DNA of 64,000 bases from the NCBI RefSeq assembly GCF_000221045.1, contig NC_015856.1:744001-808000 (forward strand), in the 5' to 3' direction. The notes beneath the pieces were generated by a model. It searched no databases. It was not told the DNA's origin and saw only the letters and a list, made by a program, of their open reading frames with translations. A program made the translations under genes and the position numbers. How positions within the stretch are numbered: the first letter of the stretch is position 1; every line of letters starts with the position of its first letter. Shown here one piece after another: positions 1 to 64,000 of the stretch. This DNA comes from Collimonas fungivorans Ter331 (GTDB lineage: Bacteria; Pseudomonadota; Gammaproteobacteria; Burkholderiales; Burkholderiaceae_D).

Positions 1-1
1 G

Positions 2-1339
2 CTGGTCGGTTCGGTGCCGAAAGCCACGGTGGAAGACATTCGCCACGCGTTCCAGGTTGCACGCGCATTCCGTTCGCCGCTTACGCGTTACGAACGGTCG
101 CGCATCATGCTGCGGACTGCGGAACTGCTGCGCGCCAATACCGATGCGATTTCCGACCTCATCACAGCAGAAGCCGGGCTGTGCAAGAAAGACAGCCTGT
201 ATGAGGTTGGCCGCGCCTGCGATGTGTTCGTGTTCGCCGCCAACCAGGCGCTGGTGGACGACGGCCAGGTGTTTTCCTGCGACCTGACGCCGCACGGCAA
301 GCAGCGCAAGGTCTACACCTTGAAAGAACCGCTGCTGGGAGCGATTTCGGCAATCACGCCGTTCAATCATCCGCTGAATCAAGTCGCGCACAAGGTCGCG
401 CCGTCGATCGCCACCAATAACCGCATGGTGCTCAAGCCGACCGAAAAGACACCGCTGTCGGCCCTGCTGCTGGCCGACATCCTGTATGAAGCCGGCTTGC
501 CGCCGGAAATGTTTTCGGTGGTCACCGGCGACCCGGCCGAAATCGCAGACGAGATGCTGACCAATCCCGATGTCGACCTGGTGACGTTTACCGGCGGCGT
601 GCCTATCGGCAAATACATCGCCGGCAAGGCAGTGTACAAACGCCAGGTGCTGGAACTGGGCGGCAACGATCCGATCATCGTGATGGAAGACGCCGACCTG
701 GAAGAAGCGGCGACGCTGGCGGTGTCCGGTTCGTACAAGAATTCCGGCCAGCGCTGCACGGCGATCAAGCGCATGATCGTGCATCAGGCCGTGGCCGACG
801 AGTTTGTCGATCTGCTGGTGAACAAAACCAAGGCGATCAAATACGGCGATCCGATGGATCCGCACAACGACATGGGGACCGTGATCGACGCCCGTTCGGC
901 GAGCGCCTTCGAAGCCAAGGTCAAGGACGCCCAGCAGCACGGCGCCAAGCTTTTGTTCGGTAACCTGCGCGACGGCGCGCTGTATTCGCCGACCGTGCTC
1001 GACCACGTGCCGGCCGATTGCCAGCTGGTGGCCGAAGAAACCTTCGGCCCGGTATCGCCGGTGATCCGCTGCACCGATATCGCCGACGCCATCCGCATCT
1101 CGAATTCGACGCCCTACGGCCTGTCGTCCTCGGTTTGCACCAACCGCCTCGACTACATCACCCGCTTTGTGCGCGAACTGCAGGTCGGCAGCATCAACGT
1201 CCGCGAAGTGCCCGGCTACCGGCTGGAGCTGACGCCGTTCGGCGGCATCAAGGATTCCGGCCTCGGCTACAAGGAAGGCGTGCAGGAAGCGATGAAGAGT
1301 TTCTGCAACACCAAAACCTATTCTCTGCCCTGGAACTAA
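2..1339 (+). CDS. phnY: Phosphonoacetaldehyde dehydrogenase (5'-truncated by window)
   Basis: NAD(P)-dependent aldehyde dehydrogenase that would oxidise phosphonoacetaldehyde to phosphonoacetate in 2-aminoethylphosphonate catabolism. The reading frame is open to the window edge, and the residues before the GTG at 14 (LVGS, then VPKATVEDI) match the interior of an ALDH, so the true start lies upstream and roughly 30-40 residues are missing. Visible ALDH hallmarks are the substrate-region motif TPFNHPLN, the LELGGNDP glutamate motif, the catalytic cysteine in NSGQRCTA and the EETFGPV motif. The substrate is inferred from the two downstream genes, an HD oxygenase and an aminophosphonate oxidoreductase, which follow 26 and then 33 bp apart on the same strand. 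By sequence alone it could be a generic ALDH. Confidence 0.8.
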
Positions 1340-1365
1340 GTTGGAACTGAATTGGAGTTGAATAT

Positions 1366-1917
1366 ATGCTGACCATCCCGCAAATCTGCGAACTGTTCGA
1401 ACGCGGCGGCCACCAGATGTACAGCGGCGAGCCGGTCAACCAGCTCGAGCACGCGCTGCAATCGGCCACCCTGGCCGAACAGGCCGGCGCCCAGCCGGAA
1501 CTGGTCTGCGCCGCCTTGCTGCACGATCTCGGGCATTTGCTGAACCCGCAAGGCGAGACGCCGTCGGCGCGCGGCGTCGACGATACCCATCAATATTTTG
1601 CAATACCGTATCTGCGCGGCTTATTCAGCCCGGCAGTGCTGGAGCCGATCAGGCTGCATGTCGACGCCAAGCGTTACCTGTGCGCGACCGATGCTGGCTA
1701 TTGGAGCCGCCTGTCCGAGGATTCCAAGCGCAGCCTCGAATTGCAGGGCGGTGTGTTTTCCGCCGCCGAGGCGGCGCAGTTCATCGCCCGTCCTTATGCT
1801 GCCGATGCCGTCAGCCTGCGCCTGTGGGACGACCAGGCCAAGATGGAAGGCATGGCGACTCCCGGCCTGCCGCATTTTTCTACGCTGATGTCCGCCTGCG
1901 CGCTGGTCACCGCGTAA
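1366..1917 (+). CDS. PhnZ-like HD-domain mixed-valent di-iron oxygenase
   Basis: Small 183-residue HD-domain protein of the phosphonate-operon HDIG family that includes PhnZ, which cleaves the C-P bond of (R)-2-amino-1-hydroxyethylphosphonate to glycine and phosphate. The residues I recall as metal and substrate ligands of PhnZ are present at a constant offset: Y19, E22, H29, H53-D54, H57, H75, H98, K102 and D155 (PhnZ Y24, E27, H34, H58-D59, H62, H80, H104, K108, D161). This argues for a working di-iron oxygenase rather than a phosphohydrolase. No PhnY*-type hydroxylase that would make its substrate is seen here, although it could lie upstream of the window. ATG at 1366 follows a weak GGAG-containing leader. 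Confidence 0.82.
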   Translation: MLTIPQICELFERGGHQMYSGEPVNQLEHALQSATLAEQAGAQPELVCAALLHDLGHLLNPQGETPSARGVDDTHQYFAIPYLRGLFSPAVLEPIRLHVDAKRYLCATDAGYWSRLSEDSKRSLELQGGVFSAAEAAQFIARPYAADAVSLRLWDDQAKMEGMATPGLPHFSTLMSACALVTA

Positions 1918-1950
1918 TCGATAAAACACTGAGCGATAGGATACTGAGCC

Positions 1951-3339
1951 ATGCGCCCATTCTGGCTGGAAGATGCATTGTTCGCCGACGGTGAGTTGGC
2001 CCCCGCCTTGCAAGGCCGGCAGAAAGCCGACGTCGGCATCGTCGGCGGCGGCTTCACCGGCTTGTGGACCGCAATCCAGCTCAAACAGCAGGACCCGGCG
2101 CTGGACATCGCCATCATCGAAAGCGACCTGTGCGGCGCCGGCGCCAGCGGCCGCAACGGCGGCTGCCTGCTGACCTGGTCGACCAAATTCTTCACCCTGC
2201 GCCGGCTGTTCGGCGAGGTCGAAGCCGTACGCCTGGTCAAGGCTTCGGAAGCGGTGGTCGACCATATCGGCAATTTTTGTCGAGAGCACAAGATCAATGC
2301 CGAATTCCGCCAGGACGGCACCCTGTATACCGCCACCACCAAGGCGCAACTGGGGGTGCTGGACCCGGTGCTGCAAGAATTGCAGCGGCAGGGCATCAGT
2401 TCCTATCATGAATTGCCGGACGCTGAAGTGCAGCGCCGCTCCGGTTCCGCGCGCAATCTCGCCGGCGTATTTTCGCCGATGGCGGCGACCGTACATCCGG
2501 GCAAGCTGGTGCGCGGCTTGCGCCGCGTAGCGCTGGAAATGGGCATACGGATCTACGAAAGAACGCCGATGCTGTCGTTCACGCCGGGAACCACAGTCAC
2601 CTTGCAAACGCCGGCCGGCAGCCTGCAGGCCGGCAAGGTGGTATTGGCCATCAACGCCTGGATGGCCAGCCGTTTCCCGCAGTTCGAACGGACCCTGGCG
2701 GTGGTCTCCAGCGATATGGTGATCACGGAAAAATGTCCCGAGCTATTGCAGCGCATCGGCCTGACCGATGGCGTCTCGGTGCTCGATTCGCGCACTTTCG
2801 TGTTCTATTACCGCACCACCGAAGACGGCCGCCTGATGCTCGGCAAGGGCGGCAACACCTTTGCCTGGCGCGGCCGCATCCTGCCGGTGTTCGACCAGCG
2901 TTCGCCCTACGAGCAGCAGCTAAAACAGAGCCTGCACGAATTTTTCCCGGCGCTGGCCGGCGTGCCGATCACCGCCAGCTGGAACGGTCCGTCCGACCGT
3001 TCGGTCACCGGCTTCCCGTTTTTCGGGCGCCTGGATGACATGCCGAACGTATTCTACGGCTTCGGTTATTCCGGCAACGGCGTCGGCCCCAGCTACATGG
3101 GCGGCCAGCTGCTGTCGTCGCTGGTGCTGGGCCTCGACAACGCCTGGAGCCGCAGCCCGCTGGCAGCCGGCCCGCGCGGCCAGTTCCCGCCGGAGCCGCT
3201 GCGCTATATCGGTTCGCTGGTGGTACGCAACGCTATCCGGCGCAAGGAACTGGCGGAAGACCAGGACCGCAAGCCCTGGCTGATGGACCAGATGCTGAGC
3301 AAGCTGGCCAATGCTGCGGGCAAGGCTGACAAGGCTTAG
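1951..3339 (+). CDS. FAD-dependent aminophosphonate oxidoreductase (DAO family)
   Basis: 462-residue flavoprotein of the D-amino-acid-oxidase/GlpO fold, resembling the putative aminophosphonate oxidoreductases found in phosphonate clusters. A dinucleotide-binding GxGxxG segment (IVGGGFTGLWTA, residues about 29-40) follows a short N-terminal extension. A second FAD motif, GASGRNGG, lies near residue 70, and the C-terminal GFGYSGNGVGPSYMGG segment is the usual flavin-proximal DAO motif. The probable role is oxidative deamination or N-demethylation of an aminophosphonate to feed phosphonoacetaldehyde to the upstream dehydrogenase. That substrate is inferred from context. It is the last gene of the same-strand operon, and AGGAT precedes the ATG. 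Confidence 0.78.
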   Translation: MRPFWLEDALFADGELAPALQGRQKADVGIVGGGFTGLWTAIQLKQQDPALDIAIIESDLCGAGASGRNGGCLLTWSTKFFTLRRLFGEVEAVRLVKASEAVVDHIGNFCREHKINAEFRQDGTLYTATTKAQLGVLDPVLQELQRQGISSYHELPDAEVQRRSGSARNLAGVFSPMAATVHPGKLVRGLRRVALEMGIRIYERTPMLSFTPGTTVTLQTPAGSLQAGKVVLAINAWMASRFPQFERTLAVVSSDMVITEKCPELLQRIGLTDGVSVLDSRTFVFYYRTTEDGRLMLGKGGNTFAWRGRILPVFDQRSPYEQQLKQSLHEFFPALAGVPITASWNGPSDRSVTGFPFFGRLDDMPNVFYGFGYSGNGVGPSYMGGQLLSSLVLGLDNAWSRSPLAAGPRGQFPPEPLRYIGSLVVRNAIRRKELAEDQDRKPWLMDQMLSKLANAAGKADKA

Positions 3340-3428
3340 TTGCCCGGGTGTCATGTGCCGTTGGCGCAGGTCGCCGAAAAATATCTTGTAGATTATTTGG
3401 CAAGCTGAGCATGCGCCGGCCGGACTTG

Positions 3429-3434
3429 TATAAT
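3429..3434 (+). promoter_or_regulatory. Candidate -10 box upstream of ubiE
   Basis: A perfect TATAAT lies 29 bp before the ubiE ATG, in the 124-bp gap after the phosphonate operon. No good -35 hexamer is found at 16-18 bp spacing, so the call rests on the -10 and its position. Confidence 0.4.
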
Positions 3435-3463
3435 GTAAGTCTGCCAAAACAAGCTTGCCCACC

Positions 3464-4198
3464 ATGACCAACACCACGCATTTCGGTTACGAAACCGTCT
3501 CCGAGGACGATAAAGTCCACAAAGTCGCCGAGGTTTTCCATTCGGTCGCGCCTAAATACGATGTCATGAACGATCTGATGTCGGCCGGCCTGCATCGTGT
3601 CTGGAAGATTTTCACCATCGCCCAAGCGGCGATACGCCCCGGTTTCAAGGTGCTCGATATCGCCGGCGGCACCGGCGACCTGGCCAAGGCTTTCGCCAAG
3701 CGCGCCGGGCCCACCGGCGAAGTCTGGCTGACCGACATCAACGAATCGATGCTGCGCGTCGGCCGCGACCGTCTCTTGAATAAAGGCTTGTCCACCCCCA
3801 CCTTGCTGTGTGACGCGGAGAAATTGCCGTTTCCGGACAACTACTTCGACCGGGTGTCGGTGGCTTTCGGTTTGCGCAACATGACGCACAAGGATGCGGC
3901 GCTGGCGGAGATGCGGCGCGTATTGAAGCCGGGCGGCAAGTTGCTGGTGCTGGAGTTCTCGAAAGTGTGGGAACCGCTGAAAAAGCCTTACGACGTTTAT
4001 TCGTTTTCCGTGTTGCCGTGGCTGGGCAAGAAAATTGCCAATGATTCTGAAAGCTATCGTTATCTGGCCGAGTCGATCCGCATGCATCCCGATCAGGACA
4101 CCCTGAAGCAGATGATGACGGATGCCGGCCTGGCGCGGGTGGAGTATTTCAATTTAACTGCCGGTGTGGCAGCCTTGCATACCGGCATAAAACTGTAG
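3464..4198 (+). CDS. ubiE: Ubiquinone/menaquinone C-methyltransferase UbiE
   Basis: Class I SAM-dependent methyltransferase of 244 residues, the usual UbiE length, which performs the C-methylation of the benzoquinol ring in ubiquinone synthesis. The family signature is clear: [16 protein letters not shown] near residue 30, SAM motif DIAGGTGD at 65-72, and the second UbiE signature [16 protein letters not shown]. The ATG at 3464 is preferred over an in-frame TTG nine bases upstream because it gives the conserved N-terminus. The gene starts a cluster with a Tim44-like gene, ubiJ and ubiB, which suggests one membrane-associated ubiquinone locus. Confidence 0.96.
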
Positions 4199-4206
4199 GA
4201 GCTCGC

Positions 4207-5136
4207 ATGAAGAGATTTTTGCTGGTATTGCTGATGGTTGCAACTACCTTGTCGTTGACCATGTTGACAATATCGAACGCCGACGCGCGCCGCCTGGGCG
4301 GCGGCGGTTCTTTCGGCAAGCAGTCGTCGGGAATTTCGCGCCAGGCGCCAAGCCAGCCGACCCAGAATTTCGGCAATGCCAACCAGGCCCGTCCGGCCAC
4401 GCCGGCCGCCACGCCGCAAGGCGTTCCGCCTAAGCCGGCCAGTCCATGGAAGGGCATCCTCGGCGGCGCCTTGCTGGGTCTCGGCCTGGGGGCGCTGATG
4501 TCGCATTTCGGCATGGGCGGCGCTTTCGGTTCTTTCCTGATGATGGCGTTGCTGGCAGTCGCGGTGATTTTTGTTGTGCGATTGCTAATGCGCAAGAGCA
4601 GCAATACCCCGGCGCCGGCCGCTTATTCCGGCGCGAATTCTCCTGCCGCCAGTTTTGACAGCAACTCTTCCGGTTTCACGCCGGAAATCGGCTCGCGCAT
4701 CAATTCCGGCCCGTCGTTCCAGTCTTCGGCGCCGGCGGGGCATAGCGCGCCCTGGGGCATTCCCGACGATTTCGACGTGCCGGGCTTCGTGCGCAGCGCC
4801 AAGACTTACTTCATCCGCCTGCAAGCCGCCTGGGACAAGGCCGATATCAACGATATCCGCGAATTCACCACGCCCGAAATGTTCGGTGAGCTGCGCCTGC
4901 AACTGCAGGAACGCGGCGCATCGCCTAACAATACCGACGTGGTGCAGCTGGACGGCGAGCTGATGGGCATCGAAACCATAGGCAGCGATTACCTGGCCAG
5001 CGTCAAGTTCACCGGCCTGATCAAGGAAGTGCCGGAAGCGTCGGCGGAACCGTTCACCGAAGTCTGGAACCTGTCCAAGCCGCAAACCGGACAGGGCGGC
5101 TGGGTTTTGGCGGGGATCCAGCAGATCAATACATAA
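4207..5136 (+). CDS. Tim44-like domain membrane protein
   Basis: 309-residue protein with an N-terminal signal or anchor segment (residues about 1-25), a low-complexity Gly/Pro/Ala/Gln region, a central hydrophobic Gly-rich pair of segments (about 80-125) and a C-terminal Tim44/MBA1-type domain (about 185-309) ending in a Trp-rich strand. Tim44-like bacterial proteins are membrane associated and of unclear function. In Burkholderiales they commonly sit beside ubiE and ubiB, as here. It starts 8 bp after ubiE with an AGGAG ribosome site next to the ubiE stop, so the two are very likely cotranscribed. A strong terminator follows at 5186-5219. Confidence 0.85.
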   Translation: MKRFLLVLLMVATTLSLTMLTISNADARRLGGGGSFGKQSSGISRQAPSQPTQNFGNANQARPATPAATPQGVPPKPASPWKGILGGALLGLGLGALMSHFGMGGAFGSFLMMALLAVAVIFVVRLLMRKSSNTPAPAAYSGANSPAASFDSNSSGFTPEIGSRINSGPSFQSSAPAGHSAPWGIPDDFDVPGFVRSAKTYFIRLQAAWDKADINDIREFTTPEMFGELRLQLQERGASPNNTDVVQLDGELMGIETIGSDYLASVKFTGLIKEVPEASAEPFTEVWNLSKPQTGQGGWVLAGIQQINT

Positions 5137-5185
5137 ATGCCAAGGCTGTAGCAGGCTTTAAGCCTGACAAACTGATAAACTTGGG

Positions 5186-5219
5186 ACCGCCCGTGAATAA
5201 TCACGGGCGGTTTTATTTT
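5186..5219 (+). terminator. Rho-independent terminator after Tim44-like gene
   Basis: An 11-bp perfect stem (5186-5196 with 5201-5211) around the loop ATAA is followed directly by a T-rich run that ends at the ubiJ start codon. Confidence 0.85.
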
Positions 5220-5810
5220 ATGACGATGACTCCTTCAATCAATTTCACGCCGATCACCGCCGCCGTCAACCATCTGCTGGCGCAAGAACCGTGGGCGCAG
5301 CGCATCCTGGCCGCGCATGCGGAGAAGGTCGCGTGCTTCGACGGCGGCGCCGTCAAGCTGGCCTGGCAGGTCAGCGCTGACGGCCTGCTGCAGGCGCCGC
5401 CGCCGGACACGGCGGTGAACGTCACGATCCGCGTCAACCTGGCCGACCTGCCGCTGATTGCGCAGAACCGCGAACGCGCTTTTTCCTACGTGAAGATCGA
5501 GGGCGACGCCGATTTCGCCAACGCCATTTCGCAAGTCAGCCAAGGAATACGCTGGGATGCCGAGCACGACCTGAGCAAGCTGGTGGGCGACATCGCCGCC
5601 GTGCGCATCGTCGGCGGCGGCAAGACGCTGGTCGCCGGCGCGCTGGCGACCCACAAGAAGCTGGCGGAAAACGTCGCCGAATATTTCCTGGAAGAGCAGC
5701 CGATGCTGGTGCGGCCGCAGGCGGTATCCGATTTTACGAATGATGTCACCAGGCTGCGCGACGACCTGGAACGGCTCGCCAAACGCATCAACAAACTGAA
5801 GACTCCATGA
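5220..5810 (+). CDS. ubiJ: Ubiquinone biosynthesis accessory factor UbiJ (SCP2 domain)
   Basis: 196-residue protein with an SCP2 sterol-carrier domain (about residues 15-120) and a C-terminal coiled-coil-like helix ending in the basic pattern [10 protein letters not shown]. UbiJ binds ubiquinone intermediates in the Ubi metabolon and works with UbiK and UbiB. The ATG at 5220 (or ATG at 5226) is inferred from homology. Neither has a Shine-Dalgarno sequence, because the T-run of a terminator hairpin abuts the start. The stop overlaps ubiB by 4 bp (ATGA), so ubiJ and ubiB are translationally coupled. Confidence 0.88.
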
Positions 5811-7384
5811 TCCTGAAATTCCTGCGCCTGTTCAAAATTGTCCGCGTCGCCGTGCGTTACGGCCTGGACGATATCGCCATGTCGGGCTTCGACACGCCGC
5901 GCATTTCCAAGCTGATCGATACCCTGATTTTCTGGCGCGACATTTCGGCGCCGCGCGGCGAACGCTTGCGCATGGCGCTGGAAGAACTGGGACCGATCTT
6001 CGTCAAGTTCGGCCAGGTGCTGTCGACCCGCCGCGACCTGCTGCCGGGCGACATGGTCGACGAACTGGCGCGCCTGCAGGACCGGGTGCCGCCCTTCAGT
6101 TCCGACCTGGCGATCGCGCAGATCGAAAAATCGCTGAAAGCCCATCCGGACCAGCTGTTCGCCAGCTTCGAGCGGGTGCCGGTGGCTTCCGCCTCGATCG
6201 CCCAGGTGCATTTCGCCACGCTGAAGAACGGCAAGGAAGTGGCGGTCAAGGTGCTGCGTCCCGGCATGAAGAAGTCGATAGACGAAGACGTCGCGCTGAT
6301 GCATATCGCCGCCGGCCTGGTGGAAAAACTGTGGGCCGACGGCCGCCGCCTGAAGGCGCGCGAAGTGGTCGGCGAATTCGACAAATACCTGCACGACGAA
6401 CTGGACCTGATGCGCGAGGCCGCCAACGGCAGCCAGCTGCGCCGCAATTTTGCCAATTCCGATCTGCTGGTGGTGCCGGAAATGTACTGGGATTACTGCT
6501 CGTCGTCGGTGATCGTGATGGAGCGCATGCACGGTATCCCGATCTCGCAGCTGGACCGCCTGCGCGATGCCGGCGTCGATCTCGGCAAGCTGTCGCGCGA
6601 CGGCGTCGAGATCTTTTTCACCCAGGTGTTCCGCGACGGTTTTTTCCATGCCGACATGCATCCCGGGAACATACTGGTGTCGGTGGCGCCGGCTACCTTC
6701 GGCCGCTACATCGCGCTCGATTTCGGCATTGTCGGCACCCTCAACGATTTCGATAAAGACTATCTGTCGCAAAACTTCCTGGCGTTTTTCCAGCGCGACT
6801 ACAAACGCGTGGCCGAAGCCCACATCGAATCCGGCTGGGCGCCCAAGGAAACCCGGGTCGACGAGCTGGAATCGGCGGTGCGCGCCTGCTGCGAACCGAT
6901 CTTCGACCGGCCGCTGAAAGACATTTCCTTCGGCCAGGTGCTGCTGCGCCTGTTCCAGACTTCGCGCCGCTTCAATGTCGAGGTGCAGCCGCAGCTGGTG
7001 CTGCTGCAAAAGACCTTGCTTAACGTCGAGGGCCTGGGCCGCCAGCTCGATCCCGACCTCGACCTGTGGAAAACCGCCAAGCCGCACCTGGAACGCTGGA
7101 TGAGCGAGCAGATGGGCTGGCGCGGCCTGATCCAGCAGCTGAAGATCGAGATGCCGCGCTACAGCAAGCTGCTGCCGCAGCTGCCGCGCCTGGCGCACCA
7201 GGCGCTGACGCAAGCGGTCGAACCCAAAAACGAGCAAAACAATGAACTGATGTGGAAGCTGATCGCGGAACAGCGCCAGACCAACCACTTCCTCGGCGTG
7301 CTGGTATACGTCGGCGGCGGCCTGGCGGCAGGCGTGCTGCTGACGCTCCTGTACCTGCGCTTTGCACACAGGATCTGGTGGTAA
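5807..7384 (+). CDS. ubiB: UbiB protein kinase-like ATPase for ubiquinone synthesis
   Basis: 525-residue ABC1/ADCK/UbiB-family protein, the expected length. It shows the family KxGQ motif ([18 protein letters not shown], residues about 65-82), the Ala-rich nucleotide loop (ASIAQVHFA) followed by the lysine motif VAVKVLRPG, the catalytic-loop equivalent [10 protein letters not shown] and the DFG (LDFGIVG). Two C-terminal hydrophobic helices (about 490-520) anchor it in the inner membrane. UbiB is an atypical kinase-like ATPase needed for ubiquinone accumulation and acts on the Ubi complex or lipid precursors. It overlaps ubiJ by 4 bp, and a methyltransferase gene starts 3 bp after its stop. 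Confidence 0.96.
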
Positions 7385-7387
7385 GCC

Positions 7388-8002
7388 GTGGCGACGCCGG
7401 ATAAGGCTCCCAAGTTCGCCAGCCGCGATCCCTCGCACCCCGATTTCTGGAGCGATCGCTTCGAGCAGGACTTCATGCCCTGGGACATGGGCGGCGTGCC
7501 GCAGGCGCTGCAGCAGTACCTGACGCGCAGCCGGCCGGTCGCGACCCTGATTCCCGGCTGCGGCAGCGGCTACGAAGTGGCTTTATTGTCGGAAGCCGGC
7601 TGGGACGTGACCGCCATCGATTTTTCCGGCGCCGCCGTGAACGCCGCCCGCACTGTGCTGGGCAAATGGTCGGAACGGGTGCTGCAGGCCGATTTCTTCA
7701 CCTACCGGCCGCCGCGGCCGCTCGGGCTGATTTATGAGCGCGCCTTCTTGTGCGCGCTGCCGCCGGCCAAACGTGCCGATATCGTCAGCCGCTGGGCCGA
7801 GCTGTTGCCGGCGGGGGCCACATTGGCCGGTTTCTTCTTTTTCGACGATAATCCGAAGGGACCGCCGTTCGGCATCGGCCGGGCCGAACTGGAACGCTTA
7901 TTGCATGCCGGTTTCGAACTGGCCGACGAGCGCGAGGTAGACGATTCGATCCCGGTGTTTGCCGGCAAAGAGCGCTGGATGGAGTGGCGGCGGCGTGCGT
8001 AG
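7388..8002 (+). CDS. TPMT-family SAM methyltransferase
   Basis: 204-residue class I methyltransferase of the thiopurine/thiol S-methyltransferase type. Evidence is the N-terminal pattern PDFWSDRFEQ with DMGG, SAM motif I LIPGCGSGYEV, motif II VTAIDFS and the conserved YERAFLCALPP segment. These enzymes detoxify thiols, tellurite or selenite, or thiocyanate; the actual substrate cannot be told. The GTG at 7388 lies 3 bp after ubiB, which suggests cotranscription. The TAG stop is formed by the outer edge of an inverted-repeat element at 7999-8115, so the native C-terminus may have been altered by that insertion. Confidence 0.8.
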   Translation: MATPDKAPKFASRDPSHPDFWSDRFEQDFMPWDMGGVPQALQQYLTRSRPVATLIPGCGSGYEVALLSEAGWDVTAIDFSGAAVNAARTVLGKWSERVLQADFFTYRPPRPLGLIYERAFLCALPPAKRADIVSRWAELLPAGATLAGFFFFDDNPKGPPFGIGRAELERLLHAGFELADEREVDDSIPVFAGKERWMEWRRRA

Positions 8003-8115
8003 GGTGGGCACCCGTGCCCACGCGTAACCGTGATGGCCGGAGTACGGACTCGAGGCTCCAAATAGGCATGTGCGTGGAGTGAATGCCCGCGTGGGCACGG
8101 GGGTGCCCACCCTAC
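7999..8115. repeat. REP/MITE-like inverted-repeat element
   Basis: The left arm (7999-8024) and right arm (8088-8115) are near-perfect inverted copies, with 26 of 28 positions paired and two C's missing from the left arm. The outer end reads GTAGGGTGGGCACC. Each arm is itself partly palindromic (GTGGGCAC/GTGCCCAC), so the DNA can fold into nested hairpins. The element supplies the stop codon of the upstream methyltransferase. No coding capacity. Confidence 0.75.
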
Positions 8116-8225
8116 ATGGCTCGGACCGTTGTTTTTACCGAAGCTATAGGCCGGCTTTTTTCACATAAATGACGGACGCCTTGCTACAATTGGCGGTTTT
8201 TCGCACCCCCTGGACCTGAAGACAT

Positions 8226-9311
8226 ATGGCGCTGCTCGAAATCCGTAATGTCAGTCGTCGTTTTGGCGACTTTGCCGCAGTTGACAACATCAGCCTGTCG
8301 ATTGAAGCCGGCGAATTCTTTACTTTGCTGGGACCTTCCGGCTGCGGCAAAACCACTTTGCTGCGCATGATCGCCGGTTTCGACCTGCCGGATTCCGGCC
8401 AGATCCTGCTGGACGGCGTCGACCTGGTAGGCATTCCACCGGAACAGCGGCCGGTCTGCACCGTGTTCCAGAATTATGCGCTGTTTCCGCACATGACGGT
8501 CTCGGCCAATATCGCGTTCCCCCTGAAAATGGCCAAAGTGCCGGCCGACCAGATCCGCAGCCGGGTCGAAGAGGCCCTGGAAGACGTGCGCCTGACCGGT
8601 TTCGCCGCGCGCTTCCCGCATGAATTGTCTGGCGGCCAGCGGCAGCGGGTGGCGGTCGCGCGGGCGCTGGTGTCGCGCCCCAAGCTGCTGCTGCTGGATG
8701 AACCCCTGTCGGCGCTGGACGCCAAGCTGCGCGAGCAGATGCAGATCGAGTTGATCAATTTGCAAAAAGAAGTCGACATCACCTTTATCTACGTCACCCA
8801 CGACCAGGGCGAAGCGCTGGCGCTGTCGCACCGGATCGCCGTCATGAACCGCGGCAACGTCGAGCAGCTGGACGAACCTTCGCGCATCTACAGCTATCCG
8901 CGCACCCGTTTCGTGGCCGATTTCATCGGCACCTGCAACCTGCTGGACGGCGCCATCGCCAGCGTCGACGGCGCCTCCATGAAACTGGATGTGCCCGGCC
9001 TGGGCCTGGTCAAGAGCGCTTTGCCGGCAGACGCCGCGGTCGGCCGCAAGGGCACGCTGGCCTTGCGCCCTGAAAAAATCCACATCAGCGCCGAGATCAG
9101 CACCGACACCGCGGAAAACCACTTCAAGGGTTTCGTCAAGGAGCTGTTGTACCTGGGCGACGTTACCGTCTATATCGTACAGACCGAGGGCGGCACCACT
9201 ATCGAGGCCTTGCTGGCCAATTCGGCGGCCGGCCGCGCCAAGTTCTTCGAAGTCGGCGACACGGTCGACATTGCCTGGCAATTCGACGCAGGGCATTTCT
9301 TGTATGAGTAA
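8226..9311 (+). CDS. potA: Polyamine ABC transporter ATP-binding protein
   Basis: 361-residue ATPase of the PotA/PotG spermidine/putrescine importer type. Walker A GPSGCGKTT (residues 36-44), Q-loop FQNYALFPHM, signature LSGGQ (134-138), Walker B LLLLDEP (154-160) and switch His192 are all intact. A TOBE-type regulatory domain fills the C-terminal third. The three following genes complete a four-component importer (two permeases and a binding protein) in potABCD order. The stop codon overlaps the next gene by 8 bp (ATGAGTAA), so translation is coupled. A TACAAT-like -10 at 8185-8190 may drive the operon. Confidence 0.92.
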   Translation: MALLEIRNVSRRFGDFAAVDNISLSIEAGEFFTLLGPSGCGKTTLLRMIAGFDLPDSGQILLDGVDLVGIPPEQRPVCTVFQNYALFPHMTVSANIAFPLKMAKVPADQIRSRVEEALEDVRLTGFAARFPHELSGGQRQRVAVARALVSRPKLLLLDEPLSALDAKLREQMQIELINLQKEVDITFIYVTHDQGEALALSHRIAVMNRGNVEQLDEPSRIYSYPRTRFVADFIGTCNLLDGAIASVDGASMKLDVPGLGLVKSALPADAAVGRKGTLALRPEKIHISAEISTDTAENHFKGFVKELLYLGDVTVYIVQTEGGTTIEALLANSAAGRAKFFEVGDTVDIAWQFDAGHFLYE

Positions 9312-10206
9312 GTCGCCCAACGTCGCAGCCAAACGCGGCCGCATGGCGCGTTGGCTGATCAGCGGCCCGCCGCTGTTCTACCTGCTGCTGTTCTTCGCCA
9401 TCCCGAGCCTGATCATGGTGTTCGCCTCTGTGCGTTATGCTGGCGATTACGGCGGCCTGGCGCCGGTGTTCGACGAGGCCGGCAAGCTCAACCTGACGCT
9501 GGAGAATTTCCAGCGCTTCACTTCCGATTTCATCTACACCGCGATCTTCCTGAAATCGTTGATGTACGCGTTGATCACCACTTTCTGCTGCCTGCTGATG
9601 GCTTATCCGTTGGCGCTGCTGATCGCGCGCAGCCCCAAAAAATACCGCGACCTGCTGATCCTGCTGGTGATCCTGCCGTTCTGGAGCAACTTCCTGATCC
9701 GCGTCTATGCCTGGATGATCATCCTCGGCCCGCAATCGGGCCTGACGCAAGCGGTCAACTATATATTGGGGCTGGCCGGGATTGAACCGGTGCGCCTGTT
9801 GTTTACCGGATTTTCGGTGATCGTCGGCCTGGTCTATGTACACTTGCCGTTCATGGTTCTGCCCTTGTACGCCAACCTGGAAAAACACGATCCGGCCCTG
9901 GTCGACGCCGCCCAGGACCTGGGCGCCTCTGCCTGGCAGCGCTTCTGGCGCATCACGTTTCCGCTGTCTTTGCCTGGCGTCTACGCCGGCGCCGCACTGG
10001 TATTCATCCCGGCGCTAGGAATTTTTGCGGTGTCCGACATCCTGGGCGGCACCGGCAGCGACATGATCGGCAACGTCATCAAACAGCAGTTCCTGGAAAC
10101 CCGCGACTGGCCGTTCGGCAGCGTGCTCTCCATCGTGCTCACGGTGGCGGCCCTGATCGCCGCCGGCATCGCGGTGCTGGTGGCACGGCCGAAGAGGGAA
10201 GCATGA
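9304..10206 (+). CDS. potB: Polyamine ABC transporter permease (PotB/PotH type)
   Basis: 300-residue inner-membrane permease with about six hydrophobic segments and the EAA-loop signature for ATPase docking (DAAQDLGASAWQRFWRITFP). The ATG at 9304 lies inside the potA stop region and is preferred over far-upstream starts that would overlap the ATPase heavily. It ends in a 4-bp ATGA overlap with the second permease. With its partner it forms the membrane channel for putrescine or spermidine uptake. Confidence 0.92.
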   Translation: MSKSPNVAAKRGRMARWLISGPPLFYLLLFFAIPSLIMVFASVRYAGDYGGLAPVFDEAGKLNLTLENFQRFTSDFIYTAIFLKSLMYALITTFCCLLMAYPLALLIARSPKKYRDLLILLVILPFWSNFLIRVYAWMIILGPQSGLTQAVNYILGLAGIEPVRLLFTGFSVIVGLVYVHLPFMVLPLYANLEKHDPALVDAAQDLGASAWQRFWRITFPLSLPGVYAGAALVFIPALGIFAVSDILGGTGSDMIGNVIKQQFLETRDWPFGSVLSIVLTVAALIAAGIAVLVARPKREA

Positions 10207-10985
10207 CCAACGTAATCCGCCGCCCTCTGGGCCTGTGGCTGGTGGCGCTGGCCGTCTACGCCTTCCTGTATGTGCCGCTGATCATCGTGGTGGTGTATTC
10301 CTTCAACGACTCGCAGCTCAACGCCGAGTGGGTGGGCTTCACGCTGGACTGGTATCGCAAGCTGTTCCATAACGACGAGATGCTGCGCGCCGCCGGCAAC
10401 TCCTTGCTGATCGCGCTAGTTGCCAGCGCCGCCTCGACCTTGCTGGGCACCATGGCCGGTTTTGCCATGCACCGCTACAAGCTCAAGCTGCTGCCCTTGC
10501 TGGTGCTGACGCCGATCGCCATTCCGGAAATCCTGGTCGGCGTTTCGCTGCTGATTTTCTTCGTGATGCTCAACATCACCCTGGGACTGGTATCGATCGC
10601 CCTGGCGCATATCGCTTTCTGCATAGGTTTCGTGGCGATCGTGGTGCGTTCGCGCCTGTCCGGCATGGATGAGAGCCTGACCGAAGCGGCGCGCGACTGC
10701 GGCGCGACGCCGATGCAGGCGTTCCGCCTGGTGACGCTGCCGCTGATCATGCCGGGCGTGGTGGCAGGGGCCCTGATGGCGTTTACCTTGTCGATCGACG
10801 ATTTCGTGATCACCTTCTTCACCGCCGGCGCCAATGCCTCCACCTTGCCGCTGCAGATCTATTCGATGATCAAGATTGCCGTCACGCCGGAAGTCAATGC
10901 CGTTTCGACCTTGTTGATGGGCTTGACCTTGCTGCTTATAATCATCGCGTCCAAGCTTGCGCCCAACGCCCTCCGTTCTTCCTAA
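10203..10985 (+). CDS. potC: Polyamine ABC transporter permease (PotC/PotI type)
   Basis: 260-residue second permease of the importer, with six predicted membrane segments, the N-terminal PotC-like pattern YVPLIIVVVYSFNDS and the EAA loop (LTEAARDCGATPMQAFRLVTLP). It begins by an ATGA overlap with the first permease and ends 18 bp before the binding-protein gene. Confidence 0.93.
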   Translation: MTNVIRRPLGLWLVALAVYAFLYVPLIIVVVYSFNDSQLNAEWVGFTLDWYRKLFHNDEMLRAAGNSLLIALVASAASTLLGTMAGFAMHRYKLKLLPLLVLTPIAIPEILVGVSLLIFFVMLNITLGLVSIALAHIAFCIGFVAIVVRSRLSGMDESLTEAARDCGATPMQAFRLVTLPLIMPGVVAGALMAFTLSIDDFVITFFTAGANASTLPLQIYSMIKIAVTPEVNAVSTLLMGLTLLLIIIASKLAPNALRSS

Positions 10986-11003
10986 TCGCCTATCAGGACA
11001 GCC

Positions 11004-12065
11004 ATGAAAAAACTGCTCGCCATCGCATCGCTGCTGCTTGCCAGCTTCTCTGCCCACGCCGCCGACGAACTGCGCCTGTATAACTGGAACAACTACATTG
11101 CGCCGGAAACCGTGCAGCGCTTCGAGGCTTTCTGCAAGTGCAAGGTGGTGCAGACCTATTACGGCGACAACGAGGAAATGCTGGCCAAGCTGGCCGCCGG
11201 CGCCAAGGGTTACGACATCATCGTGCCGACCGGCAATGCGCTGGATGCGCTGATCAAGCAGCAAGCCTTGCTGCCGCTCGACAAGAGCCAGCTGCCGAAC
11301 CTGAAAAACGTTAACCCGGCCTACCTCAACACCGATTTCGACAAGGGCAACAAATATTCCGTGCCTTACGCCTACACCGTGACGGTGATGGGCTACAACG
11401 ACCAGAAGATGAAGGAACTGGGCATCGCGGTGGACAGCTGGGCGGCGATTTTCGATCCGAAGATCCTGGCCAAGATCAAAGGCAAGGTGACCGTGCTCGA
11501 CTCCGCCAATGAACTGATGGCCGCGGCCCTCAAATACCTCGGTTATTCCGCCAACGATACCGACGAACAGCACTGGCAGCAGGCCAAGGACGTGATCATC
11601 AAAGCCAAGCCTTACTGGGCAGCGTTCAACGGCAGCAGCTATATCAAGGAACTGACTGTCGGCAATATCTGGCTGGCCCACGGTTATTCGAATGACATCT
11701 TCCAGGCCGACGTCGATGCGCAAAAGGCCGGCCGCAAATTCCATATCCGCCACGGCATGCCGAAAGAGGGCGCAGTGCTGGCGCTGGACAGCATGGTGAT
11801 CCACAAAGCCGCGCCACGTCCCGACCTGGCGCTCAAGTTCATCAATTTCATGCTGGACGGCAAGAATGCCGCCGAGCTGAGCAACCTGATCGGCTCGGGT
11901 AACCCGAATGCCGACGCCGCCAAGTACATCAAGCCTGAAATCGCCAACAACCCGGTGATTTTCCCGGACAAGGCCGGTTTCGCCAAGCTGGAGATGCTGA
12001 AAGACCTGAACAGCAAGCAAAGGCGCGCCATCAACCGCATCTGGACCGAGATCCGGGCACGCTGA
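11004..12065 (+). CDS. potD: Periplasmic polyamine-binding protein
   Basis: 353-residue substrate-binding protein of the PotD/PotF family. A typical Sec signal peptide (residues 1-20, cleavage after SAHA) is followed by the hallmark start LRLYNWNNYI of the mature protein. It would capture putrescine or spermidine in the periplasm and hand it to the permeases encoded upstream. Whether it prefers putrescine or spermidine cannot be judged without structural alignment of the pocket. No convincing terminator is seen downstream before fmdB. Confidence 0.93.
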   Translation: MKKLLAIASLLLASFSAHAADELRLYNWNNYIAPETVQRFEAFCKCKVVQTYYGDNEEMLAKLAAGAKGYDIIVPTGNALDALIKQQALLPLDKSQLPNLKNVNPAYLNTDFDKGNKYSVPYAYTVTVMGYNDQKMKELGIAVDSWAAIFDPKILAKIKGKVTVLDSANELMAAALKYLGYSANDTDEQHWQQAKDVIIKAKPYWAAFNGSSYIKELTVGNIWLAHGYSNDIFQADVDAQKAGRKFHIRHGMPKEGAVLALDSMVIHKAAPRPDLALKFINFMLDGKNAAELSNLIGSGNPNADAAKYIKPEIANNPVIFPDKAGFAKLEMLKDLNSKQRRAINRIWTEIRAR

Positions 12066-12226
12066 GCCTGTCGGCTTGCTGTTTTGATATGATGCGAATG
12101 TGGCGCCGCGGGCAATTCTGTGCTGCGCCGCCACAAGCTATTGCCGAAGCCGGTGTACACTGCAAAAAAACCTTTATAATTCAGGGTTTTGTACTGTTTT
12201 TGTACTGATTTTTGCGGAGTTTCACC

Positions 12227-12583
12227 ATGCCGATTTATGCGTATCGCTGCGAAGCCTGTGGTTTCGCCAAAGATGTGCTGCAAAAGATGTCCGACGAGCC
12301 GCTGACGGTCTGTCCGACCTGCAGCAAAGCCGCGTTCAAGAAGCAAGTCACTGCGGCTGGTTTCCAGCTCAAGGGCACGGGCTGGTATGTAACCGATTTC
12401 CGTGGCGGCGCAGGCGCGACAGTGCCGCCGGCAAATGCGGCCGAACCGGCAGCAGCCGGCAGTACCGCTGCCGCCGCACCTGCGGCCACCGTCACTACCG
12501 CGGCGCCGGCCGCCAGTACGGCAGCTCCGGCCACCGCCAGCAGCACCAGCGGTGGCGGCAGCACGCCGGCCGCGGCGACATAA
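12227..12583 (+). CDS. FmdB-family zinc ribbon protein
   Basis: 118-residue protein with an N-terminal FmdB/CxxC zinc ribbon (C8, C11, C29, C32; starts MPIYAYRCEACG), and a C-terminal tail of Ala/Thr/Ser repeats with no fold of its own. FmdB-like proteins are proposed regulators, but their role is not established. The ATG at 12227 gives the conserved N-terminus. A TATAAT at 12175-12180 is a possible promoter. It is followed by a DUF502 gene and aspS, a pairing common in Burkholderiales. Confidence 0.85.
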   Translation: MPIYAYRCEACGFAKDVLQKMSDEPLTVCPTCSKAAFKKQVTAAGFQLKGTGWYVTDFRGGAGATVPPANAAEPAAAGSTAAAAPAATVTTAAPAASTAAPATASSTSGGGSTPAAAT

Positions 12584-12643
12584 TGTCATCCATGTAACCT
12601 GCAGGCGCGCGTACCCGGTACGCGTCGTCCGACAAAGAAAGCC

Positions 12644-13279
12644 ATGCGTAAATATTTCATTACCGGTCTACTGGTTCTCGTGCCCCTGGCAATCACGCTG
12701 TGGGTGCTGAACCTGGTCATTGGCACGATGGACCAGTCGCTCTTGCTGCTGCCCGAACAATGGCGGCCGAAAGCATTGCTGGGGCATGACATTCCCGGCC
12801 TCGGCACCATCCTGACCTTGCTGGTGATTTTCCTGACCGGCCTGGCGACGCGCAATTTCATCGGCCGCCAGATCGTCTCGGTATGGGAAGGCGTGCTGAC
12901 TCGGATTCCGGTCGTCAGCTCGATCTATTCCAGCGTCAAGCAAGTCTCGGACACCCTGTTTTCCTCGTCCGGCAACGCCTTCCGCAAGGCCCTGCTGGTG
13001 CAGTACCCGCGCGAAGGATCGTGGACCATCGCCTTCCTGACAGGGGTTCCCGGCGGCGACGTCAAGAACCACCTGTCCGGCGATTACGTCAGCGTCTACG
13101 TGCCGACCACGCCGAATCCGACTTCCGGTTTTTTCCTGATGCTGCCGCGCGCAGACACCATCGAGCTCGACATGAGCGTCGACGAAGCTTTGAAGTACAT
13201 CGTGTCCATGGGCGTGGTCGCGCCCGAGCAGCAGTCCGGCAGGAAACTGGTGATCGATTCGCCGCCCGGCAGCAATTGA
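12644..13279 (+). CDS. DUF502 inner-membrane protein
   Basis: 211-residue member of the DUF502 family. Two hydrophobic segments lie at residues about 5-27 and 48-68, followed by the family patterns [14 protein letters not shown] and [12 protein letters not shown]. The function of DUF502 proteins is unknown; they are integral membrane proteins conserved in proteobacteria and plants. It sits between fmdB and aspS on the same strand with 60-70 bp gaps. Confidence 0.88.
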
Positions 13280-13352
13280 GGCTGATCCTCTGCACGACCG
13301 CCTGCTTATAATTAATTCATACCTACAACATCTGAACTGCGAAAACCTGAAC

Positions 13353-15155
13353 ATGTCCATGCGAACCCAATACTGCGGCCTCACTACTGAGGTACTTCTC
13401 GGCCAAACCGTCAGCCTGTGCGGCTGGGTCCATCGTCGTCGCGACCATGGCGGCGTCATCTTCATCGACCTGCGCGACCGCGAAGGCCTGGTGCAGGTAG
13501 TGTGCGATCCGGACCGCGCCGAGGTATTCAAGAACGCGGAAGCGGTGCGCAACGAATTCTGCCTGCGCATCACCGGCGTGGTGCGCCTGCGCCCGGACGG
13601 CACCAGCAACAGCAACCTGAAGTCGGGCAAGATCGAAGTGCTGGCGCACGAACTGGAAGTGCTGAACCCGTCGGTCACGCCGCCGTTCCAGCTGGACGAC
13701 GACAACCTGTCGGAAACCACCCGCCTGACGCACCGCGTGCTGGACCTGCGCCGCCCGCAGATGCAAAACAACCTGCGCTTGCGCTATAAGGTGACCATGG
13801 AAGTGCGCAAATTCCTGGACGCCAACGGCTTCATCGATATCGAAACGCCGATGCTGACCAAGTCGACCCCGGAAGGCGCCCGCGATTACCTGGTGCCGTC
13901 GCGCGTCAACGCCGGCCAGTTCTTCGCCTTGCCGCAATCGCCGCAGCTGTTCAAGCAGCTGCTGATGGTGGCCAACTTCGACCGTTATTACCAGATCGTC
14001 AAATGCTTCCGCGACGAAGACTTGCGCGCTGACCGCCAGCCCGAATTCACCCAGATCGATTGCGAAACTTCCTTCATGTCGGAACAGGAAATCCGCGACA
14101 TGTTCGAAGGCATGATCCGCCTGGTGTTCAAGAACGCGCTGGACATCGACCTGCCTAACCCGTTCCCGGTGATGGACTTCGCCACAGCGATGGCCCTGTA
14201 CGGTTCGGACAAGCCGGACATGCGCGTCAAGCTGGCCTTCACCGACCTGACCGCAGTGATGAAAGACGTCGACTTCAAGGTCTTCGCCGGCGCAGCCAAC
14301 ATGGAAAACGGCCGCGTGGTCGGCCTGCGCGTGCCGGGCGGCGCCGCCATGCCGCGTTCCGAGATCGATGCCTACACCCAGTTCGTCGCCATCTACGGCG
14401 CCAAGGGCCTGGCTTACATCAAGGTCAATGAAAAAGCCAAGGGCCGCGACGGCCTGCAATCGCCTATCGTCAAGAACCTGCACGACGCCGCGCTGGCGCA
14501 GATCCTGGCGCAGACCGGTGCAGAAGACGGCGACCTGATTTTCTTCGGCGCCGACAAAGCCAAGGTAGTCAACGACGCCATCGGCGCGCTGCGCGTGAAG
14601 ATCGGCCACAGCGAATTCGGCAAGAAGGTCGGCCTGTTCGACGACACCTGGCGTCCATTGTGGGTGGTCGACTTCCCGATGTTCGAATACGACGAAGACG
14701 GCGACCGCTGGAACGCCTTGCACCATCCGTTCACGTCGCCGAAAGACGGCCATGAAGATTTCATCGAGACCGATCCGGGCAAGGCTATCGCCAAGGCCTA
14801 CGATATGGTCTTGAACGGCTGGGAACTGGGCGGCGGTTCGATCCGTATCCACCGCGCGGAAGTGCAGAGCAAAGTGTTCCGCGCCCTGAAGATCGATGCC
14901 GAAGAAGCGCAGCTGAAATTCGGCTTCCTGCTCGACGCCCTGCAATACGGCGCGCCTCCGCACGGCGGCCTGGCGTTCGGCCTGGACCGTATCGTCACCA
15001 TGATGTGCGGCGCCGAATCGATCCGCGACGTCATCGCCTTCCCGAAAACCCAGCGCGCGCAATGCCTGCTGACGCAAGCGCCGTCGGCGGTCGACGAAAA
15101 GCAGTTGAAAGAACTGCATATCCGCCTGCGCCTGCCGGACGCCAAGGTAGTCTGA
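13353..15155 (+). CDS. aspS: Aspartyl-tRNA synthetase (probably non-discriminating)
   Basis: 600-residue class IIb synthetase with an N-terminal OB anticodon-binding domain (1-110), class II motifs 2 ([18 protein letters not shown]) and 3 ([11 protein letters not shown]), and the bacterial GAD insertion. The anticodon-domain residues H32 (RRRDHGG) and G83 (RPDG) match the pair reported for non-discriminating AspRS such as that of Pseudomonas aeruginosa (H31/G82). The enzyme therefore probably also charges tRNA-Asn, with GatCAB finishing Asn-tRNA. A TATAAT lies at 13307-13312 and a strong terminator follows. Start may be the ATG at 13353 or 13359. Confidence 0.97.
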
Positions 15156-15183
15156 TTTCCAGGTAAAAAGCAGTAAAAGAAAA

Positions 15184-15217
15184 AGCGCGGGGTTTAGTTC
15201 ACCTCGCGCTTTTTTTA
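15184..15217 (+). terminator. Rho-independent terminator after aspS
   Basis: A 9-bp stem (15184-15192 with 15202-15210, one G-T pair) is followed by seven T's. Confidence 0.85.
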
Positions 15218-15292
15218 TGCTCGGGCCAAACAGGTTTATAGTAATGCTTTATGACGCCAAGGCGTTTTTCGATTTCTTGCCGACTTTTTTGC

Positions 15293-15769
15293 ATGTATAA
15301 AATTCCCGAATCGGTGCTGGTTGTCATCTATACGAAAGATCTCCAGGTCTTGCTGATGGAGCGCGCCGACAAGCTGGATTACTGGCAGTCGGTCACCGGC
15401 TCCAAGGATTTCCCGGAGGAAGCCCTGGCGGCGACGGCGATGCGCGAAGTGCAGGAAGAAACCGGCATCGTGGTGTCCGCCGAAGCAGGCGCCGTGCCGC
15501 TGTCCAACCTGCACGACTGGGGCGTCGCCAACGTGTACGAGATCTACCCGGTCTGGCGCCACCGTTATGCGCCCGGCGTCACAAAAAACACCGAACATGT
15601 GTTCGGCCTGCTGGTGCCGGACGAGATCCCGGTGACCCTGGCGCCGCGCGAACATCTGCAATACAAGTGGCTGCCGTACCGGGCGGCTGCGGATGCGTGT
15701 TTTTCGCCATCGAACGCCGAGGCCATCCTGCAGTTGCCGCGCCACCTTGCCACGCATTTTGCCAAATAA
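15293..15769 (+). CDS. nudB: Dihydroneopterin triphosphate diphosphatase (Nudix)
   Basis: 158-residue Nudix hydrolase. The N-terminal pattern IPESVLVVIYTKD and the WQSVTGS segment before the Nudix box match NudB, which removes pyrophosphate from dihydroneopterin triphosphate in folate synthesis. The Nudix box runs from G36 to G58, with catalytic REVQEE at 51-56. The gap between the first Gly and Glu is one residue longer than the canonical spacing. The ATG at 15293 is chosen because the upstream in-frame extension is T-rich and unlike the family. A position just after aspS is usual for nudB in betaproteobacteria. Confidence 0.88.
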   Translation: MYKIPESVLVVIYTKDLQVLLMERADKLDYWQSVTGSKDFPEEALAATAMREVQEETGIVVSAEAGAVPLSNLHDWGVANVYEIYPVWRHRYAPGVTKNTEHVFGLLVPDEIPVTLAPREHLQYKWLPYRAAADACFSPSNAEAILQLPRHLATHFAK

Positions 15770-15780
15770 GCTGAAGAGTC

Positions 15781-16587
15781 ATGAAACTGCGCATCGCAAC
15801 CTACAACATCCACAAAGGCGTCTCGTCGCTGGGCAGCCGCCCGCGCGTGCACGCCTTGAAACAGGCCTTGAGCCGGATGGAGGCCGATATCTTTTTCCTG
15901 CAGGAAGTGCAGGGCCGCCACGACCTGATGGCGGCGCGCCATGCGGCGCACTGGCCGGAGCAGGCGCAGCACGACTACCTGGCCGGCGATTCGCACCACG
16001 CCGCCTACGGCATGAACGCTGTATACGACCACGGCCACCACGGCAACGCCTTGCTGAGCCGTTTCGAAATCGGCTGGCAGAGCAACCAGGATGTGTCCGA
16101 CCACGCCTACGAGGCGCGCGGCATCCTGCATTGCGTCCTCAAGACCGAATTCACCGATATCCATTGTTATGTGGTGCACCTGGGTTTGTTCGGCGGCGGC
16201 CGCCGGCGCCAGACCGCGGCCCTGATCGAGGCGGTGCGCAGCTCGTCGCCGCCGGACGCGCCGCTGATCATCGCCGGCGATTTCAACGACTGGGGCAACC
16301 GCCTCAGCGAATTGCTGCGGGCGCGGCTCGATGTCACCGAAATATTCGATGAGCGGATCGCAGCGCGGAGCATGATGCAAGGCGTCGGCTCCTACCTGCA
16401 GCAACTGATAGGACGCACGCCGAAACTCAAGCCGGCGCGCACTTTCCCCGCCGCTTTTCCGTGGCTGCGGCTGGACCGGATTTACCTGCGCGGCTTTACG
16501 GTAGAATCGGCGGAAGTCCTGCATGGCGCGGAATGGGCGAAACTGTCCGACCATGCGCCCATCGTGGCGACGCTCAAGCTGCGATAA
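15781..16587 (+). CDS. Endonuclease/exonuclease/phosphatase family protein
   Basis: 268-residue EEP-fold hydrolase. Family residues are visible in order: TYNIHKG (N-terminal Asn), LQEVQ (metal-binding Glu), GNALLSR, the catalytic HLGL, AGDFNDW (Asp and Asn) and the C-terminal SDHAPI (catalytic His). It starts 11 bp after nudB and precedes clsB, an arrangement frequent in Burkholderiales where the trio may function in membrane phospholipid turnover. The substrate (DNA, phosphoinositide-like or phospholipid) cannot be determined here. Confidence 0.85.
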   Translation: MKLRIATYNIHKGVSSLGSRPRVHALKQALSRMEADIFFLQEVQGRHDLMAARHAAHWPEQAQHDYLAGDSHHAAYGMNAVYDHGHHGNALLSRFEIGWQSNQDVSDHAYEARGILHCVLKTEFTDIHCYVVHLGLFGGGRRRQTAALIEAVRSSSPPDAPLIIAGDFNDWGNRLSELLRARLDVTEIFDERIAARSMMQGVGSYLQQLIGRTPKLKPARTFPAAFPWLRLDRIYLRGFTVESAEVLHGAEWAKLSDHAPIVATLKLR

Positions 16588-16651
16588 TTTGCTGTATCAA
16601 CCATGACCACAGAAGGACCGGCCGGATGTCGTCTCTCCTCTTTTCCATCGC

Positions 16652-17818
16652 ATGCGCGCGGTAAATCTTTGCGCCGATAACCACATCACGCTGTTGCACA
16701 ACGGCGCTGCCTTTTTTCCGGCGCTGATTGCCGCCATCGATGCTGCCCGCATCGAAATCTACCTGGAAACCTATATCTTCGCCGACGACCAGACCGCGCA
16801 GCTGGTGCAGCAGGCGCTCACGCGCGCGGTGCAGCGCGGCGTCGCGGTGCGGGTGATCGCCGACTGGCTGGGCACCGGCCGCCAGCGCTCGGCATCGCTG
16901 CAGCAGGAGTTCGCCGCGAGCGGCGTCATGTACCGCAGCTTCAATCCCTGGTTCCGGCGCGGCGTGGCGCGCATGCACCGCAAGATCTGCGTGGTCGACC
17001 GCCAGGTCGGGTTTGTCGGCGGCCTCAACATCATCGACGACATGGTGTCCGACGACGACCTGCGCCTGCCGCTGCCGGCGCCGCGCTGGGATTTTGCGGT
17101 CGGCATCAGCGGGTCGCTGGTGGACGTGATCCATATCGAACTGGAAGCGCAATGGCTGCGCCTGGGCGAGATGAAACTGCTGGCGCGTTTCCAGCAATTC
17201 AAGCGCACCCGTTTCAAGGGCGGCGGCGTGGTCCATGGTCCGGCATCGGCCGGGCTGGTGCTGCGCGATAACCTGCGCAACCGCCGCACCATCCAGCGCG
17301 CCTATCTGCAAGCCCTCGGCCATGCGCGCCAGAGCGCCTTGCTGACCAGCCCCTATTTCGCCCCGAGCCGGAAACTGCGGCGCGGCCTGGAACAGGCAGC
17401 GCTGCGCGGGGTCGATGTTACGTTGCTGCTGGGAGTAGGACAGTTCCGGCTGCAGGATGCGGTCAGCCATTCGTATTATCCGAAGCTGCTGAAAGCCGGC
17501 GTCAAGATCGTTGAATACCGCAAGACCGCCTTGCATGCAAAAGTGGCGGTGATCGACGACGACTGGGCCACCGTCGGCTCCAGCAATTTCGACGGCTTCA
17601 GCCTGCTGGTGAACCAGGAAGCCAACGTGGTGGTGATGGACGCCGATTTTTCGCGCGCGCTGCGGCAGCAGATAGCCAGCGGCATCGCCGACGGCGAGCC
17701 GATATCGGTCGATGCCTTCAGCCACCGTTCCTGGCGCGCGCGGCTGTGGCACGGCACGGCTTTTTTCCTGTACCGCTTCCTGATGCGCATCATCACCATC
17801 GGCAACGGCGAGCGCTGA
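16652..17818 (+). CDS. clsB: Cardiolipin synthase B
   Basis: 388-residue phospholipase D-superfamily protein with two HKD catalytic motifs: H109-K111-D116 (HRKICVVD) and H295-K297-D302 (HAKVAVID). Each is followed by the expected Gly/Asn segment (FVGGLN and VGSSNFD). ClsB condenses phosphatidylglycerol with phosphatidylethanolamine or another phosphatidylglycerol to cardiolipin at the inner membrane. The length suits ClsB, which lacks the N-terminal transmembrane helices of ClsA. The ATG at 16652 is the first start that keeps the conserved N-terminus. It is convergent with the anti-sigma gene, with only 6 bp between the stops. Confidence 0.9.
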   Translation: MRAVNLCADNHITLLHNGAAFFPALIAAIDAARIEIYLETYIFADDQTAQLVQQALTRAVQRGVAVRVIADWLGTGRQRSASLQQEFAASGVMYRSFNPWFRRGVARMHRKICVVDRQVGFVGGLNIIDDMVSDDDLRLPLPAPRWDFAVGISGSLVDVIHIELEAQWLRLGEMKLLARFQQFKRTRFKGGGVVHGPASAGLVLRDNLRNRRTIQRAYLQALGHARQSALLTSPYFAPSRKLRRGLEQAALRGVDVTLLLGVGQFRLQDAVSHSYYPKLLKAGVKIVEYRKTALHAKVAVIDDDWATVGSSNFDGFSLLVNQEANVVVMDADFSRALRQQIASGIADGEPISVDAFSHRSWRARLWHGTAFFLYRFLMRIITIGNGER

Positions 17819-17824
17819 CAGCGG

Positions 17825-18550
17825 TTATATCCGGACCCAGGCGCCCTTGAACAGGATCGGGCCGGTCGGCCCCTTGGGATCCGGCGATCCGCCTTTCGGC
17901 TCGAGCGTCACCGCCAGCAGCGGCACGGTCTGCGGCGTGGCGTCGGCCGGCAACGCCAGGCTGATGCTGCCGTTGGCTTCCAGCAGGCCGAGCGAACGCG
18001 GCGCTCCTTCCTTCGGCACCGCCCACAGCTCCAGGCTCTTGTCGGCCGCGATCTTTTGCGGGATCACCAGCTTGACCAGCAGGCGGCCGCCCGGCGCATC
18101 GCCGGTCACTACGGCGATCGGCTGCGCCTGCTCGTTGCTCAGCATGGCGACATACGATACGGCCGGCGCTGCAGGGACAGGCGGCAACTGCTGCCGGGAC
18201 AGCAGCAGCGAGGTCAGGATGATGGCGGCAGTGGTCGAGACCAGGCCCAGGCCGCGCCAGAAGCTCAGGTCCTCGCGCAGCTCGAACCAGATCGAGCGCT
18301 TGCGTTGCGGCTTGCGCGGCAAGTCGAGCTTGGTTTCGATGGCCGACCAGACTGCTGCGGGCGGTAGTTCCGGTGGCGCCAGTTCGGCCATCGGATGCAG
18401 GCGGTCCTGCCATTCGGCGACGGCCTGGCGCAGCACCGCATGGCGGCGCAGCAGGGTTTCAAAACGGCGCAGGGCGCCGCCGCGCAAGGTGCCGAGCACG
18501 TATTCGGCCGCCAGCTTGTCCACCAAAACTGGATTGCGTTCGATATCCAT
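17825..18550 (-). CDS. Anti-sigma factor, RskA family
   Basis: 241-residue membrane-anchored anti-sigma factor. The N-terminal cytoplasmic anti-sigma helix bundle (residues about 1-80, with AAEYVLGTLRG) is followed by a single transmembrane segment (about 101-120) and a periplasmic RskA C-terminal domain containing the LELWAVPKEG pattern. Its start overlaps the stop of the sigma gene by one base (TGATG), so the pair is translationally coupled. It would hold the sigma factor inactive until a cell-envelope or redox signal triggers release. Confidence 0.88.
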   Translation of the reverse strand: MDIERNPVLVDKLAAEYVLGTLRGGALRRFETLLRRHAVLRQAVAEWQDRLHPMAELAPPELPPAAVWSAIETKLDLPRKPQRKRSIWFELREDLSFWRGLGLVSTTAAIILTSLLLSRQQLPPVPAAPAVSYVAMLSNEQAQPIAVVTGDAPGGRLLVKLVIPQKIAADKSLELWAVPKEGAPRSLGLLEANGSISLALPADATPQTVPLLAVTLEPKGGSPDPKGPTGPILFKGAWVRI

Positions 18551-19134
18551 CAGGCGCTCCCCAGCTTGCCGAGGCAGTTCTTGAGGCGTTCCAGCCCGCG
18601 CCGGATCCAGGTCTTGACGGTGCCTATCGGCAGCTGCAGCTGCGCCGCCACTTCGCTATGCGAGAGATCGTGATAGAACGACAGGGCAATCGCTTGCCGC
18701 TGCATGGCTTCCAGGCGCGCCAGGCAATGCGCCAGCGCCTTGGCGTCGGCAGTCAGCTGCAGCGCCTCCAGCGGCGTCGGATCGGCGCTTTCCATGGCGT
18801 CCATGACTTCCTTGTCAAATGTGTCGGCATCGATCTCTACCGCGCTGTCCGTGCGCCGCAGGAAATCGAATGCCTTGTTGCGCACGATGGTGGTGATCCA
18901 GGTCATCGGCGCCGCCAGGCTGGCCTGGTAGCTGTCGGCGTTGTTCCAGATGCTGACGAAACTCTCCTGCAGCACTTCTTCCGCCCACTCGTGCTTGACT
19001 AGTATACGCAGCGCGAAGCCGAACAGTTTCGGCGAGGCGGCGTCGTAGAGGGCGCGGAAGGCGACGGCGTCCTTGCGCACGACTGCGGCAAGCCAGATTT
19101 TCAATTGTTCCGGTTGCAAGTGTTGGGAGGGCAA
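18550..19134 (-). CDS. ECF RNA polymerase sigma factor (SigK-like)
   Basis: ECF sigma-70 factor of about 194 residues, with region 2 (LYDAASPKLFGFALRIL, then EEVLQESFVSIWNNA) and region 4 (LSHSEVAAQLQLPIGTVKTWIRRGLERL). A TTG start at 19134 is preferred because it has AAGGA 7 bp upstream. A longer frame begins at another TTG (19242), with no ribosome site and a basic, unconserved N-terminus. Coupled to the downstream RskA-type anti-sigma gene. ECF/RskA pairs usually autoregulate and control envelope or oxidative stress genes. Confidence 0.88.
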   Translation of the reverse strand: MPSQHLQPEQLKIWLAAVVRKDAVAFRALYDAASPKLFGFALRILVKHEWAEEVLQESFVSIWNNADSYQASLAAPMTWITTIVRNKAFDFLRRTDSAVEIDADTFDKEVMDAMESADPTPLEALQLTADAKALAHCLARLEAMQRQAIALSFYHDLSHSEVAAQLQLPIGTVKTWIRRGLERLKNCLGKLGSA

Positions 19135-19270
19135 TTCGGCTTCCTTTGCGCGCAGTGCCGCTGTTGTGCCGCGCCTGGATTTTGTTGTTGCGGAGCCAAG
19201 CCGGTTATTGCGCAGATTACCCCATGGTAACTTGCGCCGCAACCGGCAAATCCGCTATAGCCGGCCGCCA

Positions 19271-19303
19271 AAAACAAAAAGCCCGCTGCAGGCAGCGGGC
19301 TTT
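19271..19303 (-). terminator. Rho-independent terminator after mscL
   Basis: On the minus strand a 9-bp GC stem (19281-19289 with 19292-19300), extended by A-T pairs, leads into a T-rich run. It lies 22 bp past the mscL stop and insulates mscL from the sigma gene. Confidence 0.8.
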
Positions 19304-19324
19304 GGCGACCAACGCAGGCGACGG

Positions 19325-19735
19325 TTATTTTTTTAGCGAGTCGCGGATCTCGCGCAGCAGCACGGTGTTTTCCGGATCGGCGGCAGGCGCCGGCGGTTGT
19401 TCGCCGCGCAGCTTGTTGATCACGCGCACCATCTGGAAAATCACGAAGGCCAGGATGACAAAATTCAGTGCAATGGTAATGAAGTTGCCGTAGGCCAGCA
19501 CAGCGCCGGCTTTCTTGGCTTCCGCCAGCGTCAGCTCGGTGCTCTGGCCGTTCAGCGGGAAGTAGTGGTTGGCAAAATCCAGGCCGCCGAAAATCTTGCC
19601 GACCACCGGCATGATGATGTCCTGCACCAGGGAATCGACGATCTTGCCGAACGCGCCGCCGATGATCACGCCGACTGCCAGGTCCATCACGTTGCCTTTG
19701 AGTGCAAAGGTCTTGAATTCTTGCATCATGCCCAT
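19325..19735 (-). CDS. mscL: Large-conductance mechanosensitive channel
   Basis: 136-residue MscL, the same length as the E. coli protein. The N-terminal amphipathic helix ([13 protein letters not shown]) and TM1 ([20 protein letters not shown]) are followed by a periplasmic loop, TM2 ([13 protein letters not shown]) and a charged C-terminal helix bundle. It acts as an emergency osmotic valve in the inner membrane. ATG at 19735 has GGAG 8 bp upstream; an apparent in-frame ATG at 19750 overlaps that ribosome site and is unlikely to be used. Confidence 0.96.
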
Positions 19736-19943
19736 GTGTTGTTTCTCCATAACTAATGTTGACAATCGGGAAGATACTGCGATCCCAGCCGGATTAAAAG
19801 GACAAATTTGTCAATTCTTGTTATTTTCCATCCCCGGACTTGCTTGCTGCAGTGCAAGAATCAGCTTCTGAAGGGAATTGTGCCAGGTTTAGCAGCAATT
19901 TCCATGGATTTAGCTGATTTTGTACCTGCGTGCATGTATTTCC

Positions 19944-19972
19944 TTTAAAACAGGCCTCAGCTTCGATATAAT
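19944..19972 (+). promoter_or_regulatory. Predicted sigma-70 promoter for petABC
   Basis: TTTAAA (19944-19949), a 17-bp spacer and a perfect TATAAT (19967-19972) lie 55 bp before the petA start, in the otherwise empty 292-bp gap between mscL and petA. Confidence 0.55.
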
Positions 19973-20027
19973 CTAGGGTTGCTAGAAGTTCCGTGCAAGT
20001 TTCGTATTTTGACTGATTGGGGTTGGT

Positions 20028-20648
20028 ATGAGTATCGAAAAGCAGGTCGACTCCGGTCGACGTGGATTGCTCGTGGCTACATGCGCGGCAGGCGGTGTGG
20101 CCGGTTTGGCGACGGCGGGGGCCTTTGTCTCCACTTTCCAGCCATCCGAACGCGCAAAAGCCGCGGGTGCACCAGTGGAAGTGGATATTTCCGGCATTAA
20201 ACCCGGCGAGATGCAAGTGTTCGAATGGCGCGGCAAGCCGGTCTGGATCATGAAACGTACCCCGGAACAGCTGAAGGGGCTGGAACATACCGCCTCCGAA
20301 GTGGCCGACCCCGAGTCGCTCAAGCCCTACACCATGGACTTGCCCGACTACTGCAAAAACAAGTCGAACAACCGCGGCCGCGCCGGCCACGAAGAAACCC
20401 TGGTGCTGGTAGGCATCTGCCCGCACCTCGGCTGTTCGCCATCCTCGAAATTCGCCCCCGGCGCCCAGCCTTCGCTGCCGGACGACTGGCAAGGCGGCTT
20501 CCTCTGCCCCTGCCACGGTTCGACTTTCGACCTGGCCGGCCGTGTTTTCAAGAACAAGCCGGCGCCAAACAACCTCGACGTGCCACGCTACATGTACCTG
20601 TCCGATACCAAGATCGTCATTGGTAAAGACGAGAAAGGTGAGGCTTAA
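20028..20648 (+). CDS. petA: Cytochrome bc1 Rieske iron-sulfur subunit
   Basis: 206-residue Rieske protein of ubiquinol-cytochrome c reductase. A twin-arginine-type N-terminus (SGRRGLLVATCAAGG) and one membrane anchor (about 12-35) precede the soluble domain. The [2Fe-2S] ligands are C131 and H133 in CPHLGC and C160 and H163 in CPCHGS, with C136 and C162 forming the disulfide. The insertion between the boxes (SSKFAPGAQPSLPDDW) is typical of proteobacterial forms. It transfers electrons from ubiquinol to cytochrome c1. First gene of petABC, 2 bp from petB. Confidence 0.97.
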   Translation: MSIEKQVDSGRRGLLVATCAAGGVAGLATAGAFVSTFQPSERAKAAGAPVEVDISGIKPGEMQVFEWRGKPVWIMKRTPEQLKGLEHTASEVADPESLKPYTMDLPDYCKNKSNNRGRAGHEETLVLVGICPHLGCSPSSKFAPGAQPSLPDDWQGGFLCPCHGSTFDLAGRVFKNKPAPNNLDVPRYMYLSDTKIVIGKDEKGEA

Positions 20649-20650
20649 TC

Positions 20651-22054
20651 ATGGCATTCCACGAAAAACAGCTGCCGGCCGATGCTCCCATCGCCGACAA
20701 GGCGCTGAACTGGATCGATGCGCGTTTCCCCGTCACATCGACCTGGAAAGCCCATCTGTCCGAGTACTACGCGCCAAAGAATTTCAACTTCTGGTACGCC
20801 TTCGGTTCGCTGGCGCTGCTGGTGCTGGTGATCCAGATCGTCACCGGCATCTTCCTGGTCATGCATTACAAGCCGGATGCCGCCCTGGCGTTTGCTTCCG
20901 TCGAATACATCATGCGCGACGTGCCTTGGGGCTGGCTGGTGCGCTACATGCACTCGACCGGCGCTTCGGCTTTCTTCATCGTGGTCTACCTGCACATGGT
21001 GCGCGGCCTGCTGTACGGTTCCTACCGCAAACCGCGCGAACTGGTATGGCTGTTCGGCGTCGGCATTTTCCTGTGCCTGATGGGCGAAGCATTCATGGGC
21101 TACCTGCTGCCATGGGGCCAGATGTCTTACTGGGGCGCGCAAGTCATCGTCAACCTGTTCGGTGCGATTCCTTTCATCGGCCCTGACCTGTCGCTGTGGA
21201 TCCGCGGCGATTATGTGGTCTCCGACGCTACCCTGAACCGCTTCTTCTCGTTCCACGTGATCGCGATCCCGCTGGTCCTGATCGGCCTGGTGGTTGCTCA
21301 CATCATCGCCCTGCACGAAGTGGGTTCCAACAACCCGGACGGCGTGGAGATCAAGGAAAAGCTGGACGCCAAGGGCGTGCCGCTGGATGGCGTGCCGTTC
21401 CACCCTTACTACTCGGTGCACGACGTGATGGCGGTTGCCGTATTCCTGATCGTGTTCAGCGCCGTGGTGTTCTTCGGTCCTGAAATGGGCGGCTACTTCC
21501 TCGAGTACAACAACTTCGTCCCAGCCGATTCGCTGAAGACGCCGCCGCACATCGCACCGGTCTGGTATTTCACGCCTTACTATTCGATCCTGCGCGCAGT
21601 CACTTCGGACTTCATCGTCTACCTGCAGGTTGGCGTGGCCGCTTTTGTCGCCTTGCTGTGGCTGAAGTCGAGCCTGAACAGCATGCTCAAGATCGCCGCT
21701 TTGGTCATCGGGCTGGCCATCATCGGCGCCATGTTCGTGTTCGACGCCAAGTTCTTCGGCGTAGTGCTGATGGGCGTCTCGGTCGTCATCCTGGCCGGCC
21801 TGCCTTGGCTGGATCATTCCAAGGTGAAGTCGATCCGTTATCGTCCGAGCTGGCACAAGTACATCTACATCCTGTTTGCGATCACCTTCGTGGTGCTCGG
21901 CTACCTCGGCGTGCAGCCGCCTTCGGCGATCGGCGGGCTGGTGTCCAAGGTCTGCACATTCATCTACTTCGGCTTCTTCCTGCTGATGCCATGGTGGAGC
22001 GCCGCGGGTACATTCAAGCCAGTGCCGGACCGTGTTGTCTATCACCCGCACTAA
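20651..22054 (+). CDS. petB: Cytochrome bc1 cytochrome b subunit
   Basis: 467-residue cytochrome b with eight or nine membrane helices. Haem-ligating histidine pairs are visible in helix B (RYMHSTGASAFFIVVYLHM) and helix D (FFSFHVIAIPLVLIGLVVAH). The GWLVRYMHS segment and the PPHIAPVWYF (PEWY-type) motif mark the quinol-oxidation site. It contains both quinone sites of the complex. The gene follows petA by 2 bp and precedes petC by 16 bp. Confidence 0.97.
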   Translation: MAFHEKQLPADAPIADKALNWIDARFPVTSTWKAHLSEYYAPKNFNFWYAFGSLALLVLVIQIVTGIFLVMHYKPDAALAFASVEYIMRDVPWGWLVRYMHSTGASAFFIVVYLHMVRGLLYGSYRKPRELVWLFGVGIFLCLMGEAFMGYLLPWGQMSYWGAQVIVNLFGAIPFIGPDLSLWIRGDYVVSDATLNRFFSFHVIAIPLVLIGLVVAHIIALHEVGSNNPDGVEIKEKLDAKGVPLDGVPFHPYYSVHDVMAVAVFLIVFSAVVFFGPEMGGYFLEYNNFVPADSLKTPPHIAPVWYFTPYYSILRAVTSDFIVYLQVGVAAFVALLWLKSSLNSMLKIAALVIGLAIIGAMFVFDAKFFGVVLMGVSVVILAGLPWLDHSKVKSIRYRPSWHKYIYILFAITFVVLGYLGVQPPSAIGGLVSKVCTFIYFGFFLLMPWWSAAGTFKPVPDRVVYHPH

Positions 22055-22070
22055 GCCAGAGGATAAGAAC

Positions 22071-22838
22071 ATGACATTGCTGAAAAAATTAGTGGCAACT
22101 CTGGTACTGCTCCCGGCGCTGGCTTTTGCCAGCGAAGAGGGCGGTTATCCGCTGGATACCGCGCCGGAACAGAGCAACGACCTGTCCGCGCTGCAAAACG
22201 GCGCCAAGCTGTTCGTCAACTACTGTCTGAACTGCCACTCGGCATCGTCGATGCGCTACAACCGCTTGCACGATATCGGCCTGAGCGACGAGCAGATCAA
22301 GAACAACCTGCTGTTCACCGGCGACAAGGTGGGCGACCTGATGACTATCGCCATGTCGCCGAAAGACAGCAAGGCATGGTTCGGCGCCGCGCCGCCGGAT
22401 CTGTCGGTGATCGCCCGCGCCAAGGCATCCGGCGCAGGCAGCGGTCCGGACTGGCTCTACACTTATCTGCGTACTTTCTACAAGGATGACACCCGGCCAA
22501 CCGGCTGGAACAACATGGTCTTCCCTAACGTCGGCATGCCGCACGTGCTGTGGGAACTGGAAGGAATTCGTACTGCCAAATACGAAGACGTGAAGGATCC
22601 GCACGAAGAGGGCAAGACCGAACACAAGTTTGTCGGTTTCGAGCAGGTCAAGCCGGGCAAGATGAACAAGGTCGAATACGACGTTGCAGTCGCCGACCTG
22701 GTGTCCTATCTTGCATGGATGGGCGAACCTGCCCAGAACACCCGCAAGCGCCTTGGCGTCTGGGTCCTGCTGTTCCTCGGCATGTTCTTCGTTCTGGCAT
22801 GGCGTCTCAACGCGTCATACTGGAAAGACGTCAAGTAG
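22071..22838 (+). CDS. petC: Cytochrome bc1 cytochrome c1 subunit
   Basis: 255-residue cytochrome c1 with a signal peptide (1-20), the covalent haem-binding motif CLNCH (C52, C55, H56) and a C-terminal membrane anchor (about 228-247). The ATG at 22071 is preceded by AGAGGA. An in-frame TTG upstream overlaps petB and lacks family support. It passes electrons from the Rieske protein to soluble cytochrome c. Last gene of petABC; a terminator follows. Confidence 0.96.
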   Translation: MTLLKKLVATLVLLPALAFASEEGGYPLDTAPEQSNDLSALQNGAKLFVNYCLNCHSASSMRYNRLHDIGLSDEQIKNNLLFTGDKVGDLMTIAMSPKDSKAWFGAAPPDLSVIARAKASGAGSGPDWLYTYLRTFYKDDTRPTGWNNMVFPNVGMPHVLWELEGIRTAKYEDVKDPHEEGKTEHKFVGFEQVKPGKMNKVEYDVAVADLVSYLAWMGEPAQNTRKRLGVWVLLFLGMFFVLAWRLNASYWKDVK

Positions 22839-22872
22839 TTTTCATGCCCGCGATTTTGCGGGTATGCGTTTT

Positions 22873-22906
22873 GGGGTGAGCCGTATCGGGTCTCACCCTT
22901 TTGTTT
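22873..22906 (+). terminator. Terminator between petC and sspA
   Basis: A 7-bp stem GGGTGAG (22874-22880) pairs with CTCACCC (22892-22898), followed by TTTTGTTT. A smaller GC hairpin lies just upstream, around 22843-22865. Confidence 0.6.
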
Positions 22907-22922
22907 CTAAGGAACTATAAAA

Positions 22923-23534
22923 ATGATGGTTCTCTATTCGGGTACAACCTGCCCATTTTCACAACGCTGCCGTCTCGTTCTGTTCGAGAAGGGCATGGAC
23001 TTTGAAATTCGCGATGTCGACTTGTTCAACAAGCCGGAAGACATCTCGACCATGAATCCATATGGTCAAGTGCCGATCCTGGTCGAGCGCGACCTGATTC
23101 TGTACGAATCCAATATCATTAACGAATACATCGACGAACGTTTCCCGCATCCGCAGCTGATGCCGGCCGATCCGCTGATGCGCGCCCGTGCGCGGCTGAT
23201 GCTGTTCAACTTTGAGAAAGAACTGTTCATCCACGTGCACACGCTGGAGAACGAGAAAACCAAAGCAGCAGAGAAGAGCCACGAAAAGGCACGCTCGGAA
23301 ATCCGCGACCGCCTGACCACGCTGGCGCCTTTGTTCCTGAAGAACAAATACATGCTGGGCGACGAGTTCTCGATGCTGGACGTAGCCATCGCGCCGCTGC
23401 TGTGGCGCCTGGATCACTACGGCATTGAGCTGTCGAAGACAGCTGCGCCGCTGATGAAGTATGCTGAGCGTATATTCTCGCGCCCGGCCTACATCGAAGC
23501 GCTGACGCCTTCCGAAAAAGTCATGCGTCGTTAA
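22923..23534 (+). CDS. sspA: Stringent starvation protein A
   Basis: 203-residue GST-fold protein: an N-terminal thioredoxin-like domain (YSGTTCPFSQRCRLVLFEKG) with the cis-proline segment YGQVPILV and the ESNIINEYIDE helix, then an all-helical C-terminal domain. SspA binds RNA polymerase and alters transcription under starvation and acid stress. AAGGAA precedes the ATG at 22923. It stands in the conserved petABC-sspA-sspB order and is separated from sspB by a strong hairpin. Confidence 0.95.
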   Translation: MMVLYSGTTCPFSQRCRLVLFEKGMDFEIRDVDLFNKPEDISTMNPYGQVPILVERDLILYESNIINEYIDERFPHPQLMPADPLMRARARLMLFNFEKELFIHVHTLENEKTKAAEKSHEKARSEIRDRLTTLAPLFLKNKYMLGDEFSMLDVAIAPLLWRLDHYGIELSKTAAPLMKYAERIFSRPAYIEALTPSEKVMRR

Positions 23535-23552
23535 GATCGTGTAGATTACCGG

Positions 23553-23579
23553 TATGCACTGCCGTTGCGGCAGTGCATA
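23553..23579. other. Intercistronic hairpin sspA-sspB
   Basis: A perfect 12-bp stem (23553-23564 with 23568-23579) and a 3-nt loop TTG. Only three T's follow, so it is a weak terminator at best. It may attenuate or stabilise the sspAB transcript. Confidence 0.6.
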
Positions 23580-23609
23580 TTTCCCCATGCTTTTGTACCG
23601 TTGCTTCCC

Positions 23610-24119
23610 ATGTCAGAAACTTCTACCAAACCGTATTTGTTGCGCGCCATTTATGAATGGTGCACCGACAATGGCTACACCCCGTATCTGGCGGCCAGGG
23701 TAGATGCGCACACGCGCGTGCCGATGCAGTTCGTCAAGAACGGCGAGATTGTATTGAACGTCAGTTTCGAGGCCACCAGCGGCCTGAAGATGGACAACGA
23801 GTTCGTCAATTTCAGCGCCCGTTTCGGCGGTGTCTCGCGGGAAATTTCGGTGCCGGTGGAAAACGTGATCGCCATCTATGCGCGCGAGAACGGCCAGGGC
23901 ATGGCGTTCGAACCATCGGCCACGGCCGCTGAAACGGACACTGAAGCCGCCGCCGAGCAAGAAGCCAATCCAGAGCCGACCGCCACGGTAACGCCGATCC
24001 TGAGCTCGGTGCCGTCGTCCAGCAGCGACACAAAACAGAATTTGTCCGGCACGGATCCCGAAAAAGATCCGGAACCGCCAAAAAAAGGCGGAAGGCCTAC
24101 CCTAACTCGAATTAAATAG
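23610..24119 (+). CDS. sspB: ClpXP adaptor / stringent starvation protein B
   Basis: 169-residue SspB. The N-terminal ssrA-tag-binding domain (MSETSTKPYLLRAIYEWCTDNG to about residue 105, with the VPMQFVKNGEIVLN strand) is followed by an acidic, unstructured Ala/Glu/Pro linker. A short C-terminal basic motif ends in RPTLTRIK, which fits the ClpX-binding tail. It delivers ssrA-tagged proteins to ClpXP. ATG at 23610 gives the conserved start; an upstream TTG lies inside the hairpin. The end of the gene carries the -10 of the downstream tRNA promoter. Confidence 0.95.
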   Translation: MSETSTKPYLLRAIYEWCTDNGYTPYLAARVDAHTRVPMQFVKNGEIVLNVSFEATSGLKMDNEFVNFSARFGGVSREISVPVENVIAIYARENGQGMAFEPSATAAETDTEAAAEQEANPEPTATVTPILSSVPSSSSDTKQNLSGTDPEKDPEPPKKGGRPTLTRIK

Positions 24120-24144
24120 GTATAATTGCGGACTTCGCAGTTTA

Positions 24145-24220
24145 GCTGGCTTAGCTCATCTGGTAGAGCACCTGACTTGTAATCAGGGGGTGGCGGGTTC
24201 AAGTCCTGCAGCCAGCACCA
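24145..24220 (+). tRNA. tRNA-Thr (anticodon TGT)
   Basis: 76-nt cloverleaf with encoded CCA. The acceptor stem GCTGGCT/AGCCAGC (24145-24151 with 24210-24216), D-arm with GGT, anticodon stem CCTGA/TCAGG with anticodon TGT at 24178-24180 and T-loop GTTCAAG are all in place. A TATAAT at 24121-24126 is a likely promoter -10. Partial copies of its 3' end near 40.45 and 46.37 kb suggest that it is an integration site. Confidence 0.97.
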
Positions 24221-24226
24221 ATATCT

Positions 24227-24255
24227 AAAAGGCCCATCGTTCGATGGGCCTTTTT
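24227..24255 (+). terminator. Terminator of tRNA-Thr
   Basis: An AAAAGGCCCATCG stem pairs with CGATGGGCCTTTT around a TT turn (left arm to 24239, right arm from 24242), followed by a T-rich tract. The rest of 24256-24414 holds nothing recognisable. Confidence 0.85.
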
Positions 24256-24414
24256 CTTTTGCTCCGCAAAAATCATTTTGCAGGTTTGACTAGCTTCTCC
24301 TGCGATGTCGAACATGGTGCGCAGTCATTGTCGCGGTTGCTTGGTCTCAATTGGTTTTGTGCCGCAGAAATACCATCAATTTTCTCTTTGTCGGCCCCTG
24401 CTTTTACCCGTAAA

Positions 24415-25323
24415 TCACGACTTCAAGCTAAAGCGCTCCACCACGAAATCGACGAAGCTGCGTAACTTGGGCGACATGCGGTGATCACGCAGGTAGATGA
24501 GGTTCAACGGCCGGATCGGAGGCGTGTATCCAGGCAGTAGGCGAACGAGAAGGCCATCCTCGATGTCCTTTGACAGCATTATCTCAGGCAGCATGACAAT
24601 CCCCATGCCAGCGAGCGCAGCTTGGCGTAACCCCTGGGCGCTGTCGACTTGCATCCGGCCCGAAATCGGCACGCTGATTTCGCCCTCTGGACCAGTCATG
24701 CGCCAGGATGCCTGTGCCGATCTCCACTCGGACCGCGAGGAATAGGTATAGGCCAAACAATTGTGCTGGGCAAGATCCTCCGGTCGTCGTGGTTCACCGC
24801 GCTTCGCCAGATAACTCGGTGCGGCGCAAATCATCAATCTATACGGTGCAAGCGGGCGCGCAATCAGATCGGAACCCTGAAGATTGCCAAGACGGATCGC
24901 CGCCTCGAATCCGTCCTCAGCCAAATCCACGACAGTGTCGGTGATGACCACGTCGAGATCCACTTTGGGATAACGCGCCGTATAGTCGGCGAGCGCGGGT
25001 ATCAATCGCTCCGTGCCAAAAGTCGCAGATGCGGTAACACGAAGCCGCCCTTTGGGACTGGTCTGTGTCTCGAGTGCGAGGGCATCAGCATCTCCAACGA
25101 GATCGAGGATCTCAATGCATCGTTCGTAATAGGCCTTGCCGAATTCGGTCAGATTTTGCCGCCGCGTGGTCCGATTGATGAGCCGTGTACCGAGACGATC
25201 CTCTAGCGCCTGCAAATGGTTGCCCACCATGGTTGGCGACAGGTCGCATTCCGCTGCTGCCGCCGTCAGACTCCCCGTGTCAACTACACGGATGAAGATA
25301 GCCATGGCCTTGAAGATGTCCAT
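24415..25323 (-). CDS. LysR-family transcriptional regulator
   Basis: 302-residue LysR regulator with an N-terminal winged HTH (FKAMAIFIRVVDTGSLTAAAAECDLSP) and a periplasmic-binding-type effector domain (from about residue 90). It is divergent from an MFS exporter gene, with 141 bp between the start codons, and most likely controls it. ATG at 25323 is preferred to the TTG two codons upstream. Codon use is less G+C-rich than in the backbone, in keeping with an acquired segment after the tRNA. Confidence 0.88.
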   Translation of the reverse strand: MDIFKAMAIFIRVVDTGSLTAAAAECDLSPTMVGNHLQALEDRLGTRLINRTTRRQNLTEFGKAYYERCIEILDLVGDADALALETQTSPKGRLRVTASATFGTERLIPALADYTARYPKVDLDVVITDTVVDLAEDGFEAAIRLGNLQGSDLIARPLAPYRLMICAAPSYLAKRGEPRRPEDLAQHNCLAYTYSSRSEWRSAQASWRMTGPEGEISVPISGRMQVDSAQGLRQAALAGMGIVMLPEIMLSKDIEDGLLVRLLPGYTPPIRPLNLIYLRDHRMSPKLRSFVDFVVERFSLKS

Positions 25324-25464
25324 TACCAATATTTCCTAGGTAGTCATCAAACAAAATGGCAGTTTATATAATTTTTCAAGGCAATACAATGAGATTGGAA
25401 TTAGTCAGCGGTTTTCGTGACGATCATTTTTCAACAAGAAAACAATCTCTGGGACTCTCCTCTC

Positions 25465-26889
25465 ATGCCTTATCTGAAACCGAATCAATCAACATCGCCG
25501 CGCCTGACCTTGATAGCCACCAGTCTAGGCTTAGTCCTTGTCACTCTCGACGTCACTGTCGTGAACGTTGCGCTGGAAAGGATCCAAGCGTCGCTCAGCA
25601 CCAACGTGACCGGTTTGCAATGGATCATTAACGCTTACACGTTGGTCTTTGCGAGCCTGCTGTTAACGGCTGGTGCCATTGGTGACCGCTTCGGTGCCAA
25701 ACGAATCTTCGTCATAGGTTTTGCGTTGTTTACCATTGCGTCACTGGCCTGCGGCATGGCGGGCACAATCGGTACCCTCATTGCCGGCCGCGTCGTCCAA
25801 GGAGTGGGGGCGGCACTTTGTGTCCCAGCCTCGTTGGCGTTGCTTAGCGCCAGCTTTCCGGAAGCGGCCTCTCGTGCCCGAGCCGTGAGCATATGGGCTG
25901 GCGTTGGCGGCTTGGCGCTTGCGGCCGGGCCGGTTGTCGGCGGCATCATGGTGGATCGCTTCGGTTGGCCGAGCATCTTCTTCCTCAACCTGCCACTTGG
26001 GCTCTTAGGCATCTGGTTGACTTTATCCTATGCGCCGTCGGGTTCAAAGACACCCAACCAGGGATTAGATCTCGCCGGACAAGTGTTGGCGATTCTCGCG
26101 CTAGGTGGGCTCACCCTCGGCTTCGTCGAGGCCGGCGCACTCGGCTGGACGCATCCGCTAGTCCTGTCAGGTTTTACCTGTTTCCTGGTGGCCGGCGCGT
26201 TGTTCCTACTGGCAGAAGCCCGTGGCGCGGATCCTATGCTGCCGCTGTCGTTGTTTCGCTCGTCAGTGGTGAGCGCCTCCTGCGTCGTTGGACTCCTCAC
26301 CAACTTCGCCTACTATGGACTGATGTTTGTGCTCAGTCTATTCTTCCAGGCGACGAAGGGGTATTCGCCTTTGATGACTGGGCTAGCTTTTCTACCGATG
26401 ACGGCACTAGTAACCATCGCCAACTTGGTTTCTGGTCGACTGACCGCGCGCTTCGGGCCGCGGCTACCAATGGTGATAGGGCAAGCGCTAGCCGCATGCG
26501 GCTACCTGACTCTGGCTGGCATTGACGGCAGAACCCCATATAGCGTCATCGTCGGCCCACTGTTAGCGGCGGGCATCGGTGTGGCGCTGACGGTCCCCGC
26601 AATGACGGTCGCCGTTCTCGCCAACGCCGATAGACAACGCACAGGTATTACCTCTGGAGCGTTAAATGCCGCGCGCCAGACGGGGGGCGTCATCGGCGTC
26701 GGGGTATTCGGATCGTTGGTCGCTGGAGGGCCGGAAAAACTCCTTGCGGGCATGCATGTCGCGCTAATTCTGGCAGGTCTCGCACTCGGCATTGGCGCCA
26801 TCATCAGTTTTGTAAGCATCAAGGCAAGATTGATTACGAAATCAAATTCACTCCCCGTTGAAATGATTACCAAGGGCGAAACCAATTGA
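25465..26889 (+). CDS. MFS drug exporter, DHA2 (EmrB/QacA) type
   Basis: 474-residue hydrophobic transporter. The DHA2 signatures are LVTLDVTVVNVALERI in the first helix, WIINAYTLVFASLLLTAG, GDRFGAKR in the loop between helices 2 and 3, and WPSIFFLNLPLGLLG. The family normally has 14 helices and exports drugs by proton antiport. ATG at 25465 is preferred to a GTG at 25417. Divergent LysR neighbour suggests inducible efflux. The substrate is unknown. Confidence 0.88.
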   Translation: MPYLKPNQSTSPRLTLIATSLGLVLVTLDVTVVNVALERIQASLSTNVTGLQWIINAYTLVFASLLLTAGAIGDRFGAKRIFVIGFALFTIASLACGMAGTIGTLIAGRVVQGVGAALCVPASLALLSASFPEAASRARAVSIWAGVGGLALAAGPVVGGIMVDRFGWPSIFFLNLPLGLLGIWLTLSYAPSGSKTPNQGLDLAGQVLAILALGGLTLGFVEAGALGWTHPLVLSGFTCFLVAGALFLLAEARGADPMLPLSLFRSSVVSASCVVGLLTNFAYYGLMFVLSLFFQATKGYSPLMTGLAFLPMTALVTIANLVSGRLTARFGPRLPMVIGQALAACGYLTLAGIDGRTPYSVIVGPLLAAGIGVALTVPAMTVAVLANADRQRTGITSGALNAARQTGGVIGVGVFGSLVAGGPEKLLAGMHVALILAGLALGIGAIISFVSIKARLITKSNSLPVEMITKGETN

Positions 26890-27184
26890 AGGTTTGAGTT
26901 CGAATGCCTGTTCGAAGGGCATGCTGCGATGGTTTCTGGCCGATGTGATTCGCGCAGCATCTAAAATATAAAAAAATAGGTGACCTCATAGTTCCGCAAT
27001 GTCATGTGAACCTGCGCCGACATTGCGTTCGCAGACTACCGGAGTTGCTAAATTGCGGAACTGAAAACTTAGTAAGACGCGGACATCTCTGCGACACCCT
27101 CGGATGACACTCGCACATCCGGCTTACAATATCTTCATTCATTAACGCCACCTGACGACAGGTGCCATGCCATGAGGTATTGCC
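26890..27184. other. Intergenic region without recognisable gene
   Basis: A 295-bp gap between the MFS gene and the DsbA-family gene. I see no ORF with coding character, no RNA gene and no strong terminator. Confidence 0.5.
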
Positions 27185-27841
27185 ATGAATAACGCTTTGA
27201 AAATCGATTTCGTCTCCGATGTCGTCTGCCCCTGGTGTGCGATCGGGCTGGCGGGTCTCAATATCGCGCTCGAACGCCTCACTCCGGAGACGCACGTCGA
27301 CTTCACCGTCCACCCGTTCGAGCTCAACCCTGATATGCCCGCAGCCGGGCAGGAGCAACTTGAACATATCACCGAAAAATACGGCATCACCGCCGATCAG
27401 GCGCGCATCAACCGTGAACAGATCCGGGCCAGGGCGGCTGCCGTCGGTTTCACCATGAACCGCGATGACGCCAGCCGTGTCTACAACACTTTCGACGCGC
27501 ATCGTCTGCTTGCCTGGGCGAAAGAGAAGAATGCGCAAGCAACGCTCAAACTGGTCTTGCTCAAAGCCTATTTCAGCGACGGGAAAAACATCGCGGACAG
27601 GAATGTGCTGGCGGAACTTGCCAGGCAAGCCGGCCTGGATGGCGCCGAAGCCGACGAAGTACTGGCATCGGATCGGTTTGCTCAGGAAGTGAAGGAAGAA
27701 GAAGCGCTGTGGGCCCAGCGCGGCATCAGCAGCGTGCCCGCAGTCATCGTGAATGATCGCTACCTGATCTCGGGCGGCCAGCCGCCGGAGGTATTTGAAG
27801 AGCAGCTTCGAGCCATCCTGGCGAGCGACGAGCGGGAGTGA
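27185..27841 (+). CDS. DsbA-family oxidoreductase, FrnE type
   Basis: 218-residue thioredoxin-fold protein with active-site CPWC (C15-C18), the DFTVHPFELNPDMP segment, a helical insertion and the C-terminal SSVPAVIVNDRYLISGGQP segment that carries the cis-proline. No signal peptide is present, so it is a cytoplasmic FrnE/DsbA-like thiol oxidoreductase or isomerase, perhaps linked to oxidative stress. It ends 63 bp before the GGCC flank of the IS1182-type element and is followed by a GGCCGGC sequence into which the IS has inserted. Confidence 0.88.
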   Translation: MNNALKIDFVSDVVCPWCAIGLAGLNIALERLTPETHVDFTVHPFELNPDMPAAGQEQLEHITEKYGITADQARINREQIRARAAAVGFTMNRDDASRVYNTFDAHRLLAWAKEKNAQATLKLVLLKAYFSDGKNIADRNVLAELARQAGLDGAEADEVLASDRFAQEVKEEEALWAQRGISSVPAVIVNDRYLISGGQPPEVFEEQLRAILASDERE

Positions 27842-27908
27842 TTGTCGCGGGGGGTGTTCACGAACTGGCGCTGACATTGGTGCTGACCAGGAATGGCCGG
27901 CGCCGGCC

Positions 27909-29598
27909 GAGGCCGTGTAAAAACGCTGAATCCATCAAGGGAGCCGAGATCCACGTCATTTTAACGCGACATTGTTGATAATAGAGAGCCCTGCAAACGC
28001 GGCGGCTATTTCCCTTGGCCGAGTAAATAGCCGTCTCCAAACATATCTCCTGACGCTAAAAGCGCCTATGCGCTCATCACCTTCATCAAGGTTCCCACGC
28101 CCAGCACGTTGATCATCCGCTTCATGTTGTAAGCCAGGACATGCAAGCTCATCTCGGTGCTCACTCGGGCCTTGGTTTTGGTGAGGAAGTGCGTAGCACC
28201 CATCCATGCCTTGATGGTGCCGAATGGATGCTCAACCGTTTGCCGGCGTATTCGCATCGCCTTCGGCGTTCGTTCCAACCGCTCCTGCATGGCCTCCAGT
28301 ACAGACTCATGCTCCCATCGTGTCACGCGCCGTTGAGGACTTGGCGTGCATGCGGATTTGAGTGAGCACTGCTGGCAATTCGAGCTCCAATAGCGGTGCA
28401 AATTCAAGCCTTTCTCTTTGCTCGTGAAACGCCAGATCAATCGCTCTCCGGCGGGACACTGATATTCATTGGCGCGTGCGTCGTAAATGAAATCCGCTTT
28501 GCCAAACCGACCTTCAGCAGAGGCATTGGAGGTCAGGTTCTTCGGGACGATCACGTTGATGCCGGCTTGTGTGCACGCCAGGATCTCTTCTCCTTTGAAG
28601 TAACCACGATCAGCAACTACGGTCAGCGATGCGGCGCCAATCGCTTCTTGCGCTTGCCGGCTCATCGAGTGCAGTTGATCCCGGTCGCTCCCGATGTTGG
28701 TCACCTCGTGCGCCACAATCAGATGATGCTTTGCGTCGACCACCGTTTGTACGTTGTAGCCAACGACGCCTGTACCACGCGTCTTCATCGACCGTGCATC
28801 AGGATCGGTTTGGGAGACTTGTTGATCCGGCGTCTTCTGGAGTTTTAATTGGATGTCTTCAAGCTCTCGCATCTGCGCCTTGAGCGCTGCGATATTCTCA
28901 TGCAGTCGAGTTGTCGTGAGTTGCTTGCGGTCCGGCTCTTGGCGATCCGCCGTGTCGAGGGCTGTCAGATAGCGATCAATGCTCGCTGCGATCTCTTCCA
29001 TGCGCCGTTGCAGTTTGGCGCTGGTGAAGTTGCGGTCGCGGTTGTTGACGGCTTTGAATTTGCTGCCGTCAATAGCGACCAGCGCTTCAGAGAACAGGCC
29101 AAGTCGCTGACACAGCACGACGAACTGCTTGCATACATTGGAGATGGCACGGCCATTGTCTTTGCGGAAGTTGGCGATAGTCTTGAAGTCCGGCGTCAAA
29201 TGCCCTATCAACCACATCAGTTCAACGTTACGCTGCGCCTCTCGTTCCAGGCGACGGCTTGATTGGAGTCGATTGAGATAGCCGTAGATGTAAATCTTGA
29301 GAAGAACCGATGGGTGATAGGCCGGACGTCCTGTTTGTGCAGGCATTGTTCCTTCGAAACCCATTTGCACCAGGTCCAGTTCATCGACGAAAACATCGAC
29401 TACCCGCACTGGGTTGCTATCGGCAACGTAGTCGTCCAGTTGCTCGGGAAGCAAAATGCGTTGACTGCGATCCCGCCCTTCAATGAAGCGTTTCATAGGT
29501 GTACCTCGAACAGAGTCATCTGTCCGTGTGACATGGATCGCCGCAAATCGTTTACTTCCGATTAAAATTAGCGCTCGACAGCGTTTTTACACAGCCTC
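27909..29598 (-). mobile_element. IS1182-family insertion sequence (complete)
   Basis: A 1,690-bp element with 20-bp terminal inverted repeats of the form GAGGCYGTGTAAAAACGCTG (27909-27928 and 29579-29598), one mismatch apart. It is flanked on both sides by GGCC (27905-27908 and 29599-29602), consistent with a 4-bp palindromic target duplication. It carries one intact transposase gene. It has entered a GGCC inside a repeat of the family scattered through 30-35.6 kb. Confidence 0.85.
28066..29496 (-). CDS. IS1182-family transposase
   Basis: 476-residue DDE transposase of the IS1182 type. The N-terminal domain includes DYVADSNPVRVVDVFVDEL and the HPSVLLKIYIYGYLN pattern. Catalytic-region motifs are AIDGSKFKAVNNRD, VVADRGYFKGEEI and VEHPFGTIKAWMG. 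A Cys-rich segment (CPAGE...CQQCSLKSAC) precedes the last motif, as in this family. The frame is uninterrupted, so the element may still be active. It is also the likely source of transposase for two MITEs in this window with matching ends. Confidence 0.92.
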   Translation of the reverse strand: MKRFIEGRDRSQRILLPEQLDDYVADSNPVRVVDVFVDELDLVQMGFEGTMPAQTGRPAYHPSVLLKIYIYGYLNRLQSSRRLEREAQRNVELMWLIGHLTPDFKTIANFRKDNGRAISNVCKQFVVLCQRLGLFSEALVAIDGSKFKAVNNRDRNFTSAKLQRRMEEIAASIDRYLTALDTADRQEPDRKQLTTTRLHENIAALKAQMRELEDIQLKLQKTPDQQVSQTDPDARSMKTRGTGVVGYNVQTVVDAKHHLIVAHEVTNIGSDRDQLHSMSRQAQEAIGAASLTVVADRGYFKGEEILACTQAGINVIVPKNLTSNASAEGRFGKADFIYDARANEYQCPAGERLIWRFTSKEKGLNLHRYWSSNCQQCSLKSACTPSPQRRVTRWEHESVLEAMQERLERTPKAMRIRRQTVEHPFGTIKAWMGATHFLTKTKARVSTEMSLHVLAYNMKRMINVLGVGTLMKVMSA

Positions 29599-29698
29599 GG
29601 CCAATAGCGGACGCGTAATCGCCATCGAAAAAAATGTTAGCGCACACGGCCTTGCAGACAATCAAAGAAATTAGGAAATGCTAATCAAAGAATCGCAC

Positions 29699-29947
29699 CT
29701 ACCGATAGAAAGGTTCGACCGTGCCTTTTACTTTAGTCATTAAGGGGTTGCCCTTCCGATCTAGCGCCTTTCCGGCCGGGATTTTAATCCATCCCTCGCT
29801 GATGCAATATTCCTCAACTTCGAAGCGCTCTTTATCGTTAAGTTTAATACCAATATCATGCTCAAATATGGCGGCATTATAGTAAGGGCTACGAAGATCG
29901 ACTGAGAGTCGATCGGGAAGCGGGGGGCGGTTTTGGATATCGGTCAT
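29699..29947 (-). CDS. DUF3297 family protein
   Basis: Small protein of 82 residues matching the DUF3297 pattern: LPDRLSVDLRSPYYN at the start, EEYCISEGWIKI in the middle and RKGNPLMTKVKGTVEPFYR at the end. Its function is unknown. ATG at 29947 is preferred to the frame extension at 29962. It is the only minus-strand gene in the small-gene row and may be an older resident rather than part of the array. Confidence 0.72.
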   Translation of the reverse strand: MTDIQNRPPLPDRLSVDLRSPYYNAAIFEHDIGIKLNDKERFEVEEYCISEGWIKIPAGKALDRKGNPLMTKVKGTVEPFYR

Positions 29948-30012
29948 GGCTGCAATTATCAATTATAAGATTAACCAAAACAAATTTTTTGCGTGGCTTC
30001 GCTAAATCGCTT

Positions 30013-30055
30013 GCTTGACCGCACTCGGCCAATTGCCGCCGGTCGAAAGTGTCTG
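30013..30055 (+). repeat. CGGCCA array repeat, long form
   Basis: Core CTCGGCCAATTGC followed by CGGTCGAAAGTGTCTGCC. The downstream half resembles the copies at 30501 and 34230. It lies in the 243-bp gap before the first plus-strand array gene. Confidence 0.55.
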
Positions 30056-30190
30056 CCAATTTGATACCGATTCAACAGACTGTGCAATAGACACATTGAT
30101 CGACGACTGGACTTGCACCTCAAATATTCGTTGAATACTCTTTGTGTATTGTTCAGAATCTACGTTCTTATTTAATCGTTGGATTCTCTG

Positions 30191-30487
30191 ATGAAACGCC
30201 TACTTTCGACGGTAATTAATATTGCTTTAATGCTTATACTTCCCATTTGGGGCTGGCTTTTTTACCTGGATTCGTCGCGCCACACTGATTGGGCAAAGCC
30301 AATTTATTCAAGAACCGTTTGTGCATTGTTAATCTTGATAGCGCTCATAGGAGTACAGCGACTAACCGTGCGGTGGTCATTGAACAGCAGAGTCGGTCTT
30401 GGTGCTTTGTATTCACTTTTTCTATTTTTTGTACTTTTTTATCTTGGTTTTGCATCTGCGTTGGTTGGTGCAAATCAAATGCCGTAG
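30191..30487 (+). CDS. Small membrane protein of unknown function
   Basis: 98-residue protein with three hydrophobic segments (about residues 6-27, 37-57 and 67-92) and short charged loops. I do not recognise a family. ATG at 30191 is chosen over a TTG at 30179. It is AT-rich compared with the backbone and is followed 14 bp later by a long-form array repeat. It could be a membrane immunity protein, but only context suggests this. Confidence 0.6.
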   Translation: MKRLLSTVINIALMLILPIWGWLFYLDSSRHTDWAKPIYSRTVCALLILIALIGVQRLTVRWSLNSRVGLGALYSLFLFFVLFYLGFASALVGANQMP

Positions 30488-30500
30488 GCGACAGGCGGAA

Positions 30501-30549
30501 ATCGGCCAAAATCGGACGGTCGAAGACGCCCGCTAAACTGATGACGATG
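30501..30549 (+). repeat. CGGCCA array repeat, long form
   Basis: ATCGGCCAAAATCGGACGG, then TCGAAGACGCCCGCTAAACT and GATGACGATG. It closely matches the copy at 34230-34288 over about 48 bp. It ends 17 bp before the ATG of the next gene, so its tail supplies part of that leader. Confidence 0.65.
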
Positions 30550-30565
30550 TTGGAGGAATTTGTTC

Positions 30566-30784
30566 ATGAAATTTGATTGGCACGGCGGAGTAATTTCGCG
30601 AACAACGTTGGTCGATTCTGCCTACAAAAATACGCAGAACGTCCGGCGCTTTCTTTCACATCAGTGTGGACCGGAGTTCAAATTTGACCGCGATCTGATG
30701 GCATGGATACGAAACGGTGTTGAGAAGAGCATGGGCGACGTTGTGGACGAGTGGACGCGTCGACGTACAATGGCGCAAGACTAG
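30566..30784 (+). CDS. DUF6434-like protein
   Basis: 72-residue protein resembling the DUF6434 domain: FDWHGGVISRTTLVDSAYKN, then NVRRFLSHQCG and a C-terminal MGDVVDEW segment. In other bacteria this domain is often fused to a SAP domain; here it stands alone. GGAGG lies 9 bp before the ATG at 30566. Function unknown. A short-form repeat follows the stop by 12 bp. Confidence 0.65.
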   Translation: MKFDWHGGVISRTTLVDSAYKNTQNVRRFLSHQCGPEFKFDRDLMAWIRNGVEKSMGDVVDEWTRRRTMAQD

Positions 30785-30796
30785 CAAATGACTCGT

Positions 30797-30818
30797 TCCG
30801 GCCAATAGCCGTCCTTCA
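30797..30818 (+). repeat. CGGCCA array repeat, short form
   Basis: TCCGGCCAATAGCCGTCCTT, directly after the DUF6434-like gene. Confidence 0.5.
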
Positions 30819-30902
30819 AGTGCGAGCTCGAATTAATGTTGCTTTGCCAAATTTTCCATGGCAGGATTCATAATCGCAAACTCACCCGTTTCGTCGTTCA
30901 AT

Positions 30903-31412
30903 ATGCCATTTCAATTCAAATGCAATTCATGCGACGATATTCACGAAGGTATGCCGAGCTTTGGCGCCCATGCTCCGCTTAGTTACTACGAGATTCCTGA
31001 AGGCGAGCGTGCGACCCGGTGCGATTTGGGTAGCGACGATTGTGTTATAGATAAACAGCATTTCTTCGTTCGCGGATGCATTGAAATCCCAGTCAGAGGA
31101 GAAGCGGAACCATTCAGTTGGGGTGTTTGGGTCTCACTTAGTGACGCCAATTTTATTGAATGGCTCAAATGTTTTGAGCAGGATAAGCGCTCCCAGGTTG
31201 GACCATTCTTTGGCTGGCTTAACGCGTGGCTGAAGCCCTATCCAGACACAATAAATCTTAAAACGATGATTCATTTACGAGACGATGGTATCCGTCCGTA
31301 TATTGAACTTGAGCCAACTGACCACCCACTTGCAGTGGAGCAGCGCAACGGAATCACAGTGGAACGGGTTGCTGAACTTTATTCTGTAATGATGCACCCG
31401 ATGGGAAAATAG
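30903..31412 (+). CDS. DUF2199 domain protein
   Basis: 169-residue cytoplasmic protein matching DUF2199: an N-terminal zinc-knuckle-like FKCNSCDDIHEGMPSFG, then CVIDKQHFFVRGCIEIPV, FSWGVWVSLS and a C-terminal VELEP-type HPLAVEQRNGITVERV segment. Its molecular function is unknown; such genes are often found singly in accessory regions. ATG at 30903 gives the conserved start. No clear array repeat follows this gene, unlike most of its neighbours. Confidence 0.75.
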   Translation: MPFQFKCNSCDDIHEGMPSFGAHAPLSYYEIPEGERATRCDLGSDDCVIDKQHFFVRGCIEIPVRGEAEPFSWGVWVSLSDANFIEWLKCFEQDKRSQVGPFFGWLNAWLKPYPDTINLKTMIHLRDDGIRPYIELEPTDHPLAVEQRNGITVERVAELYSVMMHPMGK

Positions 31413-31507
31413 CTGCATAGGCTAGCCAGTGATTCAGCGACGGTATTACGTTATAGCAGCAGAAGCGCCAAAATTGATATCCAATTCGCTTGAAATTTCA
31501 TCGCACA

Positions 31508-31939
31508 ATGACACAACCCGCTGAACCTACCCTGGAAATTAACGGCAATCCACCCAAGCTAGCAGGAAAAACATGTGAAGGATTCATCTGCGAGCAATTC
31601 ATATGTTCCGGTGAGCCTGTGGCGTCTGCCAATGTTACATACTTGAGATTTGACGGCATTTGGTACCGCCTTTACTTTGAGTTTCAGCTAGTTTTTTGGC
31701 GAGTGTTTGGTGGGGAGCCAAAACCATGGGAGGTTGCAGAGAAATCCTGGGCATATCCTCACACGAATGTTGGGGAGATGTTCGGAATTCTTGGTCAGCG
31801 ACTGTTGTCGTATGAAATGCTGCTAACCCCAAAAGGTAGCAGAGTTATTTTTATTTTCGCCAACAATCAGAGTGTTCTAATTGAGGATGCAGATGACTGT
31901 AGCTCTTTTAGAGTCGGTGATTCCGAAGCTGTTCGATAG
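31508..31939 (+). CDS. Hypothetical protein (array gene)
   Basis: 143-residue protein with no family I recognise. It is rich in aromatic residues in the middle (FDGIWYRLYFEFQLVFWRVF), followed by an amphipathic C-terminal half, and has neither signal peptide nor long membrane helix. ATG at 31508 is used; a TTG at 31490 is in frame upstream. A copy of the array repeat lies about 70 bp after its stop. The size and placement fit an orphan immunity-type protein, which is a guess. Confidence 0.55.
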   Translation: MTQPAEPTLEINGNPPKLAGKTCEGFICEQFICSGEPVASANVTYLRFDGIWYRLYFEFQLVFWRVFGGEPKPWEVAEKSWAYPHTNVGEMFGILGQRLLSYEMLLTPKGSRVIFIFANNQSVLIEDADDCSSFRVGDSEAVR

Positions 31940-32007
31940 TTCGTTAATGATTTCGATGAAACAGTATTTTGAACGTCCGCAAAAGGTTGTAAGCAGCCAA
32001 TCGGCAA

Positions 32008-32029
32008 CTGCCGGCCACAAGCGGCCCGT
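32008..32029 (+). repeat. CGGCCA array repeat, short form
   Basis: TGCCGGCCACAAGCGGCCCG. It is preceded by an additional CAGCCAATCGGCAAC segment, so this copy is a degenerate double. Confidence 0.45.
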
Positions 32030-32088
32030 CACATGCGAAGGAATCGCGTTATGGTTTTAAAAAATTCAAAGAAATTAGTGCCGCGTCT

Positions 32089-32634
32089 ATGAGCAAGCCA
32101 GATTTTAAAGAAATATTTTTTAGTACTTTTAAGAGCGAATCTGCAGGGATTCACTACAGCGTACGGAGTGACTCAAATTTCCAACATGACATTCATTTCC
32201 TGGACAGTCTACTCAAGGATTCAAGATTTCTTTTGGGGCATATCAAACATACGAAGCAGACGTTAGTAATTCCCCTGACCCGCGCGCGCTGGGAGCTACG
32301 CGACGAAGTGACACAACACAATCTCGTTGAAATTGAAAGTGAGTTGAAGTTTACCCGTGTTAAAAAACTTCAATGGATTGCAAAAAATGTGACACTCAGC
32401 GCGCCGTACGAAGGAAATTTATTCGAGCCTGGGGACGCTATCACAGACAGTACAAGATGTGAGATTGATTCTCTTTTTATCGGCGAGTCAACATATATTG
32501 GAAAGAATCGGAGCGTTGAAATTGTAATAGCCGGATACCCGGGGAGGTGGCAACTTAGAGTATCTTTAGCGCTGGAATCATGGTCTATTTCTGTTAAAGA
32601 TAACAAGGTGCCGCCCATGATTAGTGTTTCGTAA
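32089..32634 (+). CDS. Hypothetical protein (array gene)
   Basis: 181-residue soluble protein with alternating beta-strand-like segments and no recognised domain. The N-terminus (MSKPDFKEIFFSTFKSE) is followed by the conserved-looking SRFLLGHIKHTKQTLVIPL and WELRDE segments, which suggests a beta-sandwich. It is AT-rich. A repeat follows 70 bp after the stop. Function unknown; an immunity role is suggested only by its neighbours. Confidence 0.55.
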   Translation: MSKPDFKEIFFSTFKSESAGIHYSVRSDSNFQHDIHFLDSLLKDSRFLLGHIKHTKQTLVIPLTRARWELRDEVTQHNLVEIESELKFTRVKKLQWIAKNVTLSAPYEGNLFEPGDAITDSTRCEIDSLFIGESTYIGKNRSVEIVIAGYPGRWQLRVSLALESWSISVKDNKVPPMISVS

Positions 32635-32703
32635 ATGTACCTATTAACTTTGCCTCGCCAAGGTCTGCTTCGGGGTGGAATCAGCTTGTCGCGACCGGCT
32701 CAA

Positions 32704-32723
32704 AACGGCCAATAGCAGGCATT
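32704..32723 (+). repeat. CGGCCA array repeat, short form
   Basis: AACGGCCAATAGCAGGCATT, between two array genes; a GCGACCGGCT segment precedes it. Confidence 0.5.
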
Positions 32724-32780
32724 AAAAACTTCCCTTCGCTAGCATTTTTTTAAAATTTAAAATTACGAAAGGGCCCGATT

Positions 32781-33221
32781 GTGCAATATCCTCCCGTACT
32801 CGAACCTTCCAAAGTAGGTACGTACCCAGCCGTTGCAAAGGCTGGTGGTGGTTTTGTTTGGGATGCTGTTCTCGAATACAGAGTGTGGTGTCACCCGGAA
32901 CGAGGGGCGCCCGATGATAAGGATGGATCTGATTATTATTACGCCTTCGCCAGTTACGAAGATGCCGATGCATTTTCCAGAACTAATAACGGAACAGAGG
33001 AGCCGCTGGCGTTAGTCTTGCAACGTGAGTACATTGACGAATCAAATCCTGGACAATATGTGCATGTTCAGGAACAGCGAATTACTGAATGGCCTGTGGG
33101 GTTTCTATCCAGGCCGCAGCGCGACACAATGACTATTCCAGAGTTCTTTGCTTCTAATGCTCCGGCGAATCGTTTAGAGATTCTACGAGGGCTCGCTCCG
33201 AGAAAGAATCGTGAAATCTAG
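32781..33221 (+). CDS. Conserved hypothetical protein (sometimes labelled GCN5 acetyltransferase)
   Basis: 146-residue protein with the pattern YPPVLEPSKVGTYPA, VLEYRVWCHPERGAPD, YYYAFASYEDADAF and EEPLALVLQREYIDE. I recall near-identical proteins in many proteobacteria annotated as acetyltransferase-associated, but I see no GNAT acetyl-CoA motif (Q/RxxGxG/A), so that label is doubtful. GTG at 32781 has a GAAAGGG ribosome site. The gene is more conserved-looking than the other array genes. Confidence 0.65.
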   Translation: MQYPPVLEPSKVGTYPAVAKAGGGFVWDAVLEYRVWCHPERGAPDDKDGSDYYYAFASYEDADAFSRTNNGTEEPLALVLQREYIDESNPGQYVHVQEQRITEWPVGFLSRPQRDTMTIPEFFASNAPANRLEILRGLAPRKNREI

Positions 33222-33244
33222 TTTATATGAACAAATGATCTGGG

Positions 33245-33431
33245 TACGGGCAATAGCAGACGGCAGTAATCGGCCGAGGCTGTGTAAAAACGTAGAAATT
33301 TTTAACCGATTTAAAAATCGTCCTCTCAGATCGAGCTGTATTCGATTTTCTCGGTATCGGGAAGGGTCTCCCTACCCACGATTTTTTTGCGGATTTGAGT
33401 TTTTACACAGCCTCGGCCAGCAGTGGACGTT
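33245..33431 (+). repeat. CGGCCA array repeat interrupted by a MITE
   Basis: The left part (33245-33275, ACGGGCAATAGCAGACGG then CAGTAATCGGCC) and right part (33415-33431, GGCCAGCAGTGGACGTT) reconstitute one repeat if the 139-bp MITE and one GGCC are removed. Confidence 0.65.
33276..33414. mobile_element. 139-bp MITE, copy 1 (IS1182-type ends)
   Basis: Non-coding element with inverted termini GAGGCTGTGTAAAAAC, the same as those of the IS at 27909-29598 for the outer 16-17 bp. It is flanked by GGCC on both sides (33272-33275 and 33415-33418). It is identical over all 139 bp to the copy at 49520-49658, which implies recent transposition. Confidence 0.88.
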
Positions 33432-33478
33432 CGCGGCCAGAAAATACCGACAACTATGGTCAACAAAGGGGACTCAGA

Positions 33479-33799
33479 ATGGCATCACCGCTGCAGCATG
33501 AAATGGATGAGAAATTACGCAAAGCTAAAGAAAGTGTTGTCGATGAAAAGACATTCACCCAATTTTTGGCTGTGTTATCAACAGATTGGTTTGTTGAAAA
33601 AGAAATAGAAGAGGCCACTCCGTCTTCGCCATACTCCAGCGGTGCATTAGGATGGGAAAATAGCTCTATTGGTGCATTCTTGGACTCGTCCTTCCGTTGG
33701 GCCATATGTTCGCAATCGGGCCTCCAACACTATGATGTACCAACTAACCCTTGGCGTAGAGCTGCCGATATTCTGGCGATGGGAAAAATCTACGAATAA
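33479..33799 (+). CDS. DUF7660-like protein
   Basis: 106-residue acidic protein ending in NPWRRAADILAMGKIYE, a C-terminal pattern that I associate with the DUF7660 family of small unknown proteins. ATG at 33479 is preferred; the open frame extends upstream into the MITE, but that part is not genuine coding sequence. A repeat follows 5 bp after the stop. Function unknown; an immunity-type role is possible by context. Confidence 0.6.
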   Translation: MASPLQHEMDEKLRKAKESVVDEKTFTQFLAVLSTDWFVEKEIEEATPSSPYSSGALGWENSSIGAFLDSSFRWAICSQSGLQHYDVPTNPWRRAADILAMGKIYE

Positions 33800-33803
33800 A
33801 TTT

Positions 33804-33838
33804 TTTGGCCGGCTGCACTCGGCCAGAAGCGGGCGTTC
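33804..33838 (+). repeat. CGGCCA array repeat
   Basis: TTGGCCGGCTGCACTCGGCC, then AGAAGCGGGCGTTCA. Two GGCC cores; the left half matches the sequence into which the IS at 27.9 kb inserted. Confidence 0.6.
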
Positions 33839-33862
33839 AACTATATTTCACGGAGCTTGGGA

Positions 33863-34234
33863 GTGATAACTAAGTCTGATCAGGAGGTTTCTATTGCTGA
33901 CGTGAAGCTGTTTCGTGAGGCGACAGGTTGTCCGTTTTCAGAATGCGTCTCTACTCTAAACTCTATGGATTTACTACTCCGCGAACGCGTTCTTCTGGCA
34001 GCAAAGACACAACAGAGGATTTTTTACGATCCAATTGAAGACGAACCAGAATATGCCACAGCATTCGCAACCGCAGCTGATGAAGCGAAGGCTTCTGTTC
34101 AAATTCAAGGTCTTGCAAATCGACGAGGTTCTAGTCATTTACTGTGGGCAGAGAAAGCAAAAATTTTGCGAGAACGCTTTGATATTCAGTGGTTCTCTCC
34201 AAGAGAAATGAATCCATTCGTCACTTTTGATTGA
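33863..34234 (+). CDS. Hypothetical protein (array gene)
   Basis: 123-residue soluble protein. The N-terminal helix segment VADVK-like (SIADVKLFREATGCPFSECV) resembles a UBA/TS-N-type helix pair, as found in proteins that bind ribosomal or other partners, but the match is weak. The remainder is helical and charged. GTG at 33863 has GGAG 7 bp upstream; the TTG at 33857 sits too close to it. The last bases overlap the following repeat (34230). Confidence 0.55.
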   Translation: MITKSDQEVSIADVKLFREATGCPFSECVSTLNSMDLLLRERVLLAAKTQQRIFYDPIEDEPEYATAFATAADEAKASVQIQGLANRRGSSHLLWAEKAKILRERFDIQWFSPREMNPFVTFD

Positions 34235-34288
34235 CCCATATCGGCCAAATGCAGACGGTCGAAAGTGCCTGCTAAACTGATGGTGATT
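34230..34288 (+). repeat. CGGCCA array repeat, long form
   Basis: ATATCGGCCAAATGCAGACG, then GTCGAAAGTGCCTGCTAAAC and TGATGGTGATT. It is the best partner of the copy at 30501 and begins at the stop codon of the preceding gene. Confidence 0.65.
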
Positions 34289-34328
34289 CATTATAAAAAA
34301 AGACTCCGATAGCAATGTGGAAGACAGC

Positions 34329-34610
34329 ATGAGCGATCAACATTATGTAGGGTGCTGCACCGATGGCAGACAAGCCGCCACTTATGTTTGCCAGCACATT
34401 CTTCAAACGCTGCAGGATAGCAAGCCGCGTGGCTTTTGGTCTGCGGAGGTTGAGGCAGGTGAGTTGTACCCAGATTCTTGGTGTAGTGAGTGTGAAGCTA
34501 TGGTCAATGCTGCCGGTGAATGGAATGATGAAACTGAAGCTAAAGCTGGCATTTCGCTGATTTGTAGTGTTTGCTATGAGAGAGCAAGAGATATCAACCA
34601 AAGCCGATAG
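34329..34610 (+). CDS. Small cysteine-rich, probably zinc-binding protein
   Basis: 93-residue protein with CC at residues 7-8, a VCQH motif near 22, and CSEC and CSVC pairs in the second half. The spacing suggests a zinc ribbon or treble-clef fold. Trp-rich central segment (RGFWSAEV, YPDSWCSEC). ATG at 34329 is preferred over an in-frame GTG at 34317. Function unknown. A repeat follows 6 bp after the stop. Confidence 0.6.
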   Translation: MSDQHYVGCCTDGRQAATYVCQHILQTLQDSKPRGFWSAEVEAGELYPDSWCSECEAMVNAAGEWNDETEAKAGISLICSVCYERARDINQSR

Positions 34611-34616
34611 TCAATT

Positions 34617-34638
34617 ATCGGCCAGAAGCGGGCGATTT
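34617..34638 (+). repeat. CGGCCA array repeat, short form
   Basis: TATCGGCCAGAAGCGGGCGA, nearly identical in its core to the copy at 33804 (CGGCCAGAAGCGGGCG, 16 of 16). Confidence 0.6.
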
Positions 34639-34655
34639 CAAGAAATTCTAATAAT

Positions 34656-34928
34656 ATGAACCGACTAGCGATAGAAGACCTTCCTGACCCGGACAATTCA
34701 CAGACTGTCTTTGCCTTTGCAATGTCATTCAATGGCTACGAGCATTACGGTTCGTTTTCCGCTTCTATGGCAGCTGCCAAGCAACACAAGCGCGCAACAT
34801 TGATTGATGTTCGGAATGAGCTTTTCACCGCAGCCCGTGCATCGCGACACATGGAGAACGACGCTTACTTAAACAGCTACCGTGAGTTGCTGCCGATATT
34901 GGGTGAATTGATTGCTTTGGACGCGTGA
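34656..34928 (+). CDS. Hypothetical small protein (array gene)
   Basis: 90-residue mostly helical protein (LATFAMSFNGYEHYGSF-like beginning, then ASRHMENDAYLNSYRELLPI). No family recognised and no signal or membrane segment. The ATG at 34656 has no clear Shine-Dalgarno sequence and lies only 18 bp after the repeat. A degenerate GCAATCGGGCAGGA after the stop may be a decayed repeat. Confidence 0.5.
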   Translation: MNRLAIEDLPDPDNSQTVFAFAMSFNGYEHYGSFSASMAAAKQHKRATLIDVRNELFTAARASRHMENDAYLNSYRELLPILGELIALDA

Positions 34929-35025
34929 GTCCGCAATCGGGCAGGAACGATAGATACTTAATTGAAGACGCATAACCTGTTCAAAACCGATATCAGTCGT
35001 TATTCAAATTGTGGGGTGAATCCAT

Positions 35026-35454
35026 ATGCGTTCGGTTCTGATGATAATTCTACTTACCGCAGCACTACTTGGCTGTCGCGAGGGTATTCCCCCAATTGTG
35101 TCTGGCAATGTAGTTGATGGTGGATTATTCATGGGGACGTTCGTACTGGCTCGGACCGGCCATCCAGCCAAGGAATGGGAACTCACAAAACCACAGATTG
35201 ACCAGGTCAATCTGTGGTTGCAAAGTCACCGTGACGGCTGGCAAACCATAGTTGCATCGCCACCTCCACCTAGTTTTTCAATACTGCTAACCCATGCCGA
35301 TAAAACTCAGTCACGAGTCGACCTTTTTGACATCAATAACAACTGGAGAGAAGCAATGGTCATTCATGCGGCGAACGCAAGTAACAACGGCATTCGCCAC
35401 ATAAGTGTTCAAGAGCGCGAAGAATTGCTGGCTATCGTAGGGAAGAATCCATAA
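35026..35454 (+). CDS. Small lipoprotein (array gene)
   Basis: 142-residue protein with a lipoprotein signal (MRSVLMIILLTAALLGC, lipobox LLGC, lipidated Cys17). The mature domain contains LTKPQIDQVNLWLQSHRDGW and a C-terminal helix (ISVQEREELLAIVG). Lipid-anchored immunity proteins of similar size protect against cell-wall or membrane toxins, but nothing here proves that. GTGGGGTG lies upstream of the ATG. A repeat follows about 75 bp after the stop. Confidence 0.65.
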   Translation: MRSVLMIILLTAALLGCREGIPPIVSGNVVDGGLFMGTFVLARTGHPAKEWELTKPQIDQVNLWLQSHRDGWQTIVASPPPPSFSILLTHADKTQSRVDLFDINNNWREAMVIHAANASNNGIRHISVQEREELLAIVGKNP

Positions 35455-35524
35455 CGGGCGTTTTGGGGAGGGCCTTCAACGATGATGTCAGGGAAGTGGC
35501 TGCATTGGGTTGGGTGCTGTCGGT

Positions 35525-35560
35525 GGCGACTGGCCGCCGTCGGCCAAAATCAGACGTTTG
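35525..35560 (+). repeat. CGGCCA array repeat
   Basis: GGCGACTGGCCGCCGTCGGCC, read as GACTGGCCGCCGTCGGCC followed by AAAATCAGACGTTTGCTG; last recognisable copy before the SUKH gene. Confidence 0.55.
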
Positions 35561-35591
35561 CTGCTAGGGCTTATCTAATTCTGAGAAATCG

Positions 35592-36122
35592 ATGACTATT
35601 AAAGAGTTGACTGCGATGCTCCAGCCTCCTGAGTTTCCTATCGAAGCTCCTCCGCCTGGGGGATGGCTTGAGGTTGAGCGAAGACTGAAAACTGCATTGC
35701 CGCAGGATTATAAAGATTACGTGGAAATATTTGGTTCGGGGACGGTCAGCAATTTTCTGTGGATTCTTAATCCATTTTCAGCCAACCCGAACCTGAATTT
35801 GGAGCAGCAGCTCAAGACTCAAACAGACGTGTTGAAAGACCTTCGAAATTATGGTGAGGACGTGCCGTACAGATGTTTTCCTCAAGCCGGCGGTATTTTC
35901 CCCTTTGCTCTCTCTGACAACGGAGACGTCTTGCATTGGCTAACGAATGGTCTGCCAGCGGAACGGACCGTTGTCGTCAACGAAGCTAGAGGACCAGAGT
36001 GGCAACATTTCGACTTATCCATGGCGGATTTTGTTACAGGCGTCTTGGCTAAAAAATTCTCCTGTCAGATATTCCCATCAAATTTCCCGGAGCAGTTTCC
36101 TAACTTTTCACCTAGACGCTAA
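35592..36122 (+). CDS. SMI1/KNR4 (SUKH) domain protein, probable immunity protein
   Basis: 176-residue SUKH-superfamily protein. Typical features are the helix GWLEVERRLKTALPQDYKDYVEIFGSG-type start (residues about 23-50), a central strand pair with NFLWILNPFSAN, and the FPFALSDNGDVLHWLTNG core. SUKH proteins are a major immunity class against contact-dependent and type VI/Rhs nuclease toxins. No toxin gene is adjacent, so this would be an orphan immunity protein. It ends the small-gene row; the 152-bp gap after it contains an 8-bp inverted repeat (CTTCCGCT/AGCGGAAG). Confidence 0.75.
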   Translation: MTIKELTAMLQPPEFPIEAPPPGGWLEVERRLKTALPQDYKDYVEIFGSGTVSNFLWILNPFSANPNLNLEQQLKTQTDVLKDLRNYGEDVPYRCFPQAGGIFPFALSDNGDVLHWLTNGLPAERTVVVNEARGPEWQHFDLSMADFVTGVLAKKFSCQIFPSNFPEQFPNFSPRR

Positions 36123-36274
36123 CTATCAACAATTCTGGCATCGAAAGGGCTACTTCGTATGTCCGCTTTAGAGAAATTTGAGCTTCCGCTTTGGGTCGAT
36201 AGCGGAAGCCCACATCTAACAATCCCCATCTAATACGGTTTGAGGTCCTAGAATCCTTTCGCAGGAGTTAGCGA

Positions 36275-37222
36275 TTAATGCGACGACACATAGATCGAAG
36301 CAGGACCGGCATCAGGCAAGGCAAACGCCTGCTTCATTCTCGTTACTTCCTCAACCGGCGTTCTGCCGAACAGGCGTTTGAACTCGCGGCTAAATTGCGA
36401 GGCGCTTTCATAACCAACTTCCACGCAGGCGCTGGCGGCAGTCAGGCCATTTCGCGCCATCAAGAGCCGTGCCTGGTGCAGGCGTGTCGACTTCAGGTAC
36501 TGCATTGGCGAAGTTGCCGTGACGTTCTTGAAATGAGAGTGAAACGACGGTGCGCTCATGCCAGCTTCCTTGGCAAGCTGATCGACATCGAGTTTTTCGC
36601 CATATGAAGCGTGGATCTTCTTGATCGCTTTCGCGATTTTCCCGAATTGTCCTTTGTTCACGAGGGCTGCGCGCATTGACGCTCCCTGATCTCCAGTCAA
36701 TACGCGCAGATAGATTTCTTTCACCAGTGCCGGGCCTAGAATCTTAGCTTCCATGGGTTCATCCATGGCTTCCAGGAATCGCAGAACCGACGCCGACATT
36801 TTGTCGTCCATTGCAGTGGCGAACATGCCCTGAGGAAGTGCATCGCCCGGTTCATCAACTTCCATCTGCAATAATAGGTCGGCCAGCATCTTGAAATCCA
36901 GCCGGAAATAAATTGCCAGCAACGGTTTCTTTTCACTTGCATCCGTTTCCATCGTGAACGGCACCGGCACCGATACCGCCAGATAATGCCGTGCATCGTA
37001 GACGTAGGTTTGGTCGCCTAAAAATCCCCTTTTTCTTCCCTGGCATACGACCACAATTCCTGGTTCATAGAGAACCGGAGTCACGCTCAGTGGGCGGTTG
37101 GAACGGAGAAACCTCACATCCTGCAGATGCGAAAGGTTATACCCCTCGTTTGGCGCGAGTTTTGTCAGCAGGCTCACCATGCGCTGTTGCTGCTGTTTGC
37201 TGTTGGTCGTCAACTCGATCAT
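36275..37222 (-). CDS. AraC-family transcriptional regulator
   Basis: 315-residue AraC regulator with an N-terminal AraC_N cupin-like domain (NRPLSVTPVLYEPGIVVVCQG) and a C-terminal double HTH (LAKEAGMSAPSFHSHFKNVT and ACVEVGYESASQFSREFKRLFG). It is divergent from an SDR gene with 187 bp between them and probably activates it. This arrangement (AraC_N regulator with a short-chain dehydrogenase) recurs in soil bacteria. Confidence 0.9.
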   Translation of the reverse strand: MIELTTNSKQQQQRMVSLLTKLAPNEGYNLSHLQDVRFLRSNRPLSVTPVLYEPGIVVVCQGRKRGFLGDQTYVYDARHYLAVSVPVPFTMETDASEKKPLLAIYFRLDFKMLADLLLQMEVDEPGDALPQGMFATAMDDKMSASVLRFLEAMDEPMEAKILGPALVKEIYLRVLTGDQGASMRAALVNKGQFGKIAKAIKKIHASYGEKLDVDQLAKEAGMSAPSFHSHFKNVTATSPMQYLKSTRLHQARLLMARNGLTAASACVEVGYESASQFSREFKRLFGRTPVEEVTRMKQAFALPDAGPASIYVSSH

Positions 37223-37409
37223 CTGTTATGGATTGATTGAAAATTGAAGGTCAAAATTTCAGGGCTAATAGGTTTAGGCAAGAACCGCATAAAAACCGGT
37301 ATTTAGATATTTTGCGTTCGCCCTCAAGATTACATCAAGCCAAGACTGACTTGGGTGATTGATCCGCTCCGTCAGATTGTTCGCAAATAAACCGTAAAGG
37401 ACTAAATCC

Positions 37410-38249
37410 ATGGGAGAGCCAACTGAAATGAAGTTTCTGATTACCGGTGTCAGTTCGGGCTTCGGCCGGGCCTTCGCTGTGGCGGCACTGGCCGCCGGGC
37501 ACACAGTAATCGGAACAGTCAGAAATGCATCGGCAAAAAAGGATTTTGAGGATTTGGCTATCGGCCGCGCGATTGCGGTCGTGCTCGATGTGACCGATTT
37601 TTCTGCAATCGACGCGAAAATTACGGCAATAACGGAAAAAGTCGGGCCGATCGACGTTCTGGTCAACAACGCCGGTTACGGACATGAAGGAACGCTCGAA
37701 GAGTCGCCGCTGGAAGAGATGCGCCGTCAGTTCGACGTCAATGTGTTTGGCGCGGTTGCCATGATCAAAGCCGTGTTGCCGTCCATGCGAGAACGCCGGA
37801 GCGGTCACATCATCAACATCACGTCAATGGGAGGCTTCATTACCATGCCAGGCATCGCCTACTACTGCGGCAGCAAGTTTGCACTGGAGGGCATTTCGGA
37901 AACATTGGCAAAAGAAGTCGCAGGCTTCGGCGTGAAAGTGACCGCGGTCGCGCCAGGCTCCTTCCGCACTGACTGGGCCGGCCGTTCAATGGTTCGTTCG
38001 CCGCGCCATATCCCGGATTACGATACTTTATTTGACCCTATTCGTGGAGCGCGTCAGGAAAAAAGCGGCAAACAACTTGGCGATCCGGCCAAGGCTGCGG
38101 AGATATTGCTGAAGATCGCCAACGCTCCCGACGCCCCTGTACATTTATTGCTCGGTAGCGATGCGGTGACATTGGTGAAAAATAAAATCGCGGCCATGTC
38201 AGACGAAATCGAATCATGGGCAAGCGTTTCGACATCGACGGATCACTAA
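37410..38249 (+). CDS. Short-chain dehydrogenase/reductase
   Basis: 279-residue classical SDR. The NAD(P)-binding TGVSSGFG (residues about 9-16), VNNAGYGHEG and ITSMGG segments and the catalytic YYCGSKFA (Tyr and Lys) are intact, followed by the APGSFRTDW stretch. The substrate is unknown. ATG at 37410 has AAAGGA at 9 bp; ATG at 37428 is an alternative. Divergent AraC regulator upstream suggests substrate-induced expression. Confidence 0.88.
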   Translation: MGEPTEMKFLITGVSSGFGRAFAVAALAAGHTVIGTVRNASAKKDFEDLAIGRAIAVVLDVTDFSAIDAKITAITEKVGPIDVLVNNAGYGHEGTLEESPLEEMRRQFDVNVFGAVAMIKAVLPSMRERRSGHIINITSMGGFITMPGIAYYCGSKFALEGISETLAKEVAGFGVKVTAVAPGSFRTDWAGRSMVRSPRHIPDYDTLFDPIRGARQEKSGKQLGDPAKAAEILLKIANAPDAPVHLLLGSDAVTLVKNKIAAMSDEIESWASVSTSTDH

Positions 38250-38326
38250 GGAAAGGTATGGAAAGCGGCATTGGAGGTATGAGCCAGGCAATCGGGTCAA
38301 CGCCGAAAATACGCTGCGGAGCCCGA

Positions 38327-38728
38327 TTATTTCTCGATTGCCTGCCCTCCGCACGCCGTGAAGCACCGGCGATACTGCGGTTCGCATTCGTAAGGATTTA
38401 CGGATCGGCCGCAATAATTGGCTGATGCCGAGTTATTGCAACTCTGCCTGTCCGCTTGTGAGGATGCCCCGTCAAGGCACCGATCTAGTGCATACGCGCG
38501 ATTCATTTCACAGGTATGGGATGCACTCTCGGCGGCCCGTTGAGCGTTGGCCATGCACGACTGTTGTCCTATTTCGCAGGTTGCCACACATTGGCGTCCT
38601 GCATCTGTGGTTGGGGGAATGTACTGATAGCTGGCGCAGGCTGCCTGAATGAGCGCCAGTCCTAGGCAGCTCAGCAGCCGGCATCGGATGTTCAAGCGGC
38701 GAGTGATTCCAAATGCATAATTTAACAT
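38327..38728 (-). CDS. Cys-rich secreted or lipid-anchored hypothetical protein
   Basis: 133-residue protein with a basic N-terminus, a hydrophobic segment (about 18-30) and a possible lipobox (IQAAC). The mature part has about ten cysteines in CX3C-like spacing (QCVATCEIGQQSC, HTCEMNRA, RRCFTACGG), consistent with a disulfide-bonded periplasmic protein. AAGGAG lies 9 bp before the ATG at 38728. Function unknown. Confidence 0.65.
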   Translation of the reverse strand: MLNYAFGITRRLNIRCRLLSCLGLALIQAACASYQYIPPTTDAGRQCVATCEIGQQSCMANAQRAAESASHTCEMNRAYALDRCLDGASSQADRQSCNNSASANYCGRSVNPYECEPQYRRCFTACGGQAIEK

Positions 38729-38834
38729 TTACTTGAGCTCCTTTACGGTGGCATCAAATTTTATGAGAAAAATTTCATTTAGGCAATTTATTGTATCGCT
38801 TGAGCGACTAGTTGCGAACTCGGCACAGGAAAAA

Positions 38835-39260
38835 TTACTCGCGTCTACAGCTGAGAACAGCTCTTCCTATTGGATTTCCTGGTACTAACGGATTCGGCAT
38901 CCAGGCCGTAAAGACGAGGAGCGTGTCCCCATCAAGCTTGTAGAATCGCTCCTGCTCACTGCCGTTCCAGGCTTCATTCCAAGATGCGTCAACCTTTGTG
39001 ATGAACCTGTCTCCATCTATTCGATACCGTCCTGTGTAGGCTATCAGAGTACGGAAAAGCGCCACCAGTTTCTCATCTGTATTCCCTGGCTCCCGCGCCG
39101 TTGCGGTAATGAATACCATCATTCGCCCGTCAGAGCCGAAAATAAGGTGCCCGTTGGGGGCGGCGCCCCACGGTTGAGTGCGCTCCTTTGAATCCTGAAG
39201 TTCAGTATCAAAAGAAACCAACCGCCAGCAGCCGTCGAGCTTAGTGTCGCGTTCAGACAT
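38835..39260 (-). CDS. Lipocalin-like domain protein
   Basis: 141-residue protein of the lipocalin-like (lipocalin_5) type: DGCWRLVSFDTEL, a GHLIFGSDGRMMVF strand pair and the C-terminal LDGDTLLVFTAW segment. ATG at 39260 has AGGAGGG just upstream; a longer frame to 39326 lacks support. It lacks a signal peptide. Probably binds a small hydrophobic ligand. Precise role unknown. Confidence 0.75.
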   Translation of the reverse strand: MSERDTKLDGCWRLVSFDTELQDSKERTQPWGAAPNGHLIFGSDGRMMVFITATAREPGNTDEKLVALFRTLIAYTGRYRIDGDRFITKVDASWNEAWNGSEQERFYKLDGDTLLVFTAWMPNPLVPGNPIGRAVLSCRRE

Positions 39261-39429
39261 ATTCCCTCCTGTAGTAGTTCGCCTAAATGTACCCACCCGC
39301 CGAATGTCGGGTAAGTTGCCATGCAAATTGCAATAACACCATCAAATTCGCGGGATGCGCCACGGACCGCAAATGGCCGAATTGCATCATTCGTGAAAAT
39401 CAGGACTCGCCAGTGGATTCAACCAGTGG

Positions 39430-39684
39430 ATGCAACAGATTGATGAAATCGTTCGGCCGGTGTTTGGTAGTTTAGCGTTTTCCTTGGACGCTCATTCGGT
39501 GCAGGCATCGAGCCGTCCCTCTTTGCATCCCGAGACGCCCGTCGTCTATGTCGCCGGCAAGGATTTCGAATTCATGGATGCCGAGGACAACTGGCGCACG
39601 CTGATCAGCCTGTCTGTCGACGGCGCGGTGACTGTACGGCCAGATGGATTTGTCCTGTCTCGCTCGGATGACATGCCTGATTGA
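39430..39684 (+). CDS. Hypothetical protein, possibly a gene remnant
   Basis: 84-residue frame with coding-like composition in its second half (VVYVAGKDFEFMDAEDNW, LSVDGAVTVRPDG). There is no clear ribosome site before the ATG and no recognised family. It may be the 3' part of a decayed gene. The following 39685-39983 stretch shows nothing recognisable. Confidence 0.4.
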   Translation: MQQIDEIVRPVFGSLAFSLDAHSVQASSRPSLHPETPVVYVAGKDFEFMDAEDNWRTLISLSVDGAVTVRPDGFVLSRSDDMPD

Positions 39685-39983
39685 GAAGGGCGTTTGCGGG
39701 CGCGTTGATCAGTCTTCCCTGGCCTCGTGCTGTCTGACCCACGATAGTATCGACGCTTGCATCTTGGCGGCCTTCGCGGATTCCAGTTTGCGGGATTTGT
39801 AGGGGGACGAATTGCCAGTGACTCCGGGCGCGAGTAGTGGATTGAATCGGCGATTTACTGTTTTGGGTTAGCGGCACACGTTCCGATTTATTGGCAATGA
39901 ACGTCGTAGCTGAAAATCCGGTACCTGACTGGAAAGGTACGATACCCTGGAAATATCAATTCGTAGAATAGCCTGGAGAACGC

Positions 39984-40388
39984 ATGCTGAAAACATACCT
40001 TTCTATTTCCATCCTCCTGGCGGGCATCGTGTCAATGCATCCCGTCATGGCCGCCGGTACGGCAGCGGCAGCAAAGGAGACGCAAGTCTTGCAAAGAATC
40101 CGTGTGCAGGGAACCGATCGCGAAATGGGCATGGGGATTGCCGAATTTCCTCCCAATGCCGAAAAGCCTCGCCACAAGGCGATTGGGCCTGAGATCGTCT
40201 ATGTGCTCGAAGGGGAAATAACCGTTCTGGTAGATGGCATGCCTGCAAAAGTTGTTCATGCGGGCGAGAGTTACCAGCTTGCCGCGAAAGACATCCATGT
40301 CACCAAATCAGGACCGGCCGGTGCGAAAACCATTGCGTCGTGGGTGACCGTGCCGGGCAGGCAATTTAATGTATTTGTTCCAAAATGA
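39984..40388 (+). CDS. Secreted cupin-domain protein
   Basis: 134-residue protein with a Sec signal peptide (1-23, cleavage after VMA) and a single cupin barrel. Motif 1 is degenerate (PRHKAIGPEIVYVLEGEI) and motif 2 is GESYQLAAKDIHVTK. The metal-binding His/Glu set is partly kept. Such proteins may bind sugars or act as small dioxygenases or isomerases in the periplasm. It is the last gene before the first tRNA-Thr-like direct repeat. Confidence 0.75.
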   Translation: MLKTYLSISILLAGIVSMHPVMAAGTAAAAKETQVLQRIRVQGTDREMGMGIAEFPPNAEKPRHKAIGPEIVYVLEGEITVLVDGMPAKVVHAGESYQLAAKDIHVTKSGPAGAKTIASWVTVPGRQFNVFVPK

Positions 40389-40453
40389 CTGCCAAAAAGC
40401 GAGCGCCGCATATCAACTATTGACCCGGCTGGATAATCAGGCAGCTGCGGCCA

Positions 40454-40508
40454 CTTGCAGCTAGCACCAGCATCTAAAAGGCCTGTCGTTCGGCCCGACA
40501 CGGCCTTC
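40454..40508 (+). repeat. tRNA-Thr 3'-end-like direct repeat (putative att site)
   Basis: TTGCAGCTAGCACCA followed by ATCTAAAAGGCC and TCGTTCG repeats the 3' end of tRNA-Thr and the first half of its terminator (24205-24245) with a few changes. The hairpin (TGTCG/CGACA) is kept but the T-run is lost. Most simply explained as the far attachment site of an island that entered the tRNA gene. Confidence 0.65.
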
Positions 40509-40522
40509 TAGATGATAGTAAA

Positions 40523-42403
40523 TCAGTGCCCTTTTGTTGTGACGATGGATCCGGGGCTGAGTTCGGTGGAGACGGTCGGCGTGTTAAGGGCTGTGAGCGC
40601 TCCCCCTGAGCCGATGGTGTATTGCGAAATGCTAGTGCCTTTAAGGTTCACTACATAGACGTATTTACCCCATGGGTCCACGGCGACGGAGTTCGGCTGA
40701 CTTCCCGTACTGATCGGTGCGCTCATGGCTGTGAGCATACCGGTCGCACCGATGGTGTACTGCCAAAGGCTGTCGCCGCTATAGCTAACCGCATAAGCAT
40801 ACTTGCCTGTTGGATCAACAGTGATGGCCGCCGAGTAAAGCCCTATATTCACGGTTGGCGGAGTCATAGCAGCGAGCGGACCACTGGGGCCGATGGTGTA
40901 CTGCGAAATGGTGCCGTCGTAGTAGTTCACTACATAGACATACTTGCCCGTTGGATTCACAGCGAGAGCGCCGCCTCTTCCTGTGCCGACGGTTGGAGGG
41001 GCCATGGCTGTAAGCGCACCAGCCGAGCCGATGGTGTATTGCGAAACATTGTTGTCGACAAAGTTCGCTACATAGACATACTTGCCGGTTGGGTCCACGA
41101 CGATGGAATGCGGAAGGCTTCCCGTGCTGACGGCTGGCGGAATCATAGCGGTGAGCGCCCCGTTCTTGCCTACGGCGAACTGCGAAATAGCTTTGCTGTT
41201 AAACATCGACACATATATGTACTTACCCGTTGGATCGACCGTGATGTCAATCGGCCAGTTTCCCGCAGCGCCGACGCTTGACGGCGTCATGGCGGTGAGT
41301 GCGCCGGTAGCGCCAATTGTGTACTGCGAAACGCTATTGGTGTCAAAGTTCGTTACATACGCGTACTTGCCCGATGCGTCCACAGCGATAGAGTGCGGGT
41401 TGTACTCTGTATCTACAGTTGGTGGCGTCATGGGCGCGAGCGCACCGTTTTTGCCGATGGCGTACTGCGAAACGGTGTTGCTGCCAGAGTTCACCACATA
41501 AGCGTATCCAAACGTACATATGACGCTGATATTACTGACGCCAGCATTCACGCCGGCGCCCGATCCGGTACTGTCCGACACTGAGCAACGTTGCCCGGCA
41601 GGCTGCGTGCTGACCGTGACGGCGTAGCTGCCGTTATAAGCTACCGGGGTGGCGAAGGAGAAGACGCCGTTGGCGGTCACTGTAACGGGGTCACCGCTGT
41701 TATTCATCAGGGTAACTTGTTCGCCGGTAGCCAAGCCGGAGATCGTGCCACTGATGGGGTAGGTGTTTGCCGAGCAGACGATGCCGATATTATTGATACT
41801 AGCACTCACGCCGGCGCCGGCGCCGGTACCACCGGAAACCGAGCAACTTTGCCCGGCAGGCTGTGCGCTCACGGTGATGGCATAGCTGCCGTTATAAGCC
41901 ACTGGGGTGTCAAAGGCGAACGCGCCGTTGGCTTTCACCGTTACGGGGTCGCTACTGTTGTTCATCAGAGTGACTTGTGTTCCCGCGGCCAGGCCCGAGA
42001 CTGAGCCACCGATGGAGTAAGTGCTGACCGAGCAGACGATGCCGATATTGTTGATATTGGCGGTCACGCCTGCTCCCGATCCCGTTCCGCCCGAGACAGA
42101 ACACGTCTGCCCAACAGGCTGGGCACTTACGGTGATTGCGTAGCTACCGTTATGGATCACGGGGGTGGCAAAGGCGAAGGTGCCGTTGGCTTTCACCGTA
42201 ATTGGATCGCTACTGTTGTTCATCAAGGTGACTTGTGCACCGGCGGCCAAGCCCGAAACCGTTCCGGACAGGTTGTAACTTGCCTGGGAATGTCCACTAT
42301 CGGAGCTTCCCCCGCCACCGCCGCAACCTGCAATTGCCATGCTCAACCCTAACGCTACAATCCGGCGGGGAAGTGTATCGAAAATAGCCATGTTTATTGT
42401 CAT
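40523..42403 (-). CDS. Repeat-rich beta-propeller lipoprotein
   Basis: 626-residue exported lipoprotein: signal peptide with lipobox IAGC (Cys27) and a poly-Gly spacer. Three tandem copies of an approximately 85-residue beta-sandwich follow (43-125, 129-210, 215-296; each with SGLAAGxQVTLMNNS and a CSVSGGTG segment). From about 299 to the end is a seven-bladed YVTN/lactonase-type propeller whose blades repeat DPTGKYVYVxN and SQYTIGxxGALTAM. It is probably surface or periplasmic and used for binding or adhesion; lactonase activity is not shown. ATG at 42403 is preferred to the frame start at 42439. Confidence 0.75.
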   Translation of the reverse strand: MTINMAIFDTLPRRIVALGLSMAIAGCGGGGGSSDSGHSQASYNLSGTVSGLAAGAQVTLMNNSSDPITVKANGTFAFATPVIHNGSYAITVSAQPVGQTCSVSGGTGSGAGVTANINNIGIVCSVSTYSIGGSVSGLAAGTQVTLMNNSSDPVTVKANGAFAFDTPVAYNGSYAITVSAQPAGQSCSVSGGTGAGAGVSASINNIGIVCSANTYPISGTISGLATGEQVTLMNNSGDPVTVTANGVFSFATPVAYNGSYAVTVSTQPAGQRCSVSDSTGSGAGVNAGVSNISVICTFGYAYVVNSGSNTVSQYAIGKNGALAPMTPPTVDTEYNPHSIAVDASGKYAYVTNFDTNSVSQYTIGATGALTAMTPSSVGAAGNWPIDITVDPTGKYIYVSMFNSKAISQFAVGKNGALTAMIPPAVSTGSLPHSIVVDPTGKYVYVANFVDNNVSQYTIGSAGALTAMAPPTVGTGRGGALAVNPTGKYVYVVNYYDGTISQYTIGPSGPLAAMTPPTVNIGLYSAAITVDPTGKYAYAVSYSGDSLWQYTIGATGMLTAMSAPISTGSQPNSVAVDPWGKYVYVVNLKGTSISQYTIGSGGALTALNTPTVSTELSPGSIVTTKGH

Positions 42404-42858
42404 TGTCGTTATGTCCTCAATTGGGGGGAGTCTGGTCAAGTTTGAAGGGGGGGAAGGATGCCAGGCAAAGAAGTAGCGCTTAAATGAAAGGCATTTGGTA
42501 GTAAATACACAACACTATGTATCGATAGTTGTTTGAATTGGTTCAGTTAAGAATCCTTGCCTTGCTGGCGCCGAATAGATTTAATTCACCATTTTTTCAT
42601 GCAGCATTATGCAACATAATGTAACTTAATATATATCAGCAATATATTATCAAATGAATAACAATTAATGGGGATAGGCATAAGCACTTCTTATCTATGT
42701 AATTCGATGTATCACTATGAACACCCTTGAGCAGTAGATGTTATTGCTCAATTTTTTTTGCTCTGAAATGCACGAAGGACAGTCCATGTTCTGCAGCAGG
42801 CGATTTGCGATTTTCACGAAATTGTATTTTTTTATTATTAGAAAACGGGGGAGTTCAA
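42404..42858. other. AT-rich intergenic region with perfect palindrome
   Basis: A 455-bp gap upstream of both the minus-strand propeller gene and the plus-strand lipoprotein gene. It is strongly AT-rich between about 42540 and 42720 and contains the perfect 17-bp inverted repeat CATTATG-CAA-CATAATG at 42605-42621, a possible operator. No gene is supported. Confidence 0.55.
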
Positions 42859-43443
42859 TTGAAAATATCATCAATAAAAGCAGTTAAATCTGTCAGCTAT
42901 CGAGCAGTGCCAGTCTTTACCTTTTTGAGTACACTTCTGCTGTCAGGATGTGTAGCTTATTCGCCACTTCCAGTGAACTACGCGCCTAGCTCCATCAAGA
43001 GCGCTACGGGTTCTCTTAGCATTGCGGATTTCGGTTATCTTCCAGCGAGCGCGAGTTCGACAAAGCGAATGTTCCCAAATCAAATTCGAAACACTGCTGT
43101 GGGCGAATTCAGGATTGATCGTGACGTAAGCGTTTTTGTCCGCGATGCTGTGTTCGCAGAATTTCGCACGATGGGTCTGAAAACAAACGACACCTCTAAG
43201 GTTTTATCAGGCGATATTGAAGAATTCTTAATTAGTGATTTCGGTTTCAGCGTAGATTGGACTCTGCGCGTCAAATACACTTTGACCGATTCCGCTTCGA
43301 AAAAAATCTTGTACCAAGCTGTAAAGAACACGCAGCGCAATACAGCAAAGTTTGCGAACTCCTTTGGAGCGCTTAATGAGATTATCAAGATTAATTCCGA
43401 ACAGCTTGTGGAGGATGCCGATTTTATCCAAGCGATTAACTAG
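42859..43443 (+). CDS. Outer-membrane-type lipoprotein of unknown function
   Basis: 194-residue lipoprotein starting at a TTG with GGGGGAG 5 bp upstream. The signal peptide ends in LLLSGC. The mature protein contains FRIDRDVSVFVRDAVFAEFR and a GDIEEFLISDFGFSVDW segment, a layout seen in small lipoproteins related to the YajG/DUF4136 type, but the family is uncertain. A strong bidirectional terminator follows. Confidence 0.65.
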   Translation: MKISSIKAVKSVSYRAVPVFTFLSTLLLSGCVAYSPLPVNYAPSSIKSATGSLSIADFGYLPASASSTKRMFPNQIRNTAVGEFRIDRDVSVFVRDAVFAEFRTMGLKTNDTSKVLSGDIEEFLISDFGFSVDWTLRVKYTLTDSASKKILYQAVKNTQRNTAKFANSFGALNEIIKINSEQLVEDADFIQAIN

Positions 43444-43477
43444 CTTGGTATGAGCTTTTCCTGGCGGACCAGTTATC

Positions 43478-43509
43478 AAAAAAATCCCACAGAAATGTGG
43501 GATTTTTTT
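43478..43509. terminator. Bidirectional rho-independent terminator
   Basis: A-run, stem ATCCCAC/GTGGGAT and T-run: 13-bp arms (43478-43490 and 43497-43509) around the loop AGAAAT. Confidence 0.85.
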
Positions 43510-43884
43510 GCGCTGAGACATTATCTTGGCTCAGCCTTTCGGCATCAGGAACTGCTTCGCAAAGCCGCTGGCGAATCAGGGACAGCAAAGATCCGGGCAG
43601 CCCCTGTAGGGAATTTTCCAACCAGAGCAAGGTTTTAGCGTGGGCAACGGCAGTCGACGCGACCCAAAATCCAAACTACGTCAGGCGGTGTCGTAGTGGC
43701 GGAAAAGTCGCATTTTGTTAAGAAGATGACGGGTCTTGACTGTTCGTTGTTTGCCGGCTTTCTAAAATCCCAGCGTCAACGCAGTTGTTCTCAGTTGATA
43801 TATCGGCGCCCTAGGCGTATCGGGTACCGCTGTGCCATCCGTGTGATTCCTGTCACGGCCTCGATGTGAACCTAGAAAGCAACC
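43510..43884. other. Intergenic region before phospholipase gene
   Basis: 375 bp with no supported gene. Short frames here have no ribosome site. It presumably carries the promoter of the phospholipase gene. Confidence 0.5.
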
Positions 43885-46359
43885 ATGCTAAACAAGAACT
43901 CTTCCAGGCGCCAATTCCTATCCGACACACTCAAACTTGTAGGGGCATCCGCCACCGTCAGCCTGCTGCCGGAAAGCATCCTGAGAGCCCAGTCGATAGC
44001 GGCGGCAAACACCACCGGGACAATACAAGACGTCAAGCACGTGGTCATCCTGATGCAGGAAAACCGTTCGTTTGATCACTATCTGGGCAGCGCGGCCGGT
44101 GTTCGAGGCTTTGGCGATCCGCGTCCGGTTGTCTTGCCGACGACTGGCTATCCGGTCTGGTATCAGCCGTCGTTGTTTTCCTATGTGCTGCCTTTCCGGC
44201 CGGCATCTTCGAGCACGAATGGCGATACCTACTACGCAGGTCTTAATCATGACTGGAGCGGCGGCCACTCGGCCTGGAATCTTGGTCGCTACGACAATTG
44301 GATACCGGCTAAATCGTCGGCGACGATGACGTACTTCACCAGCCAGGACATTCCTTACTACTACTCGTTGGCGCAGGCGTTTACGGTATGCGACAGCTAC
44401 CATTGCTCCCAACTCGGCCCGACCAATCCCAATCGCCTTTATTTCTATAGCGGCAGCTGCGGCAACGTCGCCGGATCATCGCCTCAAATCGATAACAACG
44501 CAACCCAGAATGCCAACTGGACGACGCTGCCGGAACGTCTCAACCAGGCGGGCATTAGCTGGAAAGTGTATCAGGACAAAGGGCAGGGGCTGGATGCGAA
44601 CAGCGGTTTCGGGGAATATAAAACGGGGACGACAAGCGATCTTTGGTGGAATGGAAATTACGGCGACAACACGCTGATCAATTTCAAGCAGTACCAGAAC
44701 CTTGCCTCGACCAGCGCGCTTGTCCCGGCGTTCAACGGAACCCAAGTTGACGCCAGGGGAAATGGCCAGCCCTATGATACGCGCTTGTTCCAGCAACTCA
44801 AGGACGACGTCACGAACGACACGCTGCCGCAAGTTTCATGGATAGCCGCGCCTTATGCCTATACCGAACATCCATCCTGGGCGTCGAGCGGCGGCGAATG
44901 GTATGTCAGTAATATCCTGAATGCATTGACGTCCAATCCGGCAGTCTGGGCCAGCACAGTCTTCTTTATCACCTACGATGAAAACGACGGTTTCTTCGAT
45001 CACATGCCGCCACCGGTCCCACCTACACCCGGCAACGGCAAATCAAATGTCAGCACGGCTGCCGAGTTTTACAACAGTGGCAGCACTCAGTCGGCATCGG
45101 ACGGCTCGAAACAGGGCGATCAGCAAATCGGCCTCGGGGTGCGGGTGCCGATGTTTGTCATCTCGCCGTGGTCGAAGGGCGGCAGGGTCAATTCGGAAGT
45201 GTTCGATCACACGTCCATCATCCGCTTCATCGAAGCACGGTTCAACAGCGCGTCGTCGCCGCTGAAGGAAACGAATATAACGGCATGGCGACGGGCCGTC
45301 TGCGGCGACCTGACGTCGGCATTCGATTTTTCGGCGCCGCCTCAAACCGGTGCGACGACTACCGTAGCCGACAGCAAGATGGATCCGAATGGTTCGACGG
45401 TACCATCCCCTCAGCCACCCAGCCCGCAGAAGTTGCCGACGATATCGGCCAGTCGCCGCACGGCATGTAGGCTGCCATATGCCTTCCTGGCCAAGGGCTC
45501 TGCCGACCGCACCGCCAAAGCGGTGGCGCTGACCTTCACCAATACCGGCCGCGCCGGCTTAAGCCTGCAAGTCAGGACAGGAAACAATACCAGCGTCGCA
45601 CCGCGCCACTACACGCTCGCCCCGGGTAACGTGCAGGCTCAGGTGTTGCAGGATTCGTTGGCGGTCAGCGCCGACGGCAGTTACGATCTTTCGGTCTATG
45701 GCCCCAATGGCTTCTTGCAGGAGTTCCGCGGCAGCATCGGCAGTTCAGGCACATCGGGATCCCTGGCGGAGATCCAGCTTGGCTACGACGTTCAGAACGG
45801 CAATGTCCGCATTACCCTGGACAACAGCAAGAGCAGCAAGGTCGGTGTATTTCAGCTGACCGACAATGCCTACAAAAAGAATGCGTTCGCCTCCGTCAAC
45901 GTCGCCGCAGGGGCTACCCAGGATGTAGCATGGCTCGGCGATGCAGGCTGGTACGACGTGGCTATCCGCGTGGCGGACGACGTCAATTACCTGCGGCGCG
46001 TGGCCGGTTGCGTGCAACTGCAATCAGGAGCTTTGCTGACCGATTCCGCAATCGGCAATACCACTCAGTTTGTGCCGTCGTTTTCCGTCCAGGGTACGAC
46101 ATCGGCCACGCTTCGCTTTGATTATGTTGCGCCGCCTTGGCAGCATAGTCCGAAGAACTGGATTGGTGTGTACAAGCGGGGCGTCAAGCCTGGCCCGACT
46201 CCTGCGCTTGCCTGGGCTTACGCGCCCAAGGGTGTTGGATCGGTAATGCTTGCGAGTCGAAGCGGCAATGCTGTGCTAGCCTCGGGGCAATACGATTTGT
46301 GGTATTTGTTTGACGATGGCTACGGTGCGTTGAGTGGGCCGGTGGCGTTGAATTTGTAA
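43885..46359 (+). CDS. Phosphocholine-specific phospholipase C, Tat-exported
   Basis: 824-residue enzyme of the AcpA/PlcN phospholipase C family. The N-terminal twin-arginine signal (SRRQFLSDTLKLVGASA) is followed by the phosphoesterase domain with VVILMQENRSFDHYLG, GYPVWYQP, the ITYDENDGFFDHMPPP metal/catalytic segment and DHTSIIRFIEARF. Two C-terminal beta domains (from about residue 530) complete it. It hydrolyses phosphatidylcholine and sphingomyelin in host or fungal membranes and may scavenge phosphate. It is somewhat longer than the roughly 700-residue family members I know. Confidence 0.9.
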   Translation: MLNKNSSRRQFLSDTLKLVGASATVSLLPESILRAQSIAAANTTGTIQDVKHVVILMQENRSFDHYLGSAAGVRGFGDPRPVVLPTTGYPVWYQPSLFSYVLPFRPASSSTNGDTYYAGLNHDWSGGHSAWNLGRYDNWIPAKSSATMTYFTSQDIPYYYSLAQAFTVCDSYHCSQLGPTNPNRLYFYSGSCGNVAGSSPQIDNNATQNANWTTLPERLNQAGISWKVYQDKGQGLDANSGFGEYKTGTTSDLWWNGNYGDNTLINFKQYQNLASTSALVPAFNGTQVDARGNGQPYDTRLFQQLKDDVTNDTLPQVSWIAAPYAYTEHPSWASSGGEWYVSNILNALTSNPAVWASTVFFITYDENDGFFDHMPPPVPPTPGNGKSNVSTAAEFYNSGSTQSASDGSKQGDQQIGLGVRVPMFVISPWSKGGRVNSEVFDHTSIIRFIEARFNSASSPLKETNITAWRRAVCGDLTSAFDFSAPPQTGATTTVADSKMDPNGSTVPSPQPPSPQKLPTISASRRTACRLPYAFLAKGSADRTAKAVALTFTNTGRAGLSLQVRTGNNTSVAPRHYTLAPGNVQAQVLQDSLAVSADGSYDLSVYGPNGFLQEFRGSIGSSGTSGSLAEIQLGYDVQNGNVRITLDNSKSSKVGVFQLTDNAYKKNAFASVNVAAGATQDVAWLGDAGWYDVAIRVADDVNYLRRVAGCVQLQSGALLTDSAIGNTTQFVPSFSVQGTTSATLRFDYVAPPWQHSPKNWIGVYKRGVKPGPTPALAWAYAPKGVGSVMLASRSGNAVLASGQYDLWYLFDDGYGALSGPVALNL

Positions 46360-46372
46360 TCAGGGGAGCGGG

Positions 46373-46427
46373 TCTTGCAGCTAGCACTAGAATTTAGATG
46401 GGCCCTCAGAAATGAGGGCCTTTTTCT
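46373..46427 (+). repeat. tRNA-Thr 3'-end-like repeat with terminator (second putative att site)
   Basis: TCTTGCAGCTAGCACTAGAA followed by GATGGGCC and the hairpin GGCCCTCA/TGAGGGCC (46401-46408 with 46413-46420), then TTTTTCTTTT. Its layout copies the tRNA-Thr 3' end plus terminator at 24205-24260, including the T-rich tail. It also terminates the phospholipase gene. Confidence 0.6.
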
Positions 46428-46452
46428 TTTCAAATGCTATGTGATTTTCGCG

Positions 46453-46478
46453 TATGTGTCATTGCAAGACTTGACCCC
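46453..46478 (+). repeat. Left inverted repeat framing the RelA/SpoT gene
   Basis: TATGTGTCATTGCAAGACTT then GACCCC: 24 of 26 bases match the reverse complement of 47831-47856. Nothing else supported lies between here and the gene start, apart from a doubtful 45-codon frame (46564-46701). Confidence 0.7.
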
Positions 46479-46774
46479 GCCTTCGCTATCTAACATATGT
46501 CCTCCATTTTTTCTGGCGCAAGAAATTTCATTAAGGATAGTAAATTTTTCCGGAAAATTATGCATGATGTCGGATGATATCCGCAAACATGTTAATGCTG
46601 ACCGCAATACAGCAAGGTATTGGTACGAAATCGAAAGTCCCAGCATCCATCAAATTATTTCAGATCAAGTAAATCCGAAGGGAGGCACAACCAGCTTCTA
46701 AACGACTATAGACACGTGTATTCTGTCATTAGATGTTATATAAAGCTAAATAACTCATTTCCTAAGCGGACACC

Positions 46775-47749
46775 ATGGACTTAATCGGATTGAGAGCAGA
46801 CTATGAGAATAGTCTTCCAACGTACCAAAGAGCTGCGAAAAATATCCGAGAAGCGATAGAGCTTTTTCTCGGGCAGATCGACCTGCAGCCACTGGCCGTG
46901 CTTTCTCGGGTTAAGGATTTTGAGTCATTCGCGGAAAAAGTGCAGCGTAAGAACTATTCAGATCCATTTACGCAGACAACTGATTTTGTTGGAATTCGAG
47001 TTGTTCTTTATTTTTCAAAAGACATTGAGAAAGTTGAGAAAAAACTTCAGTCAGAGTTCAATGTGCTTGAGAGTGAAAACAAATCAGATAAATTTGAAGC
47101 AAACGAATTTGGATATCGTTCGCATCACCTACTCATAAAAATTCCTGCAGCATGGGCTGCAACTCCTAACTATCGCGACTTGGGAGATGTAGCGATTGAG
47201 GTCCAGCTTCGCACTGTCATGATGCACGCATGGGCTGAAATTGAGCATAAGCTGCAATACAAATCAAAGGATCAAGTTCCAAAAAATCTTCAGCGGAGGC
47301 TGTTTCTTTTATCCGCAAAAGTTGAAGAAGCGGATGATCAATTTGAACAACTGGAAATCGAAATTCGGAAATATCGAAAAACGATTGCAGATAAGGTCGC
47401 CCAAACAGGTCATTTTGACAAATCTCTGGAGCTGAATTTAGATGCATTCAAAGAGTTTCTCTCATTTTTTTATCCAGGAAAGTATCTGAATGACAGTATC
47501 GCGCAATCGCTTTTTGACGAAATCACTACAAAAAAAATTACATTTGGTGAATTGGAAGATGTTGCTAACGCATTTAAACCTTTTGAGAAAGCTTTAGAAT
47601 CTCTAGTTGCAGGACCTCTTTCAGCTCCCGGATACTTCGGGTACGCGCTTGACGTTATTTATGAAAAATTTTGGGAACCTAAGCGGTATTCAAACAGCCG
47701 CAATCGAATTATTGAGAAAATCAATAAGCAACGCAAGGCATTTGAGTGA
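46775..47749 (+). CDS. RelA/SpoT-domain (p)ppGpp synthetase-like protein
   Basis: 324-residue protein with a RelA/SpoT nucleotidyltransferase domain and no HD hydrolase domain. Motifs in order: RVKDFESFAEK (45-55), D70 with GIR (73-75), GYRSHH (113-118), EVQLRT (142-147) and HAWAEIEHKL (151-160). A charged helical C-terminal half (about 165-324) replaces the regulatory domains of long RSH proteins. It may make alarmones or, as for toxSAS/CapRel-type proteins, modify other targets in phage defence; no antitoxin gene is evident. It is much more AT-rich than its neighbours and lies in a 1.4-kb unit between inverted repeats. Confidence 0.8.
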   Translation: MDLIGLRADYENSLPTYQRAAKNIREAIELFLGQIDLQPLAVLSRVKDFESFAEKVQRKNYSDPFTQTTDFVGIRVVLYFSKDIEKVEKKLQSEFNVLESENKSDKFEANEFGYRSHHLLIKIPAAWAATPNYRDLGDVAIEVQLRTVMMHAWAEIEHKLQYKSKDQVPKNLQRRLFLLSAKVEEADDQFEQLEIEIRKYRKTIADKVAQTGHFDKSLELNLDAFKEFLSFFYPGKYLNDSIAQSLFDEITTKKITFGELEDVANAFKPFEKALESLVAGPLSAPGYFGYALDVIYEKFWEPKRYSNSRNRIIEKINKQRKAFE

Positions 47750-47830
47750 TCCATCTTTTTATCTAATAAAAAAGGATGGATTTATTGTGATGATGAGGCA
47801 ACACGATCTGCCTCAATAAACTTCAGGGTC

Positions 47831-47856
47831 AGGGTCAGGTCTTGCAATGACACATA
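47831..47856 (-). repeat. Right inverted repeat framing the RelA/SpoT gene
   Basis: AGGGTCAGGTCTTGCAATGA then CACATA, inverted partner of 46453-46478 (24 of 26). A hairpin with ATCCATC/GATGGAT arms lies just after the gene stop (about 47749-47781). Confidence 0.7.
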
Positions 47857-47906
47857 CCTCCTGAGTTGCCTCGATATGGGTAATGTAAAACATTCCAGAC
47901 TCTGCC

Positions 47907-48359
47907 TTAACTCTCTGCTTCGCCAACTGCGCGATCAAGATTGGCATTCACGCGCAGCAATAGCGTCATCAACTGATCCCGCTCTTTCTCGGTAAAGCCT
48001 GCCAAAGCCTGCCGGCTGGCCGCATCCATCACGGCTTTTCCCTTCGGCATTCGCTCAGAGGCCCCGGCAGTCAACGAAACCAGCTGGCTGCGCTTGTCAT
48101 CGGGATTGGGAACCCGCTGCACCAGCCCGTCGCGCTCCATGCGATTCAGCAGCTGCGCCATGCTGGGCTGTTCCACCTGCGCCAGCCGTGCCAGCTCGGC
48201 CTGCGACAAGGCGCCGCTCTTCTTGAGCGCCACCAGCACCGGCAGCTGCCCCATGGCGAACCCCAGTGCGCGTAGCGGGCCGTCGACCAGCCGCATGGAC
48301 GTGCGGTAGGCTTGGCCGATGAGTTTCACAGGGTTGTTCGACAGGTCAATTTTCGTCAT
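47907..48359 (-). CDS. MarR-family transcriptional regulator
   Basis: 150-residue MarR regulator with the winged-helix core ALSQAELARLAQVEQPSMAQLLNRMERDGLVQR and wing NPDDKRSQLVSLT. ATG at 48359 (MTKIDLSNNPV) is the expected start; the upstream frame is AT-rich leader sequence. It is divergent from a TetX-like monooxygenase gene, and two 12-bp palindromes lie in the 67-bp gap, so it very probably represses both genes. Confidence 0.9.
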   Translation of the reverse strand: MTKIDLSNNPVKLIGQAYRTSMRLVDGPLRALGFAMGQLPVLVALKKSGALSQAELARLAQVEQPSMAQLLNRMERDGLVQRVPNPDDKRSQLVSLTAGASERMPKGKAVMDAASRQALAGFTEKERDQLMTLLLRVNANLDRAVGEAES

Positions 48360-48370
48360 GTTGACATTTA

Positions 48371-48404
48371 ATAGGTAACTATGTTTATATATATAGGTAC
48401 CTAT
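48371..48404. promoter_or_regulatory. Paired MarR operators
   Basis: ATAGGTAACTAT (48371-48382) and ATAGGTACCTAT (48393-48404) differ at one base; the second is a perfect palindrome. Their centres are 22 bp apart, about two helical turns. TTGACA at 48361-48366 could be the -35 of the monooxygenase promoter, putting the operators over the -10 region. Confidence 0.7.
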
Positions 48405-48426
48405 TATAACTGATTCAACCTTTTCC

Positions 48427-49539
48427 GTGAATACAAAATTACGCATCGCCATAGTCGGCGCGGGCCCGGGAGGCCTGACACTTGCCCGTATCCTCCATCA
48501 GCACGGCATCGCCGCGACGGTGTTCGAGCAGGAATCCCATTCTCTGGTGCGCCCGCAGGGCGGCACCTTGGACTTGCATGAAGGATCGGGCCTGCAGGCG
48601 CTCAGGCAGGCTGATCTTATGGACGAGTTCCTGGCCATCGCCCGCTATGAGGACCAGGGCTCGCGCCTGCTGGACAAGGTTGGCAATGTGCTGTTTGAGG
48701 ATCAGGACACCAGCGGCGACCGTCCCGAGGTGGATCGCACGGAACTGCGCGCCATGCTGCTGCAGGCACTGCCCGCTTCTTGTGTGCGCTGGGGTTGTTC
48801 CATGCGCGAAGTGCAGGCGCGCGACGACGGCCGCTGGGACCTGGTCTTCGATCATGGCAGCGAGGGGCCGTTCGACCTGGTGGTCGGCGCCGATGGCGCG
48901 TGGTCGCGGATACGGCCTTTGCTGTCGCCTTACCGTCCGCAATACAGCGGCCTCACTTTCATCGAGTGCGGCATCGACGATGTCGACCGCAGTCATCCCG
49001 CGTTATCGCAGCTGGTGGGGCGCGGCAAGATGGGCGTTGAAGCCGATTGCAAGGAAATCATCGCGCAGCGCAATGGCAATGCGCACATCCGCGCTTATGC
49101 GATTTTCCGCGTGCCGGCCGACTGGGCGGCGCGGCGTTTCGACCTGACTTCGCCCGTTTCTATGCGCGCGGAACTGATCAAGGAATTCGACGGTTTTGCT
49201 CCCGAGATACTCGACCTGTTCCGGGCCAGCAACGACAATTTTGCTATCCGTCCGATTTTTGCGCTGCCGGTGGGCCATTGCTGGGCCAACCGGCACGGCC
49301 TTACGCTGCTTGGCGATGCTGCGCATGTCATGTCGCCTTTTGACGGCGACGGGGTAAACAACGCCATGTTCGATGCCGCCGAACTGGCGCGCTTGCTGAT
49401 CGAACGCAGTGACTGGGCGGAGGCCGTGGCTGAATACGAAGCGCTGATGTTTGCGCGCATTGTCGAATCTGCCGAAGGTGCGGCGGAAGGGGCTGCAACG
49501 CAACTGTCGCATGTCGGCCGAGGCTGTGTAAAAACGTAG
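48427..49539 (+). CDS. TetX-like FAD-dependent monooxygenase, 3' end replaced by MITE
   Basis: 370-residue flavin monooxygenase of the TetX/PHBH class: GxGxxG (IVGAGPGGLTLARIL, residues about 9-23), the FEQE acidic residue, RPQGGTLDLHEGSG, the DG motif VVGADGAWSRIR and the second FAD motif LLGDAAHVMSPFDGDGVN. It would hydroxylate an aromatic or tetracycline-like compound. A 139-bp MITE inserted after residue 364 swaps the last 14 residues (QELTLAMYRSHAGG, then stop at 49706) for RGCVKT. The core enzyme is complete, so activity may survive. Start is a GTG at 48427. Confidence 0.88.
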   Translation: MNTKLRIAIVGAGPGGLTLARILHQHGIAATVFEQESHSLVRPQGGTLDLHEGSGLQALRQADLMDEFLAIARYEDQGSRLLDKVGNVLFEDQDTSGDRPEVDRTELRAMLLQALPASCVRWGCSMREVQARDDGRWDLVFDHGSEGPFDLVVGADGAWSRIRPLLSPYRPQYSGLTFIECGIDDVDRSHPALSQLVGRGKMGVEADCKEIIAQRNGNAHIRAYAIFRVPADWAARRFDLTSPVSMRAELIKEFDGFAPEILDLFRASNDNFAIRPIFALPVGHCWANRHGLTLLGDAAHVMSPFDGDGVNNAMFDAAELARLLIERSDWAEAVAEYEALMFARIVESAEGAAEGAATQLSHVGRGCVKT

Positions 49540-49658
49540 AAATTTTTAACCGATTTAAAAATCGTCCTCTCAGATCGAGCTGTATTCGATTTTCTCGGTA
49601 TCGGGAAGGGTCTCCCTACCCACGATTTTTTTGCGGATTTGAGTTTTTACACAGCCTC
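49520..49658. mobile_element. 139-bp MITE, copy 2 (IS1182-type ends)
   Basis: Identical to the copy at 33276-33414 and flanked by GGCC (49516-49519 and 49659-49662). It inserted in the 3' end of the monooxygenase gene and provides its present stop codon. Confidence 0.9.
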
Positions 49659-49708
49659 GGCCAGGAGCTGACGCTGGCAATGTATCGGAGCCATGCTGGC
49701 GGCTAGAA

Positions 49709-50947
49709 TCAGAAATATGCCTTTGCGCCCGGCTTGAGGATAGGTTTCAATGCGCGTATCGGCATGACCAACTGCGGTCCCAGGCAAACGCCCATGGCGT
49801 GGCCGATGCCGGAAACGACGAAGGAAATCTTGTCCGGTTCGTCAAACTCGAAATCCAGATATTGTGGCAGCACATCGGTGCAATCGATATCTGGATTCAA
49901 TTTGCCGCGATTCTTCTTTGATTCCACCTTCTCGCTGATGAAGTCTGCAAGAACGGGATCGATATTGGAACCGTCTTTATTCCTTATCCAGACTGGAAAC
50001 AGGCGGTTGAAATCCAGGTAACCGCCGTGGATGAGGTCAAGTGTAAACGGATCGTAATGGTTGTTCGGATGGGCGCCGCCGCAAAAGGTGCTGCCCTCCT
50101 CGACGACACTCATCAATGTTGCCGATAGATAGCGGACCCCAATGGTTTCCGCATCGAAATTTCCCAAGGTGCCGGAGGCAGGTCCATCCATGGTGTAAAG
50201 CGTTGCCTTGCATTCCAGTGCCGCCAGGCTCATCTGCCAATGGCGCTGCTCGAGGATCTGATTGATGCTTGCGAGCACCTGGGGATTGGGATGGCGGGTC
50301 AGCCGCGGGTAGGCGAACTTGGTTCTCGGATCGGTCATCATTCTGTAGCCGACGTTTTTGCGGATGATTTCAGCTCCAGGCTGGAACGGGATCTGCATTT
50401 TCAGGTAGTCGTAAGGAGCATTCTTGAGCGAGATCGCCGTGCCATACGCGATATTGCTGCCTATACCTGGCGTAATGGCGGCAGTAACAGCTTCCACGCC
50501 GACTGGCTTGATGGCGTCAGGATCGTAGCGGCCGACCTGATGCAATTCGAACGTCAGGCTCTTCTTTGTTTTAGCGTCACGCCAGGTGCCCTGGTAAGTA
50601 TCACCATCGATTTTCCCGTGCCAGACACTGCGCGGTTTTTCCGTGGCAGGATCGATGAATATCGGCTGATCACGGTTATCGTCGCCGGCCAGGAGCTCTC
50701 CATGTTCATATCTGGGCAGCGCTTCCTTGAGTGATGCAAGGGTGCCATGCAGGGGAATATCTACGCCATGGCGCACATAGAAATAGCGGCCGTCATAGCC
50801 ATCGGCCACTTTTTCAAGCTCCAGTACGACTTCAGCATTTTTCCCCAGCGTTCCTTTGAAAACGATGCGTTCGCCAGCGAGCGCCACGCCGGTGGCGACA
50901 TAGACCAACGTACTAAATATCGTCAGATACTGAAAGAAAGTTTTCAT
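49709..50947 (-). CDS. Secreted protein with DUF3298-like C-terminal domain
   Basis: 412-residue exported protein with a signal peptide (about 1-24, ending ALAGE). The N-terminal half has a beta-rich KGTLGKNAEVVLELEK and KIDGDTYQGTW pattern. The C-terminal half contains FCGGAHPNNHYDPFTLDL and YLDFNRLF, the hallmark of DUF3298/RsiV-type domains, some of which bind lysozyme. ATG at 50947 is preferred. Its stop lies 3 bp from the ancestral monooxygenase stop, so the genes were convergent neighbours before the MITE insertion. Confidence 0.7.
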   Translation of the reverse strand: MKTFFQYLTIFSTLVYVATGVALAGERIVFKGTLGKNAEVVLELEKVADGYDGRYFYVRHGVDIPLHGTLASLKEALPRYEHGELLAGDDNRDQPIFIDPATEKPRSVWHGKIDGDTYQGTWRDAKTKKSLTFELHQVGRYDPDAIKPVGVEAVTAAITPGIGSNIAYGTAISLKNAPYDYLKMQIPFQPGAEIIRKNVGYRMMTDPRTKFAYPRLTRHPNPQVLASINQILEQRHWQMSLAALECKATLYTMDGPASGTLGNFDAETIGVRYLSATLMSVVEEGSTFCGGAHPNNHYDPFTLDLIHGGYLDFNRLFPVWIRNKDGSNIDPVLADFISEKVESKKNRGKLNPDIDCTDVLPQYLDFEFDEPDKISFVVSGIGHAMGVCLGPQLVMPIRALKPILKPGAKAYF

Positions 50948-51079
50948 TGTTGGGCCGGATAATTGGTAGGGCGGGGAAAACATCTCGGGTTCATGTCGAA
51001 AATTCTATCTTTAAATGTTACTGTTTCGTCGCTATCGCAAAAATAATCTGCAGCCAAAACACATGAAAGGAAAACATTC

Positions 51080-52792
51080 ATGATGGTTCAAGGAAAATTC
51101 CTGAGGACGTCCACGGTCCTCGGTTCGGCCCTGCTGGGGATGACGCTGCTGTCCGCCGGATGCGGCGGCGGTGGCGAGCTGCATTCAGGCGTCCCCGTCA
51201 GCTGCACCCAGCTGAACGGCATGGCCATACCGGCGCAGGCTATCGGCTTGCCCACCAGCGGCGCCATCGTCACCGACGCGCACATTGTGGCGCCAGCCGG
51301 CAGCGGCGTAGCGGCAACCGGCGAGTACTGCCTGGTGAAGGGTGAGATCAACCCGGTCGATCCGGCCGCGCCTAAAATCAAGTTCCAGCTCGGCCTGCCG
51401 ACCGCCTGGAACCACAAGGCGCTGATGTTCGGCGGCGGTGGTTATAACGGCACCGTGCCCGATGTCAGCGGCAACGTCCCCGCCGGCCCGCAAGACAAGG
51501 CCAGGCCGCTGGCGCGCGGTTACGCCACCTTTGGCAGCGATTCCGGACACCAGGCCAACCAGATGGGCAGCCGCGACGGTACGTTCGGGAAGAACGACGA
51601 AGCCTTGCGGAATTTTGCCGGCGATGCGCTCAAGAAAACACGCGACGCGGCGATCCACCTGATCCAGCAGTATTACGCTCGTGCCCCGCAAAAATCCTAT
51701 TTCGCCGGCGGCTCGACTGGCGGCCGCGAAGCCCTGGCGGTGGCGCAGCGCTGGCCGCAGGACTGGGACGGCGTGATTGCGCTGTATCCGGCCTGGGCTG
51801 CGGCCAGCCTGGACTTGCAGTTCGGCCGCATCACGCGTGCTTTCGCCATGCCGGGCGCTTATCTGAATCCGGCCAAACGCAAGACGTTGTATGACGCGGC
51901 GATGGCAAGCTGCGATGCGCTGGATGGCGTCAAGGACGGCTTGATCAGCAATATGGCGGCATGCAACAGCGGTTTTGATCCCGCCAGCGCGACGCTGAAT
52001 GGCGTGCCGCTGCGCTGTGCCGGCGGGGCGGATAGCGGCGACAGCTGCCTGTCCGATCCACAAATCGCGGCCCTGAAAACCTACAGCACGCCGATCACCT
52101 TCAGCCGTCCTCTCGGCAGCGGAGAAACGCAGTACCCCGGCTTCAATGTGTGGGGCGCCGATCTCGGTCTGGCCGGCGACTCGGTGGCGCAGAAAACGGT
52201 CAGGCTGCTGGCCATGGGCGATAGCCAGCCGGCGCAGCCGATGCCGACCGATGCGCCGTACTGGGCGACGTTCTGGGACCAGTGGGTGAAATATTTCGTT
52301 ACGCGCGATGCGGCATTTGATTCCCTGTCGTTCGATCCGCAGAATGCCGGTCCATGGCAGGCGCGCATCGACCAGCTCACTGTCATGCAAGACATCAACA
52401 AGACGGATTTGTCGGCATTCAAGGCCAGGGGCGGAAAGATTCTGATGGCGCATGGTATGTCGGATGCGCTGGTCAGCACTCGTTCCACCGAGGATTATTT
52501 CCGGCGCCTGCAATCGACCATGGGCAGCGCTGCGGTCGGCAGCTTTGTCCGCTACTACGAAATCCCCGGCTACGGCCATTCGCTGTCGACCGTCTTCAAT
52601 GCCGCATGGGATTCGCTGACGGCGCTGGAAAACTGGGTGGAGCAGGGCAGTGCGCCGGTATCGCAGCTTGTCTCGGATACGGCGGGCATCCCGGGCCGCA
52701 GCCGCCCCCTTTGCGAGTTTCCTGCATGGCCCAGGTACAAGGGCGCGGGCGATATCAACCTGGCGGCGAGTTTCAGTTGCGCGACGCAGTAG
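51080..52792 (+). CDS. Tannase/feruloyl esterase family lipoprotein
   Basis: 570-residue lipoprotein (signal with lipobox LSAGC followed by Gly repeats) of the tannase and feruloyl esterase family. The serine-hydrolase nucleophile lies in GGSTGGREA, the expected cap region contains Cys pairs (CDALDGVKDGLISN), and the catalytic Asp and His are likely in HGMSDALVS and GYGHSLS. It would release phenolic acids such as ferulate or gallate from plant material. ATG at 51080 or 51083; AAAGGAAAAC upstream. Confidence 0.88.
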   Translation: MMVQGKFLRTSTVLGSALLGMTLLSAGCGGGGELHSGVPVSCTQLNGMAIPAQAIGLPTSGAIVTDAHIVAPAGSGVAATGEYCLVKGEINPVDPAAPKIKFQLGLPTAWNHKALMFGGGGYNGTVPDVSGNVPAGPQDKARPLARGYATFGSDSGHQANQMGSRDGTFGKNDEALRNFAGDALKKTRDAAIHLIQQYYARAPQKSYFAGGSTGGREALAVAQRWPQDWDGVIALYPAWAAASLDLQFGRITRAFAMPGAYLNPAKRKTLYDAAMASCDALDGVKDGLISNMAACNSGFDPASATLNGVPLRCAGGADSGDSCLSDPQIAALKTYSTPITFSRPLGSGETQYPGFNVWGADLGLAGDSVAQKTVRLLAMGDSQPAQPMPTDAPYWATFWDQWVKYFVTRDAAFDSLSFDPQNAGPWQARIDQLTVMQDINKTDLSAFKARGGKILMAHGMSDALVSTRSTEDYFRRLQSTMGSAAVGSFVRYYEIPGYGHSLSTVFNAAWDSLTALENWVEQGSAPVSQLVSDTAGIPGRSRPLCEFPAWPRYKGAGDINLAASFSCATQ

Positions 52793-52991
52793 GGGGCTGG
52801 CGGGGCGAGCTGCCGGCCATACCGCCGTTGCATGGGAAAGAGCCATTTTCGCCACACAAAGAGGGCTAATTTCGATTGTCGTCTACACGGCAATGAAATT
52901 ATGGAGACGACAACAAATCCGAGGAATACAATAAAGCCAAGGGGAGGATGCGGCCAGCATAGGGTAGGGTCCCGTGTGGCCGCATTGGCTT

Positions 52992-53906
52992 ATGAGAACC
53001 ATCAAATACAAGAAAATGACCGGGATGGGCGGCATCGTCGCCCTCGGGTGGCTGATTTTCACCACCGCGGTCGCCGTCAGCCAGCGCAAGCTGATTTTCA
53101 AGCCGGTGCGCACCAAGGAAGTCGAACATCCCCATAGCATCGGACACCGTTCCCGCCTCGTCGTTTTGCGCAGCACCGACGGCACCCGGCTCTCGGGATG
53201 GCTGCTGACGCCGCGAGTGCCTGGCCCCCATCCCGCCGTGGTGTATTTCGGCGGCCGCTCGGAAGAAGTGTCCTGGGTGGCGCGTGATGCCTGGCGCATG
53301 TTCCCCAATATGACGGTTCTAGCCATCAACTACCGCGGCTACGGCGATTCAGAGGGCATCCCGGGCGAGCTGAAAATGATAGAAGACGCGCAGATGCTGT
53401 TCGACTGGTTTGCCGAGCACCGCCATATCAACGCCGGACAAATCGCCGTGGTCGGGCGCAGCCTGGGTTCGGGCGTGGCGGTACAGATTGCGGTCAGCAG
53501 GCCGGTGGCGGCGGTGGTGCTGATTACCCCTTACGACTCGTTGCTGGCCCTGGCCAAGCGCCGCTTCCCGGCTGTGCCGGGTTTTGTCCTCAAGCATCGC
53601 TTCGATTCCATCAAGCATGCGCCTTTGCTGTCGGCGCCGACGTTCATCGTTCGCGCCGCATCCGACGACGTGGTGCCGGCTTCGCATACCGACCTGCTGG
53701 TGGGCAAACTGACCAGGGCGCCGCAGGACGAAACCATTCCCGGTTCCGACCATCACAACATTCCTTATCTCGAAGCAACCCAGGATCGCATCGCCGCCTT
53801 CCTGACGGCGAAATTCAACCGGGTCACTGAACGCCTGGCTGCCGGCCCTGGCGACAGCCATTTCGAGATACGACCCCTTGAGGCAAACACCAATAGCGCC
53901 GGCTGA
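52992..53906 (+). CDS. Alpha/beta hydrolase with N-terminal membrane anchor
   Basis: 304-residue alpha/beta hydrolase (BEM46/YfhR-like). One N-terminal hydrophobic segment (about 10-28) is followed by the hydrolase core: NYRGYGDSEG, nucleophile elbow VGRSLGSGVA, DD segment AASDDVVPASH and a late His in GSDHHNIPY. It is probably anchored in the inner membrane facing the periplasm. Substrate unknown. ATG at 52992 is preferred; the frame extends 18 bp upstream. It is convergent with the following lipoprotein gene, with 4 bp between the stops. Confidence 0.82.
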   Translation: MRTIKYKKMTGMGGIVALGWLIFTTAVAVSQRKLIFKPVRTKEVEHPHSIGHRSRLVVLRSTDGTRLSGWLLTPRVPGPHPAVVYFGGRSEEVSWVARDAWRMFPNMTVLAINYRGYGDSEGIPGELKMIEDAQMLFDWFAEHRHINAGQIAVVGRSLGSGVAVQIAVSRPVAAVVLITPYDSLLALAKRRFPAVPGFVLKHRFDSIKHAPLLSAPTFIVRAASDDVVPASHTDLLVGKLTRAPQDETIPGSDHHNIPYLEATQDRIAAFLTAKFNRVTERLAAGPGDSHFEIRPLEANTNSAG

Positions 53907-53910
53907 TGAA

Positions 53911-55566
53911 TCAGAGCAGTGATTTTGCGAGTGCAGCCACAATCGACGTCGTTTGCTGGACAATGCTGTCCCGGTACGACTCGAATTTGGCGTCCGTTAT
54001 TTTTCCATCATCATTATCATCAAAATTGGTCATTATCGGCACATGCAGATGGCCGGCAGCAATAGAAGGATTCAGGGTATCGCGCAATAACGTGTTCCTG
54101 TAAGCGCTTTCGTTTGATAGGTAATTGCTTCCGCCCCCTTTATAGGCACATGCCGAGGCGGGCGGCGCTGCCGGTGGAGTGGCCGGTGGATAGGCGGTGT
54201 AATTGCTGGTGAAACTGGAAGTAATAAACTTGGAGCAGTCCGCAAAATATGCATATTGTGTGTGCCATACCATCGTATATCCCCCCGTGGCGGCATTAGC
54301 GGCGTTGATTACCCCGGTACCGGTATTGGCGGCCATGATTTTATCTATCGGCAACGACGTCAACGTATATTGCGCCGGCTTTTCCTTGACCCAAGGCTGA
54401 GGATTGTAGCCAAGCATGTCCTCTGGGGGATAGATATCGGCATCTTGCATCGACGGTGTCAATCCATAGGGAATCACCACGCCCAGATTGTCGGCAAAAG
54501 CGGTTGCATGATAGCGGCCGTTCCAGTTTTCAATATTGAACACGCCGGCCTCACCCTGGCTCATGCTGATGGAAGCGAGGACATGTTCAGGCCCTGTAAA
54601 AAACGGGGCCAATGTATGTTCCTGCATGCCTTCGCGAAACGGCGCGTAGTTGACGGGCAACAGATATGTCTGAATCACTGCGGTTGAGCCGTCCGGCAAC
54701 GCGATCTGTTTGCCATTGAGGGCCAGCGCGATGGCGCCGGAAGGGTTGCCGATGCGGATGTTGGTGCTGGGATAATTTGCGCCGGGAGTGCCGAGCGTAA
54801 AAGGATCGAAGCCACTGATGATGATCCGCTTGATGTTCTTGCCCGACGGGAACTGGATCGCATATTGGCCGCGCGACGATTTCTCCAGCAGCCACTGGAG
54901 CTGGGAGCGTTGATGCAATGTCAGCGGGATCTGCGGCAGCCATTGCCGCAACGCCAGCGTCATGTGCAAGCGTGCCCAGTACAACATGCGATCATCGCTT
55001 TGCGGCAGCGAGCCGCTGATCTTGCGTCCCTGGACGCGATCAACGGCGGCTTGCCACACGGTGTCGCCGGCAGTCTTGACTATCTTGATGGCATCTGAAA
55101 AAGTTTTGACGGCGCCGTCCTGGCAAAGCTGCTTGGCGAATTGCGGGCCGAAGCCATCAAAGGCCGATGCGCTCAGGATTTGATCCGAAAACGATTGGGT
55201 ATCACCGCGCTGCAATATGTTGGGCAGCCGTTGCTCTTCATAAGACCCTGCAACTGTACTATCCATGCAGTTTGCGTACGCGACAGCAACGACCGGCGGC
55301 GTAACAGGTGGGACGATAGGGGGAGGAACAGGAGGCGGAGCGACAGATGGTGTCACAGGCGGAACGGCGGCCGGGGGAGTAACAGATGGAACGTCAGGCT
55401 GGGTAACGGGCGGCGTGGTGGACGTAGGCGTCGTCGGCGGAATCTGGGACGGCGGCAGATCCAGCGAAGGCGCCGTAGCAGGGGTAAGGGAATCGCCGTT
55501 TCCGCAACCGGTGAGGAGCAACGCGAGCAGGCCGGCCGCACCTGTCATTCTGGAATAGTTAACCAT
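53911..55566 (-). CDS. Lipoprotein with pyroglutamyl-peptidase-like domain
   Basis: 551-residue lipoprotein: lipobox LTGC (Cys21) and a Pro/Thr/Val-rich linker (about 28-93), then a large domain. The stretch IIISGFDPF followed by NPSGAIALAL (about residues 248-283) recalls the GFEPF...NPS signature of pyrrolidone-carboxylate peptidase (C15). A calcium-loop-like FDDNDDGKITDAKF occurs near the C-terminus. Peptidase activity is an inference. The small secreted protein encoded 14 bp upstream is probably cotranscribed with it. Confidence 0.65.
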   Translation of the reverse strand: MVNYSRMTGAAGLLALLLTGCGNGDSLTPATAPSLDLPPSQIPPTTPTSTTPPVTQPDVPSVTPPAAVPPVTPSVAPPPVPPPIVPPVTPPVVAVAYANCMDSTVAGSYEEQRLPNILQRGDTQSFSDQILSASAFDGFGPQFAKQLCQDGAVKTFSDAIKIVKTAGDTVWQAAVDRVQGRKISGSLPQSDDRMLYWARLHMTLALRQWLPQIPLTLHQRSQLQWLLEKSSRGQYAIQFPSGKNIKRIIISGFDPFTLGTPGANYPSTNIRIGNPSGAIALALNGKQIALPDGSTAVIQTYLLPVNYAPFREGMQEHTLAPFFTGPEHVLASISMSQGEAGVFNIENWNGRYHATAFADNLGVVIPYGLTPSMQDADIYPPEDMLGYNPQPWVKEKPAQYTLTSLPIDKIMAANTGTGVINAANAATGGYTMVWHTQYAYFADCSKFITSSFTSNYTAYPPATPPAAPPASACAYKGGGSNYLSNESAYRNTLLRDTLNPSIAAGHLHVPIMTNFDDNDDGKITDAKFESYRDSIVQQTTSIVAALAKSLL

Positions 55567-55580
55567 GAGAGGGCAGTCCG

Positions 55581-55817
55581 TTACCGAGATTGGGGAATTT
55601 TTTGCTCGTTCTTTTGATCCGGCTGCGGCAACAGCTTGCTGCACTCTCCGTCAAAATAGGGGCCGCTAACCTTGGTCCAATGCTCGTTCGGCGCAGTCGC
55701 CGCGCATTTCTGGATTTCCGGATGCAGTTGGTTGCGCCAGAGGTAATAGCCGCCTTCGTACTGAGCGTTTGCTGCCTGCGACAGCAACACGCCGCAAAAT
55801 GCCAGAGACCTGATCAT
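55581..55817 (-). CDS. Small secreted protein
   Basis: 78-residue protein with a signal peptide (about 1-18, ending ANA) and two cysteines in the mature part (IQKCAATAPNEHW, FDGECSKLL), which could form a disulfide. AAGGA lies 7 bp before the ATG at 55817. It precedes the pyroglutamyl-peptidase-like lipoprotein by 14 bp, so the two probably form an operon. Function unknown. Confidence 0.65.
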   Translation of the reverse strand: MIRSLAFCGVLLSQAANAQYEGGYYLWRNQLHPEIQKCAATAPNEHWTKVSGPYFDGECSKLLPQPDQKNEQKIPQSR

Positions 55818-55956
55818 TGCGATTCCTTTCGTCGGCTGATTTCAGATGTATGAGATATTTGACCGGCCGCACTTCCAAGTCAAACAAGAAAAATACATGC
55901 CGCGCATAAGAAAAATCGATACCCATGCAGCGTGGAGAATGCTGTAGCCCTAGGGC

Positions 55957-56889
55957 TCAGGCAACGATGCGTGCAGCATCCACTCCCACCTTTGCCACGT
56001 ATCTGTGCGCAGTATCTTCGGCAATCTCAACCAGGCGCTCGGCCCAGTCGGCGCCTGAACGCCATGCCACGACGAATGGCATCGGCGGCGGCGACTCCAG
56101 GCCATCCAGCAAACGCAACGCGCCTGCGCGCAATGGCCCGGATGCCAGTGCGGGCGGTATGGCGCCCACACCGAAACCGGCCTGGGTCATTTTGAGTATG
56201 GCCGTCACAGAATTCACGCAGCTCACTTTTGCGTTGCTGATGTCGTGCGACTGCATTAATCGCAGCAGGTCCTGATGCGGCCGTGAGTGGCGAGAAAACG
56301 TGATGAGCCGTTCGCGCCCTAAGCGCTCGAATGCAGCAGCTGACGTATCTCCATGGAAGTGGGCCGCGATAGGCGAATCCGAGGCGACCAGCCAGCCGAG
56401 CGGCAATTGCAGCAGCTCGATGCTGCGGATCGTCTCATCGCGCAGCATGTCGGTCTGGATCACCATGTCGAGCATGCCGCGGCGCAATTGCTCGTTCAAT
56501 ACCAGCGCGGTCTCGCAGGTTATCTCGATATTCAGATTGGGATAGTGGTATGCCGCATCGCTGACGAAGTCGACGAACCAGGAGTGGATGGCGCTATCCA
56601 TGGCGCCAATCCGGATGGTGCCGGACGCCATCTTGTCGTCATGCAAGGAGGCGGACAAGCGCGCGATAGCTTCGCTGACCTGCTCTGCGTGCTGCAGCAC
56701 CCGCTCTCCGGTGCGGGTGAGCATGACACCCTTGGCTTCGCGTGTGAAGAGCTTTGTCCCCAGCTCTTGTTCGAGTGCGGAGATACGGTTCGAAATGGCC
56801 GCTTGCGTCGAATGCTGCTTGTCTGCGGCAAGGCTGAAACTATGCAGTTTCGCTACCCAAATAAAGGTTTCGATGAATTTCAGATTCAC
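55957..56889 (-). CDS. LysR-family transcriptional regulator
   Basis: 310-residue LysR regulator with HTH FIWVAKLHSFSLAADKQHSTQAAISNRISALE-type N-terminus (residues about 8-40) and an effector domain from about residue 90. The adjacent target is not obvious: the gene upstream on the same strand is a binding-protein gene 290 bp away, and the downstream neighbours are the secreted-protein genes. Confidence 0.88.
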   Translation of the reverse strand: MNLKFIETFIWVAKLHSFSLAADKQHSTQAAISNRISALEQELGTKLFTREAKGVMLTRTGERVLQHAEQVSEAIARLSASLHDDKMASGTIRIGAMDSAIHSWFVDFVSDAAYHYPNLNIEITCETALVLNEQLRRGMLDMVIQTDMLRDETIRSIELLQLPLGWLVASDSPIAAHFHGDTSAAAFERLGRERLITFSRHSRPHQDLLRLMQSHDISNAKVSCVNSVTAILKMTQAGFGVGAIPPALASGPLRAGALRLLDGLESPPPMPFVVAWRSGADWAERLVEIAEDTAHRYVAKVGVDAARIVA

Positions 56890-57083
56890 GTTCTATCTCC
56901 GCGGCATGGCTTCAAAGCCGGATGAGCATTGCCGGCAACGCAAGGAATGGTTTCACGGCGCCGATTACAGCTGCTCTATTCAATATGCCCGGCGAGACAG
57001 GAAAAAGGGGCCAAAGCTTGACTCTGTGGGTTGCTGGGCGCCTGAAATCATTGATGGGGGAAGACGTTGCCGAGGTGAATAAT

Positions 57084-57116
57084 AAAAAAGGTCCGCAGCA
57101 ATGCGGACCCTTTTTA
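57084..57116 (-). terminator. Rho-independent terminator of the binding-protein gene
   Basis: A GC-rich stem (GGTCCGCA/TGCGGACC) with A-run and T-run on either side forms on the minus strand, about 60 bp past the gene stop. The remainder of 56890-57178 shows no gene. Confidence 0.75.
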
Positions 57117-57178
57117 TTACATCCAACGGCTCTTGTTTCGAGCCGGAAAGACTAATTATCTTGTGCTGGCTACCCCGT

Positions 57179-58402
57179 TTATTGGACTTTCTTGGTGCGC
57201 GCAATCGATCCGCTGCTCGCATCTTCCCGGTAAGCGTACGCCACCTTGCCATTGCGGATTTCGCCCATGACGATCATGTTGAGAGCGATCGCCTCATGGT
57301 CGGTCGCCGAGAACGGTTTGAAGTAGCGCGAGACGACGGTCGACGTAGTGTGCACCTGCAGGTTCTCGAGGGCGTCCTTGACCTTGGCGCCGTCTACCGT
57401 ATTGGCCTGGAATATCGCCAGCGTGATCAGGCGCAGCGCATCGTAGGTCTGGGCGGCGGCCACGGCGGACGGGATGTGGTTGGTCTTGTTGACGTTGCGG
57501 TAGGTCAGCGAGAACTGGTTGCTGACTGAACTCAATTCGTTTTCGATGAAAGTCACCGAACTGCGCACGCCTTCGGCGCTCTGGCCGGCCTTGTCGATGA
57601 AGGTCTGCTGCGACATGCCCCACGGACCGACGATCGGCAGCCGCAGTTTCAGCTTGTCCGCGCTCTTCACCACCATCGCGCCTTCGGGAGCCAGGCAATA
57701 CATCACGATGGCTTGGGCGCCGTTGTCCCTGGCGTGCTGCAGCTGCGCTGTCATGTCCTGGTCGCCGACCTTGAAGCCTTCCACCAGCACTGGCTTGAGC
57801 TTGCGCCGGTCCAGTTCCGCCAGCATGCTTTGTTTGCCGAACTGGCCGTACGGACTCTCGTCGTGCAGCACGGCGATCTTGTCGATCTTGCGACGGTCGA
57901 TGACGTCGTTGAGAATTACGATAGGCTGCAGCGCGTCGCTGGCCGAAGTGCGGAAGATGTAGCTGACCGGGTAGGCCGGCGGCATGAAGGATTTGGTGAT
58001 GGTGGCGCCGGTAGCTCCGGTGACGATCAGCGGGATCTTGGCTTCCTGGAACAGTTTCGCCGCCGGCAGGGCGACGCCGGTATTGCCGAAACCGACCACG
58101 GCAACCACGCCTTCTTTCTCGATCATCTCCTTGGCCATGGCGGAGCCGACGTCCGGCTTGGCGCGGTCGTCGCGTTCGACCAGTTCGATCTTGCGGCCGA
58201 GCACGCCGCCGACCTGGTTGATGTCAGCCAGGAACACCCTGGCGCCGCCTATCATGCTTTGTCCCATGTCTTCCGAAGGGCCGGTGATCGGGCCGATGAC
58301 GCCGATCTTGATGGGCGGTAGTTCGGCTTGTGCGCTTGCGCTGAATCCTGCTGCTGCCAGACAAAAAATGAAGCCATACGTGCTGCGCTTTTGCATCGCC
58401 AT
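57179..58402 (-). CDS. Branched-chain amino acid-type ABC transporter substrate-binding protein
   Basis: 407-residue periplasmic binding protein of the Leu/Ile/Val (LivJ/K) type I fold. The signal peptide ends in ASAQA, and the mature start is IKIGVIGPITGP with the GGARVFLADINQVGGVLG pattern. No permease or ATPase genes of a Liv system are adjacent, so it is an orphan here and its ligand (amino acid, aromatic acid or amide) is unknown. Confidence 0.85.
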   Translation of the reverse strand: MAMQKRSTYGFIFCLAAAGFSASAQAELPPIKIGVIGPITGPSEDMGQSMIGGARVFLADINQVGGVLGRKIELVERDDRAKPDVGSAMAKEMIEKEGVVAVVGFGNTGVALPAAKLFQEAKIPLIVTGATGATITKSFMPPAYPVSYIFRTSASDALQPIVILNDVIDRRKIDKIAVLHDESPYGQFGKQSMLAELDRRKLKPVLVEGFKVGDQDMTAQLQHARDNGAQAIVMYCLAPEGAMVVKSADKLKLRLPIVGPWGMSQQTFIDKAGQSAEGVRSSVTFIENELSSVSNQFSLTYRNVNKTNHIPSAVAAAQTYDALRLITLAIFQANTVDGAKVKDALENLQVHTTSTVVSRYFKPFSATDHEAIALNMIVMGEIRNGKVAYAYREDASSGSIARTKKVQ

Positions 58403-58565
58403 CTCCTAGATTTAATTGCCGTTTTTAATTACCGTTATTAGTTTCTTTTGAGCAATATACAGCAGAGCGATGAAAAACAAGGGGTTTTCAAACCTTCCAA
58501 TCAAAATATAAGGTTGTCGTTTTAAACTGACCGGGCCGCTGCTCCGGATAAAGGAGCAGTGCGCA

Positions 58566-59183
58566 TCAGCTTGCGTTAGGCAGCATGCGCCTGATTGCAT
58601 CGCCGCAAGCGGTCTTGACCAGGAGGCAGACCGCTTCCGCCGACCGGCCGGGGGCAAGCAGGCGAAACATGGCGAAGCCGGTGAGGCCGAAGATGAGGTC
58701 GGCAGTGTCGCGCTGCTGTGCGGCCGTGGCACGGCCTTCGGCCAGGCGGCCAACCAGTGCGCCAATGATCTGGCGGCCGCGCCCCAGTCTCTCGCCCAAT
58801 GCCTGGGCAATGTCCGGATCGACCAGCATGGCGTCCTGCAGCCGGCCTATGGCGGGATCGCTGCTCCAGAACTCGCAGAAGATTTCAGCCAGCAGGTCCA
58901 GGCCGAGCCGCGGATCGGGCGCAGCCCAGGCTTCGCCGAGGCGCATGATGCGGCCCCTGCGCGCTATATCGTCGAACACTGCCTCAAGCAGGCCCTGGCG
59001 CGAGCCAAACTGGTTGTACACCGTCAGCCGTGTAACGCCCGCCGCCTTGGCCACCGCCTCCAGCGAAAAAGCGGTAATGCTGTGTTCCTCGCGCAGCAGC
59101 TGGGTGGCCGCCTCGACAACGCGGCTGCGCTTCTCGGCCGCGGCGTCCGCCCTCACCGAACTGACATAACTACGTTTAGGCAT
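58566..59183 (-). CDS. TetR-family transcriptional regulator
   Basis: 205-residue TetR regulator with the N-terminal HTH (ITAFSLEAVAKAAGVTRLTVYNQFGSRQGLLEAVF) and an all-helical ligand domain. It is divergent from a small membrane protein gene. A perfect inverted repeat in the 64-bp gap (59204-59218) is a likely operator controlling both genes. Confidence 0.9.
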   Translation of the reverse strand: MPKRSYVSSVRADAAAEKRSRVVEAATQLLREEHSITAFSLEAVAKAAGVTRLTVYNQFGSRQGLLEAVFDDIARRGRIMRLGEAWAAPDPRLGLDLLAEIFCEFWSSDPAIGRLQDAMLVDPDIAQALGERLGRGRQIIGALVGRLAEGRATAAQQRDTADLIFGLTGFAMFRLLAPGRSAEAVCLLVKTACGDAIRRMLPNAS

Positions 59184-59203
59184 TGCACCCCTTTTTATTT
59201 GAA

Positions 59204-59218
59204 TATACTATGAGTATA
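59204..59218. promoter_or_regulatory. Candidate TetR operator
   Basis: TATACT-ATG-AGTATA, a perfect 6-bp inverted repeat about a 3-bp centre, between the divergent starts at 59183 and 59248. It may overlap a -10 element. Confidence 0.55.
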
Positions 59219-59247
59219 GTTAATTTGAATCTCACCGGGAGTCCATC

Positions 59248-59655
59248 ATGCAGCATGTCATTATGTTAGCAACATCCCTTCATGTCCTCGCCACAGTTTT
59301 CTGGGCGGGATCGACCATGGCGATGGCCGCTACCGGCGGCGTCGGCAAATCGCTGTTCCTGCGCCAGCTGGCCGCGGGGCTGGTTGCGCTGCTGACTGGC
59401 GTCTATCTTTGGCACACCTTGCATGCCGGCGAACCTGGTCCCGGCGAGCGGATCCTGGCAATTGGCGCCGGCTGCGCACTGCTGGCGTTTGTGCTGCAGG
59501 GACTGCTTGCCGGGCCGGCGGTGTGGAAGCTCAGCAAAGGGGCGAGCGGCGAGGGCGGCGCGCGTACCCGCATCCTGGTGGGGTATCGCGCTGCGGCGTT
59601 GTTGCTGGCGGTGGCGGCCATCGCCATGGGGGCGTTCCGCTACGCCGGGTTTTAG
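59248..59655 (+). CDS. Small four-helix membrane protein
   Basis: 135-residue integral membrane protein with four hydrophobic segments (about 2-25, 36-55, 68-88 and 110-130). The first helix begins HVIMLATSLHVLATVFWAG, a pattern with a conserved-looking His as in small haem- or copper-associated membrane proteins such as the CopD/DUF-type families. Function unknown. GGGAG precedes the ATG. Divergent TetR partner suggests regulated expression. Confidence 0.7.
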   Translation: MQHVIMLATSLHVLATVFWAGSTMAMAATGGVGKSLFLRQLAAGLVALLTGVYLWHTLHAGEPGPGERILAIGAGCALLAFVLQGLLAGPAVWKLSKGASGEGGARTRILVGYRAAALLLAVAAIAMGAFRYAGF

Positions 59656-59683
59656 GATTTTCAACGGCTTGATCCGCTGGATA

Positions 59684-60304
59684 TCAGGCGGATGATGCGC
59701 CATTCAGGTAGCCGCCCACCGCCAGCATGACGCGCCGTTCCAGCGCGGCCGCATCGAGTTCGCCGCGCTCGCCGGCGGCGTCGACCATGCCGTGCACGAT
59801 GGCCAGCAGGTCATAGGCTGCCAGCTCCCTGTCGGCCAGTCGCGGCGCGTCGGGCAATTGCAGGGCGCCCGTCAGCTGCGCATGGATGGTATCGGCTACG
59901 CGTTGATCGCGGTCGCCTAGCGGCAACCGTTTTTCCTCGAAATCGATGAGCCTGGCCAGCACCGGCCGCCGCATCTGATGCGCAACCGAGGCCCGCACCA
60001 TGTCCAGGATACGGCCGTGCGAGGTTTCCCCTTGTCCGGCGCGCTCCACATCCGCCAGCAACTGCGCTGTCTCGCGTTCGATCAAGGCGACGGTCAAGGC
60101 ATCGCGGTTGGGAAAGTACTGGTAGAGCGAGCCGACGCTGACGCCGGCGCGTTCTGCGATGGCGTTGGTAGTGCAGGCGGCCAGCCCCTGCGTCTCGAGA
60201 ATGCGAGCGGCTGCTTCGAGAACGGCTTCAACGGTATGGGCAGAACGCGCCTGGACCGGCAATTTGCGGGGTTTCAGGCGCTGCGTGGCGGGCGATTTCG
60301 GCAT
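59684..60304 (-). CDS. TetR-family transcriptional regulator
   Basis: 206-residue TetR regulator: HTH ACTTNAIAERAGVSVGSLYQYFPNRDALTVALIERE, with a C-terminal ligand domain. ATG at 60304 is preferred over a long AT-rich upstream frame. It is convergent with the small membrane protein gene. No divergent target is seen; the 475-bp gap upstream leads to the hcp gene. Confidence 0.88.
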   Translation of the reverse strand: MPKSPATQRLKPRKLPVQARSAHTVEAVLEAAARILETQGLAACTTNAIAERAGVSVGSLYQYFPNRDALTVALIERETAQLLADVERAGQGETSHGRILDMVRASVAHQMRRPVLARLIDFEEKRLPLGDRDQRVADTIHAQLTGALQLPDAPRLADRELAAYDLLAIVHGMVDAAGERGELDAAALERRVMLAVGGYLNGASSA

Positions 60305-60779
60305 AAGAGGAGCGCGAGTTTGAATGTGAATGATAGCTCGTATTATGCGAAAACTACAACAGGGCGGCCTTGCATGAATCTGCGCAATTAAGGGATTTTT
60401 TAAGAATATCCAGTAAATCGCATTGTCTTGGTGAAATTTTAAGCAAGTCAAAGCCACGATGAGAAAAAGCTTATCGGCAAGTGTGGCAAAATTCCCAAAA
60501 AGATAGGTTTATTTCTATGTAGAAATAATTGTAATTCTGACTGGTGATACAATTGTTTGCAATCTTGCATGCTTATATGGTTGTAAGATTGCTGTACGGA
60601 ATGCGTTCACGGGTGTTTTCTCATGCCGCCGTTCGTAGCGCGAGGACGTCTCAGGGCCCGTCGCGTTGTGTCGTTTCTCTACAGACATTCTCAGCTAGAC
60701 GAACTTTCAGTTTCAATCCGCTTGCTTGCGGAATAACCAGCGTTAACCAAGTTTTACTTAATTCATAAGGGGTATCACC
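60305..60779. other. Long AT-rich upstream region of hcp
   Basis: 475 bp without a supported gene. It is AT-rich, especially 60430-60600, as expected for a regulated promoter region. No confident -35/-10 pair is identified. Confidence 0.5.
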
Positions 60780-61271
60780 ATGGCAATAGACGTTTATCTG
60801 CAAATCGATGGCATCAAGGGCGAGTCGACCGACAGCGCGCACAAGGACTGGATCGAGTGCAAATCGGTACAGTGGGAAGTGCTGCAGCCGAAGTCGGCAA
60901 CTGCATCCACCGGCGGCGGCCATACGGCTGAGCGTTGCGAGCACAAGGACATCGTCCTGACCAAGATCGCCGATCTGGCCACGCCGCTGCTGCTGCAGAA
61001 CTGCTCATCGGGCAAGACCATTCCGAAAGCCAAGTTTGAATTCCTGCGCGCCGACGGCAAGGGTGACCGCATCAAGTATTTCGAAATCGAGCTGGTCAAC
61101 CTGCTGATTTCCGATGTCACGCCATCGGTCCAGGAAGGCGACGTGCTGAGCGAGACTGTCAGCCTTAAGTACTCCCAGGTCAAATGGAAGTACACACAGC
61201 AAAAAATCGGCGGCGGTTCGGGCGGCAATACTTCCGGCGGCTGGGATCTGTCGACCAACAAGGTCGTGTAA
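60780..61271 (+). CDS. hcp: Type VI secretion Hcp-family protein
   Basis: 163-residue Hcp: MAIDVYLQIDGIKGEST start, the WIECKSVQWEVLQPKS region, HKDIVLTKIADLATPLLLQNC and the KYFEIELVNLLISDV strand. It would form the hexameric tube of the T6SS and be secreted. No other T6SS gene is in the window, so it is an orphan hcp. A Gly-rich C-terminal stretch (IGGGSGGNTSGGWDL) is present. It is followed by a strong terminator and therefore monocistronic. Confidence 0.92.
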   Translation: MAIDVYLQIDGIKGESTDSAHKDWIECKSVQWEVLQPKSATASTGGGHTAERCEHKDIVLTKIADLATPLLLQNCSSGKTIPKAKFEFLRADGKGDRIKYFEIELVNLLISDVTPSVQEGDVLSETVSLKYSQVKWKYTQQKIGGGSGGNTSGGWDLSTNKVV

Positions 61272-61291
61272 TTTTCCTGCACCGATAAAAA

Positions 61292-61318
61292 AACCGCAGC
61301 TTGCTGCGGTTTTTTTTC
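61292..61318 (+). terminator. Rho-independent terminator after hcp
   Basis: Stem AACCGCAGC (61292-61300) with GCTGCGGTT (61303-61311), preceded by A's and followed by eight or more T's. Confidence 0.9.
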
Positions 61319-61345
61319 GGGTTTTTTTGTTTACGCCGGCTCGGG

Positions 61346-61840
61346 CTAGGCATGCCGCCAGGCCGCGATGATGAACAGCGCGGAAGCGAGCAGGCAGCAT
61401 AGGGTCCGGACATGGTTCCAGCTGGTCCAGACACTGAGATAGTTTTGCCAGACCTGGGACGATTCCGGTTTGGATGGATCGACCACAGCTAGCGCGTTAT
61501 TGAGCGGAACGTTAAATCCCATCGTCACCAGGAAACCTCCTGCAAGATAGGACAAGCCGCCCGCCAGGAGCCAGCCTGCATACGGCTGCTGCCAGCGGAA
61601 AATGGCAAACACGGCCAGCGCCGCACAGACCACGGCGGTACCAAGGAATAAAAGCAGGAACAGCGGATTGAGCACCGTGATATTGACGGACTGCATGGCG
61701 GCGATTCCGCTGGCCGGCGCGATGCGAGACAGGGCGTTCATCACGAAATTGGAAAATGCGAAGAACAGCCCGCCCAGCAGCCCGCAGGCAAGCGCTGCAT
61801 ACAGTGAAATCGGGAACAACAGATTTTCAATGAAAGTCAT
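61346..61840 (-). CDS. DUF1772 membrane protein
   Basis: 164-residue protein with four hydrophobic segments and the DUF1772/anthrone-oxygenase-like features FFAFSNFVMNALSRIAPASGIAAMQSVN-type first half, FNVPLNNALA and the WTSWNHVRT segment with conserved Trp, Asn and His. Members of this family are small integral-membrane proteins, some acting as anthrone oxygenases. Function here unknown. Confidence 0.82.
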   Translation of the reverse strand: MTFIENLLFPISLYAALACGLLGGLFFAFSNFVMNALSRIAPASGIAAMQSVNITVLNPLFLLLFLGTAVVCAALAVFAIFRWQQPYAGWLLAGGLSYLAGGFLVTMGFNVPLNNALAVVDPSKPESSQVWQNYLSVWTSWNHVRTLCCLLASALFIIAAWRHA

Positions 61841-61948
61841 GTGAAGGTCTCCGTTGATATAAAACCGTAGATAGTCGCCCGCGTGGCTTGCAGCCGCCGC
61901 GCGGGCGTTGGCCCGGGTCTCTTTTTGTTGATTAGAGGCCGATTTCTA

Positions 61949-62068
61949 ATGTACCATGCTGATCCGTTTGAGCTTTGGCGCAGGCTTGCCATCAGGGGCG
62001 AGGCGCTGCCGCCGGCGCCAGGTTTCATCAAGCCTTCAGCAATGAGGGCTTTTTTATTTTTCCAGTAG
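61949..62068 (+). CDS. Possible small protein upstream of the symporter gene
   Basis: A 39-codon frame beginning at an ATG, whose middle (HADPFELWRRLAIRGEALPP) looks like genuine coding sequence. Its last third runs through a terminator hairpin and is probably not conserved. It has no clear ribosome site. It could be a remnant or a leader peptide. Confidence 0.3.
   Translation: MYHADPFELWRRLAIRGEALPPAPGFIKPSAMRAFLFFQ
62030..62060 (+). terminator. Terminator-like hairpin in the symporter leader
   Basis: Stem AAGCCTTC (62030-62037) with GAGGGCTT (62044-62051), one G-T pair, followed by a T-rich tract. It lies 136-165 bp before the symporter start with no supported plus-strand gene ahead of it. 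It could end a small RNA or leader, or act as an attenuator. Confidence 0.5.
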
Positions 62069-62195
62069 AACGTTGGTATTTTCGCAAAGTACGGTTTATT
62101 GCGTCAATGGCCATCTCCTCGCGATGCCGGCACAACCCGGGTCGACAGTTTTTGTATTTTTTGTATTTTTGTATGTCTAACGGCCGGATACGTAA

Positions 62196-63464
62196 ATGAA
62201 AAAAATTAAAGCAACGACTTGGATCATGGTCGGCATGGTCCTCGGGATCGTGGTCGGCTATATCTGCCACAACCTGGCGCCGGATGAAGCCGCGGCAAAA
62301 GAAATCGCCGGCTACTTCTCCATCATCACCGATGTATTCCTGCGCCTGATCAAGATGATCATTGCACCGCTGGTGTTCGGCACCCTGGTGTCGGGCATCG
62401 CCGGCATGAAGGACAGCAGCTCGGTGGGCCGCATCGGCGTCCGCGCCCTCGGCTGGTTCGTGATTGCTTCGCTGCTGTCGCTGGCGCTGGGCATGCTGTT
62501 TGTCAACGTGCTGCAGGTCGGCCATGCGCTCAACCTGCCGCTGCCTGCGGTAGGAGCAGACACCAAACTCAATACCAGCGGCTTCAACCTGAAGGATTTT
62601 GTTTCGCATGTGTTCCCGAGCAGCTTCGTCGACGCCATGGCGAAGAATGAAATCCTGCAGATCCTTGTGTTCTCGCTGTTTTTCGGGTTCGGCCTGGCGT
62701 CGGTCAAGGGCGAGGCCGGCAAGGCCGTCACCAACGCCGTCGACGGCCTGGTGCACGTGATGCTGAAAGTGACCGATTACGTGATGCGCTTTGCGCCGCT
62801 CGGCGTATTTGCCGCCATCGCCGCCGTCATCACGGTGCAGGGCTTCGGCGTGCTGACCACCTACGCCAAGTTCCTCGGCGGTTTCTACGCCGGGCTGGCG
62901 ACCTTGTGGGCGCTGCTGATCGCCATCGGCTACATCTTCCTGCGCGGTTCGATCTTCACCTTGCTGCGCCTGCTGAAAGAGCCGATCATGCTGGCGTTTT
63001 CCACCGCCAGCAGCGAAGCGGCTTATCCGAAGACCATGGAGCAGCTGGAAAACTTCGGCGTCAACAACAAGATCACCGGTTTCGTGCTGCCGCTCGGTTA
63101 TTCCTTCAACCTCGACGGTTCGATGATGTACCAGGCGTTCGCCGCCTTGTTCGTGGCGCAGGCCTACAATATTGAAATGTCGTTCGCCCAGCAGCTCACC
63201 ATGCTGCTGGTGCTGATGGTGAGCAGCAAGGGCATGGCTGGCGTGCCGCGCGGTTCGCTGGTGGTGGTGGCCGCCATCCTGCCGATGTTCCATTTGCCGG
63301 AAGCCGGCATCCTGCTGATCATCGGCATCGACCAGTTCCTCGACATGGGCCGCACTGCCACCAACGTGGTCGGCAACGGCATCGCCACTTCGGTGATTGC
63401 GAAGTGGGAAGGCGAGCTGGACGAAGACGCCGGCCGCCGGGCCCTGGAAAACAGCAGGGCCTGA
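62196..63464 (+). CDS. Dicarboxylate/amino acid:cation symporter (DAACS family)
   Basis: 422-residue transporter of the GltP/DctA family with about eight membrane helices. Signatures are RLIKMIIAPLVFGTLVSGIAGM, the hairpin-loop motif FSTASSEAAYPKTME, GYSFNLDGSMMYQ and SSKGMAGVPRGSLVV, then DMGRTATNVVGN. It imports C4-dicarboxylates or acidic amino acids with Na+ or H+; which cannot be told from the sequence. A terminator follows the stop. Confidence 0.9.
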   Translation: MKKIKATTWIMVGMVLGIVVGYICHNLAPDEAAAKEIAGYFSIITDVFLRLIKMIIAPLVFGTLVSGIAGMKDSSSVGRIGVRALGWFVIASLLSLALGMLFVNVLQVGHALNLPLPAVGADTKLNTSGFNLKDFVSHVFPSSFVDAMAKNEILQILVFSLFFGFGLASVKGEAGKAVTNAVDGLVHVMLKVTDYVMRFAPLGVFAAIAAVITVQGFGVLTTYAKFLGGFYAGLATLWALLIAIGYIFLRGSIFTLLRLLKEPIMLAFSTASSEAAYPKTMEQLENFGVNNKITGFVLPLGYSFNLDGSMMYQAFAALFVAQAYNIEMSFAQQLTMLLVLMVSSKGMAGVPRGSLVVVAAILPMFHLPEAGILLIIGIDQFLDMGRTATNVVGNGIATSVIAKWEGELDEDAGRRALENSRA

Positions 63465-63496
63465 CCGGCAAGACATGAAATGTAGAATCTGAGACA

Positions 63497-63521
63497 CAGC
63501 GCCCAAGAGGCGCTGTTTTTC
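63497..63521 (+). terminator. Terminator after the symporter gene
   Basis: CAGCGCC (63497-63503) pairs with GGCGCTG (63509-63515) around CAAGA, followed by TTTTT. Confidence 0.75.
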
Positions 63522-63583
63522 ATTCGAGAGTATGCTAATTTACCGGCATGCATTCTTCTATAAATGACCGGAAAGAAATCCTG

Positions 63584-64000
63584 ATGGAGCAATTGCGCAT
63601 CACCACCGAAGCGGCTGAACTGGATGTTCCGCTGATCCACCGTTTCCTGTCCGAGGAATCGGCATGGGCCCGCGGCATACCGCTGGCCACGGTCGAAGAG
63701 TCGATACGGAACTCCCTGAATTTCGGCCTGTTGGCCGGCGCTGGCCAGGTGGCTTATGCGCGCGTTGTCACCGACTATTCTACGTTTGCCTACCTGGTCG
63801 ACGTATTCGTGCTGGCCGAGCATCGCGGCAAGGGCCATAGCGCCAGGCTGATGGCTGCCGTCATGGAACATCCGCGGCTGCAGGGGCTGCGCCGCTTCAT
63901 GCTGGCGACCAGCACTGCCCACGGCTTGTATGCCAAGTTCGGTTTTGCGGCGCCGGCCCGGCCGCAATCGCTGATGGAGCGTTATGCGCCTGATGTATAT
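63584..64000 (+). CDS. GNAT-family N-acetyltransferase (3'-truncated by window)
   Basis: At least 139 residues of a small GNAT acetyltransferase, open to the window end. The segment YLVDVFVLAEHRGKGHSARLM carries the acetyl-CoA-binding R-x-x-G-K-G motif, and ATSTAHGLYAKFGF is the typical C-terminal GNAT core. ATG at 63584 is used; an in-frame ATG at 63548 is possible. The substrate is unknown. Only a few C-terminal residues are probably missing. Confidence 0.85.
   Translation, partial: MEQLRITTEAAELDVPLIHRFLSEESAWARGIPLATVEESIRNSLNFGLLAGAGQVAYARVVTDYSTFAYLVDVFVLAEHRGKGHSARLMAAVMEHPRLQGLRRFMLATSTAHGLYAKFGFAAPARPQSLMERYAPDVY

Follow-up and report, generated by a model that had tools for sequence, protein, structure and literature searches.

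Dedicated cassette capture in bacteria is regarded as the work of integrons, whose exchange point is G|TT. In Xer-dependent pdif modules, genes lie between short recombination sites served by the cell's own XerC and XerD. A further relative is the rulB integron-like element, whose first integrase, in the accessible part of its description, has 385 aa and is accompanied by two large partners (Rhodes 2014, PMC4542609). Here we describe a row of small genes in a 64,000-nucleotide stretch of Collimonas fungivorans Ter331 DNA, hereafter the window. Judged from sequence comparison, the row is probably an array of exchangeable one-gene cassettes, integron-like in moving by site-specific recombination but built from other parts, with a recombinase of 204–208 aa as the likely mover and the arrays of this genome orphaned. 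No report of this cassette system was found in the literature searched; most subscription papers and preprints lay outside the search.

Organization of the array

The array runs from 27076 to ~36203 of the window and contains 13 gene-plus-repeat units with 14 genes; the genome holds two further arrays, three in total. The row of units with a shared repeat, put forward in the original prediction, is real and larger than claimed. It starts at 27076: a DsbA-like gene (27185–27841) also forms a unit, separated from the others by a later IS insertion. The left chromosomal flank (25003–27075), with LysR and MFS genes, is homologous to the same locus of another genome of the genus, G012, up to 27076.

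Unit 1 (27076–27908), with the DsbA-like gene, ends in CGGCC at 27904–27908 and has a 97.5% identical stretch in G002. The IS that follows (27909–29598, minus strand) encodes a DDE transposase (28066–29496), has the ends GAGGCYGTGTAAAAAC and GTTTTTACACAGCCTC and lies within a cassette site. It is flanked by GGCC at 27905–27908 and 29599–29602, which we take as a target duplication. Unit 2 (29603–30030) carries a DUF3297 gene (29699–29962) with copies in G013 (94.9%) and G002 (91.8%). This gene is on the minus strand, not on the plus strand as first described; units 1 and 3–13 are on the plus strand.

Unit 3 (30031–30507) encodes a small protein (30191–30487) that appears membrane-like by eye. 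Unit 4 (30508–30803), with a DUF6434 gene (30566–30784), is matched in G013 (93.6%) and at an unrelated place in G012 (99.7% over 304 nt). Unit 5 (30804–32016) holds two genes, DUF2199 (30858–31412) and one without an assigned family (31505–31939), with no clear site between them. Units 6 (32017–32710; gene 32089–32634) and 7 (32711–33275; gene 32781–33221) also carry genes without an assigned family. The 3′ element of unit 6 (32661–32710) was one of the copies used to build the site model, and unit 7 has a 97.0% copy at the same locus of G012, on the opposite strand, and a 91.9% copy in G013.

A MITE (33276–33414) that shares the ends of the IS lies inside the next cassette site, with GGCC on both sides (33272–33275 and 33415–33418). 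Beyond it are unit 8 (33419–33824), with a weak DUF7660 gene (33479–33799), unit 9 (33825–34246), with a gene lacking an assigned family (33866–34234), and unit 10 (34247–34623), with a Cys-rich gene (34317–34610). Unit 11 (34624–34942; gene 34656–34928, no assigned family) ends in a degenerate site, TCGGGC|AGG. Unit 12 (34943–35545) carries a lipoprotein-like gene (35026–35454) with a 95.6% copy in G009, and unit 13 (35546–36203) a weak SUKH gene (35592–36122). The right edge is marked by a short palindrome around CCGCTTTGGGTCGATAGCGG (36177–36212), which is similar to the GGGTCG-type sites in the array heads of an unrelated genome, G464.

Structure of the cassette site

The repeat core TCGGCCARNAGCGGRCGTT, at up to three mismatches, occurs nine times in the window against an expected 0.30, a count reached in none of 100 shuffles. 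Eight of these matches lie at 29597–35558 on the plus strand and one at 49657. A looser scan of 29500–36300 found 13 places on the plus strand and a single one on the minus strand, the MITE end. The ten repeat positions first given proved right to within ~20 nt, and two copies, at 29597 and 33413, had been missed; both are right halves of sites whose left halves were split off by the IS and the MITE, respectively. The genome-wide repeat search proposed with the original prediction gave a divided answer: at three mismatches the core alone is not above control (73 versus 69), while all four matches with 0–1 mismatch, and 8 of 11 with 0–2 mismatches, fall in two arrays. A pattern of the fuller site matches in 11 of 15 genomes of the genus, with no control matches.

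This fuller site spans ~66 nt, and the repeat is its right part. Each cassette starts with ANNAGCGGNCGTT, usually carries one gene and closes with an end part of ~52 nt, best kept as GAATGNCCGCTTNGGGTCG...CGGCC; a site within the array is the end of one cassette joined to the start of the next. Its design is an outer palindrome, GAATGNCNGCT/AGCNGNCNTTC, around an inner GGTCG/CGGCC. The outer arms are complementary in 70.9% of cells, compared with 22–43% when slid against each other. No covariation of the outer arms was found in the site alignment, and pairing among the variable letters of the site is no higher than chance. Folding supports the site weakly: z falls below −2 in one of ten Collimonas folds and in both of the enzyme-side sites that were folded. 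An Rfam search of 27800–36400 returned no family match at E 5.

Exchange of single units

Different arrays of the genus share 39 segments, which are not independent of one another (35 are between different genomes). Of their 78 ends, 29 are no more than 12 nt from a repeat or junction, compared with 3.1% of random positions, and both ends are at a junction in six of the 39. Single gene-plus-repeat units recur elsewhere in other genomes of the genus, with 92–99.7% identity, several ending at the repeat, as the gene-capture reading of the locus had anticipated. The 304-nt match at the unrelated G012 locus is bounded on either side by the repeat. In six of ten unit comparisons the right arm moves together with the gene downstream of it; in the other four, likeness starts 30–112 nt inside the unit. 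These breakpoints show that exchange occurs at CGGCC|A. Single units are thus swapped with breakpoints in the site, as in integrons and CALINs, but at a different point.

A candidate recombinase

The most likely enzyme, judged by position, is a tyrosine recombinase of 204 aa that consists of the catalytic domain only. In G012 its gene lies between two divergent arrays, with a site 86 nt past its stop. Members of the family in G012 and G464 measure 204–208 aa, retain the R, H-x-x-R, H and Y positions and have no N-terminal domain; the IntI profile score is 25.6 bits against a cut-off of 265. The whole recombinase is present in 1 of the 15 genus genomes and fragments in one more; at E 1e-15, the genome of the window gives no match. 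The suggestion to look for a tyrosine recombinase with the repeat at its own locus therefore succeeded in other genomes and failed in the window's own.

G464 has 38 sites of similar design (control, 1), located with a pattern that had first been derived from the enzyme regions; 23 of these sites fall in two clusters. Each cluster ends ~40 nt from one of two recombinase copies, with mostly one small gene between sites. The arrays extend in both directions from a head that carries two inverted sites; promoters in these heads were not above shuffles. The two G464 enzyme regions hold 6 and 18 sites, and ten other regions together 9, against ~2.6 in shuffles. Among ten class genomes with fetched enzyme regions, only G464 has an array of the motif near the enzyme; no such array was visible in the regions fetched from the nine others.

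A survey of 72,556 plasmid records turned up recombinase relatives in 443; identity is ≥60% in 178 of these, and 176 are on predicted conjugative plasmids. CGGCC|A is found within ~80 nt after the recombinase stop in five of six plasmid loci; in the sixth, one occurs on the opposite strand. Nine of 24 usable recombinase loci (6 of 30 were dropped) have a junction matching ≥10 of 12 letters no more than 250 nt past the stop, compared with 4.2% of control windows; at 12 of 12 letters there was none (control, 0.5%). The short motif is absent from 10 of 29 enzyme loci. Junctions number 13 in six plasmid and two viral regions taken together, against 1.3 in shuffles; in the six plasmid loci, scanning for strict palindromes gave one site against ~1.2 in shuffles. 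Sites of the same design thus adjoin the recombinase gene in part of the loci; in G012 and G464 its neighbour is a full array.

Other candidates were set aside. To look for a recombinase common to the array interiors, 559 proteins were grouped into 470 clusters, 15 of them in at least three loci; among these 15, only the IS transposase resembled an enzyme of the kind sought when first residues were judged by eye. Apart from that of G012, the other tyrosine recombinases of the genus adjoin no array among those examined. A G009 integrase lies 27 kb from an array, and a G014 integrase fragment adjoins a gene of another mobile element; both were dropped. One viral match to the left-arm pattern falls in a terminase-like gene and is probably due to chance.

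Discussion

We propose that the recombinase seen in G012 and G464, placed as it is beside arrays, is the mover. It would excise cassettes as circles and insert them into another site or, on rare occasions, into a chromosomal position. The window's genome may have lost the enzyme or never had it; its three arrays look orphaned because the enzyme is absent there, and would correspond to the CALINs of true integrons.

The same traffic could arise without a dedicated enzyme if homologous recombination between repeats moved the units after DNA uptake. Such a process would suit the best repeat copies, which are long and alike, the lack of a candidate enzyme in the window's genome, and the arrays in genus genomes without the recombinase. 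However, several junctions share only ~6–20 letters, yet segment ends fall there, and this process leaves unexplained both the clustering of sites at the G464 recombinase genes and the sites after the recombinase gene in plasmids. We consider it unlikely.

It is very improbable that the units are true integron cassettes, forming CALINs whose attC sites have diverged beyond recognition. The logic is shared (a gene plus a 3′ site, mostly one orientation, lineage-specific sites), and true integrons do occur in the family, in G015. That integron, our positive control, shows RYYYAAC/GTTRRRY pairs and none of these repeats, whereas the three arrays of the window's genome have no such pair at a junction and exchange falls at CGGCC|A, not G|TT. 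A search of these arrays for canonical attC ends matched the window only at ~30070–30184, away from any junction, and the array locus L009 once, outside its array. IntI above the TIGR02249 cut-off was found in none of the 15 genus genomes (8 of 40 among all genomes), in agreement with the earlier observation that no integron integrase is visible. With neither IntI nor canonical attC in the genome's arrays, a canonical integron was rejected.

An orphan immunity array, kept by selection against toxins and with repeats that are intergenic palindromes or terminators, was the other reading offered originally, and we find it scarcely tenable. The weak SUKH and DUF7660 genes and a G009 array ~2.4 kb from a PAAR gene point towards it, but the SUKH match is below the Pfam cut-off, the ten array proteins scanned gave no PADLOC match, the 132 genes of other arrays are mixed cargo, and units are exchanged exactly; immunity families do not make up most of the genes, as they would in a polymorphic-toxin immunity array. 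That the IS and its MITE relatives built the array by transposing next to each other is barely conceivable: IS copies do lie within the site, flanked by GGCC, in four genomes, as one MITE does in the window, but most window junctions have neither, the units lack IS ends, and the pattern is that of an element targeting the site.

Beyond exchange of cassettes at this locus, it is about as likely as not that Pseudomonadota widely harbour, on both chromosomes and plasmids, a second cassette-capture system independent of integrons. A minimal tyrosine recombinase would drive it; its arrays would grow in two directions from a head bearing two inverted GGGTCG-type sites, and orphan arrays would be left where the enzyme was lost. 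Should a second system do the same work through another enzyme and another site, its cassettes would escape standard integron searches, and a reservoir of mobile small genes whose functions are unknown would open to discovery. Its reach may be wide, given the plasmid relatives, and a recombinase with apparently only a catalytic domain would be a simple test case for site choice.

Compared with pdif modules, the proposed system would likewise have genes between short sites used by a Xer-type enzyme; the site sequence differs, and pdif modules use the cell's own XerC and XerD. The likeness to the rulB elements (PMC4542609) is that the G012 array has as neighbours Y-family polymerase genes and ORFs, a recombinase among them; cassette sites are not among the features described in the accessible part of that account, and the array of the window does not sit at such a gene. 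With integrons and CALINs the system shares tandem cassettes, each with a 3′ palindromic site and mostly in one orientation, single-cassette exchange, and arrays without an enzyme. It differs in its candidate enzyme, which has no N-terminal domain and falls far short of the IntI cut-off in score, in sites that exchange at CGGCC|A and have no RYYYAAC/GTTRRRY, and in the G464 arrays, which spread in both directions from a head where two sites stand inverted.

A cassette array joined by a shared repeat

The original prediction of a row of small genes with a shared repeat was borne out. In the complete 5.19-Mb genome of Collimonas fungivorans Ter331, of which the window spans bases 744001–808000, the array runs from 27076 to about 36203; its 14 genes are distributed over 13 units linked by the repeat. 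The core TCGGCCARNAGCGGRCGTT matched nine times in the window at up to three mismatches, against 0.30 expected. A looser scan of the array found 13 copies in one orientation and 1 in the opposite one. The genome has two further arrays, where the counts for the array strand and its complement are 12 and 3 (L009) and 5 and 2 (L010). The window array shows decay, with a degraded site at 34938 and mobile elements inside two other sites. These elements, an IS (27909–29598) and a MITE (33276–33414), have the same ends, and each is flanked by GGCC on either side within a cassette site. In three other genomes, copies of the IS (98.6–99.2% identity) occupy sites of this kind, and the IS/MITE ends also adjoin such sites in a different genus (locus L046).

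Pfam matches were above cut-off for four families in the window units (DUF3297, DUF6434, DUF2199 and DsbA) and weak for four (DUF2948, DUF7660, DUF6817 and SUKH); 6 of the 14 array proteins had no Pfam match. From other arrays we sampled 132 genes (135 picked; array strand only, at least 60 aa). Among the best 25 of 73 families, GNAT, DUF6678 and SnoaL were commonest, Arr, Cpn10 and LGT had single members, and recombinases were absent. Outside the window array, a lipocalin-like gene region (38814–39370) is 89.6% identical to DNA adjoining an array of G013, a genome of the same genus. In G009, also of this genus, a long array is preceded, about 2 kb upstream, by genes for TnsA-like, TniB and TniQ proteins of a Tn7-like transposon (L058, 13432–17964). 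A second G009 array has a PAAR gene (L057, 6264–6860) about 2.4 kb upstream; such genes usually belong to type VI secretion.

Distribution of the site

We built a covariance model from eight long repeat copies, all taken from the three arrays of the window's genome. The profile search suggested at the outset gave 10 matches in that genome at E 0.01 (the 8 building copies and 2 more, likewise inside arrays). With 150 candidates scored per genome, 13 of 15 genus genomes matched, several weakly; many matches were clustered, mostly in one orientation. An independent pattern, CCGGCTCAAAACGGCCANNAGCGG with two mismatches, was present in 11 of the 15, with 0 control matches, and 51 aligned site copies gave the consensus GAATGNCNGCTTNGGGTCGAAATCNACCTGTCGCGACCGGCTCAAAACGGCCANNAGCNGNC. 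Across the order, under stricter filters, only 3 of 399 genomes matched at 1e-5, the window's own among them; the site form is therefore lineage-specific, like attC types.

Single units are exchanged between arrays

Shuffling of gene-plus-repeat units, for which the original prediction had suggested a test, is supported by single units common to the window and other genomes' arrays, with unrelated flanks as far as fetched. In G012, of the same genus, 304 nt covering unit 30508–30803 are 99.7% identical, and the two genomes part immediately beyond ATCGGCC at the left end and CCGGCCA at the right. Unit 29603–30030 is carried by both G013 and G002, and unit 32711–33275 lies at the same chromosomal locus in G012, on the opposite strand. 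The DsbA-like gene (27185–27841) is also a unit, starting in G002 with CGGCC|AGAAGCGGACATC. The chromosomal flank common to the window and G012 extends to 27076, followed directly in the window by AGACGCGGACATC.

A survey of 20 array loci yielded 39 shared segments (150–6,000 nt, E 1e-15, IS and MITE masked), 35 between different genomes and 4 within one; they are not independent, as the same unit in several genomes was counted each time. Multi-unit blocks, possibly syntenic, are shared by L009 with loci L032 and L033. Of the 78 segment ends, 29 were no more than 12 nt from a junction detected in the first locus, against 3.1% of random positions, and 6 of 39 segments had both ends at a junction.

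In six of ten unit comparisons, the letters right of CGGCC, including rare variants such as AAAATCGG, stay linked to the gene downstream; the remaining four show likeness only from 30–112 nt inside the unit. Each site is therefore composed of halves contributed by two adjacent units, an arrangement shared with integron arrays. Its outer arms were complementary in 70.9% of cells, against 22–43% with the partner slid. Covariation was looked for in the arms and not found, and variable letters paired at chance level (35/118 within a junction, 11/46 within a unit, 28.9% at random). Complementarity without covariation fits re-assorted halves and does not itself prove pairing. RNAalifold predicted no consensus pairs for the sites; among 12 single-strand folds, z was below −2 for 1 of 10 from the genus and for both enzyme-side sites.

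A candidate recombinase beside the sites

An IntI search of the 15 genus genomes gave nothing above cut-off. Between two divergent arrays of G012 sits a 204-aa tyrosine recombinase (18 further stretches around sites were scanned, six of them listed). It scored 71.7 bits against PF00589, matched nine NCBIfam models, each under cut-off, and matched integrase families in PHROGs. Its alignment with IntI covers the catalytic half, where R, H-x-x-R, H and Y are kept; the N-terminal domain is missing, as are internal stretches. Among solved proteins, Xer types come closest (E 8e-6 and weaker). Among the ORFs adjoining the G012 array (L066, 56–5793, 6116–7366 and 15653–16420) are another tyrosine recombinase and a pair of Y-family polymerase genes (52% alike). 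Within the genus the enzyme is whole only in G012, with two fragments in G006; relatives occur in 16 of 369 genomes of the class (1e-30) and 443 of 72,556 plasmid records (1e-20). A recombinase with the repeat, or sites of similar design, at its own locus was found in G012, in G464 (same class, outside the order) and on plasmids; the window's genome had no match at E 1e-15.

CGGCC|A follows the enzyme stop within about 80 nt in Azonexus, pRSB223, P. aeruginosa, Paraburkholderia and Cupriavidus plasmids; at the sixth plasmid locus, Methylomonas, a site of this type lies within 100 nt on the other strand. Plasmid pRSB223 carries four sites around its recombinase gene (L111, 8684–9674), plus a class 1 integron. 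From 30 enzyme loci, 6 were dropped (gene end or sufficient flank missing). A search of the 250 nt downstream of the stop found junctions matching at least 10 of 12 letters at 9 of the remaining 24 (4.2% of control windows); at 11 letters the count was 4 (0.9%), and at all 12 it was 0 (0.5%). The motif AGCGGNC[AG]TT lay within 250 nt on either side at 19 of 29 loci, against about 30% expected by chance for two windows (16.5% for single control windows); its density near the enzyme was 2.34 versus 0.71 per kb.

Twelve enzyme regions from 10 class genomes were scanned. Both G464 regions hold sites (6 and 18); the other ten hold 9 together, against about 2.6 in shuffles, with no array visible. 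The pattern CGGCGCAATAGCGGTCATT, read off the G464 enzyme regions before that complete genome was searched, gave 38 matches (control, 1). Two clusters, of 17 and 6, each stop some 40 nt short of one of the genome's two recombinase genes; 12 sites form two further clusters and 3 lie elsewhere. Spacing of the 17 sites (L118) corresponds mostly to single small genes. A conventional phage integrase (L118, 12050–13081) lies near one of the arrays. Each of the two arrays extends outwards from a ~110-nt head. The heads are 86.6% alike and each hold two inverted GGGTCG-type sites, at which likeness drops; a promoter scan of them did not support a promoter. A similar GGGTCG-type palindrome marks the window array's right edge and recurs at one mismatch elsewhere in the order, in 4 of 119 other genomes.

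Proposed mechanism and comparison with known systems

We propose that the recombinase would bind the outer arms of the site and cut at CGGCC|A, whereupon a cassette would leave as a circle and enter another site. The substrate may be double-stranded or folded single-stranded DNA. Arrays lacking the enzyme would remain static and degrade, like the one in the window.

In its mode of working the system resembles an integron; because two defining tests came out negative, for IntI in the 15 genus genomes and for attC in the three arrays of the window's genome, we do not class it as one. Among the listed matches in open PubMed Central text, we found no description of such a cassette system. The integron-like elements of rulB are reported to use a 385-aa enzyme (PMC4542609). 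In their surroundings they are the nearest described relatives: the G012 array, too, adjoins genes for Y-family polymerases and a second recombinase ORF.
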